DNA of 64,000 nucleotides from Polytrichum commune (lineage: Eukaryota > Streptophyta > Polytrichopsida > Polytrichales > Polytrichaceae). The notes under the pieces were generated by a model that was given only the letters and a program-made list of their open reading frames with translations, did not search any database and had not been told where the DNA came from. The stretch is taken from positions 8,432,001-8,496,000 of the forward strand of contig OX485809.1 in the NCBI GenBank assembly GCA_950295325.1, given 5' to 3'. Positions 1 to 64,000 of this stretch are shown piece after piece. Numbering within the stretch: the stretch's first letter is position 1; every line of letters begins with the position of its first letter. Position numbers and translations under genes: made by a program.

Positions 1-1473
1 TTGGTCGACGGGAAGGGGCGAGTCAACGGAGTGGTCACGTTGCGTGACATAATCATGCAGTTTTCACCCCCTCTCGAGGAGCACCCGCGCATGGGTGGCT
101 TTTTCGAGAGTGCCCTCGAGCAATCGGATGCCCATATGGGTCCCGGATCTGTTGTCACAGTAGACCCAAAGTGAGTCAGGAAACGCTCCAAGTCACAAAC
201 TCACATCAAGTCACACAGTTCATGGATGGTGTTCTAGTCGTGTGCACGATTTTCCACAGCCCTAGAAAGTGTCATGTGCCCTAATAGTTACCGGATCATT
301 ACATTGTATATTTGATTTAGTTTGGCAGTTAAATTGATGTGCCATGTTGATTAGGATGGGTCCTGGATCCATTGTCACAGTGGACCCAAAGTGAGTCAGG
401 GAATGCTCCAAGTCACAAACTCACATCAAGTCACACAGTTCATCGATGGTGTTCTAGTCGCGTGCACTGTTTTCCGCAACCCTAGAAAGTGTCATGTGCC
501 CTAATAGTTACCGGATCACTACATTGTATATTTGATTTAGTTTGGCAGTTAAATTGATGTGCCATGTTAATAAGGATGGGTCCCGGATCCGTTGTCACAG
601 TGGACCCAAAGTGAGTCAGGGAACGCTCCAAGTCACAAACTCACATCAAGTCACACAGTTCATCGATGGTGTTCTAGTTGTGTGCACGATTTTCCACAAC
701 CCTAGAAAGTGTCATGTGCCCTAATAGTTACCGGATCACTACATTGTATATTTGATTTAGTTTGGCAGTTAAATTGATGTGCCATGTTAATAAGGATGGG
801 TCCCGGATCTGTTGTCACAGTAGACCCAAAGTGAGTCAGGAAACGCTCCAAGTCACAAACTCACATCAAGTCACACAGTTCATCGATGGTGTTCTAGTCG
901 CATGCACTGTTTTCCACAACCCTAGAAAGTGTCATGTGCCCTAATTGTTACCAGATCACTGCATTGTATATTTCATTTAGTTTGGCAGTTAAATTGATGT
1001 GCCATGTTAATTAGCATGGCGTCCATGATTTGTCATGTAGCAACAAGTGCCAAATGCTACCTTCTTTGGTTGCCATTGACAACCAAATGTTGTGTTTAGT
1101 GTCACCAATTTTGTTGTCGTGCTCAATGCTCATTGTAAACTGCTTGTGACACTAACCCTAAATTCAAACCTAACTTTTATCATAAAATAATTGGGCATTA
1201 TAGATCTACAATGTTGCGAATATTGTCACTTAATACGTGACTTTTCATCCAAATTGCAATCATGCATGACTATATTTCATCACAAATTTGTTAGGATGCA
1301 AAATATACTAAATTGTAATATGTGCCCACCTCTTTACTCCACATGTGTGTTTAAGAATCAAACATAAGTTGGGAGTATGGTACTTTGTTAAGTTATATAA
1401 GAAATGTCATTGGAAAAGTTACCACATTGGCATTAGATGCCATTTAACACCGAATACAATGTTTAGTGTAGTG
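1..1473. mobile_element. Right-hand part of a CACTA-like (EnSpm) element, left end outside the window
   Basis: The segment ends at 1473 with ATGTTTAGTGTAGTG, whose reverse complement starts CACTACACTAAAC, as CACTA termini do. The same terminus occurs at 63320, preceded there by about 350 bp of related sequence (62440 onward against 1081-1473), so this is a dispersed family. The 220-bp units at 136-1015 contain a degenerate version of the same motif (CACTACATTGTATATTTGAT), as expected of subterminal repeats. No transposase reading frame is present here. The left terminus and the 3-bp target duplication cannot be seen. Confidence 0.5.
136..1015. repeat. 220-bp tandem array, four copies
   Basis: Four units start at 136, 356, 576 and 796, each opening with ATGGG and each exactly 220 bp long. 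The copies differ at only a few positions per unit and there is no length change, so the array is young or homogenised. The 60-codon open frames that recur once per unit are a by-product of the repeat and are not called as genes. The array stops at 1015, where sequence unique to the element end begins. Confidence 0.95.
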
Positions 1474-2940
1474 ATTGCAAGATCAATTATGTGGGTCATT
1501 AATGAATGGCACGAGACACATTAATAAGATATGTAGTGTGGTCAACATGTTAAGTGATTTATGGAAATGAATGAATTCACCATTTGTGAGGGAGTCTTTT
1601 TGTTGTTTTTTTATAGTAACATTTAAATTTCAAATGCATTTCCATAGTAATTCTACTAACATGATAATTATTTTAGTACTAGCATTATTTTGTAACCATG
1701 ATGTATATTTTCGTTAGTGATTCCACCAATACTAACACCCAGGTTTGTCACAAATCCTAACATTTAATATTATTTTCATCTTTGTTGTGACACTAAGTGA
1801 AAGCATGTTGGCAATTTGCATAACCTATACATAGGCTTCAACTGAAAGAAGCTAAGACATGAGCAATGAGCAGTGAACGGTGAGCAATACCTTGTGAGCG
1901 ATGAGTGATAACATGTGAGCGGTAAGTTCAAAATAATGAAAACCATGCAGTTGAAGGTCTTTTGAAGTATTTTTTACACTTGCTTTGATAATTATATTAT
2001 AAGATGTAAATATTGAATTTCTCAATTTTCCAGATTAAATAGTGCCTATAACCATGCACTATAATATGTGTGGTCAAATCATGAAGCATCTTTTTAGATT
2101 TCCAATTTGTTTATTGGTTTGTAACCACCATTAAATACAAACATTTAATGCCATCTGTTGTACATTAAACATATATCATGGAGCAACCTTTCACAAATCT
2201 TGGGGAGTTCACTGGGCACAAACCATGTGATGCAAATTATAAGGTGCAAATTATTACTTCAAAACAATCATTATAAACAATATAATGTCAATCAAAACCC
2301 CAAGCAATAGACATTTCCCAATGCTTACAAATACAACAACATGCTAACAACTAAGAGAATACAATATTGAATTAAGGAAAAAAAGACAACAAGACAATAA
2401 GACCAAACCATGACATCACTTACAATTCAAACCCAAAAAAATGGATAAGATAACATTGGAGACTTTGTATCACAACCCCCAAAACCACAATTGCTCGAGC
2501 TAAATGTTACAAAACCATAAAATAAACAAATTCATGGCTCTTACATGCCAACAAAAATTACAAGCATATGCACAATGACAATCATCAAATCCTTCTGACA
2601 ACAAATTAAGTAGTACAAAATCCATCCAAAAACAAATTACAACTCCTAGTCTTCATTGAGGTGTTCAACAATTTCTTGTAAACCCTGGGCTATACTCGGT
2701 ATGACCAACATCTAGTGGGATAGAATTAACTTAGTAGGTAAACGTGCTAAACACAATAATATTACATCTCAAGTTTTCACTCCAAAAAAATGATATTACA
2801 TCTAGGACATACTATCTCTCCATTCTTAAGTGAATATCCGATGCTAACTCAAACTTACCAATTTCCATGCTAGTTTATGTTCTCACCAATCCTATTTCGA
2901 TTGTACCTATACATGTCACATTCCATCGTATTGGGACGTA
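1474..2940. other. AT-rich intergenic stretch
   Basis: No reading frame of useful length, RNA gene or clear transposon terminus was found here. The segment around 1860-1930 has short degenerate repeats of the type tgagcgatgagtga. Confidence 0.5.
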
Positions 2941-3175
2941 GGGTCCGTGATAGGTGCTTATGCACCATGGGGAAGAGGCTGTGAGGCTACTCGCCGTTGT
3001 CGCGGCGAAGCCCTGTAGAATCAGAGCGGCTGCTGGAGGCAAATGGGGGAAGGGACAAGAGTTGAAGCGGCAACTCTGCTGCTCCTCATACTCTTCCCCC
3101 CCCCCCCCCCTTGCCACCCACCACTTCAAATTCCGTAGGGGCACCGTAAGACGTGGCCTTAGCATCCAACCTCAA

Positions 3176-3182
3176 TATATAA
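3176..3182 (+). promoter_or_regulatory. Possible TATA box
   Basis: TATATAA lies about 65 bp after a C13 run (about 3100-3112) and at the start of a transcript-like, purine-rich, stop-containing stretch to about 4750 that ends in a plausible splice donor (TGGTAAGT, about 4749). This could drive a non-coding transcript or be part of an LTR. No primer-binding site or coding region was found to support either. Confidence 0.25.
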
Positions 3183-3969
3183 GACCCAACCCCACGCGCA
3201 TATACACACTCCTCCCCTCCAGAGCTCCCCGAAACCAGATGCAGAAGGAGTACGTTGCCACCACGCACCGGAGATCTGCCGCTTTCGAAGCATGGTGTAG
3301 AAGTTAGCCGATGTTGCAGCCAGAGAGACAACCACGAGTACCGAAGCAAGGAGCTGCACCTGCCGAGGCAAGTCGTTGAAGCATAACGCCAATTCCTGAA
3401 GAACGAAGAGGAAGAACACCACCCCCCGACTGTAGATCCACCACCGAAACCAGCACCGACACCCGAAGTTTAGCAAAGGACTGTGCCAGGAGGACCGCCG
3501 AAGGAAGCTGTGCCAAGAGCAACCCAAGATCCACATCATCAGACGAAATTGCAGCACTGTCGTAGAAGGAGTGGCACAACACTTCATCAAAAGGAGCCAC
3601 ATCAGGAGCAACTCGAAACCCACAAAGCATACAGTGAAGCAACACCGAAAACAACCATAACACTGTCGTTTCTTTCTTGCAGCCCCAGTATTGACCACAG
3701 AAACCAAGATCTAAGTGAAGGATAGCATTAGATCTAGTTAGATCTGCCGAGAGTAAATATTTCGAACCACTCAACTTAGATTTGTGAGAAGATTTGAGAG
3801 TTTAGAGAGAAAGTTTGAACCAAGAATTATACTAGGTGAAATCTTAGATCTATGAACTCGTCAAAAGTGTTGTAAAACACTCATCAGCACTGAAAGTTGG
3901 TTAGAGTCTAGCATCATATTGATTAGCATCAAAAACTTAAGAGATCTGTACCTAGCACTTTAGAACGGG

Positions 3970-4260
3970 AGTAAGGGAGAGGTAGGCACAGGGAAGTGAG
4001 GGTCGGAGGAGAGACTCAATAACACTGTGCCGAAACCAAGTAAGCATGCTGCCGAAACCAGGTAGTCTGTTGTTCTCTGCCAAAACCAGGGAGTTCTGTT
4101 GCCGAAATTAGGTACTGCTGCTGCCGAAACAAGTTGTTCTGTTGCCGGAACTAGATACCTTCTGCCAAAATTAGGTAGTTTTACAACCGAAATAGAGAAA
4201 TCTTGCTGCATACAAGTCATTTGCTGTGGTTAGGGGCACCAAGTGCCGAGTCTGGCTGCT
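3970..4260. repeat. Degenerate GCCGAAAC minisatellite
   Basis: The word tgCCGAAACcaggtag or a variant recurs about every 25-35 bp (for example 4030, 4051, 4098 and 4120), with substitutions and spacing changes. Similar CCGAA words are scattered through 3220-3480 and 4500-4690, so the whole 3.2-4.7 kb stretch seems to have expanded from one short unit. No open reading frame persists across it. Confidence 0.6.
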
Positions 4261-4405
4261 GCATCCGCCGGCAGGAGTAAGTCAACAGAGAGAGAAGTTA
4301 AGTGGCAACCAGACAGCGGCTAAAACAAGGATGGAGGTAACATCTTCTTGCCGAAGATAGCTTTTTGGTTATCGGAGGAAACTACAATCTGTGCCCAGAT
4401 ATCCC

Positions 4406-4518
4406 AGTATTTTCAAGTCCAATCTGTTTTAGGCATAATCGGTGGAGAACCTAGTACCTTCAAATCCAATCTGTTTTGGGCATAACCGGTTGAGATCATA
4501 GTACTTTCAAGTCAGTGA
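4406..4518. repeat. 47-bp tandem repeat, about 2.3 copies
   Basis: Units start at 4406, 4453 and 4500 (agtattttcaagtccaatct, agtaccttcaaatccaatct, agtactttcaagtc). The first two are complete and the third is cut short. Confidence 0.8.
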
Positions 4519-5394
4519 AGCCGAATCGAGTCTACGAAGCTGCTGGAAGGCGATTGCATTACGAAGAACCTGCCCCAAGAGCCCAGATACCTGCTGTTGC
4601 AGAGAGTTTTTTGAAGAAATCTGCTGCCAAGACAGAAGTTGCTGCTGCCGAAACAGAAGGTGCTGGTGTATTAAGGCAAGGAGATTGAAGGCAAAGTGTT
4701 GCTGCTGGAGTTGTTGGTGACTGTCATTTTGCTGCCCTTCATCCGCTTGGTAAGTTTACACGTTAATTTGTTTTCTCATTATTTGCACATAGGCACACTG
4801 TGAGGCCAAAACCACCCCCCTTAGGCGTCCTAGTCCGGGTGATGGTGTTGAGAATCACATGTATTGTTCGTATCAAAAGAATGATCTCTTTGCATCCCAA
4901 GGCATACATGTCATTTTGAATCACTTTGTTTATTAGTAGTGACCTCTTGGCTTGTGACCGAATTGGCCTTCTCAAGAGTCCAACCGGCAGCCTTGGCAAC
5001 ACAAGCTCTCAAGGATATTCTCCTTGCGCCTTTGATTATCCTCTCCTTCACCTTGCCAATGCTAGAGTCCTCCTCCCTCTCCATTGTTATATAAGTGATT
5101 GATTTTTTTACCAACAAGGATGTAAGTGTTGAAAAACACTCCCTCAATGGTTAACCTCAAATATAGTTGCTTGTAAAAACCCCACACCCTCCTAGCTATC
5201 TAACCACACAACTCACACATTGACTAATTTCATTAAGTCCTCTCCCTAAGTCCTAATTCTAAGTCACCCACATCACTCATTAGTTGATGGTTTCACTAGC
5301 TTAATCTCCAACTAATTCTTAGATATCCTAATCCTAGCTCGGCTCGGTACACCCTTGATCTGGTGGTAACTTTGGTTGAACACATAGCCCCTTA

Positions 5395-5692
5395 GTCTGC
5401 TGCCCCACCGGTAAGATTAGTCTGATGGGCAGAGCCTAGGATAATGGCACTAAGGTTTGGCCAAGTAAGCTTGTCTGTTGCCCAACCGGTAAGCTCGTCT
5501 GCTGGCCCGACCGGTAAGCTAGTCTGCTGCCCAGCCGGTAAGCTTGTCTGCTGCCCAACCGTAAGCTTAGTCTGCTGCCCAGCCGGTAAGCTCGTCTGCT
5601 GGCCCAACCGGTAAGCTAGTCTGCTGGCCCAACCGTAAGCTTAGTCTGATGGGCAGAGCCTAGTATATTTGCACTAAGGTTTGGCCAAGCTC
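5395..5692. repeat. 24-25 bp minisatellite flanked by a direct repeat
   Basis: One unit at 5395-5419 and seven at 5473-5643 follow the pattern GTCTGCTGCCCAACCGGTAAG plus three to four bases. A roughly 50-bp segment beginning gtctgatgggcagagcctag and ending in ttggccaag occurs both between unit 1 and the rest (5420-5472) and after the last unit (5644-5692). The array therefore lies between two copies of a longer, clearly related repeat. There is no coding potential. Confidence 0.9.
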
Positions 5693-5856
5693 ATTAATGG
5701 CCCTAACTTAACACACAAATTAGGAGGCTACCTAAAGGGATTTCAAACTACAAACTAATTTGGTGACCCTACCCTCTAATCAAATACTTTTCTACTTGGT
5801 CTCTATGATTTGGAATAAGTAACTAAACTAACTCCCTAACATCACTAAGGCTAACT

Positions 5857-6010
5857 AATCCACACATGTGGCTTTTAAGCTATAAGAGCTTACTCCCATG
5901 GGATGAATTGAGAGAGAGAGCTTAACTAACTAACTTCACTAGAAAACTAACAATCCACACACGTGGCTCAAGCTCTTAGGAGCTTGCTCCCTTGAGAGCG
6001 TTTGATGGAG
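5857..6010. repeat. Imperfect direct duplication of about 45 bp
   Basis: The segment aatccacacatgtggc...gagcttactccc (about 5857-5897) recurs as aatccacacacgtggc...gagcttgctccc (about 5949-5990), separated by a GA-rich spacer. GA-rich low-complexity sequence continues to about 6080. The rest of 5700-6500 shows no gene. Confidence 0.7.
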
Positions 6011-6502
6011 AGAGAGGAAAATGAGAGAGAAAACACCTTAAGTAGCAAAAAGGGAGAGAGGGGGAGAGGGAGAGAAAGGTGAGGATAGGGTGAGAGGATT
6101 AGCACCTCCAATCATAATCCCTTAACCTTCACCTTCAAAGTAGGGACTAATCCCCTTCCACCAAGCTTCCTTCTTCCTAAACTAACAAGATGGATCCAAA
6201 AGTGGGCATTTAACCCGCGGAGCTCACCTTGCCTCACCTTACCCCTTACTCACATAATCAAGGCATTTTCCTATTGAAATCAACCCTTGAAATAACCACA
6301 CAACACATTCTAATGCCTAAACTTAAATCCACACCACACTTCACTTTTTTTATGTTTTGTGAATAATCATAACACCTCAAAGTCAAACTAAAATTGGTTT
6401 CGAAGAGTTAATCACCACATGTGGGCACCATTTTGGGCTCACACACACACATAGTCTTAGACACATCATAGCATTGATAGGTTTGTTAGGATAGTAAGCA
6501 AA

Positions 6503-7255
6503 ATGAAGGTTGCATATGCAACCTACCTTGTTATCATTATGTGGCTAGTACTAGCCACACCATACTGGATATACTCTCATAGTGTCAACTCTCACACCAC
6601 ATGGGAATGCCTTACAAACTCTTGTTTTAAAAACACATATAAGAACGTCATAAATCCAAAGGTATGGTATAACAACCTTAATGTTCATATCATAAATGAA
6701 TGTTCCATTAGAAATAATGGATCCGTGGTAGTAACGGTAGATGCTTGTGCTTTTAGTTATACTTGCCTCAAATGCTTAGGAGATGTATGGAATGTTAGAG
6801 TTGTGACAAATCATAATCTACATAAGAGCACTTACAACCAATTTGTAAATACTAAGATTCATATGAATAGGAAAAGGTGTTATCATAGGATGAATGCAAG
6901 TTGTACTCATACTAGTACTCATATGATGTTAGAACATGCAAATCACTTCTTCTTTCACTCTCAATTCCTAGGAGGCCCACAACTTAATTTGTGGAAAGGA
7001 ATTAGAGGAAAGAAAATAAGAAGTATACCTCATTCAAAACTAAAGTACAAAACGTTTGTTTGCTTTGCTTATATCAGAATGGCAACCATCACTCCAACCT
7101 CATCATCACGTAAGTTGTTTGAAAATGAAAATATAGATTCTACAAATGGAAAACGTCCAGTGCTTGCTGTGGTATTGTCAAGTCAAAAAAAGGTTAAAGG
7201 AATAGCACCCACTGAGAGAACACGCCCCCCTATTGGCTTGGTTTTCAAGCTATGA
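6503..7255 (+). CDS. Open frame upstream of LINE ORF1, uncertain
   Basis: A 250-codon frame is open here, but its first two thirds (Cys, His and Asn rich, no domain seen) look like non-coding sequence that happens to be open. The last 59 codons, from the ATG at 7079, look more protein-like (Ser/Lys/Pro rich). Its TGA overlaps the ORF1 start as ATGA (7252-7255). Either 7079-7255 is the authentic start of ORF1 separated by one frameshift, or the two frames are translated by termination-reinitiation. I recognise no function. Confidence 0.3.
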   Translation: MKVAYATYLVIIMWLVLATPYWIYSHSVNSHTTWECLTNSCFKNTYKNVINPKVWYNNLNVHIINECSIRNNGSVVVTVDACAFSYTCLKCLGDVWNVRVVTNHNLHKSTYNQFVNTKIHMNRKRCYHRMNASCTHTSTHMMLEHANHFFFHSQFLGGPQLNLWKGIRGKKIRSIPHSKLKYKTFVCFAYIRMATITPTSSSRKLFENENIDSTNGKRPVLAVVLSSQKKVKGIAPTERTRPPIGLVFKL

Positions 7256-8697
7256 ACACAATTGCAAAATTTGCCAGCATGCCTCTCATTCAAACACCTT
7301 CTTTCACTGAGTTAGTCAAAAAAGGTATGTGTGAGTCTGAAGCACATGAAATGGTAGAGTCATCTCCCTCCTTTCCGTTCGTTGCCCAAGAAGAGTGGCC
7401 TTCTAAACGAACGGATGGTAAGGAGGGAATGCACTACAATCTCACCCAGATTCCTTCAGATGTGAAAATGGGTGACCATGGATTTGCTTTGGACTATCAC
7501 ATATCTATCCATTTTGAAATTGAAAGAATAGAATTTGATAGAGATGTGATACTCAACTTAACAAATGATAGACTAAAAACAATGAGGATAGAGGTCGGGG
7601 AAGTCCTAGGAGAGCCCATAGCTGTCCTTTGTTTTCATGGGACCAAAAGATGGAGTGGAATTATTAAACTCCACCTTAAAAACCCTGAAATGGATGGATA
7701 TGGCCTTCTCTGTGGATTGAGACCTTTCATCCTCAAGCTTGGCCGATTTACACATGTTATAGGCAAAGTGTGTAAATCCTTTGATACCATTGCAATTGCA
7801 TCCATGCTCTCCGTCAAAGTCACAACCCCATCAATCAAGGGTAAAGAATGGTATGATTTGTTTGTAGAAATAGTTGGGGATGAATTTCGACGAGGCCTTG
7901 ACTTTGAAATAACGAATGTGCAAAAATCGGCGGATGCAGAATTTGCTTGGATTAAATCACCTTCTCCAGAGGAAGCCAAAAGAATTAAAGCACTCAAACT
8001 TTCGTTTTTCAATGAAATAGTAGATGTAAACTTTGCAAGTAACGAAAAACTCTCAGAAGATGATAAAGCCCGAAAGAATGCACTCATTCTAATTGCCCGT
8101 AACCTCAACAAGGTAAAAACAACCATGCAAATCGAAGAAGGAATCCGAAAATGCATGGGAGAACTAAATGTTATCGGTTTTTACTTTAGACTTGAGAACG
8201 GGAAGCACACGGGCTCATGCAATGCCCAATGCCTCAACTCGTTTGTCTACAAGAAATTTGTTAAGAAAAATGAAAAAATATTTGGTAAATATGTTGAATT
8301 TACCCCCCATCCAAAAAGTCTAGACGGGATAAATGCACCTAGTAAAGAAGAGCTAGTTAGACTTGGATTTTTAAACGTGAACACCGCACTTGCAAACACC
8401 ATCCAAGCTCTAGAGAATGGACCGTACCAAAACATCACCAATAAAGATCTCAACAAGATGGTAGAAGCAGCAGTAAAAAAATGGACGGATGAAATACGAA
8501 AGGAAATGGTGAACCTTAAAGGTGAGATTGTGCAAGAGGCAAAGGTTTATGCCGACCATGTGGAAGCGGAGTCAAACAAGAATTCCAAGCTCCAAATACA
8601 ACTCCTTCAAAGGCAAATGAAGATTACATTGGATGCTATCGAAGCGGCTCATCCGGACATATCGGAAATTGAAAACAATATGGACTTGATAAACTAA
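7252..8697 (+). CDS. LINE ORF1, Gag-like protein with C-terminal coiled coil
   Basis: This intact 481-codon frame lies directly upstream of the LINE ORF2. The N-terminal half contains an RRM-like stretch (around residues 115-180, with WSGIIKLHL and GLRPFILKLG). A central segment (about residues 285-370) contains GKHTGSCNAQCLN and FTPHPKSLDG. The last 90 residues (about 395-475) are rich in Lys, Glu and Ala with heptad-like spacing and should form a coiled coil, as in the trimerising region of L1-type ORF1 proteins. The expected role is binding of LINE RNA in a ribonucleoprotein; this is inferred from position and layout. There is no CCHC knuckle. The ATG at 7252 overlaps the preceding stop as ATGA. 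Its base composition (17 G in 60 at 7861-7920) differs sharply from ORF2. Confidence 0.6.
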   Translation: MNTIAKFASMPLIQTPSFTELVKKGMCESEAHEMVESSPSFPFVAQEEWPSKRTDGKEGMHYNLTQIPSDVKMGDHGFALDYHISIHFEIERIEFDRDVILNLTNDRLKTMRIEVGEVLGEPIAVLCFHGTKRWSGIIKLHLKNPEMDGYGLLCGLRPFILKLGRFTHVIGKVCKSFDTIAIASMLSVKVTTPSIKGKEWYDLFVEIVGDEFRRGLDFEITNVQKSADAEFAWIKSPSPEEAKRIKALKLSFFNEIVDVNFASNEKLSEDDKARKNALILIARNLNKVKTTMQIEEGIRKCMGELNVIGFYFRLENGKHTGSCNAQCLNSFVYKKFVKKNEKIFGKYVEFTPHPKSLDGINAPSKEELVRLGFLNVNTALANTIQALENGPYQNITNKDLNKMVEAAVKKWTDEIRKEMVNLKGEIVQEAKVYADHVEAESNKNSKLQIQLLQRQMKITLDAIEAAHPDISEIENNMDLIN

Positions 8698-9218
8698 TTT
8701 CGACAAACATCCCGGCGGCGTACAATTATAACTTACTTATAGTATATTTATATACTAAAAACAAAAACATAATTAAATTATTAATATATACTAAAAATAA
8801 AACCCTACCTATAGTATTCATGAATACTATAACATCAAAAATTCACAAAGAAAACCCCCCCAACACCTCACAAAAATAAATCTATTTACTCACAATACAA
8901 CAATATCCTATCCAATACAACAAAGTACACAATACGGCCTCGCCACAAAATAAAACTAACAAGATATATACACTACCACTCCCTCAACCCCATCATTAAC
9001 ACAATCACAAAGCCTACCCACCAACATACTAAACCTATACACTACCTCCCAAAACTACACAAAAAACAATAATTGCCCTATCTAATCTATTTACAAAAAG
9101 TAAATATAAACTACTCACCTTAAATAAGCAATACCTCAATATCAAACACCATCACAAACCCTATTTCAAACACCTATTAAACCCTCATTCAAAATACCAA
9201 CCTCACCCAAAAGATACA
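8698..9218 (+). other. LINE inter-ORF spacer
   Basis: This is a stretch of A, C and T with almost no G, and no reading frame. It begins with inverted tatagtat/atactata words around 8735-8830. The change in composition happens here, within about 50 bp of the ORF1 stop. Confidence 0.6.
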
Positions 9219-11333
9219 ATGGCCTCGGCCTACCGGCCTCGCCACACAAATAATAACACATACCACTTCATAAATAACTGGAGACCTAACTCAATAACAA
9301 GCCAAAAATCTATAAAAAATACAAACTCACACTTCTCACCCAAACAAATAGAAGACATCATACCCGCTATACCTAACCTCTTTACTACAACCAAGTTCAC
9401 AATCATAATATATCTTAAAACAAACATGAAAAATCCAAAAACACTCCATTCCCACGGATACTACTTTATTAACAAACTAGAATTGCTAAAATGCGGGGAC
9501 ATAGAACCCAACCCCGGACCAATGCCTAACATCCTACATACACACCCTGCTACACACAAAAAAAGAGCCAACATCTATTTCATTCCAAACATTATAAAAC
9601 TACAACCTGAATACCAACACATAACAAACACATTTGCCCCCATACTAAAAAACACACACCCACTACACCCTCAAGCAATAACCACATATCCGCATCTACA
9701 TCAATATATCCAAACACAAAGGCAATCACCACTAACCCATATGCTATATGCTCTAATCATCACCATCCACCCCTCAATAGACACATGCAATAGCATACTA
9801 GCCAAACCCCAAAATTACCACTTTAATAACATATGGACGAACACATTGATTATCAGACTGGCCAACCTCACCAACCCCCCCGAAAGGCATATATCAACAC
9901 CTCACCCCTACACAACTTTTGTAGAAAACAATCAAGATATAATATACCCAAAAAATTCAATACACACAGAGATATATGAATTTATCTACAACCAAGATAC
10001 TGCACCAACACCAATCACCCTTCAAAATAAATTTTCCTTCCTCCCAAATCAATTGATCACCGAAGCACTCCGATGCCTAGAAAGCATCAACGTATATTCA
10101 CACCCACCCCCACCCCCAGCTACTCCCACACCAATCCCAAGAATTAACACCGACACCGAGCACGAAACAAACATAATAACATGGAATGCATCATCACTCA
10201 ACACATCATTACTAAACCTACAAAGCCTAATAAACAACTCGCTAAACAACACAGCAATCATACATATCCAAGAAACCAAACTAACTGCAAATAAATCTAC
10301 AAAATACATACAAAACCTATTTCCGGAATTTAAACTCATTTTCAACAACACACATGCACTCACAAGATGCATACAACAAAGAATGCCTTATACCCCCGGA
10401 GGAGGAGGCTTACTCACACTTATCCACAAAAAATATGCATTCCCTGGGAATATCACCAAAATTCTCACGCCAGTAAATATATTCCCATACCTACAAATAA
10501 TTAAAATAAACAACCATCCACTAATACCTAGGCTAATCATACACATGTACATGCCTACACACTTAGAAGATACATGCCTCATTCCACACCTTAAGAACGA
10601 AATCACTAACGAAATCACTATACACCCCAATCACATGTATACATTATGTGGGGACTTTAACCGAGATATCGCACTTAGAGGCAGACAAAATAACAACATT
10701 AACACCCCTCCACAAGAAGAAGATTACCAATGGAAAATTATCACCGCATCACTCAACCTAGAATATATCCCAACTAACACTAGCATCTCCAGACAAGGAG
10801 GCTATAATTACAAATCAATAAGTCTAATAGATGGATTCTACATTCACTCACCAGACAACAACAAATTCATTTCTACCACAAACACAAACATGAATCTAAA
10901 CTCAAACCATTATCCAGTTGTACTACATATCCCTCACAACACCCTTATAGCCAGATCCCCACCCCCCACAAACACGTCACCAACTAGAATACTAAACCCA
11001 ATACCACCAAAAAACATCGAAAAATTCAACATAACATTCTTCGAAGAAAACTCTGCACAAATAAAAGCTCTTACCACCCTACTCGAAAGCCACCAACACT
11101 TAAGCCCGGATCAATGGGCGGAAGCCTATACAACATTCGACCACATTGTATATAAAATTTCAGAAACAATTGAAGAAACCTGTAAAGTAGATTCACTACC
11201 TAACCTTACGAACAGAATATCACAACAAGGTGGGTTTTTGCCACGCAAACTTGCGAGAAATTGGAAAAGACGCCTCAATACATATCACCTCCTCAGGAAA
11301 ATCATATACATTGCACAACACAATCCACTCTAG
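9219..11333 (+). pseudogene. LINE ORF2, N-terminal part: 2A-like peptide and APE-type endonuclease
   Basis: The first 705 codons of ORF2 start at ATG 9219. Residues 89-101 read LLKCGDIEPNPGP, a 2A-like ribosome-skipping signature. An exonuclease-endonuclease-phosphatase fold spans about residues 315-570: TWNASS (about 320), IQETKL, a Gly-rich GGGGLL stretch, CGDFNRD (G478-D479-F480-N481), SLIDGFY, and a terminal SNHYPV (562-567). The usual form of the last motif is SDH, so the catalytic Asp appears as Asn (AAC at 10905-10907), which should cripple the enzyme. The frame closes at a TAG (11331-11333), but coding sequence resumes in the same frame, so this is a nonsense mutation and not the natural end. 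In intact relatives the enzyme nicks target DNA to prime reverse transcription. Confidence 0.75.
9483..9521 (+). other. 2A-like ribosome-skipping peptide within LINE ORF2
   Basis: The encoded LLKCGDIEPNPGP fits the 2A core D-(V/I)-E-x-N-P-G-P, preceded by the usual hydrophobic LL. The expected skip falls between Gly100 and Pro101 (codons 9516-9518 and 9519-9521) and would release a 100-residue N-terminal peptide from the rest of ORF2. The residue after the Pro is Met. Similar motifs are known near the N-termini of ORF2 or a single ORF in some animal and trypanosomatid LINEs. Confidence 0.75.
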
Positions 11334-13651
11334 CAAGCACACCCCATCCTAAACGATATACGAAACCACCAACACACAAACATCCCACTCCCACCTGTTA
11401 CAACGGCACCTCCTACTGAATGGATTGATGCCATAGCAACCATCGCAAAAAATGCAAATAAAGAAGCCAAAAAAATCACCACAAAATACACCAAAGACTG
11501 CATTCTAAAGGCCGTATCAAAATACCGTCAAATGTATGACAAAAAGCCCCAAAAAAATAAATCGAAAAGTCTTCAAGAACACTGAAACCTCACCCCTGGA
11601 CTCCATCATTGATAGACAAAACAATATATTAACTAACCCAGAAGACATCGCAGCAGAAATATACACGCAACAATCCATCAGTAACCGTCCTACAGTTCCT
11701 ACATGTCAATATCAAAATACACACCCACTACATTGCACATGTGGAGTCCGGCAATACCTATGGCATGACTTAGACGGATACATCATTGACAAACGAGGAG
11801 AACCCCAAACCCCCCTACACACGTATTTTGACCAAGAAATATACGATTTTTGTCTTAAAAACCTAAATAATAACAAAACCCCAGGCCCAGATAAAATACC
11901 CAATTCAATTCTAAAAAATATGCCCCCACGCTTCCATAAATTACTCTTCTTATTTTTTAAACATTGTTATAAACAAAAATAAATCCATGCATCATAGAAA
12001 ACCAGTCTAACAGTTTTACTATACAAAAAGGTAACCCATCACAACTAACAAACCATAGACCTATTGCACTAGCTAACACCATATATAAATTATATACGAG
12101 TACATTAACTTCTATCATATCAGCGTATGGAGAAAAATACCAAATATTACACGATAGTGAAGAAGGGTTTAGAGCAAAGAGAAGCACTTCTAGACAAATT
12201 CAATTACTAATCGCAGCGCTTGAAGATGCAAGACTCACGAACCAAGATATATATATTCTTTATATTGACTTCAAAAACGCCTTCGGCTCCATTGATCACG
12301 CCAGACTTTTAGCCATAATTAAAGATCTGAGATATTCCACTGACTCCATAAATCTCATAGGAAACATATATTCACAATCCTCAACAATATTCACTGGTGA
12401 ACACTTCGGTAAAACCTTACCAAAGAGGTACAAATATAAGGTGATACCCTTAGTCCATATCTATTTATCATATTCCTAAAACCCCTCCTCAGATGGCTAC
12501 AACAAAGGAATAATGGATACACTTTTGGTACATCTAAAATTAAAATCTCATCAGCAGCATATGTAGATGACCTAGCAGCAATCGCCAATAAACTAGAGAC
12601 ACTACAAACACAACTCAACAAACTAGACAAATTCTACGAATGGGCAGGAATGGATCTTGGAATACCCAAGTGCGCAATAACTGGATGCCCAAACAAATCC
12701 AAACTTCACCCCACAACCTTCAAAGTCCTAATCCAATCTACCAATATTAACTACAGAAACCAACCTATACCAATCTTAAACCAACATGAACCATACACGT
12801 ATCTAAGAATAAATCTTGCACCATCACTCAAATGGAAAACACAAATAAATACCACTACAGCTAAAGTAATAAAATAATGTCAAGCCCTTATAACATGCCC
12901 AGCTACTATGAAACAAAAAATAAACATGGCAAATACAGTCATACGTGCTGGAATAGCATATAGCTTCTACGCAGTATCATACTCCATACCAGCTATCACA
13001 AAACTCGATAAAAAAATCATAGCATTTCACAAAACGATATGCGGAATACCCAAATGCACATCTAACATCGCTACACAACTCCCACACAATCTATTCGGAA
13101 TCGAAGCATTCTCACTACAAAATGCCTATTTAAGATGCATTGGAGAACAACTACAAAACGCCCTCAATGATAAAGGTAGAATTGGGAAAATATATGTTGG
13201 TCTACTTCAATTCATACTCGCCAAATATGGGGGTTCTAAGAAAATCACCCGCATTAAATACCACCACTGTGTTAGATCACCCATCTCTAGAACATTATTC
13301 TTGCTCAAACATAAAGCCGGAGTCCACCTAAAAAGTACAATAAACAATTTCCTACTAATCCCATCCCCACTTGCAACTGCATGGATGCAGGAAGCACAAA
13401 TGCTTCATGGCCTAAATCCCAACACCTCACTTAAATTACTATACAAACTACTTGTACATAATATAATCATACTAGACCAAATTACCATGCCTAATGGTAC
13501 CACTCTAATGAACCCGGACGAATTCAAAATCTACCACTCCACTCCTTCTAAACTTATCAAAAACGCACTTAACATAGCTAATCATTTTGCCACCCCCCTT
13601 ATAATCAATGCCCCCTACTATGCCAACAACACCATCCACCAAGATCCCTAA
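11334..13651 (+). pseudogene. LINE ORF2, reverse transcriptase part, frameshifted
   Basis: Pieces in several frames join into one RT. NNKTPGPDKIPNSIL is RT motif 0/1 (about 11865-11910). LTNHRPIALANT is motif 2 (about 12040-12080). Motif A is YIDFKNAFGSIDH, with its catalytic Asp at 12267-12269. GDTLSPYLF is motif B (about 12440). YVDD at 12560-12571 is motif C, with the two other catalytic Asp. Thumb-like sequence continues to about 13650. Breaks: stop at 11331, frameshifts near 11560, 11980 and 12435, in-frame TAA at 12875-12877, and a final stop plus frameshift near 13650. The catalytic Asp codons survive although the frame does not. 13652-13758 is a C-rich low-complexity joint. Confidence 0.8.
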
Positions 13652-13758
13652 AAAATAAATATATAATAAGACACCACAATATCCTACCACACCCACCAAC
13701 CGCCCCCGTACACCCCCCTAACCTCCTCATCCCCCCTCTACCCCCTCCTCCCAACAAC

Positions 13759-15348
13759 ATGCTTAAAGACCCCCGACAATTCCCCATACACAAAATAATC
13801 GATCATAAACAAAAACAATCCAATGACCACAACGGAATAAAAAGAACAGTCGCGTCGTACTTATGTCAATGGACTACAACAAATAACAACACATATAACA
13901 AATGGCGAACTCAAAGGGACCTATACCCCTGCTGTGAAGCCAACACATGTAATCACAACACAGACCTACTTATCCATTACTACAAAGAAAGACAACACAA
14001 ACATTTTTCAAACATAATTAATGCCTACTTCTCCACAGAACAACATAGAGACACAAGATACGTCACACCAACCACAATAATTCCACTAGCACATATCTCT
14101 ATTAATGAATGCAACCCAGAAAACGACATCGAAACAAACTCTGATACCATCCAAACACAATTCGATGTCGCTCACATATACGAAGACAATGGCCGACACC
14201 TCATTACCATCCCAAAAGCTAGACTAAGATGGCTATGGAAACAATACCAATTGGCAAAAAACAACACACACGGTCTAGAACCATCTACCCAATCGTTCGA
14301 AACTGAAATTGTTTGGTTATACCAAAGGTACAAATACCGTATCCCAAAAAATGACCCACTCAAACGAGCCCAATATACAATACCAACCCAAATATTAGAT
14401 CTCCTGATTACAACATTCAATATTGACCACTCATATTTTTCATCCCCAGTTACATGCTCCACACAATTCACCCAATTCTACTCACCATTCTCGCGAGACA
14501 TAATATTTGGATCCCTGGGTAAAGCGTTTGACCATAAATGGCAAGGAATCGGTTACGCACACCCTCATAATACAACAGACCTACAACAAGTTATTCACTG
14601 GGCGCGCATAGCGGCCCAAAATGATCCATATACAATCACTATACTTATATCTCCGGATACTAATTGGTATCAAAACTCCAACCCACACACAGGCCCATTC
14701 CCAGACACACACGTCATTGCCCATTTCGCCGTTGATACGATCACGTATGAGGAACCCACGATACCCCCCGAGCTCAATATCACAAGAAAAGAACCATCTA
14801 CCATGCAAATATTTTGTATCCATCACCAAAACAATAACATAGGCACCTACGAACAAATGAAATTAATAAACGACACAGCAAATAACCTCCAAATACTACA
14901 AAGTCACACACAAACTGCACCACCCACCCCTCCAAACATCACCGTTAACCCTAGTAAAAAATGGGCCAAATCAAACTACCCAAATACAATCCCACACAAT
15001 AATACCCCTACCCCACAACTTCCAAACTACCACACTAATCTACCGCTAAAATTCCACCCCCAATTCAGCTACTACACGGATGGTTTCTTTATAAAACCCA
15101 AAGAAATTGCCCCTGGGGAATGGAGAAGAGAAAGAGCTGGATACGGTATCTACAGCCCCAAAGGCTTAAATATCGCCAAAAGACTCCATGGGCATCAAAA
15201 CATACTACGCGCAGAAATGATGGCTATACACAAAACACTAAGAATCATCAATACACAATTTCCTAATGAACCCGCATTCATATTCACAGACAGTCTAAAC
15301 GTACTATTCTTACTCAACACACAAAATCAAACACCCCACTCTCCATAA
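13759..15348 (+). pseudogene. LINE ORF2, linker with possible Dam-like domain and RNase H N-terminal part
   Basis: This 529-codon open segment lies between RT and the C-terminal domains. An early Cys/His cluster (CCEANTCNHN, about 13930-13962) could bind zinc. About 14365-14760 resembles a Dam-like adenine methyltransferase fold. RNase H begins near 15070 with YTDG (first catalytic Asp), LRAEMMAI (Glu, about 15207) and FTDSLNVL (Asp, about 15286). The frame closes at TAA 15346-15348 through a frameshift, since the RNase H C-terminus continues downstream in another frame. RNase H would remove the RNA strand from the cDNA hybrid. Confidence 0.7.
14365..14760 (+). other. Possible Dam-like DNA adenine methyltransferase domain in LINE ORF2
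   Basis: The order of short motifs resembles phage-type Dam enzymes as I remember them: YTIPTQILDLL near the start (compare W-x-TP-x-x-ilD), FNIDHSYFSSP (compare the F-x-l-D-x-x-a segment), FYSPF followed by a D and FGS, KWQGIGYAHPHN (14557-14571 encodes AHPHN, where the family has an NPPY-type motif), an amphipathic helix ending in WARIAAQ, then the strand TITILISPDTNWYQ (compare vvLvPa-t-x-W). The NPPY motif is not conserved, so it may be inactive or only a structural relative. This is inference from pattern memory. Confidence 0.35.
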
Positions 15349-15793
15349 TAGCCACCCAGACCAAACCACACTCAACTCCATGGTAAAAATCCTTTAAAAC
15401 CGTACACAACCAATCACACTATACAAAGTTAGAGCACATGTTAACATTGACGGTAATGAAAAAGCAGATAAACTAGCAAAAGAAGGGTTAGAATTAGAAC
15501 ATAGAATTGCCATCCACCCATACGAACATGCCCACGCCACCCCGTACTATTATCAAAAAGACGTCTGGGCCTCGATGGCAGACGTCCCAGATAAAAGCCC
15601 AGTAAGATTCCTAGAAAAACAAATTAAAAAATACGATAGGGAAACCAATATAGCAATCATGGCCACACAAACCCCCAACACGTGTAAATCGACAGAAAAT
15701 ATAGACATAGACAAAGAAATGTCAAACGAATTCTGGACAAATCCCTCAATCACCGACAAACAAAAATCATGTCTTATTAAATTCCGCACATGA
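15349..15793 (+). pseudogene. LINE ORF2, RNase H C-terminus and linker
   Basis: After the frameshift, VRAHVNIDGNEKADKLAKEG (about 15431-15490) supplies the last RNase H motif, with the His and the final Asp of the usual H-x5-N-x2-A-D pattern. A hydrophilic linker follows from 15575. It ends at an in-frame TGA (15791-15793), and coding continues in the same frame at 15800, so this is a nonsense mutation, possibly TGG to TGA. Confidence 0.7.
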
Positions 15794-15799
15794 ACATAC

Positions 15800-16531
15800 A
15801 TGGGTAATGCTAGAAAACAAATGTTCTTCGGCCACCAAAGATACCCCTCTATTACGTGCCCCATATGCAATTCAAACGAACCAGACACCTGGCTACATGT
15901 ACTACTTAAATGTAAACAACAACATATACACTCACTTAGAGTTAAAAGACATAACAAAGCAGTCGGAGAAATTAGGAAGCTCCTAATCTCGTCCAAAAAA
16001 TCCCGATGCTTTACTCTCATGAATGCCGGTACCTTCAATAATAATCCCCAAGAAAACACTGTCCCAAACTGGCTACTCCCCTGCACATGTAACACACAAA
16101 GATGTCACTGCAACGCAAGATTTCGACCTGATATACTTTGCGTTAAAGGGTTACCGTATCAAAATGACCCTCCCATTGACATTGACCCTAACCTCACCAT
16201 ACAATTTATTGAATTCACATACTGCAACGATAGATTCTCCCCAGAAACAATAGAAGCAAAAATCAACAAATACAAACCATTAATTGATAGTATCGCTTCC
16301 AAAGGATGGAAAATCGAACCACTTATTGTCATCACAGCCAGGGCCCGAGCTACGACCCACATCCCATCTATGAAAATACTAGAGAACAACCTCAGAATAC
16401 CCATGGTTACCATCAAAAATACCTTTAAAAACATTAATACCATTGCAATACAATATGCCATGTCCATCCTCCTTCATAAAAGGAGGATCGAAAACCACCA
16501 ACCGCTCCCCCAAAATTTAGACCCTCCATAA
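15800..16531 (+). pseudogene. LINE ORF2, CCHC knuckle and restriction-like endonuclease (RLE)
   Basis: This 243-codon C-terminal segment starts with CPICNSNEPDTWLHVLLKC (C-x2-C-x9-H-x4-C, from 15857), followed by RVKRHNKAV, the layout found ahead of the endonuclease in R2-type LINEs. A PD-(D/E)XK-type core follows: RPDIL (Asp at 16130-16132), FIEFTYC (Glu at 16211-16213), and a helix with AKINKYKPL that could carry the displaced catalytic Lys. The hydrophobic strand EPLIVITARA and a helical tail complete it. With the APE domain at the other end of ORF2 this makes a dual-endonuclease element. The frame is intact within this segment. Confidence 0.65.
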
Positions 16532-16977
16532 AACTCAAAAACTTATATAATATTTAATAACTATATACAGCTCAGGATGAGGGATTGGTGCCGGTTGGTT
16601 GGTACAAATTTCCTGCCTTTTACTCATTTGCAGCACCAAGTCATGTGTTACACATTAGGCGATCAAACGGACCCAACATGAATCGGACCCGGACCGTCTT
16701 AACCCAAACATCCTCACACAACCAACCGAGGAATCATGACTTGGCGTACACCCTTACAACAAAACCACTAGCTATACTTAAAAGGCATACACCCCCGTGG
16801 GCCATGATGGGCCCGTGTTATTTGTTCCCTGGCTACTATAGTGTCCATCCTCGAAAGAGGAGAGTAGTTTTGTCCCAGCTTCCCCATGTCCTGTGGACAT
16901 CGGGTTGTTGGCATTACGAACGGACACTCTATTCACGCTGGCCCCTCAAAGGGACCGGAGTTTCTATCTATCTATCT
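16532..16977 (+). other. Probable LINE 3' UTR ending in a TCTA tandem tail
   Basis: Right after the ORF2 stop the composition returns to normal, with GC-rich, possibly structured words (cggacccggaccg, ggccatgatgggcccg). It ends in TCTATCTATCTATCT at 16963-16977. Many LINEs without poly(A) end in short tandem repeats, which is why I place the 3' end here. A shorter end near 16575 is possible. Confidence 0.35.
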
Positions 16978-17126
16978 CACATTCCATCAACCCTTTCTTA
17001 AAACTAAGATTTTGTGAGTTTTACCTCCAAGGAATAAGGACAACCTTACCTAATCTCAAGAGATGCAAAAATGAGTTTGGTACCCAATGAACCAATATGG
17101 AATGTTCTTCGTTCAAACCTCCACAT

Positions 17127-17691
17127 CACGAGTAGATCACTCTAAGGCATTTTTGTGCACCACATGCGGCTGGGGTTTTTTTTTGTTTTGGGGCTATTTA
17201 CCTCCAAGGGTTGAATTAAAGCCTCTCTATAATTACTTAAATTTCAAAAATGGCCCATTTGTTTGCACCCTTCCATTACTTATATTGTCCAAGTCACTGC
17301 AATTTTTTGTACTTTATATTCCTTTTAAGTAATAAAAGCTAATCTACTTCCTAACGCAATTGACGAGTGTTGAGGGAAAGCATGGAAACAAAGAAGGGTG
17401 CAAACAGTAATACCATTGCAAATAGAGTTATGAATAAAACACATAGGAGACCATAGCAAACATACTAAACATACCTTCTAGGATCCTTATCTTCAGCCCC
17501 AATATTAATTTTACAAAAAAATAATGGCCCGCGTTTTATGTCCATCTAACTTACTTATAATGGGATTGTCTATATTTAATGCCCCCTTCATTATTTGGAA
17601 TTCCTTTAAAAAATTTATTTCAAATGATTTTAATCCTCTCTATATTATGCCGCGCATCGTTTTTTAAAATGCACTAAGTGATCTACCCGTG
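17127..17691. mobile_element. hAT-type MITE with 8-bp target duplication
   Basis: This 565-bp element has terminal inverted repeats CACGAGTAGATCACTCTAAG and, as reverse complement of the right end, CACGGGTAGATCACTTAGTG. It is flanked on both sides by CTCCACAT (17119-17126 and 17692-17699), the 8-bp duplication typical of hAT. The flanking host repeat (about 17064-17126 and 17700-17830) occurs uninterrupted at about 27515-27690, where a single ctccacac marks the unoccupied site. It has no transposase, so it is non-autonomous. Confidence 0.88.
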
Positions 17692-17699
17692 CTCCACAT

Positions 17700-18403
17700 T
17701 GACTCCAAGCATGCACCCAAAATTTACCGAACATGGAAAGTCATGCATGCGAAACAACCAACTCCCTACTAAAACTCCGGTTGAGTTAAAGGATAACTCT
17801 ATTATGCAAAGCATTTGAAAAAATATAATGTCATGGGTCTTAAGAGTCACGATTTGCAATGTTTAATCCAACAATAAAATGGTAGAACCGTGAGGCTTTG
17901 TTCTTTATTATGAAAGACTATAATTGTAGTTGTCCACTTTGCTCATGCCAATTCATGGCTATTCACTATACCAAACCTTTCTTGGATTTTGTGCACCTTC
18001 TTCTCAAATACGGGTCAAGGATTGAAGCTACTCATTTATCACCCGAATTTTTTAAAATAAATAATCAATAACTACCGAAATAACTATAGTTAACTAGATT
18101 TCTTTCAATGCATTTTAGGGAGCACTTATATATAAACTATAGTTAACATCCACGTTAAATAAAGTGGACCAAAAATAACAAGAACAAGTAACGTCCAAGT
18201 GTGAACACAAAGTGGTTAGGAAATTTGCTCTTGAAACGAAGAGTTGATGCATAGTCTTTGTCCTACACATAGAGCCAACAAATTATTCTAGTGGTTGCCA
18301 AAACAATATTGCACTCATTCCTACGCACAATCATAATTAGACTAGGAAGATGTTTTACATGAATATGCGCGAAAGTTGCTGACAATAGATAGTTACCAAC
18401 AAT
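17700..18403. other. Repeat-derived and AT-rich sequence
   Basis: 17700-17830 is the right part of the host repeat shared with 27515-27690. From 17830 to 18403 there is no coding signal. The palindrome aactatagttaac occurs twice (about 18084 and 18136). Confidence 0.5.
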
Positions 18404-18706
18404 TTGATTATTTGTGATGGAGACCATGTTCTTAATGGAGGTATACATGCCTCCATTCTTTCCAATTTGATAGAATTCTCCATGATTTACTTAGTGGATG
18501 AGCTCGAGGCTTGTAGGCCAGTGGGCGTATCTTGGTGCTATCCCTTAGAGCGTTATTTGGGCATATTGAAAATTTATATGCAAAATAAAGCACGCCTGGA
18601 AGCATCTATGACTTCCGGGTACATGATTGATAAAGCATTAGGATTTTGCAAGGAATGCTTAAACTCTATCCCCACAACAACTACTGAGTTTAGGAGGGTC
18701 ATGTAG
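18404..18706 (+). pseudogene. CACTA (EnSpm) transposase relic, DUF4218 region
   Basis: The 100-codon frame contains IYLVDELEACRPVGVSWCYP, then LERYLGILKIYMQNKAR and LEASMTSGYMIDKALGFC. This is the order and spacing of the DUF4218 segment of plant Tnp2-type transposases (LVDELe-CGPV...RWMYPxERYLktLKxYVRNrArPEaSmaegYxxdEAlgFC). The Cys in place of Met in the WMYP word and the stop at 18704-18706 suggest decay. Upstream catalytic and downstream DUF4216 regions could not be read with confidence. An autonomous relative could have mobilised the CACTA termini seen at 1473 and 63320, but no link is shown. Confidence 0.7.
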
Positions 18707-20760
18707 ATGAGGGAGTGGTGGAATATGCCCTAGAGGGGCAGTTCTAGGAGAAAATAACTCACCCACCACAAGGTCTGACGAATACATGATTATGTGATTC
18801 ATAGCATCGAGTCGACATTTGCCCATATTGGGTAAGAGTTTGAATTGTTTTTTGGGACAATGTGGTTGATGTTAGTTGAAATAAGTGTGGGGATCTATGT
18901 GCACAAAGTCAATTAAGGAGGTGCATATTTATATAGTGTTTCATTCAATACAAAATGATGGCTTAACATGTTGGTTTGTAATGTGTAGAAGGATGCACTA
19001 AAGGGAGTTGCAGTCATGAGCTAAACAAATGAGATTCAAACAATGGTTGAGGTACATGATGTTTGAGATGCATACGACATATGGTCAAATGAATGAAGAT
19101 ATGATGAATTTTTCAAACTCTCCAAGTCGGGAACTTGGGTACTTGAGAGAATGAGTGCCTTTGGAAGCCATTGCCATGTGAAGGCATAGGAAAGTGTGGT
19201 GCAATTTGCCACCAATGGTTTAGACATAGCATCTATTTTCACAGCCTTGTGAGGGCCTTTCACTCAATAAAATGGGTCATTGAGGGTGGTAAACATAGTA
19301 GGAGTAATGAAAAAAATTATAGTAGTTTCTTTTGCACAATAAGAATTGTTTCAATGAAAAATCATGGGTCATGCGAAGCATAAATAGTATCCCCACTCTA
19401 ATCCAAGATCCACGCGGTTTTTGGTTGGCCAATCTAAATGGAGATGTTTGCAATGAGGAAATCCCTTCATCCTCCCTACAACTACAATACAAGTGAGATG
19501 GTGAGTATATGTATTCTTATGTGAGGGCCATGTAATTGGTGATGGGACAAATCAAGATACAAATATAACATTGTTGTTGCATGATTTAAAGGTGAGTGGG
19601 GGATGCCAATAGGTTTTCTTTTTGAAGTGCGAAGATTGGAATGGGTGGTTGGTGGTCATCCAAAAGGATGCCATGGCACGTAGAATAACACATGGGGCTA
19701 AGGACCATGTAATCGGTGCAAAGGAGTCATCATCAAAGAGGATGTTGATTGATGAGATGGAGCAATGGAGACACAATACATGGTTATATCAACAAACAAT
19801 TGATATTGAAATTCAAGCTACATTGGTTGAGGTTCTTCTAGCCATTTGGTGAGGACTTTCGTTACAACATACTATGCCCATATAACGGGCACTGGAGTAG
19901 GCATGAGTATTTTGGAGTGTAGGCAACATTTTTGAAAACATGTGTTTTTTTCCATATACTATGAACACTTTGCAAAGTGGTGCATAATGACAAGACTTGG
20001 ATTCCATTTTCTACAAATTTGGATCTTATCGTGCATGGGAGACCCCCATTTGTGTTGGACGTGGTATTCGGTATGTATTGCATGAGCTTTGAGTTGTGTT
20101 ACCATGTAGCCTAAAATGAATCATAAAAGTTGCATTGATTAGTGCACATATAGTGTATTTTTGAGTGTGTGGCAACATGGTAATGTCATATTGTTCTTAG
20201 GAGGTGCTTACAATAAAGTTGGTTTTTGTGACACTTGAGGCAAGTCATACAATTAGGTGAGTGACTTTTGTGAAAATAAACGAGAGACACTATTTTCTAA
20301 GAATAATTTACAAGTATTGTGACCATGATATCACTTACCAATAGGGAAAACATTTCCATAGAACTACAATACGTAAAGAATGTTGATAAATTGAGATTGT
20401 CGGGCAATGTCTATTAATTATGTTCATTTTAACAAACATTGATAAGTACTAGTCACGTGCTATTTGAAATCATGGGTCATCTCTACGAAGTTGACCATCT
20501 GACCCTTGAACATTAAAGACATTTTTGAACCACATCCATGAACTTATATTCAATTCAAGAGCCAAGAGTGTTTAGTTGCAGGGTGTTGGAACTTTTGATA
20601 GCAATCATAAATTTAATTGATTTGCGGCATATTGGACATGATGTCAAAACTTTTGACATAAAACACCATTGTCAGATGGACGTGTCAATTTCATATCTCA
20701 TATCTCATATATACACGTGATGTAAACCAACCAAACAAGTTTCAAAATGACCCTAAACTA
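18707..20760. other. Degenerate sequence downstream of the transposase relic
   Basis: Only short frames interrupted by stops are present. A few short protein-like pieces (for example 19400-19490, IQDPRGFWLANLNGDVCN) may be remnants of the same transposon. I see no intact gene, RNA gene or terminus here. Confidence 0.4.
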
Positions 20761-20982
20761 CTGGAAATTAATGAAGACGTACCCTAAACCTTATGGTTGG
20801 CGATTTGATTCCTGGCCATGAAATGTTCTCTCTACTTAACGGGAAAAAAAGAGAGCAAGAGCAAGGTGTCCATGCGCCTCCTTTGTTCCCCTTAAAACCC
20901 CCAAAAATAAAAACCACCAAAGCAAACCCACCCGAAGTAAAAAAGTCAAAGCGCGGAGCAACAATGACCATCCTCGTCAGCG

Positions 20983-20990
20983 CCACGTGG
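20983..20990. promoter_or_regulatory. Palindromic G-box (CCACGTGG) upstream of SLBP
   Basis: CCACGTGG, the core site for plant bZIP and bHLH factors, lies at the start of a GC-rich block (20930-21300) that looks like the promoter and 5' leader of SLBP. Whether it is used is unknown. Confidence 0.45.
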
Positions 20991-21027
20991 ACGGGACGGA
21001 TGGATGAAGAAGCGCACGCCAGAGGAG

Positions 21028-21037
21028 TTCCCGCGCG
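21028..21037. promoter_or_regulatory. E2F-like site (TTCCCGCGCG) upstream of SLBP
   Basis: TTCCCGCG matches the core of E2F sites (TTTSSCGC) except for the first T. An S-phase gene such as SLBP would be a natural E2F target, and the site is 38 bp downstream of the G-box. This is inference from sequence and gene identity. Confidence 0.35.
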
Positions 21038-22199
21038 ACTGTGAGAAGGGCGCCATGGCGCGGGTTTGATTTCTCATCGGAGGCAACGGGGGCCGTCGAT
21101 TCTCATCCATCGCTGCGCATCGGGCGGCGCATCGGGGCCGTCGCAGGCGGACCCATCTGGGCCGTCCGTGGGCGACCTTCCTTTCCCTTGCCTTCCATCG
21201 TCGGGCCCCTTCCCTTCGCTTCCCCTTCATCTTGAAGGGCTCCGCAGGTCCCCATTCTTCCCTTCGTTTCGCCCATCGAAGGAACTTGGGCGCCAATCTG
21301 CAAACGGCCACACACCGAATTAGACCACCACCAACTCGCATCTCGCCAACCTGATTGCTCGCATCCCATTCGCGTTTCAAATTTTCGCTTCAGTCTTCCA
21401 ACCGGAGCTTTAATCTGCTCTGTTTCTTTCTGAGCCTCAGCAGCAGGTTCGTCGGTTCCCATTGAGCAAGAAATCAACCGAGCGCTCCAAGTGTCGTAGG
21501 TGCGAAGTCGGGATTGGTGGTGTTGTGGTGACGAGGGTTTTGTAGGTTGGGGGGTGGTGAGGAATTATTTGTGGATTTTGTTGACGTGTGTGCTCTGTTT
21601 TTGGGGCATTCTTTATGTTGGTCGATCTGGGGCGGTACAGAAGGATAAGGATCGAGTTGAGTTTTCGATTTGGATTCGTGGCTGTTGATGATGAAAAATA
21701 GTCTTTGTTTTAAATGGAGCACTCAGTACATACATGGCGGGAGTGTTGAGGAGAGTGTGAAAGGGTTATCTGGCTCTGAAAAGTGTTGGTGTCATTCGGA
21801 TGTGCTGTATCAGATGAACTCGCAGAGGAAGTGTTGGTTCCAGTCATTCAGATCAAAATATGTTTTGACAGATGGGATCAATGGCATTGGGATTTTTTGA
21901 GGGCATGTTGTGGTGTGATGAATGGTGCGATGTTTGTATTGTATCTGCATTTGTATCCTTCCTGAATAGTCATCTGAAATGGGGATGTGGTAACACTCTT
22001 CGTCGACTGACTGTTCTGATCTACTCTTTTGTTCACGGCTTGTCGTATAGGGAGAGGCTGCCGAGATTGTTACTACTGGGATTCCTGCTTAAATAGTTCA
22101 AATTTGAAGCATTGGATTGTTGACGGACCACCAATGAGGAGATAAATTTCGCAATGCAGAGAAGTGAGGAGATTTTACGAATTTCGTAGGCGAGGGAGG

Positions 22200-25045
22200 A
22201 TGTGCATTTTAGCAGATCGAACTGCAAGCAATAATAATCAGCTGTCAGGAGGAACGGAGGGGGCCAGCATCAATCCATGCACATGTCCAGCAGGGAATGT
22301 GGATGGGGAGACCCAGACAGATGTGGTGGTCGTCGACCTGGGGATGCGGATGCGGAGCTCGTATTCGGATGAAGAGGATGATGATGGCAGGGACAGGCAG
22401 TCTCACTGGAAAAGAATTAAGACACGGTCCGAGAGTCATTCGGATGCTGCAAGTGAGAGGTTCCGATTCATGGGCCATAGCAGGGATAATGGCCACAGCC
22501 ATGACAGATCCCTAGGTGGTGGTGGTGGTGGTGGGGGGAAGCGACTACTACTCCTGCCTACTCAGAAAGGCAACACTGCAGATCAACATCAGCAGCAACG
22601 TCAAGCTTCCCGTAGAATGATTCTCGAAAAGATTGCTGGAAGCAGACATCTCTCCAGCTATGATGATCATGAGCTTGGTGATAGGAGAAGACCCGGAAGC
22701 ATCATCAAGGGTTGGGATGTGTCGTCTATGGGTCGAGGAGGACATCATCAACACAGCGATGGTGGGACCAACATTAACATTACATGCAAGAAGGATGCCG
22801 ATTACAGTAGGGCTGTGATGAAGAGGAAGCATACCGAGGCCGCATCATCCTCGGTGGATGATGGTAACAGAAGAAGGATCAGCAGCCCGGAGCATCACAA
22901 CTCCCGAGTGATGATGTATCATGGCGGGAGCATGATCATGACTACCCGGGAGGACAATAATAAGCACATGGCAAGAAGGCATTTCGTGGACACAGCAGCC
23001 ACCCAAGGGTATAGAACTAGGGTTAGTAGTAGTTGTAGTAGTGGGGTTGCAGATGTGGGGCGGTTCAATGGCGAGGATCAAATCCATTTCGTAGAAGATT
23101 TCGGTCACTCGGATGACGATGGTGATGACGATGATGGCTTCGTTTCCATTCCGAGGGAGAAGGCCAGGATTTTTACGCAGGATTTGCGAGAGACTTTGAA
23201 TGCTAGACTGAGGCGGAGCGAGAGTTTGAAAAGAGAGAACCTCAACAACAGGGTTGAGTTTGGTGTTGATGATCTTCTTCTTAAGAGGGGGCCACCTAAA
23301 GGGGGCGGCATCCAACTCCGAAGTAACGGCACGGTCACTCAAGGATCGTTGGTGAAGAAGCTCCCATCCAATTGCGACCGGAGCCGTCGTCCCGTCGACG
23401 ATGATTGCCAAGGGTTTGCGAAGACCACCGGTTCGGGAGGCTTAGGTTTGGAGCGCAGCAAGGGGGACATGGAGTCTGACGAGAGGCATCGTAAGGAGAA
23501 AGGGCGCACACGGTGGGCAGAGAAAGAGCGCGATGATTTGGAGAAAGAGAATTTGGCAAAGGCCGCTGCAGAAGTAAAGTCTGTGACGGTTGTGGACTAT
23601 AGCCACAAGTTTACAGTTGCCAAAGCACCTGCAAGTAAGACTTCTTTACTTTTGCGGATTCTTCTTCTTTCCCGAAGAGTCTTCAGTGTAATTACAAAGC
23701 CCGAAGAGTCTTCTTCAAACACTAACTTCCAGAGTCTTTTTCGATAACGCCCCCTGATGGCTCGAATATCACTTTCTGCGACCTAACCCTTATTCACTGC
23801 TTTCTTCTTCTTCTTCTTCTTCTCCATCTTCTCTATGGTAGCGCACCAGTTTCTCGTTTCGCGAGGAAGGCGAACGTAGAAGCGGGAACGAGAAGTACAG
23901 TGTTGGGGTTTTGAGGACATGAGACTGCAGCACACTTTTCAACATTCTCGTCATGTGCTAAACCCCACATGTTCAATTAGTTTATTATGGGGAGACATTG
24001 AACTGTACAGAAGAGATCGGGAAGCATTTGTGTAGGGAGGAAGACATTTTGTATGTGTTGATGATGCCAAATCTCGGAATTGAAACTTGAAAGTGTTACA
24101 TTTCGGACATTCAGGAGTGAGTGAGAGGTTTCCTTCTCTTTCTCGCCATTACCTTTCCACTGAGCTGAATGAGCACGTACAGAAGGGTAGGATGTGGATG
24201 TTGCAGATGGTGCTTCAGCAGTGAGCTTCTTCTTGGTTTGTGCAAATCTGGAGTTGATTCATGTTTCTTTCTTTCTGGGCTAAGGATTATGTGGTTCTTA
24301 CACTTCTCAGTGTATTTTGGAGATGCAGTCTGGTTTTACCTTTCTGTGTGAGCAATTTGCACGTTTAAAAACTTCCTTTCTGATTATAACTTGCATAATT
24401 CTGATGATTCTCTACATGAATCTTGCAGCTATTCCTGAGAAGCCAGTTGAAGCAGATCCTCATCGACTGTGTCAACGACAGAAGCAAATTGATTATGGAA
24501 AAAATACTCTTGGTTATGAAAGATATACAGAAGCCATACCAAGGTATGACCATCTGCTACAAATTTAGGTTGGTAGGCCTCACACCAGAGGCTTGGCATT
24601 TCTGGCGGTCTCCAGTTGAAGGGCTTGTTCATCTCATGGCATGCATCGACTATTGAGAAGGAAGTTTTTTGAGTAGAATCTGGCATTGAACTAGTGTACA
24701 GGTTGATGATGCATATTCACTAATGATGGGAGGATATGTTTTACATTTACTAGGTACACGCGAACTAAAGCACATCCTCGAACGCCTGATATACGACAAG
24801 TTTGCAGTAAACGAAGCTGGGATGGCCAGATACGGAAGTGGCGACGTCTGCTACATGAGTATGACCCACCCAAAGGCGAAGATGAGGAGGATCCAGACCA
24901 GCTTTTTGTGCCAACAAGGAGGCAAGACAGTCTGAAAGGATCCACCACGGATGACAGTATAATGGACACACAATCAGAAGGGGATAAAATTGTTGAAGAT
25001 GCAGACTTGAAAATTTATGATGGCTGGTCTGATGAAGAGTGTTAA
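22200..25045 (+). CDS. SLBP: Histone RNA stem-loop binding protein
   Basis: Three exons give 613 residues: 22200-23634, 24429-24543 and 24754-25045, with GT-AG introns (GTAAGA...TTGCAG and GTATGA...ACTAG) that keep frame. SLBP binds the 3' stem-loop of replication-dependent histone mRNAs and supports their processing and translation. The RNA-binding domain is at about residues 488-556: RQKQIDYGKNTLGYERY, then HPRTPDI, then SKRSWDGQIRKW and LLHEYDPP. Animal SLBPs have TPNK where this has TPDI (T527-P528); the phosphorylatable Thr is kept. The long N-terminal part (about 480 residues) is low-complexity, Ser/Arg/Asp rich, with an eight-Gly run encoded near 22520. The acidic C-terminus ends in WSDEEC. 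The start is the first ATG after an in-frame stop at 22143; a GTG at 22164 is the only earlier alternative. A 5' UTR intron is possible. I know of no SLBP in flowering plants. Confidence 0.88.
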
Positions 25046-25686
25046 TGTGCTCCTTCCATCAAACCTTTATTTGTCAGCATCTTTAAGAATCTCTGAGAAT
25101 CACCAACAAGAAATCCTGCTGGTTGGCGATGAGATTCTCTTGACGATCTATTCTTAGGTCTTTTAGTCAATTTGGGGTTCAAACTCCTAGAGGGGCACAA
25201 GTTTGGAGTTGAAAATGAAAGACTCCATCCTTGGTTGTCTTCAAACGGGATTATAACACACCAGTGTATGCTTACGGAGCAGAAAGCATTCCAGGTAACC
25301 AGAGGGTTTTGGGGTGGTCTAGGTATTATTATTATCCTCCAGACAACCTCATCTGCAACCAGAAGAAAACTAGATAGGAAGATTGCACTTGGGCTGCTGG
25401 CCCCATCGGTTGTGGTGGATGTGCTGTAAATGGTTCTCAAATACTTAGTAGGAGCTCTGCAGCTATGATTCTAGTTTTGAAGCTGTTTAATTAGCATTTC
25501 TGCCCAAATTCTCAAGCCATTTTGGCTACGGAGAGTATGGTGTAATTGAGATTTCTGTCTTTCGCTTTGGTATATCTGGAAGAAAAAGAGCTGGTGGACA
25601 TTAATGTAGAGAGGAGTGTGCAGGCTATAACTTAGATTCTCCAGCTTTGTATGTATGTTGGCCTGAGCAGGCTACTCTTTGTGCTC

Positions 25687-25692
25687 AATAAA
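25687..25692 (+). terminator. Poly(A) signal of SLBP
   Basis: AATAAA lies about 640 bp after the SLBP stop, in a T-rich 3' region free of long frames. It is the first canonical signal downstream of the gene. Confidence 0.5.
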
Positions 25693-25719
25693 GAGAACCG
25701 CATCTCTTGGTAACCGGAA

Positions 25720-26529
25720 GACATGGAATTAGATCGAGATAAGTTCGTTCTGGCTTTTTGTCGGCCCCGCTCTTCCAACAAGAAATCTAAAAAAATTCAC
25801 CATTTTCACATTGAATTGCCCTTATTTAGAAGTTGCGAGTTTGTTTTTGCAAATTTTTATGGATTATCATTACGACTGCCGCCTCACCTGTTGGGTTTTG
25901 TATTTCTTGTTTAGATTTCAGATGTGTAACGATTTATCTTAAATTCGTAATTCACTAATTGTCGTCAAACTAAGAAAGTAATATTGTGAATTTATCAGTT
26001 CTGGTTTCCAGGAAATTATGCGAAGTGAACATGACTGACTGTTGTCAGAAGATTTCGCCGCAGAGGCCAAAGTGGAAAACCATCATTTGGTTCAGGAAAA
26101 TTAGGCATTTGGTTGGTAAATGAGCATAGAATGAGGAATGCGTAATCCTTAACTGGAGATCCTCCCTCTCCTTATTTTACTTTACTTTTTACAATTCGGT
26201 AAATCTATCGTAAATCAGAAAAACATGTCTGGTGTCACAAAATGTCCCTATGATGTTTGTGAACATTAAATAAGCATTGAAGTGTTCCACGGACGAGCTT
26301 TGTTGGGAAACTCGAAACAGATTAACTCATAATTATGAAGCTTTCCTCGGGATCCTGGTGCGGGAGGATTAAGGGAATCTCCTCGGCAACTCGCTTGGCA
26401 TTTTCTTTGTTAGAAACAGAGCTGGGCGGGGGCTGAGAGCAACATGCGTAATTTAGTTTAGAGCTCCCCGTTGAGCAATCTCACCTAATTAGAATGTGCA
26501 ACGAATGGCGGGCAGGAGCTAACTTAAAC
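25720..26529. other. Intergenic sequence between SLBP and the next coding-like segment
   Basis: No gene, repeat or transposon terminus was recognised here. Confidence 0.5.
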
Positions 26530-27466
26530 TCACCAAAATCCTTTTCGGTTTGGTGTTGCAGATGCATCTTTCGTATCTTCTGCTTCGTCCGAAGACAGCT
26601 GGTTTGACTGCAATTTTGGGTCAACCCATTTGGGCGGTGAGGAATCATAGCACTTAAGACTCACATCATAAATTCGACATGCATAATACTTTGTGAAGGT
26701 TGTGCCCTGCTGCTCTAATTGAGGCTGCTGCACTTTGGGATTTCTTGGGTTTGAGGAGATTGGCGGCGAAGTGGGGTTTTTCAACCTTCTTCTGAAAACT
26801 TTGAGCGTGGGGTTTTTGTTTTTGCGACAGATGACTCTAATTGAAGCGCATCTTCAAAATTGAGGTTGTTTGGCATGAAAAGGTTATTGCAGGAGTCGTA
26901 AGTGGTCCTGTGGAGTGGCAACCCATCATGATGATGACGACGAATATGGTTGAGGTCAGTGACAAATATCTGATGGCGGACTAAAAATTTGATTTCACCT
27001 TGCGAGAGCATTTCCTTGCTCAAAGTTTGTGGGTTTCTAGGCGGTTTGATCGTATGATAATTGTACAGTTTGTCTTTCAATGTCATCTCGTATTCAATCA
27101 GGGGATTGAATTTACGACACCGTCAACATCCTAACCTGAAATCGTTGATCGGTTAACTTTAACATGTTTCGACGATTGTCTAGTAGAATCCATTGAACCT
27201 CATACGAAAAAAGATTGGAGGGGATCACTTGCAACACCAAAACTCATATCTCTCTCGGTTCATTTACTAACGCGAGGCTTTTTAGGGTTTTGTGGCGTCC
27301 CTGCTTTCTTTGGGTAATAGAGATATCCTTCAACTCCATGGGACTTTTCGTCTGGAGTTGGTCCCCTATGTGAATACCTATTGGTTGTTTTGCATACAAC
27401 ATCAACTATTTCTTGCCACTTGTGGTGCGTGCTTGGACTTAGTGTTTGAATTTGATTGAAGAGCAA
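26530..27466 (-). pseudogene. Cluster of minus-strand coding-like frames, unidentified
   Basis: Three successive minus-strand frames (27466-27260, 27086-26781 and 26784-26530) have balanced, protein-like composition and no low complexity. The second and third overlap by four bases in different frames, as if one reading frame had been broken by an indel. The middle one contains KFLVRHQIFVTDLNHIRRHH and the last KYYACRIYDVSLKCY. I recognise no family. It could be a relic of a gene or transposon, or a real gene with short introns. Its position between two plus-strand genes gives no hint of function. Confidence 0.25.
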
Positions 27467-27514
27467 CTTATTTGGGTTTGCTGAGGGCCAAACTCATTTT
27501 AGCACCTCTTGGCA

Positions 27515-27690
27515 TTCCAAAACGAGTTTGACCCTCAATGAACTGACATATAATGTTCTTCATTCAAACCTCCACACTGCCTCCAAAGATGTGACTGAAA
27601 ACTTACCAAACATGGAAAGTTGTATGCAGAACAACCAACTCCCGACTAAAACGCATGTTGAGTTAGTGGATAACTCTAATCTATATAATT
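27515..27690. repeat. Copy of the dispersed repeat seen at 17064-17830 (unoccupied site)
   Basis: The segment from gagtttgaccctcaatgaac to ggataactctaat matches 17064-17126 followed directly by 17700-17830, without the 565-bp hAT insert. It ends about 40 bp before the splice acceptor of the DHHC gene, so repeat-derived DNA forms the adjacent intron or 5' flank of that gene. Confidence 0.8.
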
Positions 27691-27732
27691 GGAGTTGTGG
27701 CATGAATGATTTAGTGATGTGTGAATGTGCAG

Positions 27733-30700
27733 GTGCGCATTGACGGGCATGGAAATGATGTTGGGAAGTGGGAAACAACATGTTGGGGATGTAATTTGCA
27801 ATTGACACTACCATGTTTTGCACCCATATTCAAGTGTGGGTATTGCGGGGCAATCACATCAGATAAATCATCAGCAACCAAACCCCGGCTACGAATTAGC
27901 CCTCGCTGCAACTCTCTGTTAGACCACTTCATGGTCGCTTTTGTCCTCCTTTTTGTTCTCTTCATCGTATGTAAGCTTTCATATCTGTCTATGTCTCTTC
28001 TACTGCCATTCATTTCTTCGTCTTCATCTTCTTTGGGTGTGCTTGATATAAAGGAAAATGGGTTGCAGCATTGAAGTTGCAATCTTGCAAGGCAAGCATC
28101 ATCTGGGATATCACTACACTACATATCTGATTTAGTGTGGCATTAAAATATTACTTCTTGTTCTCAGCACCTATTATTCATCCAGAAAACTTCCCTTTTT
28201 TCTGTGGCTGGGTGTGTTATCTTGCTTTTCTTCTTCTTTTAGTTTCAGTTTGGATCCCTTTGACAACTAAGTATTTTGGCGCGGCCACTTTTGCTGCCTA
28301 ATTATCCGTGTATCCTATGTAGTGGATTTTTCGGCTTACACCCACAGGTTGCTTCTACTTTTTCAGCTGTTAGATTTGCTCTTTGAATTCCAGATTAGTA
28401 GTTCCTCGAGCCTTAGCTCTCTTTTATCTGGGCTGACAATCTGCTGTAGTATCTGGGAGTATTCAGCTGGGATTTTATCTTGAGACCTTGCCAGGTGGAC
28501 GGAGACTTGCTGCCAAGTTCTTGATACAGACATTGGATAGCAGAGGTGGACTAATGTTCCATGATATTAGAGTTGCCCCCATGACTGATGTGGCACTAAG
28601 TGTCCCATGCTACATCTTCTCTACACTAAACATCTGATTTAGCATGGCATTAAAATCAGTGTGCCAGGTCAAGTGGAGTGGTCTTTATGCCTTGACATGT
28701 AGCACCTAGTGATTACAAGACATTTAATGTGGGTTGATGGTGAATAGTGCGGGCCACTCTAAATTAGACCTTGTATTGTACTGGACGCTAACTGCAAAAA
28801 ATTCGGGTCTAATAATTTTCTTCCTGCAGATGGAGGTGTGTGGACAACGTTTCCGATTCTGTTCCCAAGGGCTTCATTCGCCATGCTTTGTCACTCGGCT
28901 TTCATTGCCTTTCTTGTGTTCAATGTGCTCTTCAACTTTGCATTTGCTGCCAAAATTCCAGCAGGGCCACTGCCCCCAGTAGAATGGGGGAAGGTGGAAG
29001 TCGTCAGCCGAGGTGGTTTAGAAGACTACAAATTCTGCACGCATTGTCAGAAACCGAAACATCCGCGTGCTCATCACTGCAGCACTTGCAGAACATGCAT
29101 TTTGGATATGGATCATCACTGCCCCTTTGTATGTAATTTCTTACAACTCCTGCCACTACCTATTTTCTCCATTTCTTCAAATGTGTCAATAAATAATTGT
29201 GTTGGTTGCAATTCAGTTAATCTTGCTCTGCTTGATTATTGAAATGGAACAGTTGTTGTCAATGAAATCTGCAGCAGTTATTACAATTTACTCCACTGCT
29301 CTATCATAATAAGATGGAAAACCTACACAAATGTCTAGAATGGTTGGGTTTCCCCTAAACCCTATTCTTGACTATTGAAATTAAGAAATAAGTTATTGGG
29401 CTCACGTTACTTCAACTGGTTTCACAAATCGCATCTCTTAACCAGCAACGGTAAAAGCATAATGCATCCATTCTGAAGGATTGTGAAGTAGGGCATGTTC
29501 TTCATGGTGAAGGGCTCCTGGGGGGTCCAAATTCTTGTAACCTCATAGTTCTTGCATCCGCATTGATTTGCGTGAACTATATTTACTATACAATTTGGAA
29601 CTTTGGAACGGTGAGTGCGCATGGTATTTGATGCAGTCCACTTGCACGATGGCGGGGAATCACGGCGGCATGTTGAACGGACAGTTGCAAGGATGGCCCA
29701 ACACATGAATTCATATGCACAAGTGCAATAGGCAGGGATCACATATTCTCGATTGCCTACTAGGTATACATTTTGCAATGGGCGGGTGTTGGGTCCATGG
29801 GCATTGACGCAATTCGCTTGCACTGGTGAGTAGATGGTGAGGTGTTAACGGCAGCATGTTGAGCAGACAGTGAGAGAATGGCCCGGGACATCATCATGTA
29901 TACATTTTGGCAATCTTTGGCGAGGGTGGGTTGAGGGCAGGTGGCACCGACGTAGTCACCATTCCAAGTTCCAAAACAACTAGCCGGTGATGGTGGCATG
30001 TTGAGCAGATGGTTCAGGGATGGTATGTAACATTAATTCATATGCACGGGTGCAATGGGTGGGATGGCATGGATTCAAATTCATATATATACATTTCAAC
30101 AGCCTATGGTGAGGGTAGGTGGGTGCCGACGCAATCATTGTTCCAAAGTTCCAAAACGGCTGGCCGTTGACAACATATGAGCATAAATTTTGGGGATGGC
30201 TTTCGACATGATTCATATGCATGGGTGCAACGGGGTGGAGCGGCATGGGTCCAGACTAGTTAATTCATATGCACATGTGCAGGCGAAGGTGAAGGTGGAT
30301 GGCCATTGATTTAGTCATCAATCTAAAGTTCCAGACCAACTAGTTGTCTACAACGGCAACTGAGGACATCAATTTATATGCATGGGTGCAAAAGGCTAGG
30401 ATGATGTGGGCCCAAACTAGTATTCTACAAATGAAAGAACTGCAAAAAATATCTTAATGGATGCCATTCTTTCAATATTAAACCCTAACATGTGTGTTGG
30501 TGTGTGTGTGTGTTTTTGTGCATGACAGATTGGGAATTGTGTTGGTGCCAACAACCACGGGTATTTTATTCTCTTTCTTATTTTCACAACTGTTAGCTGT
30601 CTCTACGTACTCATCATGGTTCTTTACACTTACACACACGCAAAGGCGTATTGGATGGTGGCGGAATCTGAAACCTTGCCTGAACCTGACACTTTGAACT

Positions 30701-31053
30701 TGGGACTCGACCTTATGGCGGGTGTGCTAAGCTCCTTACTCTTTGATAATGAAGTCGCGTTCACGATTCGGTCGATTGGGTTGCTGTACTTGTTTGTCGC
30801 AAGCTTGGTGTTGTTGATTGGGGTTGGCCTGTTACTTCACCAGCAGCTGGTGCTCGTTTACAGTGGGCAAACTTATTTGGATTCAATTACTCCCCTCATG
30901 GCCGCAGAAACTGATCCAGCAGGGTTCTCAGGAAAGCGAGGGTGGATGAATTTCCAGCGCCTTTTTGGCAAAAAAAACCCTTTGCTATGGCTCCTTCCCT
31001 CCCTGAAGTCCAAGAGATTCCACGCAGGTAAAGTTATGTCTTCGATTTTGTGA
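27733..31053 (+). CDS. DHHC protein S-acyltransferase with LSD1-like zinc finger (first exon not found)
   Basis: Exons 27733-27970, 28830-29128 and 30529-31053 join in frame to 354 codons. The enzyme attaches palmitate to Cys residues of target proteins at endomembranes or the plasma membrane. The N-terminus has CWGCNLQL...FKCGYCGAIT (C-x2-C-x14-C-x2-C, LSD1-like). Two membrane segments follow (LLDHFMVAFVLLFVLFIVY and the next about 30 residues). The cysteine-rich domain runs from YKFCTHCQKPKHPRAHHCST to the catalytic DHHC (29111-29122), then CPF/IGNCVGANNH across the third intron. Two more membrane segments follow, and a QTYLDSI motif. The layout resembles Arabidopsis PAT11 (At3g18620) from memory. 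An in-frame TGA at 27715 and the AG at 27731-27732 show that 27733 is a splice acceptor, so the start codon is in an unlocated upstream exon. The last exon might instead splice at 31027, which would change the final residues. Confidence 0.85.
28119..28745. mobile_element. CACTA-like terminal fragments in the second DHHC-gene intron
   Basis: Two pieces in the same orientation, at 28119-28165 (CACTACACTACATATCTGAT...) and 28614-28740 (CTACACTAAACATCTGATTT...ggcattaaaatcagtgtgcc), match each other and the 220-bp units near the window start (gatttagtttggcagttaaa). They look like left termini of the same family as at 1473 and 63320. The matching right ends were not found. Confidence 0.45.
29760..30420. 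repeat. Degenerate tandem repeat in the third DHHC-gene intron
   Basis: Units of roughly 135-190 bp begin with tatacatttt (29762, 29898) or tatacatttc (30089). They share caattcat-atgcac-ggtgcaa, gttccaaagttccaaaa and ggcatgttgagcag words. A fourth, more divergent unit runs from about 30270 to 30420. The repeat accounts for nearly half of the 1.4-kb intron. Confidence 0.65.
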
Positions 31054-31530
31054 GTTGATTTGCCTAAATCATCAGGAACCTCACAACACTTTAGCTCCTC
31101 GCAACATTTTTCACTAGAAGCAGATCAGTCAGACTGTAAAATGGAGGTCATATATTACCACAATTTTAAAGTCTCACAGCTGTGAAGTTTAGGTATTGGC
31201 AGCAAAGTGCATGGTTGTAAAAATGATCCAAATACCTTTGTACCATAGCTGAATAATTGTCGGGTGATTTCTTGTGCTTTGCTCTCAATTAGCTCTGAGT
31301 GGCCAGCTTGTACATCCAGAATTGGAGACATTTTTACTAGGTTAATTTATAGAACTACTCATTGTCAGTTTTATGATGGCATAAGATTGCAAGTGACTCT
31401 CTAGATATGTGTAGGATTATTCTGTGTTGACAATGTATTGAAACGCAGGTTGAGAGCACCCGGGTTTATGAAACATCTGTTATCACACTCAATATGGTTG
31501 GTAGTGGTACATTAAATATGACATTTAGTT
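31054..31530. other. 3' flank of the DHHC gene
   Basis: Nothing but presumed 3' UTR and spacer is visible here, with no canonical AATAAA close to the stop. Confidence 0.4.
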
Positions 31531-31720
31531 GTCACTTACTATTTGGATTTACACAATGCTATATCTTTTTACTATTGTTGTAAAATCTTTTAATAAAATT
31601 CTACCAAGAAAAGTTGTAAATGTTCTTCAATGTTCAAACTACCAATTTAACATTTGTTGGTAAAATATGAGTTATACAATAAATAGATATAGCATTGTGT
31701 AATTTCAAATATTAAGTGTC
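31531..31720. repeat. Hairpin-forming inverted repeat
   Basis: The 36-bp arms 31531-31566 and 31685-31720 are inverted copies with few mismatches (left starts gtcacttactatttggattt, right ends aaatattaagtgtc), separated by about 118 bp. It could be a small MITE. No target duplication was established. Confidence 0.6.
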
Positions 31721-32586
31721 TTCTACTATGCATAGTAATTCTCCAAAACCCACACTAATTTTCAACCCACACCAACTCTCTAGTTTAAAGTAGTGTGGAC
31801 CACATAAATCATTTTTCTAGGAGATGGATGTGGGCAACTATTTTATTCCTATGCTACTTTGTCCTTGGACTAGTACTCAAGGGTTGGTGGGAGGTCTCAA
31901 GGAATACATACGGGAAGACTGGGGTTTTGGACTCTCATTATTTCTACCTTGACTAGACAATCACTATGGCCCACAATAATTATTTTGTTATGTATTAAAA
32001 CTACAAAACAAACAACTCAAGGTACTAAGTCCCAAGGAAGACTCGTCTAATGTCTATAAGGATTAATATCACACTAGTTGACATAATTTTATTACAATCT
32101 AAGGTTCTTCCTCTTAAATATTCACTTGACAAGGTTCATTATTCACTACTTTCTCTCTTAAGGTTCATTTGTGCTTCTTTGAGTCGCGTGTGAGTTTATC
32201 CTATGTGAAGACTCCTAGAAACTTGAATGATGTGTTTCTAAATCAGTCGTGAAGCACTTCTAGCTTGGGCAATGACCTTCTGAATGGCAATAGTCTTTGT
32301 CACATGTAGCCATAGTCTTTATATGGATTTTCATCATATTGGGGTTAGTATCTTCTTCCTCAATTAGAATGCCCATTTAATGACACCAATTATAAACCAA
32401 ATTGCATTGTTGAATATTAAATTTTCATTTGAATTATCTTTATGTTCTTGTTACAAATTCATCTCATATATGAATCATCATGCATGAATAGTATCTTAGG
32501 TTGTAATCCTTGCAAACACCCATGGTAAATACATAGATAAATAAGCTATCATCTTAGCATGAAGCTCAAGTAACCTAATACTCATC
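31721..32586. other. Intergenic sequence
   Basis: I see no gene, repeat or terminus in this stretch. Confidence 0.45.
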
Positions 32587-32768
32587 ACATCATTGAAATG
32601 AAATATAATGTCTTATTATATTTGTAGAAATTTCCTTTCGACCCTAGGGTTGTTGTCTATTAGACCTAGACTACTAAACATCATTGAAATGAAATATAAT
32701 GTCTTATTATATTTGTAGGAATTTCCTTTCGACCCTAGGGTTGTAGTCTATTAGACCTAGACTACTAA
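32587..32768. repeat. 91-bp tandem duplication
   Basis: Units 32587-32677 and 32678-32768 both start acatcattgaaatgaaatat and end gacctagactactaa, with only about two or three differences, so the duplication is recent. Confidence 0.92.
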
Positions 32769-33081
32769 TCACCCTAACCTCCTAAAACTTCTCATCTTGC
32801 ATTTTTGTAATTTCAATATGATGTATTGCTCATCATGAGTTTGACTCCACTTGCTCTAGTAACATTTTCTTTTAGCTTTGATTTTGTTTCTTTTTATCTA
32901 TTCCTCACCTCACCTCTCACATGCTCTTGGAAGTGTCTTGCTACGGCCACTTTGCTACTCTCAACGTGACAACATTGATGACTATAGTCTCTTGCTATCA
33001 CGACTATGACTTTCACTTCAAGAATTCACAACATATTCACCTTGACCTCAAAATTGACTACCTCTCATGTTCCTCATTTGG

Positions 33082-33101
33082 ACACACACACACACACACA
33101 A
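33082..33101. repeat. (CA)n microsatellite
   Basis: Ten CA dinucleotides in a row. No gene lies nearby. Confidence 0.9.
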
Positions 33102-33179
33102 CACCTCTACATATGTTGAAATTCAAAAAGTGTCCATAGTAAAGCATTGACTTGACTAATTGCTTTTGATTAGTTCAAA

Positions 33180-33530
33180 GTCTTGGAGGGTGGACTCTTC
33201 ATTGGAAACCTAAATGATGTGCATGGGTCACTATGAAATTAGACCCCCTTATATACAAGAGGTTTGTAGATAAAAACAAATGTATACATACTAACAACAT
33301 GCTAGAAAACGGACTCATGAATTTATACTAAGCTTTTAATTTAATGTGATAAATGCCGGGGAGTTGGACTCTTCATTGGAAACCTAAAAGACATGTGTAG
33401 GTCACTAGGAAATCAAACCCCCTATATACAAGAAGCTTACAGAGAAAAACAAATGCATATGTACTAACGGCAAGCTAGAAAATGGACTCATATATTTATA
33501 CTAGGCTTTTCAATGTAATGTAATAAATGC
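33180..33530. repeat. 174-bp tandem duplication
   Basis: The word ggactcttcattggaaacct occurs at 33192 and 33366, and similarity continues through tatacaaga, aaaaacaaatg and gctagaaaa to cttttaatttaatgtgataa and its counterpart. Divergence is clearly higher than in the neighbouring 91-bp duplication. Confidence 0.88.
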
Positions 33531-36527
33531 CCCCACTACATATACAAAATACAAATCTCGAATTAAATAAGCATATGTTACATATAAAACTCACTCGTAC
33601 TGTTATCTGTTATGTCCAATAAGGAAGTCATTGAACACTTTTTTTATCCATAGCATGTAAGACAACGCTTCCATCAAGCAAACGAAGACAATAGCATAAT
33701 AACTTAGCCACAATCTAGAGAGGAAAGCTCAAGGGAGCCCAAGAGTGCTCCAAGAACCTCCAATTCGTAAAAACCTAGAACCCAAATGCAAACCCCAACA
33801 AGAATGGAAAAGGTAATCATTAAGGACTATTACCATATGACAATAATGGATGAAAACTTGAATTGGATGAAACTAACAAATGTATTGTCAACTTTTCCTC
33901 TAAACCCTAGGGGGCCCTTTTGTACATTCGAGGGCATTCATGGTGGGGGTACCAAGAATGGGTGTCTAACGGTCAAAGGACTAAATTAGATAACTTTAAC
34001 TTACATAGTTGGTGTGCTTAGATTTGTATTGTGGAGCATATTTTGGATCATACCTACATTTAAAATTCCATATTGGGTACACCAACAAAGTCAATTTACA
34101 AGAAATAAGGTTATCTAAGATATCATTTTGATTCATTAACGAACATCCATAGGTGCTATCAAAATTGTTGACCTTGGGATCAAGGAATGAAAAGGAGTAG
34201 GTTGACGATGATGATGGACTTGGATTTTTTTCCAAAATTTGATTGTAACCTTAAGGATGTTTTCCCCCCTTCTACCACAAAAATGTTAATAAAATTCATC
34301 ACTATGGTGATGAGAAGTTGTGGTCGAGAAGAAGTCTATGGGCGATGAAAGCAACTTCTGGCTTTTGGTGAGGCCACGTTGCCTGTGCTTTCTCGACCGT
34401 CGGATTTGACCGATGTAACCCTCCTCCCTTGATCTCCTCCATTCCTGCCACCACTCATCCACTGCTTCCACTTGCAAAGTCCTGTTAAAATACCAAAAGC
34501 ATTGTTGTGAACAAGTTACTTTGGAGCAAGTGGGAAGAATGCAACATTCCGTAACAATCTACATTATCTACATGTACTTCAATTCTCATTGTATCAATGT
34601 TCTTGCTTTGTGATACCGGGATTGCTAACTTAAATTACGGTACAAAATATTTGTCAAATATATGTTTGCACTAGATTGCATTCAACACAAATAACGCACT
34701 AAAATGTATTCTATGCTTGTTTCCGAATGTGCCAAATTCTTCAATGTACAATAAATTATTTTGTATGTAAACTATTTTGCAGACATATTTTTAAATCCTC
34801 TGAATTTCAAAATTTTAAGTTCTTTTAATATACCCTTTAATATACTTTATACTTGCTAGAAATGCATATTATAAGTATTATGTGTTTATGTTAATTTGCT
34901 AATTTTTTTTCTTCAGTTAGACTTTACATAATATTTGAGTCAGTCAATACATGTTTTAATATATTCTTCTCTTTGTATCATTATCTTACTTTTGGAATTT
35001 AATTATCATACGTTAATTATTTTATTAGATAAAATGAATTGCACATACAAATAATCTAGAACAATCATTCTATTACAAATATTGATGTCCATGAATTATA
35101 ACCTTTCCAAATTCTTTTCTATTTAATATGTCGTCAGTATTGGTGAACACTATTATGGAAAACCATGACATATGTGAATTATTGACTTGCCTCATTATAA
35201 GAAAATTTAATATCCAACAAAATGTTATTGAGATTGTAAGTAACTGAATAATTTAAGTTGTCAAATTCTATATACTAAAGATATGGTCATTAATATGAAG
35301 AGATGAACTTGAAAATTTGTATAATAAATTTCTGTAATTTGTTGACTTCAAAACAAAAGTAAAGAACTTCAATTCCATATGCAATAGAGCATATTCTTCA
35401 ACGTATAATTTATGCTTTGAATTTACATACATGTTGTATTCAAGTGATTCAGTGTTGTATATTTTTATGTATATCATCACATTAAAATAAAGTTCTAGAG
35501 TTGACATTGTAACATATCAACTCTTCCAAAAGATTCAATAACTATGCTATAGATCAGTAAGAAATTAGTCTCTACTATATACCAAATCAATACATTTTCT
35601 CATAAAATTTAAACATTACAACTTATCAACATTGCTATATGCTAAGATGCAAAAATTTCATATATTTAATATTGACAACACTTCAGCAAATAAATGGTGT
35701 GGATCATATTGGCTCGCATCTTTATATTTTGCTTCCTTTCTTTTACAAAGGTTTAGTGTGTGCCATACAACTAGATATTATCATTTATCCAATATTGGAT
35801 GATGTAATCAAATTCATATGAATTTTTGGACAATTCCAACTGCCTATATAATATGTACAGTAAATCACAAAACTACACAAATGAATAGTGGTTGGCAAAT
35901 ATGAAAACAAACATACAAAGTTGTGGTTGTTGTTTTGTTGTTGTTGCTTATGTTGTTGTCATTTCATGTTTTTGTCCATTATTATTATTAAACAAGTGAT
36001 ATGGTCCAATGAAAATAATCACTCTCTCTCATTAGTCCATGATTGGTAAGCTCATGGACATAATCCAAGAATAAATGGATGATATCACACTTCCCTTGAG
36101 TTATGATAACCCTTATGCTTTTGGATGAGCAATCAATTATGAAGCACATATGCAAAAACTGGATTGAAAATTGGATGTACCCTGATTTAGTTATGCTTAT
36201 CGGAAGTGCATGTTTGCTACTTTCCTCCCAATTGTGTTCAGTATTAAGTGTAGAGTAGATATTAATATTCGAAGATGTAGTTCAATCTCTTTAAAACATG
36301 TTGATTTATGATGTTTGCTCTTTGATCCTCACCGAACCACATACCAATCAAATATAGGGGACCGATAATAAAAATTAACAAGCCACTTAAGACCCATCTA
36401 CCTTACATACATCATTGGGTGAATGATGTGACTAAGTTAAGAGCAACAAGAATGAGAGCCAACCTGCTTACGAAGTGTGTGATGTACCTCCATGGTGGAG
36501 AAACCAAGGGTAGCCACGGACGACTAA
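33531..36527. other. AT-rich intergenic region
   Basis: About 3 kb without a recognisable gene. 35920-35960 is rich in TTG repeats. No transposon terminus was identified. Confidence 0.45.
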
Positions 36528-36917
36528 GGGTCGGTTCACATGGGGTCCTAAGTTCCAAGTCCCAATCATGTTAGCAAGTCCCAACATGGAGGCAATGTCC
36601 CAACTTTTGAGCCTCAAGAAACCAATCAAATACGATTAATCGTCATTAAAGTTGGATCTTCATTATTTTATGTAAGAATATTCACGGGACTTGTGTTGAG
36701 AGTTGGATCTAGCTTTTTGCTCTGCCCATCTCTCAACACAAGTCCCAAGCCTCACCTCCAAAAAGTGTTGCCATGTAGGCATCCATGTCACACTTGGAAC
36801 TTAGGATTTGGGACCTCGTGTGAAGTGATAAGTCCCAACTTCCATGCTCATAACGGATGAGATTGCATGGATTAACCTCAAGTGACTTGGGACTTAGGAC
36901 TCCGTTTCAACCGGCCC
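36528..36917. mobile_element. PIF/Harbinger-type MITE, 390 bp
   Basis: The left end GGGTCGGTTCACATGGGGTC and the reverse-complemented right end GGGCCGGTTGAAACGGAGTC are inverted repeats, extending into CTAAGT-CCAAGTC. The element is flanked by TAA on both sides (36525-36527 and 36918-36920), the 3-bp duplication typical of PIF/Harbinger. It has no coding capacity. Confidence 0.85.
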
Positions 36918-36949
36918 TAAAACCCTTAACCCATACTCTCTCTATATAT

Positions 36950-37922
36950 ACCGTACGTTAAGGGCAGCTTCGGCGCTCTCTTGCCGAATAATTATTAAAA
37001 GTAAAAAAACAGTGTTCGGCGGGAAGAAAAAAAATTACTAAAAATTTCAGCATTTTAAATAGTTTAATAATGCAATTTCGGCATACATCCAAGAAGTTAT
37101 TACCTAACGGTAAACAAGAATGTTTATTCACGATTTCACAATTTGTGTGAAGAGTTTTACAAAAGATATAAATCTTTCACGATTTTGTGAAGAGTTGAGA
37201 ATGCTCTGTGCTTTATACAAGTAGAGTGGAGTTGTGTTCAACAATGCATATGGGATATGTAAAGTTTGAGGTGAAGCATCTAGTTAGACTTCATTTTTAT
37301 AACACGCATAACTTTTGCATAGAGTCTTCAAATGACATAAAATTTGTTGGAGGTGAAAGATTACTTGATTTCTAAACTTTTCTTAGAGCAACAAAATTCC
37401 AAAAAAGTTGATCTTCTATGCACAAATGAGCTCCGAAAAACTGTTATGAACGCATTTTAATTTTTTGATCTTTACACGGCTGCAATGTTTTGTCCATATC
37501 TTTTGCATAAAGATTTATTTTGACACAAAACTTGTTGGGGGTGGAAGATTACTTGATTTCTCAACTTTTGTTAGTTGGACAAAATTCTATAAAACTTCAT
37601 CTTCTATGCTCAATTGGACTCCAAAAAATTGTGTACAACACATTTGAAAAGCCTCACTTAGAGTCTTGCTACTTCTTAACCCATATTCTTTGTGGACTAA
37701 TGTAAGTGAGCTTGATTACAAAATGAGCACCTTCTCTCCATCAGAATTCATATATGCTTCCAGTGTAAGTAAAATTCTAGTGAGAAGTTAAAATTTCTTA
37801 CTTTTTGGCAATTTTGAAAATTAATTAATTTTATATTCGGCAAAAAATGTCAATAATTTTCCAAAATTTTCGGCGCCTATTTTTAGAATTATTTTGTGCC
37901 GAAGCTGCCCTTAACGTACGGT
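36950..37922. mobile_element. 973-bp inverted-repeat element with internal duplication
   Basis: The ends ACCGTACGTTAAGGGCAGC and TTCGGC are perfectly inverted over about 25 bp at 37898-37922. Flanking sequence is consistent with a TA (Tc1/mariner-like) or an ATAT duplication, which cannot be told apart because the flank is itself TATATA. Inside, two imperfect direct copies of about 140 bp (about 37310-37450 and 37496-37650) share gaagattacttgatttct, aacttttgttag-like and catcttctatgc words. Short GCCGAA words occur near both ends. No transposase frame is present. Confidence 0.85.
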
Positions 37923-40772
37923 ATATTGTGCTTTTACTTTAGCGTAAACAAATCCACCCAGTAACAAAAAATAACCCCACTAGAAAAACATTAATTTAGG
38001 GTTAGGTAAAATCCACCTAACAAATGTCCATCGTAGATCCGGTTCTATGAATCTATGGTCAAGGGTACTTACCTAATTCCATAATAAGTATAGGGGCTAC
38101 CATGAGAACCTTCTCTCAAAGGTTAAGCAACAATGGCTATTTACCCTAAGTAACCCATGATAGGCGGTCAAGTAATGAGGACTAGTAAAGGTGGAAGGAG
38201 TGTGTAACCTACCTCAAAGCTCAATCTCGCGAGGTTCAAATGGTTAAAGAATAGGTCGAATACTTAATGGCAATATGTGTATTCGGTGATACAAAATGTA
38301 TGGTTATGTTGTACATGACTGTGTGACATAGATAACAGTCGGCTTTTGCTATTATTTACCTCGTGTACGTTAGTAACCCTCTCCGTGGATTTGGTTGGTG
38401 GCATGGGCACAAGTGAGGTAAACCCTTCACAAAATTGGTGGCACTCTTAAGTTTTGTGACTCATCTTTCTTCAAAAATAGTGTGTGTATGTTGCTTAAAT
38501 ATTTTACAAGAAAATTTAGAATACAAAGCATATTGGTTTGAGGTAGACTTTTTAGGCTTTGTTGAGTATGTCTTGTACACAATTTTGAACTTAACAATGT
38601 AAACTTTGGATATGTAGCACAACATTTTACCTAAGTGTAAAGAGGGTGAAACCCTACTAGTTTGTTGATTGAGGTTATGATTTTTTACTTTGAGGAGACA
38701 AACCTGTATGGGAAAATACCAAATGAGTGGAGGTAGGTAGGCAAAGATTTTCCCTGAGGGATGGTCCCACCCAACCTCCTGGGTTTTGAAGGCTACACAA
38801 AAATGTAGGAAAATGGAATGGCCTCTAAACAAGAGGATGTACTAAGAAGCATGGGGAGGTCACTCCCTCTTTAATTAATGCATATACGTGTGCTCAAGAC
38901 CTATTTATCGAGGGGCTATTTACCTTGCAGAGAGATTATAAGTTATGATATTTTTCAAAATGAAGGTAAATGCTTGTATTTTAATACACCATATCAATCA
39001 TTATAAGTTTTTTGGGGAATCATCTAAAAATACCCTAATTTATTTATACTTCATTTTTTTCTTATACCCCAAGCAACCAATTTTTTTGACTTCACCCCAA
39101 TTTTTTTTTTCTCAGAGCCCAACCATTGTTCATTTTTTTTCTTCCTTAAACCGCATTTTAATTCGTACACCCCATTTTTCTTTGGTTCTGTAAGTGACAA
39201 TTTTTTCATGAAGGACATATTTCTTCTTAAAACCATGAATTGTGAAGTTCAGACACAATGCTAAACTCACATAAACTAAATCAAAACAATAAACCTAAGG
39301 CAATGCCATGCAACTAAAGCTCTGTCTTAGACTGTGAAATAAAGTCAAATAAAATGCCAAAATTTTCCCTGCTGGCACGTGGGTAGAGACCATTAACTCC
39401 ACATTGGAACCGTTGGTTTAGTAACATTCAAGCAAGCCAGCGTGCGAAGTCATCCATCCAAGTATTTTCAATAAAAAAAATGCCTTTTTTAATCCACTAG
39501 CACAAACCCTACCCTAGACCTGCTACCCCTAGTAATTGTTTCCACGTTATTCTACATGTACTGACTAGATTAAAGAGGCCATTATATGTAATGGTATTCT
39601 ACATGTAAACAAGTTTCACTATTTTAAAACCCCTTATATTATATGTACGTGTTTTTTGCAAAATTTACCTATAATGAATATATTAGATCATGTTTTTTAT
39701 CGCACGTTGTTTGTATGATTTTTTTCAAGTTACCTCCCCGTGCTAAGAAGTGACTAAGCTTGAAAGTAAGCATAGATTTGCTCAAGAAATGCCCAACTCT
39801 CTACCCTATTATTACTTTGGGATTAAAGAATCTACCCCTTTGGCGAAAATATTATCCCAAAAGGATAAAAAATACTTTAGGGTTTGATGAAAACTACCAG
39901 ACAAATGTCCCTCATAGATTTGGATTTATGAATCTACGGTCAAGGTATTTACCTAATACTACAACATGTGAAGGGTAAACTATGAGAGCCTTCTTTCACT
40001 GTTTAAACAATTGTTGCTTACCCTAAGTAAACCTTGAGATAAGGTGAAGTAGTGAGGATTGGCAAATGTGGAAGGAGCGTGTACCATGCCACAAAAGTTA
40101 GTCTCGTGTAATTTGAATGGCTAAAGAACATGTAGAATACTCAATGGATGTGTGTGTATTCAATGATACAAAATGATTGTCTATGTTGGACACAACTGTG
40201 TGACATAGATACAACTGGGCTATGTTGTTATTTACCTCGTATACATTACTAACCCCCTTTGTGGATTTGGTTGGTGGCATGGGCATACTATAGGTGAGGC
40301 AAACCCTTCACAAATTTGGCAGCACTCTTAAAGTTTTGTATCCCAACTTTCTTCAAGTTTTTGCTAAGGTGTTTTGCAAGACAATTTAAAATACAAAGCA
40401 GATGCATTTGAGGCACACACTTGAAGCACTATTGATTTTGTCTTGCACATTTTTTTTGAATTTGAGCATATAAACTTTGGGCATTCTAGAATCATACCTT
40501 TATCTAAGCTTAAAGAGAGTAAAACCCTAAAAGGCTGAGGATTGCGATTGTAACTTTTACTTTGAAATGACAAACTTCTATGAGAAAGCACTGAGATAGG
40601 AAAGATAATTGGACAGAGATTTTCCTTGCAGATGATGGTCCCACCCTCCCTCCTGGGTTTTGAAGGATACACAAATATGTAAGAGAATGGGGTGGCCTTT
40701 GAATAAGAGGCCGTGCTAAGAAGTGACTAAGCTTGAAAGTAAGCATAGAATTGCTCAAGAAATGCCCAGCTG
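37923..40772. repeat. Tandem segmental duplication upstream of Era
   Basis: Unit A (37923-38849 plus 39743-39797) and unit B (39798-40772) are alignable over their length. Examples are caaatgtcc...gatttatgaatct, ggatttggttggtggcatgg, ggtcccaccc...cctgggttttgaagg, and the shared tail gtgctaagaagtgactaag ... gcccaact (39741-39797 and 40717-40772). Unit A is interrupted by the 893-bp element at 38850. Unit B ends right at the Era leader, so the proximal copy supplies the Era promoter region. Confidence 0.85.
38850..39742. mobile_element. hAT-type non-autonomous element, 893 bp, with 8-bp target duplication
   Basis: The left end CATGGGGAGGT and the reverse-complemented right end CACGGGGAGGT are inverted repeats. 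CTAAGAAG flanks both sides (38842-38849 and 39743-39750). The paralogous unit B has the uninterrupted site gtgctaagaagtgac at about 40717, which confirms the insertion and the 8-bp duplication. Pyrimidine-rich tracts occupy 39050-39180. No transposase frame is present. A related left part occurs at 55916-56200. Confidence 0.92.
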
Positions 40773-40814
40773 TCTCTCAGATTGCACACGAGAGGAGAGG
40801 AGAGGACGCTTCAA

Positions 40815-40850
40815 CAAAGAAGAAGAAGAAGAAGTAGAAGAAGAAGAAGA
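40815..40850. repeat. (GAA)n microsatellite in the Era 5' leader
   Basis: GAA/AGA triplets run almost unbroken for about 36 bp, 50 bp before the Era start codon. GA-rich leaders are common in plants. The 5' end of the transcript probably lies just upstream (about 40770-40800), where unit B of the duplication ends. Confidence 0.8.
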
Positions 40851-40899
40851 TACGACGCAAGGATTGGCAGGCTCGGTTTGTGAGTGAGCAGAAGCAGCT

Positions 40900-43800
40900 A
40901 TGGCGGCAGCAGCTCTGGCATTGGGCAGTGGCAGCGCAGTCTGTGGCATGGGGCTCGTGGACAGAAGCACTGCTATTGCTGCACCCGCAGGAGCATCGTT
41001 GGCATTCGTGACTCGCAATGCTTCGAGTTTCGGGAAGGTGGGTGCATTGAAGGCCGCACATTCTCGAAGAACTTCGGTCGGCGTCCGGTGTGCCGGTGTG
41101 GACGGGGTGGTCGTGGCGGAGGAGGCGTCTGCTGCAGCAGCAGGACGTCGAAGGCAACAAAGGGGAGGAGTGATTGTGCGAGCGAGTGAAAACCGGCCGC
41201 CTAAGCCCCCAATTTTTGTGTTGAATGTGAAACCGGAGAGGAAAGTGGTGGAACATGTGGACAAGCCTGCAATTACGTCGTTGGAGAATTATGATTTCAC
41301 TAACCTGGCTGTGGACCCCAATCACCGGAGTGGTACTTTGTTTCTACTTCTTCCCGTCCTTTGTGCCCTTCTCTTCTATTAAGTTGAGGTTTATGTGTTA
41401 AGTGTTGCACTAATTTTCCGAGGTAACATATGTGGGCCTTATGTGGTCTCTCCTCTTAATTGGAGACCAATATTTGAGTGGTGTATGGCAGGGCTTGTTG
41501 TAAAGAATGTCGACCCGAAAGAAACATGTTACTACGATGAAATTGGACTATGTGTTTAAAATACATACAGACACCATTCTAGGTGTAATAGTGAACATCA
41601 CCACAATTGGAAGGGAAGGCCTATGTATCACTTAAAAGAGGAAGAGAATCTTCACATTTGTCTCCTAGAAGTTTTGCATCTCGGGGAACTCCGATAATTT
41701 TGAAACTTGAAATGACAATCTGCGTGATTCATCACACTTGCTAACCGGATTACACAATTCCTTACCCAGACTGATCCAACCGCGAGAAATATCTGTAGAG
41801 TCCAACTCCTCAGATAATTATGACACGGTTGGATTGACCTGGGAATTGTTGAATCTGGTTAGTAATTGTGACGAATCATGACTCCTGCAGATTGCCATTT
41901 CAAGTTCCAGAATCACTGGAGTTTGACTAGATGCAAAAGTTATAGGAGGTCAATGTGAAGATTCTCTTTGTCATTAAGTGCTCCCATGAGCAATCCGAAT
42001 TTTGACGATATTCACTATTGCACCTAAAATGGTGTCTGCATGTATTTTGAGCACATAGACCAATCTCATCATTGTAACATTTTGTCGTTCGTGTGGGCAA
42101 GTCTTGTCATCTACCACTCAAATGTAGGTGTCCACTTAACAAGAGTGACACCACGTAAAGAGTATGTACCTTACTAGGCTTTTTTTTAATCTGCAATTAA
42201 TGTGGCAGACTTTGGGTTCTGAAAATCATTGATACATGAGGTCTACTACATACATGAGCTCATGTACAAATATGAAGATACATAATTCTCATGTTCCACT
42301 ATAAACAACAAAACTCGCAAATTCGTTCACAGTCCCTTTGCTTCACATTGACAACCGTTCCAAAAATTTCAAGAGGAGTTTGTTCACAGTCCCTTTGACT
42401 CTTCACACTGAACTTTGCTTCACATATAAAGGCACAAATGTGTTCACAGTCCCTTTGGTTCTATTCACTATGAAACTACTTCTGGAAATCTTGTAATTAT
42501 TAATGTTTGAGTCATTGCACTAATTATTCTATATTCAAATCTTGTGCTGAGATCTGAGTGTGAGAACATCCTGATGAGGTTGCAGGTTACGTTGCGTTGG
42601 TGGGGAAGCCAAATGTAGGAAAGAGCACACTTCTGAATCAGCTGATTGGTCAGAAACTGTCCATTGTGACCAACAAACCTCAAACAACACGACACCGCAT
42701 TCTCGGAATTTGTTCGGCTGCGGATTATCAGGTGTTTTCTTGAATTCACTCCTGATGAAACTATTTCTATCTGGTGATTAGGGTTTTCATGGAGCAAAGT
42801 CTTCATCTGGTATTGCAGTGCAAAACCATGCATGTTGGAAAATCCTTGGAGAGCAGGGACTAGAAACTCTTGGTGTTGGGAATGGGTATTTGACAGTATT
42901 TTTGTTTTTGATACCATTTGGGTCTAAATACCATGCAAGAACCTTCATACTTATACAGAATTGCCCTGATATTAATATGGTTTGGAATGGTATTCACCCA
43001 AATAATAACTCGGGTATATAATGGATGTCTCACCTTGATATATACCCATCAAATATCAGTATGTGACTGGTATTACAATTTTGATACCCATGGGTAGGTT
43101 CTTTGATACCATTATTGATGTTGATTATTGATACCAATGCATTCACCTATGTACCAGACCAACGCTCTTTCAACCAATGTTATGCAGGTATCTATAAGGG
43201 TACATGTATGGGTACAAACTACCCGACACGGATAGTATCGCATCCTTCCATGTCAGTGTTAATACCCACTTGATATATGCACTTATACCATTGCGAAACT
43301 CCAGTGTTACTAATATACCTTTGGACATTTTTATAAATAATTTTAATACTTTGACTCGCTGGGTATCAGAATTTAAGTCTTTATAAAACACCATCACCCA
43401 CTGGTATACGGAAATAATGATACCCACACAACACTGGTTTCAATTCGTCTGTAGTGATACCACATGAAAGTTTAAACAAGTGAAGACTTCATTGAGTTCT
43501 TTGTGTTGACAATTGGGTAGGAGTATTGCAGATGATATTATATGATACTCCAGGCGTGATTCCAAAGAAAATCAGGAAGTTGGATGAGATGATGATGCAA
43601 AATGTGCGGACTGCAACTCTGAATGCAGATTGTGTACTGGTAGTTGTGGATGCCTGCCAGCAGCCTGAGCAGGTAGCTGCCCTTACCTTGCTATGAATTC
43701 TGAAAGAATATTTGCAATATAAAAACCTATACAAGGTTTCCTGGCATGTTGAGATGTTAAAGGTACCTTCCAACCACATGGATGTAATCTTTAATTGATT

Positions 43801-46800
43801 TGTGAACACTTTGTCTTTTTGTAAACAACATTCTGGCATCAAAATTTCTAATCTTCAGAAAACATCCTTCGACCTTAACGTTAGGTTGTTGCAGATAAGA
43901 ACTCAAAAGCAGATGTCAGCTTGGCACAACCTCCAGTATGCATTCCAAAAACATCTTGTATAGGAGTTGTACTGTATATTATTCCTTGGAAAGCCATTTG
44001 AAGATTGAATATCCATAGATTCATGAAGGTACATCACAAGTATCCCTGCCCTCAATAAATTCGCCCAGTTTTGTCTGTTCCTGGACTTATGCAAGTAATT
44101 AAGAGTTATATCCTTCCCTATATTTTGTTTTGTTGAGGGACTTTTATCTATTCAGCTATTCACCTTTTCCTCTTGAGAATACAGGTTAAAATTCTGTAAG
44201 AGCAACTCCTATGGTCACTGGAAAATTATTCTCTCAATAATTGGCTTTTAACGTTTTTTGGGGGCAATGCTCATTTCACCAACAAAGTCTATATGTTTTC
44301 CAAATCCTCATTGCCCACCAATTACTGAGAGAGAGGCAGCCCATTAAACCCATTTCCACCCTCTAAATTCCTTAAAACCTTTGATTCTTTTTGCGTTAGG
44401 GCCACTAGTAGTTTGAATAATAGTTGTCTAAGTTGCCAAGAAAAGGTCCCAGACCACGAGTATTGTGCATCAAAAGTTGCTCTGAAAGTTCATATGCCCT
44501 TCATAACGAGCTGATTCTGATGTGATTGGAATGATTATTCAGTTTTGTGGAATGGGAGTTGTTGTTCTTGAAATCTGTGATGTGGTAGTTATGGTCAATC
44601 TCTTAGGCATAACATGAGTTGTATATGAAAGTAAAGAAAATATTAACAAAAGTGTGAAGGGCGGAACAGGTGATGGATATGTTAGAGGTTGGAGCAACTG
44701 CAGTGACCGACAGGAGACCTACTTTGTTGGTGTTGAACAAAAAAGATCTTATCAAACCTGGTGAAATTGCTAAGAAGAAAGAGGTATTTGCATTTGTGCC
44801 CCTTTGGTCATACAAGGATGTGTTGATGAATTCTGGCCATAAAATTATATGTAGACATGGGCTGTAGTTGCAACCTCTTGTCAAGCTAGCCACAGTTTAC
44901 AATCACTGCTGCATTTGTTTGTTTGTGTTAAAAATGAACACCCAAATGACACTCGTTAAAGCAAACGAAAGGGGGGGAAGGGGGGGGGGGGGGGTGCGAC
45001 GTATAAGATGATTCAAGAAAATCTTTGATGATTAATAAGATACTCATATGAGCTCCAAAACCTATGAGGAAAATGGCTACAGCCTTGATCTGGAATTGCT
45101 AATCATCTTGTAGTATGATGTGTCCATTCTATGCCCATATACCTTACACAAAAATGCATCGCTTTCTTAATTAGTATTAACATGTTAAGGTGCTCCAGTT
45201 GGTAGTTGAGTTTTACAACATAAGAAACACCAACCTTTACCCAAATTCAAAACTATGTGCAGTGGTATGAGAAGAATGGTGGGGTGGATGAGGTGATCGC
45301 CACCAGTGCAAAGCAAGGAAGAGGTGTGGATGATGTAAAAAGTTGGTTATTAAATCGGCTACCTTATGGACCAGCTTACTACCCCAAAGTAAGCCATCAA
45401 ATCATTTCCTCATGGTCTGTATACGACTGGTAAATGTATTTATACTCCTTGCTTAGAGCTGATGACAACTGTTTTTGTAAGGTGATATGAATGTATCTGA
45501 ATGTTTACAACCGTGCAACAGACTTCTAGTGTTTTGATGTGGTTCACTTGGCGGTGTTCATAAACAGGTTATTGTTGAAAAGCCATTGTTTTCTTATTTT
45601 AGGCAAGTGTGTAGCACCAATAAGGTTCCAACAAAAATCTCAGTTCTTCTTGACATGAACTTGGTCAAAAAATTTGGCTGTAAAGGTGAAATTGATGAGA
45701 TTCGATTTTCTACCTCTGTAGGATATTATTAGTGAGCATCCGGAACGATTCTTTGTTGCGGAGATTCTGAGGGAGAAGATATTCTTACAATACAAGCAAG
45801 AAATTCCTTACGTGTGTCAGGTAATTGCATCCACAAGTTTCACATTATTTATTGAAGCTTGTAAATGCTACCTAATTTTTATGATATATGTCAAACTGCC
45901 ATTGTCACATTAAACACTAAGGGTATCTGGGTCTATGGCATATTTTTTATTGTAGTTATGTGCTCACATCTGCTGTTTTTGAATCTACACACAATCACTG
46001 CCAGGTGAATGTGATTAATTATATGGAGAGAAGAACATCAAAAGACTTTATCGAGCTGGAGATAATAGTAGAGAAGGACTCACAGAGAGGCATCTTGATT
46101 GGGAAGGTGAGATTTTCTTCTTGTACCCAATATGCTGTAAGAGTCGAGTTGTTTACTTGTCATAGGTGAGTTTTCACAGTGATCTTAAGTGCTGGACTAT
46201 CTTGAGTATGTCAGAGAAGAAATTTATTGTTAAGGAAACATCATATTTAAAAGCGGAAACATCAAATCCTACAATATATTATATTCAAGTGGTTTCTTAG
46301 TCTACCAAGAAACTATTGCAAGATTGATCCAGTTTTCAAAGCCCATTATGGCAGTGCTGCTTTGTTGAGATTTATGGTGTTGATCTCAGGAGGGACAAGC
46401 TTTGAAAATGCTCGCAACTGCAGCAAGACTAGACATTGAGGACTTTGTGGGCAAGGAAGTATTTGTAGAGGTATGTCCTACCTGACAAAATTCCTTATTG
46501 ACCTGAGATACGGATTGGGTTACCTCTTGGTTGTCATTACTTTTCTTTACATTGACTAAAAAATGAAGAGTTTTTCCAGGTTCTAATGTGCAGGTGAAGA
46601 AGTGTGCTTGTTGGATTTAATTACTCATATGTCAACCTAAAAAATTGGATGAAACTAGTTCTTTGAATTATACTTATGGACGTATGTTGGAAAAAAGACA
46701 CAACATGTAAAGATTACACAGGAGACACAACAGTCTTCACGTTGAGTGGTCAGTGGAAGAGATGAAAGGTAGACAATGAGAGCCATTGATCAAGGGATAG

Positions 46801-47762
46801 GAAAGTGGATAATAGTCGAGGGACTCAGTAGCCCTAGGGGCATGTTGTGACCTTGAAGTCTTAAACCTCTCTTTGGTGGAAAAGGCTGAGACCCTCCCAC
46901 TTCACTTTACACTAGAGCTTGAGGGCCTAAAGGACCAAGGGGGTTTGAATGGATGAAAAACCTACATGACATGCAATAGAGAGTGTTTCATTGTCTATGG
47001 GATATTGTGCTAAGCCTGCCTCAAAGAGGTGGGTCTAGCACAAAACCAGGAGACCATGACACTTCAAATTCTGACAACCCTTGGTGCAAACCTTGGTTTA
47101 TTACATCTTCTTGTGTAGAAGGGCCCACATGAGTGTACAGTAATGAAATAATCTTTGGTTGAGAGCCTAATTGCGTATGTCTTTATACCACTCTTGAAGG
47201 CCTGTGACCACACAAGATTCGATTTGAATTTTTCATTTGGATGATTTTCAGGACCCTCACAATTTCATGGTGATGGTCAAGGCAAGAGGGTAAAGTGGCC
47301 CTAAGATAACTGCTCATGGCAGAAATTGATGATGAAAAGTGATAAGGAGGCAAAGCCTTAAGGAATGGGTCAATAGTTATGTATAATTGGCAGTACCTGA
47401 GTGCAGTTCACATTTGGAAGTTTATCAAGTCCAAAGACGCCTTCACATCCTGGCTTTCGTTTCCTTGGGAGGTGCTCTCAGACTCTTAAGGTGGCAAACC
47501 TGAGAAACATGTCCAGCCACTGCACCCTAGTAACTTTTTGAGCTCTATTATAAATGAGTTTGAAATGGTGCAAAGTGCCATTGAAACTACATTTACAGCA
47601 CATCTTCATAATGTTTAAAGTTTCCAGTAAGTGTTACATAGATGGAACTAACATGAAAGGTGGGCTTCTGTAAAACAGTTGAAAGTGAAGGTGAAGGAGA
47701 ATTGGCGAGAAAATGAGGAATTGCTTGACAATTACGGCTACAGTGGCAAGATTCGGCTGTGA
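40900..47762 (+). CDS. ERA: Plastid-targeted Era GTPase
   Basis: Nine exons (40900-41332, 42586-42731, 43532-43672, 44670-44783, 45263-45388, 45722-45820, 46005-46106, 46390-46470, 47679-47762), all with GT-AG borders and joining in frame, give 441 residues. Era binds the 3' end of small-subunit rRNA and acts in 30S assembly. The first 110 residues are Ala/Ser/Arg rich and lack acidic residues early on, like a plastid transit peptide. GTPase motifs: GKPNVGKST (151-159, G1), KPQTTRHR (G2), DTPG (198-201, G3), NKKD (263-266, G4), SAK (293-295, G5). A C-terminal KH domain contains GILIGKEGQALK (GxxG at 386-389). Length fits plant Era-like proteins. The introns hold several MITEs. The start is the first ATG after a GAA-rich leader. 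Confidence 0.93.
41450..42150. mobile_element. Foldback-like inverted dimer in Era intron 1
   Basis: The two halves are inverted copies over most of about 700 bp. The left half has cttaattggagaccaatatt, tgagtggtgtatgg, gacaccattctaggtgtaat and aatgacaatctgcgtgattc. The right half carries the reverse complements (ttgcacctaaaatggtgtc, catctaccactcaaatgtag, attgccatttcaagtt). The arms belong to the same family as the elements at 48.66, 51.55 and 55.19 kb. The transcript would be able to form a long hairpin. Confidence 0.75.
42872..43437. mobile_element. Possible degenerate inverted-repeat element in Era intron 2
   Basis: The left end tggtgttgggaatgggtat and the reverse-complemented right end ccagtgttgtgtgggtat are similar, and the interior is full of short gataccca/tgggtat words in both orientations. 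No target duplication could be defined. Confidence 0.4.
44970..45200. repeat. Poly(G) tract and dispersed-repeat fragment in Era intron 4
   Basis: G-runs interrupted by one AA (about 44971-44994) are followed by a fragment (about 45015-45140, with aataagatactcatatgagctcc) that matches the interior of the repeats at 48.66 and 55.19 kb. Confidence 0.65.
46837..47301. mobile_element. Divergent PIF/Harbinger-type MITE in Era intron 8
   Basis: It shares blocks with the MITEs at 54.5 and 62.8 kb: tggtggaaaaggctgagacc, aggagaccatgacacttc, ctcacaatttcatgg and the right end gtaaagtggccc followed by TAA (47302-47304). The left end (ggggcatgttgtgacc) is more worn. It is the oldest of the three copies. 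Confidence 0.7.
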
Positions 47763-48043
47763 GTACACTCAAAAGAGTTTCTTGGCTGAAGAAATTTTGT
47801 AAATTTACAGTAGATGTATTAGCATTTTAAAGGTGGCACAAAGATATTCTTTCCTTTCCATTGTATTCAGTTTTTTTTTGCAATCATAGGCTTTGTACGA
47901 TTTTCAACTTGGTGTGTGTGTTGTCCCTGAAGATTTGTTTGCAACTTGCCTGGCAGTAATCTTCTCACTTTGCCTATTTTATTATCTTTAGTCCATCAAG
48001 AGGAGTGATAGCTGTCTGTTTTATACTTAAAATTCTCTATGAT

Positions 48044-48049
48044 AATAAA
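48044..48049 (+). terminator. Poly(A) signal of Era
   Basis: AATAAA lies 282 bp after the Era stop and is followed by a T-rich stretch. It is the first canonical signal after the gene. Confidence 0.5.
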
Positions 48050-48658
48050 ATGAAATTGGCAGCTTCTTCTCTTTCTTTTTAAATTTTTTTTAGTAAAATT
48101 ACTAGTTTGAAAATTTCCCAACTATGAGACAAGGTGTAGTTGGGAGTTGTTGCAATGGGTGTAGTATACCTCCTTTGGTTCTATTTTGTTTCTAGTTCCT
48201 ATCTGGCTTTGGGAGAGAACTCTGAGGCCAAAGCTTGGGATAGGATTTGTAGGAGGCCATTACTCGTGGACAAACTTTCCATGTTTCTCTTCATTTCACG
48301 GATTGTACCAACAGGGGGAACGATAATTGAGGTCAAATCCACTCTGCAACTACAAATATACCTTGTATGTGAAAGCAAAAAATTGTAGTTGGTAGTCAAA
48401 AGGGAGCCCAAATTAAAATCACAAATACTTGAAACAGTTGTGTATTTCCCTTTCAAGCTTAGCTGAACAACTCTGTTCTACTTTCTTGATGGAACTTAAC
48501 CTTTGAGATGAATTGGGTGTAATCCAAGGACTTTGGCAAATGCATTGAGTTAAAACATGTCATGCTATGTAAAGTAACAACAAAGTCTCTCTTAGTTGGG
48601 GATTTAGTGTGTTCCTAAGCATGTTCTTGAATGCTTTCTCAGTAAGGTGGTTTTTATA

Positions 48659-49035
48659 TCTATCCGAGGTAGATGTGCCCAATTTGATTACTTTTCTTAA
48701 TTGGACACCTATATTTGAGCGGTGTGTGGTTAGGTCTGGCTCCAAAAATGGCTACTGGTTAATAGAGATTGGACCACATGCTCAAAATATGATAACCATT
48801 CTAGGTTCAATAGTCAACATAATTGGGGGGACTTGTATAACCTTTTCATGAGCATGAAAATCTTCACTTGGATATTGAATAAGATATTCATATGAGCTCC
48901 ATAAGCTGTAAGGTGAAGTTGCTATGGCCTCAATTTGGATTTAGCTAACCATCTCTTAGTCCGTAATTGCTTTTTTCATATCCTAGTAGAAATGGGCTAG
49001 TTGGAAAAAGTTACCCTTCAAGACGCATCTACCAT
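48659..49035 (+). mobile_element. Dispersed inverted-repeat element (copy 1 of a local family)
   Basis: About 375 bp starting tatccgaggtagatgtgccc and ending ttcaagacgcatctacc. The termini are imperfect inverted repeats (ggtagatg ... ttactttt-tc-a-t-g-ccca). Interior words ggagcggtgtgtggtt-like, acatgctcaaaatatgataa, gatattcatatgagctcc and gaaatgggctagttggaa recur in the copies at 51.55 and 55.19 kb and in two Era introns. There is no coding capacity. The flanks do not give a clear target duplication. Confidence 0.7.
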
Positions 49036-51540
49036 ATCTAGATATTCCAAATTGGTGGCAATTTGAATCACCATGGCCTCCACTTACATCCAAACCTCAT
49101 CTGTCTTCCACAATTACATAGAGATCCCTTTGCTACTAATGACATAGTTAGATCGCTACTAATGAAATTTTAAGGGTATAAGGGTTCAACAATTCATTAG
49201 TAGCGAATCTAACACTTCCTCCTCTGATGAACCAACACGAGAACACGATGTGAAGGTGGTGGATGTTCTCATAATCTCTGTGTGCTTATTAAGTAAGATT
49301 TTAGGGTGTTGGTTTTAGTATTCTCTACCTTATTGGTTCAGATTAGATCACTTTTCCTACATACTATAAGGTGAATAGTTAATGAACCATCTATAATACA
49401 AAAGGAGGTCTTAACAACATGGTTTTGATTTTAAAATCAACACAATCATATCATCATGGTCCAAAATAAAGCAAAATTGTGTTGTTTTGGTACCTGGTTG
49501 TGTTGCATGGAAGTGTGTTATTTGGACCTATAACCGATCATTGTTAGTCCAAGAGCAAAAGGGTCATCAAGACTTCTTCAAAATGATTCATCCATGGATG
49601 CACAATATCATCCATAAAGCTTAGATTATGTCCTTGAGCTCATGATCGTATGACCGATAACCAACTCGAGTAGGTCTTTGAAACTTGTGGCTTGTCATCC
49701 ACTCTCCTCTTATTGGTTACCTAGTCCATATGTTTCTACTAATGTAGGTAGTTGCTAATATATTTGCAACATTAAACTAGGATTTTGAAGGAATGCCAAT
49801 TTGTCTCAATGTCTTAGCGGAACCCAATAGAACATATTATCACGGGAACTCGAAGGCCATAAGGTGCTTCTTATCACATGTTTTTGTGCGTGTCAAAACT
49901 AGAATAGGGCCTCTTAGTCACTTAATGACCTAATGTATGCCAAGGGAAGGCATTCATGAACTTGGCTTTGCCTACACTTCATCCTCGTCATTAGTAGAGC
50001 CCAAGTTGTTCAATCTACACCAAATATTTAGATAAGCATCATGGATACCCATAATTAGTATAAGGAGAGTGGACTCACATTTGCATCAGTACATTAAAAT
50101 ACTAACGATTCTTCTTCTTTTTCTTTTCTCTTTGAGCACAAAGTGTCTTCAATACTAATTAATGGTTTTGATGTGTGTGTATAATTAGCATCCCAATTAG
50201 TGGATCCATAAAAATTGTTAATTACATGGCCGTTCAAAATGCACGGCCTTTCTTTAAGTAGGCTGGAAAGTACACTAATAACCCTATTAGTGTGGGTGGA
50301 ACATTAACTTGGAAATAATTAGTGTGGGTCACACTAAGTTTCTAGTCAAGGTGGAAATAATGTGTGTCCTAGACCCTAGCCTTTCAATCAACACATTCAA
50401 TAATAGTTATAGGATAGAAATAGCACAAAATAAAACACTCACCCACATTTGTTTTCCAGGAAAACAATCAATGTGGTCCACATTATTTCTCATTATAAAA
50501 GTGGGCTTCGAAGACCCACGGTATTAAGATTATTTAAAGTACTTTTATAAAACCTGAAGACATGTTATGTTGAATGACAAGTCAAGACACCACACCTAGC
50601 TCAATTTAAAATTACAACCGCCATGTTTCCAACATTCATGGTTTTTTTAAGGTCACCATATTGGTAACCTTGGAATATTGTGTCATAATTGATAGTGTAA
50701 CTATATATCTCGACAAGAAGTACATTGTGTTTCTTCCAAATCCATTGTTGCAAATGTTAATATGTTAACATTGCATTGATCCCCATGGTGGTGTGATTCA
50801 TGGTAGGTCACACCAACAAATTGTTGTGTATCATATCATTAAACCAAAAGACAATTTAAGTTGCAACTGTAATTCACGGTGTTGGGCAGCTTTTCACGTT
50901 ACCACAACCGGTTGAAGCTAGGGTTTAGGGTTGCCAATTGCCTTGTAGATATTCTCATGAACGCCTGACCAAAGTTTCCAAAGAGAGATATTTTATAACA
51001 TAATCAATGAAAGATGAGCAATTATGAATGAAACTGGTAGGACAAGTACGGGTTTTTTGCACACTATAGTTCAGACACTCTTGTTAAGTGTTGGAGTTTA
51101 AAAACAACATTACATATGCAATTCTTTGTAACCTTGATTTTGAGCATTTTTATTGAGCAACCAACATCCACATAAACCTTAAAGATTAAACAAGATTGAC
51201 ATATGACATAAAAAACTATGTGGTTATCTTGGGGGACATGCCAAAAAATTACTTATTATACTATAAAAAGAAAATGGTTTAAAGTTGCTTCTGTTTCAAC
51301 AATTTAAGGGCGATTGGTACCTCTTGGAGACTCATAAAACATCGTAGAGGGCTCCCTATTCCAACACAAAATTTATTTTTGCCCCTCAAAATGTGCCATG
51401 TGTCATGCGCACATTTGCCGTGATCCACTTGTATCCCATATGGAAACTACAATGCCTTTAAGAATAAGTTAGTATGCCTTTAAGTCACACCTCCCATGGT
51501 ATGGCTTAGTAACACTTTATGTGAGTGATTGTTGGCATAT
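49036..51540. other. AT-rich intergenic region
   Basis: No gene was recognised. 50290-50520 contains weakly inverted words (aaataattagtgtggg and ccacattatttct) that may mark a worn MITE. Confidence 0.4.
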
Positions 51541-51549
51541 AATTCATCA

Positions 51550-51951
51550 CTCTCAATGGAAGCTCAAGGTAGACGCACCTAATCAATTACTTATCTTAAT
51601 CGGACAAATGGATTTGAGTGGTGTGTGGATAGGTGTGGCTCCAAGAACAAGCACCGTTAAAAAAAAAAAAAAAAGAAGAAAAAAAAGGTTTAAAAGAATT
51701 TGGACTACATGCTCAAAATATATTACCATTCTATGTTCAATAATCAACATATTTGGAGGGACGTATATGATCATTGAAAGAGCACAAAAATCGTCACTTT
51801 GATAATGAATTAGATATTCGCACGAGATCCATGAATTACAAGGGAAGTGGCTACAACATTTGATTTGGATTCGCTAGCCATTCTGGTATTAAGTAATCAC
51901 TTGTCGCATGTCATAGGAGAAGTGGGCTAGTCGGAAGAAGTAACCATTTAA
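51550..51951 (+). mobile_element. Dispersed inverted-repeat element (copy 2), cut by a MITE
   Basis: It matches the 48.66-kb copy from aaggtagacgcacctaatca through acatgctcaaaatatatta and gatattcgcacgagatcc to gtgggctagtcggaagaagt, and then breaks exactly at the TAA that begins the next element. An A-rich tract has expanded inside at 51658-51688. Confidence 0.7.
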
Positions 51952-52355
51952 GGGTGAGTTTCCATGTAGGCTTCTCACCCACCAAATTCTAGAAAATAAT
52001 GGGTCGGAGGTGTTCGCATGTACTTAAGCACAAAGCCACCATCCAACCACATAATTTTGGCGGTCCATTAGAATATGGTGGACACGGACCACTAGACTTC
52101 CATGCGCCCACTAAAGAATCATCAACCTACAAGTGTTGGTCACCGTAGGTTTTGACCACAACTAGTTTCTAGAAGCAGGCAAAGGTTTAAACCTAGAAGA
52201 GGAGGTGAGTATATGGGCCCAGACTTGAAAAGATGGGCAGTAGCTAGTTGGCACATATGAACCTTGTCCCACCATATTCCCTCTACATTTTGAGCGGGCT
52301 TGTCCTTCTTCACACTAGAATTCGGTGAGCAAGCGACCTACATGGAAACCCGCCC
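51952..52355. mobile_element. PIF/Harbinger-type MITE, 404 bp, nested in the copy above
   Basis: The left end GGGTGAGTTTCCATGTAGGC and the reverse-complemented right end GGGCGGGTTTCCATGTAGGT are inverted repeats with TAA on both sides (51949-51951 and 52356-52358). It is a family distinct from those at 36.5 and 54.5 kb. The sequence after the right TAA is weakly similar to the missing end of the host repeat. Confidence 0.85.
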
Positions 52356-52453
52356 TAAATCCCATATATTTTAGACCCTTTCACTAAGGTACAATGAAAT
52401 TACAAAAGCACGTGCCACCCACCGTGGCGATCGGAAACCGTAAAGCTAGGCAA

Positions 52454-52470
52454 GGGGGGGGGGGGGGGGG
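52454..52470. repeat. G17 homopolymer
   Basis: Seventeen consecutive G. Confidence 0.95.
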
Positions 52471-53085
52471 CACATTCAAATGAGTGCACCGGCACTACAA
52501 ATGAAAAAACAAAAATGACTCGTACCCAAGATTTTGTGTCCGACTTTGCCGCCGATTAACATTGCCTCTTTTTGTCGAGCCTCGAGAAAGAAAGCCTTTT
52601 CCCCTTTGCGGATGTGGTGGGCAAAAGGTTGGCCAAAATGTGAGCATGTCCCCTCGTGTGGTCCAAACAATGCGAGGGTTCGCGGCTCGACTCCAAAACA
52701 TTGTGAATCGGGAATCACATCTTGTCTCCCGGGGTTGGGAGATGGATGTGTGTCTAGACCGGAGGTGAAGAAGGTACTTGTCCCTCAAATATCTAATCCG
52801 GGTGACATGGGAGTAGCACTTTTCCCCTCATCAACTTTCTAGCCTCTTCGGTAGTGGACACAATGCAACACAACACAACAAAACAAAACACAACACAACA
52901 CGGTCTCAACGATGCCGCCCCTCCTTGGTGACAAAGAGATATTCTTTCCCCTTCCCTAAACCATCTCAAGTCTCAACATGCTCACTCCGATGATCGAGTC
53001 CGCAATGATTAGGATTAGCCTTAAGATATTCACCACACCAACCCCTCCGTCACCAAGTTGCTAGGTCAATTCGATATGCTTGCTT
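52471..53085. other. Short GC-richer segment with overlapping open frames, unidentified
   Basis: 52495-52842 is less AT-rich than its surroundings and open in several frames on both strands, so openness has little meaning. No motif was recognised. 52862-52900 is an (ACAAC)n-like low-complexity stretch. Confidence 0.3.
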
Positions 53086-53114
53086 AGATAGATAGATAGT
53101 TAGATAGATAGATG
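53086..53114. repeat. (GATA)n microsatellite
   Basis: Seven GATA/GTTA units. Confidence 0.9.
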
Positions 53115-54534
53115 GTAGGCACTCATGATGTTTTGGAAGCGCTTTTGATTCTCCCTACTTGCTTTGTAGGTTCTTCTTGGTGGCCGCGCGTTGTTTTAGA
53201 ATGGTGAGAGTTGTAGACGTTTGTTCTTTTTCCTCGTCCGTTCTTAGTTTTTTTTTTAAAGTTACTATAGTGTTTCTTATCGACACATACATGATATTAC
53301 TCTTATGAGATACTCAAAATGGGTGAGCCCATTTGCCAAGTTATTCAAGGGCAAACCGATCTGCACTCATGTCACATGAAATGTTGACGTTCATTTTCTT
53401 TTATGTTTCTATTGTTACATGTACATGGCACGTCTCGGCCGGCCTCTCACCCCCGTTCCCCTTCTAAAAGGAGTTGCATGGTGAGAGGTTTGTCAAACGT
53501 TCAATGGTTTTCACGCCGAGCGTTCACGGTGATGATCACTGACATGCTTGGCATGTGTAAGCTTACACTTGGGACTTGATGTTGGTGGACATCATGGATA
53601 CTAACGACATAGTTCAATTAAATGTTAAATCACATACATGTTGCAGTAAGACTGGGATTAGCTAAGTGCTGCCCGTTTAGTGTCATGAAATGAACAATTC
53701 TCATGATGCAAAATGTTCAGTTTGTGAAAGAGGCCCTAAACAAGAAGGCCAAATTTCCCTACCGCTAAATAATGCTATGTAAGTGTGTAAGTTAAGTTTG
53801 TTAGTTCTCGAAGCATGCATATATATAGAGCATGAATGGGTCCCAGTCAAACATGTCCTCATCCCACCCACATCTACTTTCAATCCACATGGGGTAACTA
53901 AATGCAAGTTGTCCCAGAATTGAAGTGATGAGGATTCGTGCTAAATAATTGCAGTGGACATTAATAGGACATGTAGAATTATTACAGGAGGAAAATCGTG
54001 AAACTTACTACGTGGACTGTTTAAACTTAGCTCTCAATAAATTAAGCAAATCCCATACCCGGTTTAGCACAGCGAAATGGGGTTTGTATTCAGTTGACCC
54101 AGTGGACTCCCCTCGATCAATGTGAATATATCCATGAATTTTGGGGGCAGTGTGTATTTTGGACAAGTTTTATTATATTTGACATGCAATGTTGACGTTG
54201 CACAAAACAGTAACAATGCATGTCAATTGACACACCCAATATAAAAGATGAGATGTAGTGTGACTTGTGAAGAAAAAAACCATACAACACGTTAATTGAC
54301 ACGTTAGAAATTGAGATGACGACATGTACTACTACGCATGCGACATTGAGGTGACATTTTAGAAAAACAAAAATGTAGATGTAAATTGACATTCATTTTA
54401 TGTTTTTGAAAACGTCACGTGACACTTTTGGATTTGAAGTTGAATGTGAAATGAAATTTGTCACACATACTCACTGTTGCTTGAGGGGTGGAGGTTGAAG
54501 GTCCTCCACCTCCACCGGTGTAGCTACAGTTGAA
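53115..54534. other. Intergenic sequence
   Basis: No gene, RNA or clear transposon terminus was found. Confidence 0.45.
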
Positions 54535-55017
54535 GGGCCGCTTCACATGCAAGCCAAGAGCCGTGACCATGAAATTGTGAGAGGCCAAAAGAGAGTGTCC
54601 AAAGGCCGTCCCAACACACCTCCAAAATCATGTAGTGTGGTCACGGATCCTCAAGTACCCTGTGAAGTCATATGTGACCAAGCTCTCAACTAAATGCTAT
54701 TTCAATGAATTTCTATTCATGGGGGGTCCTCACACATGATAAAATAGAATAAACCAACGGTTGTGAGCATTCGGAGTGTCATGGTCTCCCGGTTTTGTGT
54801 TAGAAAATAGTCCAAGTGACCATGAAACTTGATTCGTTCGATGCCATGTAGGAATCCATGTAGACTTTACATCCATCTTGCATTCACATACTCCATTGGT
54901 CCCTCAAGCATAGCGTGAAGCGAACTTGGACCGGCTCCGCCTTTTCCACCAATGAGAGTGCTTGAAGTGTAATGGTCACGGGTTCACGGGCTCTCAGTCT
55001 CATGTGTGAAGTGGCCC
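54535..55017 (-). mobile_element. PIF/Harbinger-type MITE, 483 bp, inverted relative to the 62.8-kb copy
   Basis: The ends are GGGCCGCTTCACATGCAAGC and, reverse-complemented, GGGCCACTTCACACATGAGA. TAA follows the right end (55018-55020), while the left side reads GAA, probably a mutated duplication. The reverse complement is alignable along its whole length with 62796-63297, with few indels. Confidence 0.85.
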
Positions 55018-55189
55018 TAAGGTGACTCCTACCAGCCATTCCAATTGAAAGTTTTTTCGGAATAATGAACCCTAATTTATGCATAGAATATTCTCCTTTC
55101 GAACTAATATTAAGCTGCCCATCATTGGGGCTAGGAAAATTTCCAAATCTTAGGAGTGAGGGAACTTTGCCCCGTGGGCTAGATTGTAT

Positions 55190-55540
55190 TGTATCTAAGG
55201 TAGATGGGCCATCATAAACGGTTACTTTTTCCGACTAGCCCATTCCCTAGTACGAGATGGTTAGCAAATCCAAATCCAAATCGGTGCCATAGCCACTTTT
55301 CTCATAATCTATGGAGCTCATGTGAATATCTTATCTAATATTGTATCAAAGTGAAGGTTTTTGTGCTCATTGAATGGTCATATAGAGTTCCTCCAAATTA
55401 TATTGACTATTGATCTTAAAATGGTTATCATATTTTGAGCATGCTATCAATCTCTTTCAAAGACATGTCTTTTTGGGATCTGTTTCCGGAGCCACACAAA
55501 CCACATACTACTCAGATGCCCAAGAGCATCCACTTATGAG
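55190..55540 (-). mobile_element. Dispersed inverted-repeat element (copy 3)
   Basis: This is an inverted copy of the 48.66-kb element, from ctaaggtagatgggccatca and ttccgactagcccatt to ggagccacacaaaccacata and cagatgccc. It lies only about 170 bp from the PIF-type MITE. Confidence 0.7.
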
Positions 55541-55740
55541 CATTCGGTTGAACCGGTGAACCATTTAGACGTTTAGGGTTTCAAATGGGGCATGCTATTT
55601 AGTCCTCCTAGGCCGAGGTTTGAGGTAGCGAGTTTTATGACGGAAAACTATCACGTATGGTTATGAGGGATTACATGTATCCTAACAAGAAAAGTAACCA
55701 AATAAGGGCTCTCTACCTTAGTTGTACATACAACTCAACA

Positions 55741-55915
55741 ATTGAGGAATTTTACTATATATATATACTAGATTGAAATCTTCCCGAATGTTTGTTATCC
55801 AAGGGGGTGCACCTTTCAAAACATGTATGAGTATACGCGAGTGCACAAAAGGGGTATTTGAACTTTTGTGTACTATGTACACATACACTACACAAATTAT
55901 AACCCGTGGTTATGT
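55741..55915. other. AT-rich spacer
   Basis: A short (TA)n tract at about 55756-55770 and nothing else recognised. Confidence 0.4.
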
Positions 55916-56200
55916 CACGGGGAGGTCACTCCCTCTTTAATTAATGCATACACATGCGCTCCGGACCTATTTATCGGGGGCTATTTACCTTGCAGAAATA
56001 ATTATAAGGTATGGTATTTTTCAAAATAAAGGTAAATGCTTGTATTTTAATACACCCTATCAATCATTGTTTTGGGGGGGGGATCATTTTAAAATACCCT
56101 AATTTATTAATACTACATTTATTTTTCTTATACCCCAAGTAACCAATTTTCTTGACTTTACCCCCCACCCCATTTTTTTTTCTCATATTCCAAACGTTGT
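55916..56200. mobile_element. Left part of a hAT-type element related to 38850-39742
   Basis: CACGGGGAGGTCACTCCCTC and about 270 bp beyond it (ttaattaatgcata, ctatttaccttgcag, taaatgcttgtattttaat, ccccaag-aaccaatttt) match 38850-39130. Similarity stops near 56200, and no right inverted repeat was found, so this is truncated or belongs to a longer member that may include the coding-like segment that follows. Confidence 0.7.
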
Positions 56201-56459
56201 CTTTTGAGTTTGATGGGTAGGATGGATTCTTGGATGAGTTGTTTGGTTTGTAGTTTGACCTCCAGATTAAATCTATGTACGTGGAGCAAGAGGTATTTGG
56301 TGAAGATGGACATGTTACCTAAATAATTTTGATGCAAATTAACAAAATTGGCAATGGGGCAATATGGATTTTGGGGCCATGGTCATTTTAGATTCCCATA
56401 TGCAAGCATCTACAATTATATTAAAAAATAATTAAGGCACGTCCATTGTCCAATTACGT

Positions 56460-57450
56460 AGTGTGGCTATGGTCAAGATAAAACCAAATGACAATAATAT
56501 TATTGTTATGTCGGATTCGGATGATGATGTTTGTCATGTTATTGATCTTTCAAATACATCATATTTTCCTTATAGAACTAGGATTCCCACTCCAATCTTG
56601 ATTTTTGTGGATATTGATAAAGCTCTTTACAATGTATTGTAAATAAAATTGGCTCACCAAGGATCTATATCTCAATGTCCACCTCTTCACCTTTCTTCAT
56701 CCTTTCCAAGCTTGAGTATTGTTGGTGTATTGAAACTACTAAAGTCTAGGAGAAGGTCCAATCCAATCTTACCACAATTGATTTTGATAGTATAGATCTG
56801 CGAGATGTCAAACATTTGCCACTTTCTTTTGAAGGTCTTGTTTTGTTTGAGTTGTCCCTAGTGTCTATTGGTGTTCCTAGTGCATATGGCCATTTCATGG
56901 ATGGCATGGATAAGATGTGTGATGGGCACCCTTGGTGTACAATATATATATACATCCCTTGAAATGTCGAGGGTTTGTATACATCTTGGTGTTCACGAAC
57001 ATGACTTACCAATGTATTGCCAATGAGGTCATAAAAACACCCATTGCAAATAATTTCTCCTATAGTGTTGGTAGTGAGCAAACAATCCCTATCAGACTAT
57101 CTCTTAAAATCTTCATCAAACGGCTAAGAACATCACCTGGTATGTTTGTCCCTAGAGATCATTATGAATAATTTTCCCATTTTTATCCCTCCAAATTACT
57201 ATAACTTCATCTCAGTTTCAAAGGCGTTTTGTGTCATAGTGGAATGCGTACATTGGGTAGTATCATGACACTTCAAGACCATTCGGGCTTCAAGTACATC
57301 TATGGCATCAAATTCTTGGGAAATTCCAAAGAGAAAGTATTTGTTTTCAAAATGTTAGTAGATCTTGCAGGGAGTGGTGTGGATCTTGTTAAATGTATGT
57401 AGGCAGAGGAGACATGGAAAATTCATGGATAATGTTCGATTATATCAAAT
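56460..57450 (+). pseudogene. Degenerate coding-like segment, unidentified
   Basis: Short plausible stretches occur in changing frames: MVKIKPNDNNIIVMSDSDDD (from about 56470), SIDLRDVKHLPLSFEGLVLF, SIGVPSAYGHFMDGMDKMC (to about 56925), and SIMTLQDHSGFKYIYGIKF followed by GNSKEKVFVFKMLVDLAGSG (about 57258-57390). The protein-like composition against an AT-rich background suggests a decayed gene, probably transposon-borne. No family was recognised. Confidence 0.3.
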
Positions 57451-57839
57451 GGTTGAAGGACTAGACCACCTTGGCATGCTATGTGTATAATGGCAAGTAT
57501 TATAAGGTGTTGTGACATGTAATCTAAAGATGGTACAACTTAGACTCTTTTATGAGAAAAGTTGAATCCAATCATGGCAAATAATGGAGTGTCAAATATG
57601 AACTTTATGAGCCCAAATTATGTGCTCATATGTGTTGTTATGCTTAGGGAATGTTAGAATTAGGATTTGATGTTCTCAACACTATATCAAAATATAAAAA
57701 GAGTGCAATTGTTAAAGTTGGATTGGATTCAAGTTAAAAGATAGTGTTCTAGTTTAGTGGAATTAGTTGGGATTATGGCAGATAATTATCAAAGTAGGGG
57801 GATTGGACTTAGGTAGAGTTGGGTTTTATTAACCATGAA

Positions 57840-58440
57840 CGGTTAAGGGATGTTCGTTTAAGGCTCGATGGGGGTTAGGAAAGGGCTAAGGGCATGGCTG
57901 AATTAGGAGGAGGACCATTATCTTTGCTCAAAATCCGGATCCAGGGAATGTGAGTGGGCGGCGGCCGAGTTGTCTCCTCTCTTCGGTTGGTAGAGCTTCG
58001 AAGGTGTGGGCGGAGGCGGAGCCCTGCCCAAGTGGTGAGTTTACTTGCTGGTTGATGTAAATGGAATCTGGGTAGAAGGGAGGGGGATTGTGAGCACCCT
58101 CGGAATCCCGAAAACCCACTGGGCGGAGCAGGGCTCAAGAAGGTAGTTAGCTGGGAGGCGAATGGGTGAAGTAGAAGTGCTGAAATTCGGAATTACATCA
58201 GATTACAACCGCCGCAAGGATTGAAACCAGCGAGGAAGGTGAGGGCAACATTCATCCGTATTTTTGAGGCGAGATCAGTGAACATTAAGGAGTGGCTGAA
58301 ATTCTACTGTGGCAAAAGAGAGGTGGTTGAAGGGGACTCTGCCCACATCAAGTGTGAGCTGCAGAAATCAGAAGCGTGGAAGGTGAAAGGAATGGATTTA
58401 GAGATGCCGAGATTAAGCCCACGGATTCATTAGGGCAACC
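57840..58440 (+). other. GC-richer segment with a 70-codon frame, unidentified
   Basis: This block stands out from the AT-rich flanks. A frame at 58221-58433 encodes KVRATFIRIFEARSVNIKEW and VVEGDSAHIKCELQKSEAW, with good composition but no family I can name. It may be the upstream part of the relic that follows. Confidence 0.25.
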
Positions 58441-58498
58441 ACACCTGTATGTGGGAAGAATGCTTTTGACAACAGGGGAACAACTCACTTCGAGCTGC

Positions 58499-58857
58499 TT
58501 GTTGCTCTCTGGCTCAACTAGCTACTGAACTGGAGGGACACTATATGGACGGATACTATGTGGTTGAAGAACTGCCATTCATATCCAAGATTCGGAATGT
58601 TAATCAACATCATGTCCAAGGAGGACATCACATATCATGTCATAATTGGTGACAGAGCGCACTACACATGCCTTGACTTCACGAAAATATATCATCTCAT
58701 TCTTTAGGAAAGAAATGGAAATGGTGTATTGCAAACATCTTTATTATGTGTTTAGATTTATATGCAAAGTGGATGACAATAGTGAGAAGTTCATTTGTAC
58801 TCTTATAATGAGGTCATGCGCCTTATTGAACTTGCATGTATCATAGAGTGTGAGTAA
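58499..58857 (+). pseudogene. SWIM-type zinc-finger protein relic, transposon-like
   Basis: Three consecutive frames align to one protein: ATELEGHYMDGYYVVEELPF with SKIRNVNQHHVQGGHH (58520-58650), then TYHVIIGDRAHYTCLDFTKI with FFRKEMEMVYCKHLYYVF (about 58629-58760), then YSYNEVMRLIELACIIECE and a stop (58798-58857). The C-x-C...C-x-H arrangement is a SWIM finger. Its first Cys is replaced by Tyr (HYTCLDF), which would break zinc binding. I associate this layout with repetitive SWIM-domain proteins of seed-free plants, from memory. Confidence 0.55.
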
Positions 58858-60394
58858 TATTCCAAATGTTGTGTTTGAGAACTTCAAAAAGTGCCATGTA
58901 TTGGTATGGATTGTTATAATAAAAATCAACAATGGAACAATAGTTTTTGAAAGAATCCATGGTAATATGCTCACTTAAATATTGTTCAATCAAAATGCAA
59001 GTACTTTACTATTGAAAATTTGAAAATGTCCCCCTTGGATAATGCAAGATCATGTGGTCGACAAAGTTCCCGCATTGGTAGGGCCCAAGGTTGTCCTCCC
59101 TAGACTGAGATACAAGATGTTATGGGAGAGGATGTCCACCATGTTCCGTGTCTACATATGGCCTTCTATGAAAAAATCCATTATCAACCTTGCGGTGGTA
59201 TACATATTTGTTTGGATGCCCAAACCCGCAATAGTACCAGGGCATTCACGCAATCCAGTCATGGCACAAGGATTTCCATTAGTGAGTCATTCACTACAGG
59301 TTCTAGTTGTCAAGGTTACATACTTTGAAGGTCAGTTACACCACTCGCAATGGACTCAAGGACATACTTTGGTGAATTTTGGTTATTTTACACTTTTTGG
59401 GCACTTACACATTGTTATTGTGTAAATGTTAAATAACATCTTTGTAAGCTAATGTTTCAATTTCAATTCAAACACATATAATATGAATATATTTGAATAT
59501 GTATGGGTAGATTGTATATGAATATGCATGGATGTATATGAATATAATCATATAATGAAGTAAATTAAATAATGTTTTTCCCTTGTCATCGTGCAAGGTG
59601 TTGACCTCAATATGGTCTCCCAGTGGAAAATTCAACACCTCTTGAAACATTACCCATCATGTGCCCCACCACACATGCAAGTACTAAAATTTGTTTATTG
59701 AATCAAACTTTCAAAGCATGTAACATGTGACTACTATCATGTCTCCCTTATTTAACGAGTAAGGTGTTAACCTCAATATCCCCCCCCCCTCCTTGGACAG
59801 TTTAGCACCTCCTTGTGAAACATTAGGCATTACGCATCCCATTGCTACCCGCGAGCATTAAAATTTACTCATCAAATCAAGAGGCCCTAATTCAAGAGGT
59901 GTAAGTCTTTTGCGTGTTGGATTGGCCAACCTTGCCAAGACCCATGTCCTTTAACTAGGTTGATCCAAGGTCAACCTCCCATTAGAAGCCACGAAATATA
60001 ACTACAAGTGTGATGGATAATTCTTTTGCTTGTACCCTAAATATGCTAGAAGTTAAACCATCCCCTACCAAATGTGTGGGGACATATTCATATTTTTATA
60101 TTGCAAGTTTACAAGAGGTGGCCAAACTTTGTCACTACCCACATGTGGCATTGACTTCTATGAACATTTGCATGTCTATGCTCCCAATGTATGTTCATTC
60201 CTCATGTATGTGTCCAATTCCATGCGATTCTTTGGTGCACAATTATTCACACATGCACAAATATTTCAAATGTATCCTTAAGACAACAAGGAGCCCATCC
60301 CCCCCCCCCCCCAACCTTCCCCACTATTTTTTGGAATTCTTGAAGAGAATGCAATCATGTAATCCAGAGGCCCCTTTAATCCTCCTCCCCCCCA
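58858..60394. other. Intergenic sequence
   Basis: Short frames only. Two C-rich homopolymer tracts lie at about 59783-59791 and 60298-60311. Confidence 0.4.
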
Positions 60395-60664
60395 ATGGAA
60401 ATGATTCATCTTGATGACGAGTTTAACTTCTTAGCCAAGGAGATCAACGAGTGCACAAGAAATCTTCTTGGGGTCCAAAAGACTATGACAATTGCTTTTG
60501 AGAGATATTGTGAATGCATTTTGGTTGAAATGCAAGCACACATGCTTGGGGAAGTGGTGTGTTTTGCTGAACATATAGGGCTCACAGTCCCTCGACTAGA
60601 ATTTGTCCAACGACATATTCAAGACTTGTGCTTCATGGAGACGACTATGTGGGAAGCCACTTAA
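60395..60664 (+). CDS. Short open frame of unknown function
   Basis: An 89-codon frame encodes a mostly helical, Glu/Cys-rich peptide (for example FLAKEINECTRNLL and FERYCECILVEMQAHMLGEV). Composition is protein-like, but no family was recognised and upstream sequence is not open in the same frame. It could be an exon or a transposon fragment. Confidence 0.25.
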   Translation: MEMIHLDDEFNFLAKEINECTRNLLGVQKTMTIAFERYCECILVEMQAHMLGEVVCFAEHIGLTVPRLEFVQRHIQDLCFMETTMWEAT

Positions 60665-62439
60665 GAAATTCAACCTCATTTGGAATACCTATTCTATGGT
60701 GACATAGATATCGTGGTCACTCATATCAATAAATTAGCAGTATAATTACAAATTCTTATGTCAAACACATGTAAAATGATACCAGATTAACTAAAAAGTT
60801 CAATTATAACTTAAAAGTTCAATTTATACTTTGGAGTGTCACAAGATTATTCATTAGTAGAATGCAACATAGACCTAGGGTTCAATTCAATTGCATTATG
60901 GTGCATCACCCAATTGGTGTATGACAATTATTTTCATTCAAAGCTATTAGTAAACAATCTTTTTTGTACATAAATCCTTGTATGCATGCATGCACGGCAT
61001 GGGTTGTTGTTCGCCATGAGTTCCATGTGAGTTCTCGATGTCTTCCCCATGAGCTCCGTTATAGTCCCAAATTTGTCTTCAAGTCCCAAAATGTTTAATA
61101 TAGTTTTAAGTATGTATCTACAATTATCTACTTTTATTGACCTTGCTCATCCATCATGATGACAATCTCACGAATTGATGATATAAAATGGTGGAGACTC
61201 GTTAACATTGTTTTATGGAGTGTAAAATGTCGCACAAAATTTGGAAACTCTTTGGTGAGGTTAGATGTAGTTTGTGTAAAGAATCTGGCATTTCTTGGAA
61301 CAGACCATCATTGGCATGAACGTTGGCGTTAGACACAACTAGTTATACAAACACAACAACAAGCACAAGGAATTCACTTGGATGTTCTTAGGGTGTTAAT
61401 ATTTGGAACATTTGGTGCACTAAGTTTACAGGGATTTGCTCAAACAAGGATATGACCTGCAAAACTTAATTATCATAGAGCATGGAATGAAACTATTCAC
61501 ATAGAAATGGCACATAGGGGTCAAGGCATGAAGTGTCTAGGATCATGTTGTCATTGAGCTCAATTTTGTCAACATATGGTGGGCCATTGAGGTGTTTTGT
61601 AAAGGCAACTTTCTTCACCTTTAGTGGAGATTATCCCCTCATTTTGCCCTCAACCATGGCGGCTCCCTTTGCTAAGCACCATAATGAATGGAATCTTTAT
61701 TCATTTATTTATGAATTCACTTGGGTTCAACAACAACAACAACAACAACCTAAAATCTATCACAATTAAGACATTCTTATTTTGATAATGTCCACCACCT
61801 CAACCCTTAAAAACACCCAAGAGCCCAATTTGGGTCTCAGGATGTCATATAGAAGGGTTCAATATTACTAATTGATATATATATATATATATATTAAAAA
61901 TTATATAAATAGAAAAAATTATCCTTTATGAAATTAGTCCATTTACCATATGTACTATTCCAACATCCACTTGGAGCATATATGTAGATGATGATTTATT
62001 AGGGGCTTTTGAGCTTGTATAATTGGCCTAGACTCAAATACATACCATGCCTATCTAATCATCATTGTCATGTAAGACTTTAATCTCACTTCCTCTTTTT
62101 AACATGTTGTGCTAAAAAAGGATTCAATGCCAAAGATCGCATAAAATATTATTAAACATTTGTTGAAGGCTCATAGAAGTCATCACATATCATGTAATAA
62201 AAACACCCTCACGTACTTTAAGGGATAAGTTGCCGGAGGGTACATTCCAATGACCTTGGAGCTTTCATACCATACCACCCTTGATGTCAAGGACAATTTA
62301 ACCCATTATCACCACACCTTTTTATCAACTCCAATATGAAGATACGGAAACTTAGAAAAATCTCCTCAGTTTAGCAACATATGAGAAGATCCAACAGTCG
62401 CCAAAGTTTAAGTTCTCGAGTTGGGACACCTACAATATA
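60665..62439. other. Intergenic sequence with microsatellites
   Basis: (CAA)7 lies at 61729-61749 and (AT)n at 61875-61893. No gene was recognised. Confidence 0.5.
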
Positions 62440-63320
62440 AATTATATTTAGTGTCACCAATTCCATTATTTTCTTGCTCAATACTAATTGTAAACTACTC
62501 ATGTAGTGCCACTAACACTAATATTAAACCAAACTTTATTTGTCAATCCTTGTTAAAAAAGGACGGGGGGGGGGGGCATTATTCACTCACTAAGTGATTT
62601 CACATCTTGAATTCATTCATTCATTCATTATTTCATTATATAACTGCTAAGATACATATTATACCAAACTTTGATTCAATATTTGGGCAGTGGATGAACT
62701 AAATGTAAGTTGGGATGATAATATTTGTAAAGTTACTCATAAGAAGTGTCATTTGAAAAGTTACTACAGTGACATAGAATTCCATATGACACTAAGGGCC
62801 ACTTCACACATGAGACTGAGAGCCCACGACCATTACACTTCAAGCACTCTCATTGGTGGAAAAGCCGGAGCCAATCCAAGTTCGCTTCACGCTATGCTTG
62901 AGTGACCAACAGAGTATGTGAATGCAAGATGGATGTAAAGTCCACATGGATTCCTAAATGACATCGAACGAATCATGTTTCATGGTCACTTGGACTATCT
63001 TCAAAAACTACCTCTTGGAGGTAGGCTTAACACTACCACCAGGAGACCATGGCACTCCGAACGCTCACAACCGTTGATTTATTCTATTTTATCATGTGCA
63101 AGGACCTGCATGAATAGAAAATTCATTGAAAAAACATTTGGTTGAGGGTCCGGTCACATATGACTTTAGACTACACTTGAGGATCCGTGACCACACTACA
63201 TGATTTTGGAGGTGTGTTGGGACGGCCTTTGGACACTTTCTTTTGGGCTCTCACAATTTCATGGTCACGGCTCTTTGGCTCGTGTGTGAAGTGGCCCTAA
63301 TCACAATGTTTAGTGTAGTG
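62440..63320. mobile_element. CACTA-like right end, interrupted by a MITE
   Basis: 62440-62795 plus 63298-63320 matches 1090-1473: tttagtgtcaccaatt, ttgtaaactactcatg, gtcatttgaaaagttac, and the terminus acaatgtttagtgtagtg. The interruption is exactly the TAA-flanked MITE at 62796-63297. A G12 tract (62565-62576) and an (ATTC)n tract (about 62615-62632) lie inside. Confidence 0.75.
62796..63297 (+). mobile_element. PIF/Harbinger-type MITE, 502 bp, nested in the CACTA-like end
   Basis: The left end GGGCCACTTCACACATGAGA and the reverse-complemented right end GGGCCACTTCACACACGAGC are inverted repeats, with TAA on both sides (62793-62795 and 63298-63300). The homologous segment near 1450 lacks it. 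It is the inverted partner of 54535-55017. Confidence 0.92.
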
Positions 63321-64000
63321 ATAATATTGTTTTTGTTTCCAAATATATATTCCTAGGGTGTAGATTTTGAAGCAGGTGATGATTTTAGCACCATCTATCT
63401 ATATAGCGCAACAACAGAGGTCAACTTGACATCAGGCTAAAATTGAGATATCATCCTACCTTGCCTCTTAGCCCTTAACTAACATAAGGCGTGCCAGTGG
63501 TGGGAGAAAGATCTCAAACACAAGCGCCCCACAAACCGGGACGGACTTAAAATTGCATGGCCCTAGAATCCTTGATTTTCTCCGGAATCGAATGTTGTCT
63601 TGAAAGCACTTCAATGTTACCTCGAAGGTACTTGTTTGTGTCGTGTAAGTTATGTTATCTTGAGAGCACAAGAATCGTTCACTCACAAAGGTCACGATTT
63701 GTTCCTTACCTCAATTGCAATGGATAGATGTATTCTTTTTTAGTATCTACTTTACCCAAAATAACAAAAAGAAAAAGAAGAAAAAGAAAAAGAAAAAGAA
63801 AGGAAATAGAAAGAATCAAACATGTACATGGTATTGTCAGCTACACTGATTATCTCAATTAGTGTGTGTGTGGGGTACTAAGGGTTGCTTTACACCTAGA
63901 GGTCGGGCCAATTCCCCTTGAGGCCGATTGCATGAAATTTCAGCCCCTTTTGGGTTGGAGGCTGGCCTCAACTACACATTATAATAAGATTATAATGGGG
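63321..64000. other. Intergenic sequence to the window end
   Basis: A (GAAAAA)n-type purine tract lies at 63765-63803. No gene was recognised. Confidence 0.5.

Follow-up and report, generated by a model that had tools for sequence, protein, structure and literature searches.

Structure of the Element in the Window

The window, the whole stretch of DNA that was analyzed, comprises 64,000 nucleotides of Polytrichum commune (contig OX485809.1, positions 8,432,001 to 8,496,000) and contains a decayed copy of a LINE with two ORFs, very probably of the Dualen/RandI type and from a family that is abundant in this genome. The features of the element are the following:

4652-4798, forward strand: piece of the element's 5' region, separated from the rest by an insertion; 88% identity with copy B, and 94% for the sub-part 4677-4798 with copies A and C
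4799-6443, no strand: insertion of about 1.6 kb inside the 5' region, seen as an alignment break and without counterpart in copies A, B, and C
6503-8697, forward strand: ORF1, with one frame-breaking indel near 7250; a 747-codon frame in copies A, B, and C
8820-16531, forward strand: ORF2, dead here; its start is placed where homology reaches the first ATG of copy A, and in copies A, B, and C the frame stays open over 2,625 codons
9221-9245, forward strand: GC-rich DNA motif, also present in other families, though the protein frames differ there; a small hairpin is predicted
9477-9521, forward strand: 2A-like peptide LELLKCGDIEPNPGP, read from the sequence; ribosomes are predicted to skip the bond that joins its G to its P
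10170-10938, forward strand: APE endonuclease, with the SDH motif as SNH in this copy
11857-12760, forward strand: reverse transcriptase (RT), spread over three frames; Pfam RVT_1 at 5.7e-12 and 5.6e-4 for two pieces
14248-14580, forward strand: PCIF1/CAPAM-like domain; Pfam PCIF1_WW at 3.9e-11
15070-15490, forward strand: RNase H, in two frames; two weak Pfam pieces
15857-15913, forward strand: CCHC knuckle C-x2-C-x9-H-x4-C, from sequence, alignment and copies checked by motif
15980-16460, forward strand: predicted restriction-like endonuclease (RLE); CxC-x4-CxC at 16082-16111, RPD at 16124-16132, E at 16212-16214 and K-x2-K at 16259-16270
16964-16977, forward strand: short (CTAT)n tail, the 3' end of the element; similar tails in copies A, B, C, D, and E

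This copy is dead. When copy A was used as the reference, nine frame-breaking indels and eight in-register stops were counted in ORF2, and the APE and the RLE fall in two different frames, those of 9219-11333 and 15800-16531, respectively. The insertion in the 5' region also carries a minisatellite (5465-5652). The initial annotation had described one ORF2 beginning at 10169, a description that holds for the intact copies as regards the single frame, but not for the window copy. The frame opening at 10169 closes within the APE, and ORF2 starts about 1.35 kb upstream, at 8820. The motifs on which that annotation was built were all recovered: CGDFNRD of the APE at 10647-10667, in the sequence and in its translation, the knuckle from 15857, and the RPD...E...K series between 16124 and 16270. 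Its inventory did not include ORF1, the 2A-like site, the PCIF1-like domain or the dead state of the copy.

The second half of ORF1 is possibly RRM-like, as suggested by the match of an ORF1 profile (A6) to nucleolin with E-values of 0.0039-0.033. The 2A/StopGo motif is defined in PMC4981915 as D(V/I)ExNPGP. At the 2A-like site of ORF2, D-I-x-x-N-P-G-P was present in all ten sequences examined, and the full motif in seven of them (the window, A, B, C, L019, L021, and L022); the E position was altered in the other three, to K in D and E and to H in L020.

Other Genomic Copies and Selection

Five copies taken from the same genome contain one open ORF2 frame of 2,625-2,924 codons, and three of these five are about 99% identical to one another, so that the family must have been recently active. 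The open copies consist of ORF1 and a single large ORF2 with APE, RT, PCIF1/CAPAM-like domain, RNase H, CCHC knuckle and RLE. The co-occurrence of APE, RLE and RNase H in one LINE ORF2, claimed from the decayed copy, was thus confirmed on intact ones, and a motif check of single open ORF2s found all of the motifs together in copies A and E and in the partial L019. All five examined copies end in (CTAT)n, target-site duplications (11-12 bp) were found in only two of the five, and the flanking sequence differed among the five copies inspected. No relatives outside this genome were found by scans of collections of viral contigs and genome contigs.

The rates of substitution indicate that APE, RT, the PCIF1-like domain, RNase H and RLE are under purifying selection. 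Between copies A and E, dN/dS was 0.08 for APE, 0.06 for RT, 0.10 for the PCIF1-like domain, 0.05 for RNase H and 0.13 for RLE, compared with 0.64 for the N-terminal leader. Between A and L019, a comparison in which dS is close to saturation (0.9-2.0), the corresponding values were 0.15, 0.06, 0.11, 0.17, and 0.12, with 0.58 for the leader.

The APE and the Restriction-Like Endonuclease

Copies A, E, and L019 each have the whole set of APE motifs. By Pfam, Exo_endo_phos was recognized in L019 barely over the cut-off (25.5 bits against 24.5) and Exo_endo_phos_2 in copy A below it, and no Pfam match was obtained for the APE of the window copy. The RT and RNase H gave clearer matches in the other copies, RVT_1 at 1.5e-30 in copy A, and RNase_H at 1.3e-14 in copy A and 1.4e-14 in L019. 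The RT has YVDD in the window and YADD in A, E, and L019.

The RLE downstream of the RT is assigned by its predicted fold and its motif. A PD-(D/E)XK enzyme had been anticipated here in the initial annotation, and this expectation held: neither phmmer nor a profile search with the RLE picked up any PDB entry, yet the predicted C-terminal fold matched R2 proteins in Foldseek (9dou, 9nl2, 8gh6, and 8ibz, with E-values from 3.4e-5 to 2.9e-4), and these four were the sole PDB matches at E <= 0.001. The TM-scores of these matches, normalized by the query, were just 0.31-0.36, with an rmsd of 8-17. The C-terminal model is moderate, with a mean pLDDT of 59.3 (37-44 for the remaining four models), and its core is confident except for residues 161-200 (pLDDT 36-58), the stretch that holds the CxC cysteines and the PD. 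Among the aligned rows, the D and the E were found in 10 out of 10, the P in nine out of 10, and both lysines in all nine rows that reach them. Taken with the single open ORF2 of the copies checked by motif and with the R2-like fold, this conservation makes a chance occurrence of the motifs unlikely. Profiles of the RLE and of the PCIF1-like domain strongly matched copies A and E, and gave no match (E of 0.12 or worse) in the ORF2s of two ordinary L1 elements from this genome, whose frames were scanned up to 339 and 74 codons before their ends.

It might be argued that a single endonuclease is functional, with the RLE kept as a vestige in a DNA-binding or structural role while the APE cuts, or the reverse. 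The knuckle and RLE parts of R2 also bind DNA, and the RLE of this element escapes sequence searches, both of which speak for such an arrangement. We nevertheless regard it as unlikely, given the invariant D and E of the RLE, the complete APE motif set in the three ORF2s mentioned above, and dN/dS values of 0.08-0.15 for both nucleases.

The PCIF1/CAPAM-Like Domain

The similarity to PCIF1_WW, a Pfam name that is said in PMC7641849 to be a misnomer, reached E-values of 3.3e-11 in A, 1.3e-10 in E, and 2.8e-12 in L019. All of the scores were over the cut-off of 31.1 bits (window, 43.3; A, 43.5; E, 41.6; L019, 47). Weak matches were also obtained to the PDB entries 6irv and 6irx; the structure model is poor (mean pLDDT 44.1) and gave no Foldseek match at E <= 0.001. 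No report of PCIF1 or CAPAM fused to a retrotransposon was present among the literature matches listed.

What aligns with the PCIF1/CAPAM cap adenosine methyltransferase is a stretch of about 100 residues ahead of the active site. The element's domain differs from that enzyme in sitting inside a retrotransposon ORF2 and in the substitution of NPPF, the catalytic motif of PCIF1/CAPAM, which reads HPHN at 14560-14571 in the window copy. Across the ten aligned sequences this position reads HPHN, HPPN, HPNN or HPHT, and all ten have AHP followed by H, P or N and after that by N or T. Since the region before the motif is kept and NPPF is lost, the domain would more likely bind RNA, perhaps capped 5' ends, than methylate it. 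An active methyltransferase marking the element's RNA would fit the similarity over the Pfam cut-off in several families, the dN/dS of about 0.1, and the L019 match, which continues beyond the motif. This activity is improbable, however, as NPPF is substituted in every one of the aligned sequences and, in both A and E, the Pfam match stops just short of the motif at that position.

A chromodomain between the RT and the PCIF1-like domain was also considered, in a region with three predicted strands, a helix and the motif YLCQW. It is kept as a tentative lead, since its profile score (17.0), although higher than that of all 50 shuffles (best, 15.4), was below those of two overlapping segments taken from the PCIF1-like alignment (18.4-18.6). 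Pfam Chromo was below its cut-off, with two of seven members at E <= 1; no match was found in the PDB, and no chromodomain was among the 50 Foldseek matches listed.

Relationship to Known LINEs

In pairwise scores, which do not amount to a phylogeny, the RT of the element reached 110-111 bits against three R2 sequences that include a nearly identical pair, 70-74 bits against two Bombyx-type R2 sequences, and about 65 bits against human L1. The RT of an L1 from the same genome scored 158-163 bits against human L1 and 47-60 against R2. The element thus resembles R2 in its RT score and in the predicted fold of its C-terminal RLE. R2 also has a CCHC knuckle; it is a single-ORF element located in 28S rDNA, not known to have an APE or RNase H, and with the RLE as its sole known endonuclease. 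The element described here differs in having an APE besides the RLE, and in flanks that vary between copies. With plant L1, which co-occurs in this genome, it shares APE and RT, but plant L1 carries a zf-RVT where the element has knuckle and RLE, and the L1 RT of this genome is far closer to human L1. The L1 group has the APE as its sole known endonuclease and a poly-A tail, whereas the element has an RLE and a (CTAT)n tail.

The element carries an APE upstream of the RT, an RLE downstream of it, and RNase H, a combination shared with Dualen/RandI. The architecture therefore supports the Dualen/RandI-type reading of the initial annotation, and we consider this assignment, made on architectural grounds, very likely. 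The element is set apart by its presence in a land plant and perhaps also by the added PCIF1-like domain and 2A-like site. Chlamydomonas Dualen carries a cysteine protease that is not known as a defining trait of the group; none was detected by Pfam scans of the ORF1 and ORF2 pieces, which a divergent form could escape.

According to PMC4640811 and PMC3636483, Dualen encodes by definition both APE and RLE, and RNase H has been reported from Dualen/RandI. Like Dualen, the element ends in short repeats and not in poly-A (PMC3747384), although the repeat is (CTAT)n instead of (ATT)n or (CTATTT)n. Dualen has been reported from green algae (Chlamydomonas and others) and from cryptophytes, and the LINEs of plants are described in PMC9033089 as L1 and RTE only. 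This last description, together with an RT score nearer to R2 than to L1, would favor a LINE of another clade, R2-like or L1-like, that gained its second endonuclease independently of Dualen. We give this origin a low probability, since descent from the sole group described with the order APE-RT-RNase H-RLE is a simpler account than two separate origins of that order.

Proposed Mechanism and Significance

In the mechanism that we propose for the Dualen/RandI-type element, the ORF1 product would package the element RNA, perhaps by means of RRM-like domains. Ribosomes are predicted to skip the bond at the 2A-like site, which would yield a leader of some 235 residues and, as a separate product, an enzyme of some 2,340 residues whose PCIF1-like domain may hold the RNA. 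Insertion would proceed by target-primed reverse transcription, with the first strand cut by one endonuclease, probably the APE, and the second by the other, probably the RLE with the CCHC knuckle; the RNase H would clear the RNA.

These results very probably extend the dual-endonuclease LINEs to a land plant, a group for which the review PMC9033089 lists L1 and RTE alone. Dualen has been used in the argument that the APE LINEs arose through replacement of the RLE (PMC4640811), and a recently active plant family in which both nucleases are under selection therefore makes the task of each one testable. The PCIF1-like domain, in turn, offers a lead on how LINEs may handle the 5' ends of their RNA. 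More tentatively, land plants may harbor a Dualen-type lineage with a captured, catalytically changed domain derived from a cap methyltransferase that recognizes the element's own capped RNA 5' end, a 2A site that splits ORF2, and two endonucleases that share the strand cuts. If true, this would represent a new route by which a LINE favors full-length insertion.

Open copies and subfamilies in the host genome

The host genome (407.8 Mb) was searched with the C-terminal 243 residues of ORF2, and 150 matches were scored among 5,405 rough candidates. The five scored matches having the longest open frames are referred to as copies A to E. In A, B and C the ORF1 frame spans 747 codons and the ORF2 frame 2,625, and these copies share 98.7–99.2% identity in ORF2 and 99.0–99.1% in DNA. 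A second subfamily is formed by D and E, which are 99.7% identical to each other across 13.3 kb and 88.7–88.8% identical to A–C (2,473 ORF2 residues). Eight more divergent loci (L019–L026) came from a PCIF1_WW search, with 150 scored among 697 candidates; since they were chosen in this way, these loci, unlike A–E, are selected for that domain.

All of the five copies A–E end in (CTAT)n. C carries a target-site duplication of 12 bp, and D one of 11 bp in which some additional bases precede the element; none of at least 6 bp was detected in A, B or E. The similarity of A to B and C begins about 1.2–1.3 kb later than that between B and C, which suggests that A is probably 5'-truncated.

State of the window copy

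The initial annotation had proposed a single ORF2 running across the endonuclease (APE), knuckle and restriction-like endonuclease (RLE) motifs. Reading of the sequence located these motifs where they had been placed; in translations of the window copy, no one frame unites them, and they lie in the following open frames:

9219 to 11333, frame carrying the APE
15800 to 16531, frame carrying the knuckle and the RLE

The reverse transcriptase (RT) is split into pieces over three frames and the RNase H over two. Compared with copy A, 9 indels break the frame of the window ORF2 and 8 stops lie in register, at 96.2% identity across 7,698 aligned bases; in ORF1 a single indel breaks the frame. The element matches A, B and C at 95.3–95.5% identity from 6444 to about 16977, and the match resumes at 4652/4677–4798; judging from this comparison, the intervening 1.6 kb is an insertion. 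The window also contains a 220-bp tandem repeat in four copies (136–1024) and a region of marked strand asymmetry (8000–17000), where the LINE coding strand is rich in A and C.

Enzymatic domains of ORF2

Pfam analysis of copy A detected RVT_1 (1.5e-30), RNase_H (1.3e-14) and PCIF1_WW (3.3e-11), with Exo_endo_phos_2 (1.8e-4) under the cut-off; Exo_endo_phos was slightly over it in L019. The APE motif set, the RT YADD, the RNase H residues, the CCHC knuckle and the RLE motifs (CxC-x4-CxC, PD, E and K) were all present in A, E and L019, and we take these motifs to define each enzyme.

No match of the RLE was found in the PDB by sequence. An AlphaFold2 model obtained from a ten-row alignment had a mean pLDDT of 59.3, with block means of 66–90 at residues 131–160 and 201–330, 36–58 at residues 161–200, the site of the CxC cysteines and PD, and a pLDDT of 46–56 in the knuckle. 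Foldseek returned four matches at E ≤ 0.001, all of them R2 proteins (Taeniopygia, Platysternon, Bombyx and 8ibz), with low TM-scores (query 0.31–0.36). Among the other matches listed, 33 of 46 were endonucleases or polymerases of segmented negative-strand viruses, with E of 0.07 or worse; the endonucleases of these viruses are of the PD-(D/E)XK type. The profile of the RLE alignment reached 665 bits on A and 660 on E, both members of that alignment. Two L1 ORF2s from this genome, in frames without the last 339 and 74 codons, gave E values no better than 0.12.

The RT scored 110–111 bits against three R2 sequences, 74 and 70 against two Bombyx-type R2, and about 65 against human L1, and an L1 RT of the same genome gave the reverse pattern. 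By these sequence scores the RT is nearer R2 than human L1, as a matter of similarity and not of phylogeny.

Pairwise dN/dS (Nei-Gojobori) was calculated for A–E and A–L019. Both endonucleases and the PCIF1-like domain had low values, and the N-terminal leader a high one. For the stretch resembling a chromodomain, the ratio was 0.05 in A–E, but 0.61 in A–L019. Across the A–L019 comparison, dS is close to saturation, and the RLE of L019 was compared across 116 codons because the locus stops there. These values are a mean across past divergence and are no proof that present-day copies are active.

PCIF1-like domain, 2A-like site and ORF1

The window copy, A, E and L019 all score over the Pfam cut-off for PCIF1_WW. 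This Pfam entry is described in a published analysis as a misannotated CAPAM-like methyltransferase (PMC7641849). The profile of the domain alignment matched PCIF1 structures (E 0.006–0.007), with HPHN and variants opposite the PCIF1 NPPF. The PCIF1_WW match stops just upstream of this motif in A and E, and extends beyond it in L019. The fold model of the domain was poor, and its structure search gave nothing at E ≤ 0.001. Residues 1704–1790 of the A ORF2 (window about 13765–14030) may form a small domain of three strands and a helix that resembles a chromodomain.

The 2A-like motif D-I-x-x-N-P-G-P occurs once in each of ten sequences (window, A–E and L019–L022), and its E is retained in 7 of them; the ten are non-independent, because the window and A–C are one subfamily and D and E another. 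Stops lie immediately upstream of it in L020 and L022, and conservation of the leader is low, with A and L019 sharing 28% identity. Sequences of this kind are also reported from other non-LTR elements (PMC4981915; PMC12846837). Upstream of the site, a 25-base GC-rich motif was found one to three times per sequence in 10 of the 12 searched, and is missing from L025 and L026, which start further downstream. It is kept although the protein frame differs between sequences, and a small hairpin is predicted (z about -2.5 in the three tested).

Positions of the 25-base GC-rich motif
Window: 9221-9245
L019: 2773
L020: 1731, 2001, 2445
L021: 572
L022: 1210

ORF1 is homologous between families (29–67% identity to the window ORF1), had zero Pfam matches above the cut-off, and its profile matched nucleolin weakly. 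The ORF1-bearing 5' module is almost wholly different between D, E and A, B, C, with ORF2 about 88.7% identical in protein. Although E shares ORF2 with A at 88.7%, their DNA similarity begins only within ORF2 and the E ORF1 is 29% identical to that of the window, which suggests that the 5' module with ORF1 was probably swapped between subfamilies. The ORF1 of the window subfamily has a hydrophobic, signal-like start (6503–6600, MKVAYATYLVIIMWLVLATPYW), apparently an uncommon feature among LINEs.

Classification of the element

Dualen/RandI, the LINE group with both APE and RLE to which the element had been assigned, is tabulated among protists, as green algae (PMC4438587), reported from Chlamydomonas and relatives (PMC8226300) and counted in cryptophytes (PMC12747079). 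One account of plant LINEs gives L1 and RTE (PMC9033089), and land-plant Dualen may exist in Repbase. The host is very probably a land plant. Plastid rbcL was located on one of its contigs, ahead of a reading frame that is probably accD, and the best PDB matches of this rbcL are land-plant rubiscos, which outscore the Chlamydomonas entries by a modest margin (1,080 for the best against 1,026). Stronger evidence comes from the LEAFY DNA-binding family, with 6 exon matches (best 9.0e-53), and from 42 matches to Dirigent; LEAFY is not known outside streptophytes, nor Dirigent outside land plants. A division of labour between the two nucleases, a binding role of the PCIF1-like domain and 2A activity are predictions. 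Judged by its architecture, the element is a Dualen-type LINE with two endonucleases, which also encodes a PCIF1-like domain and has a 2A-like site. Its family has been active recently in a host that is very probably a land plant.
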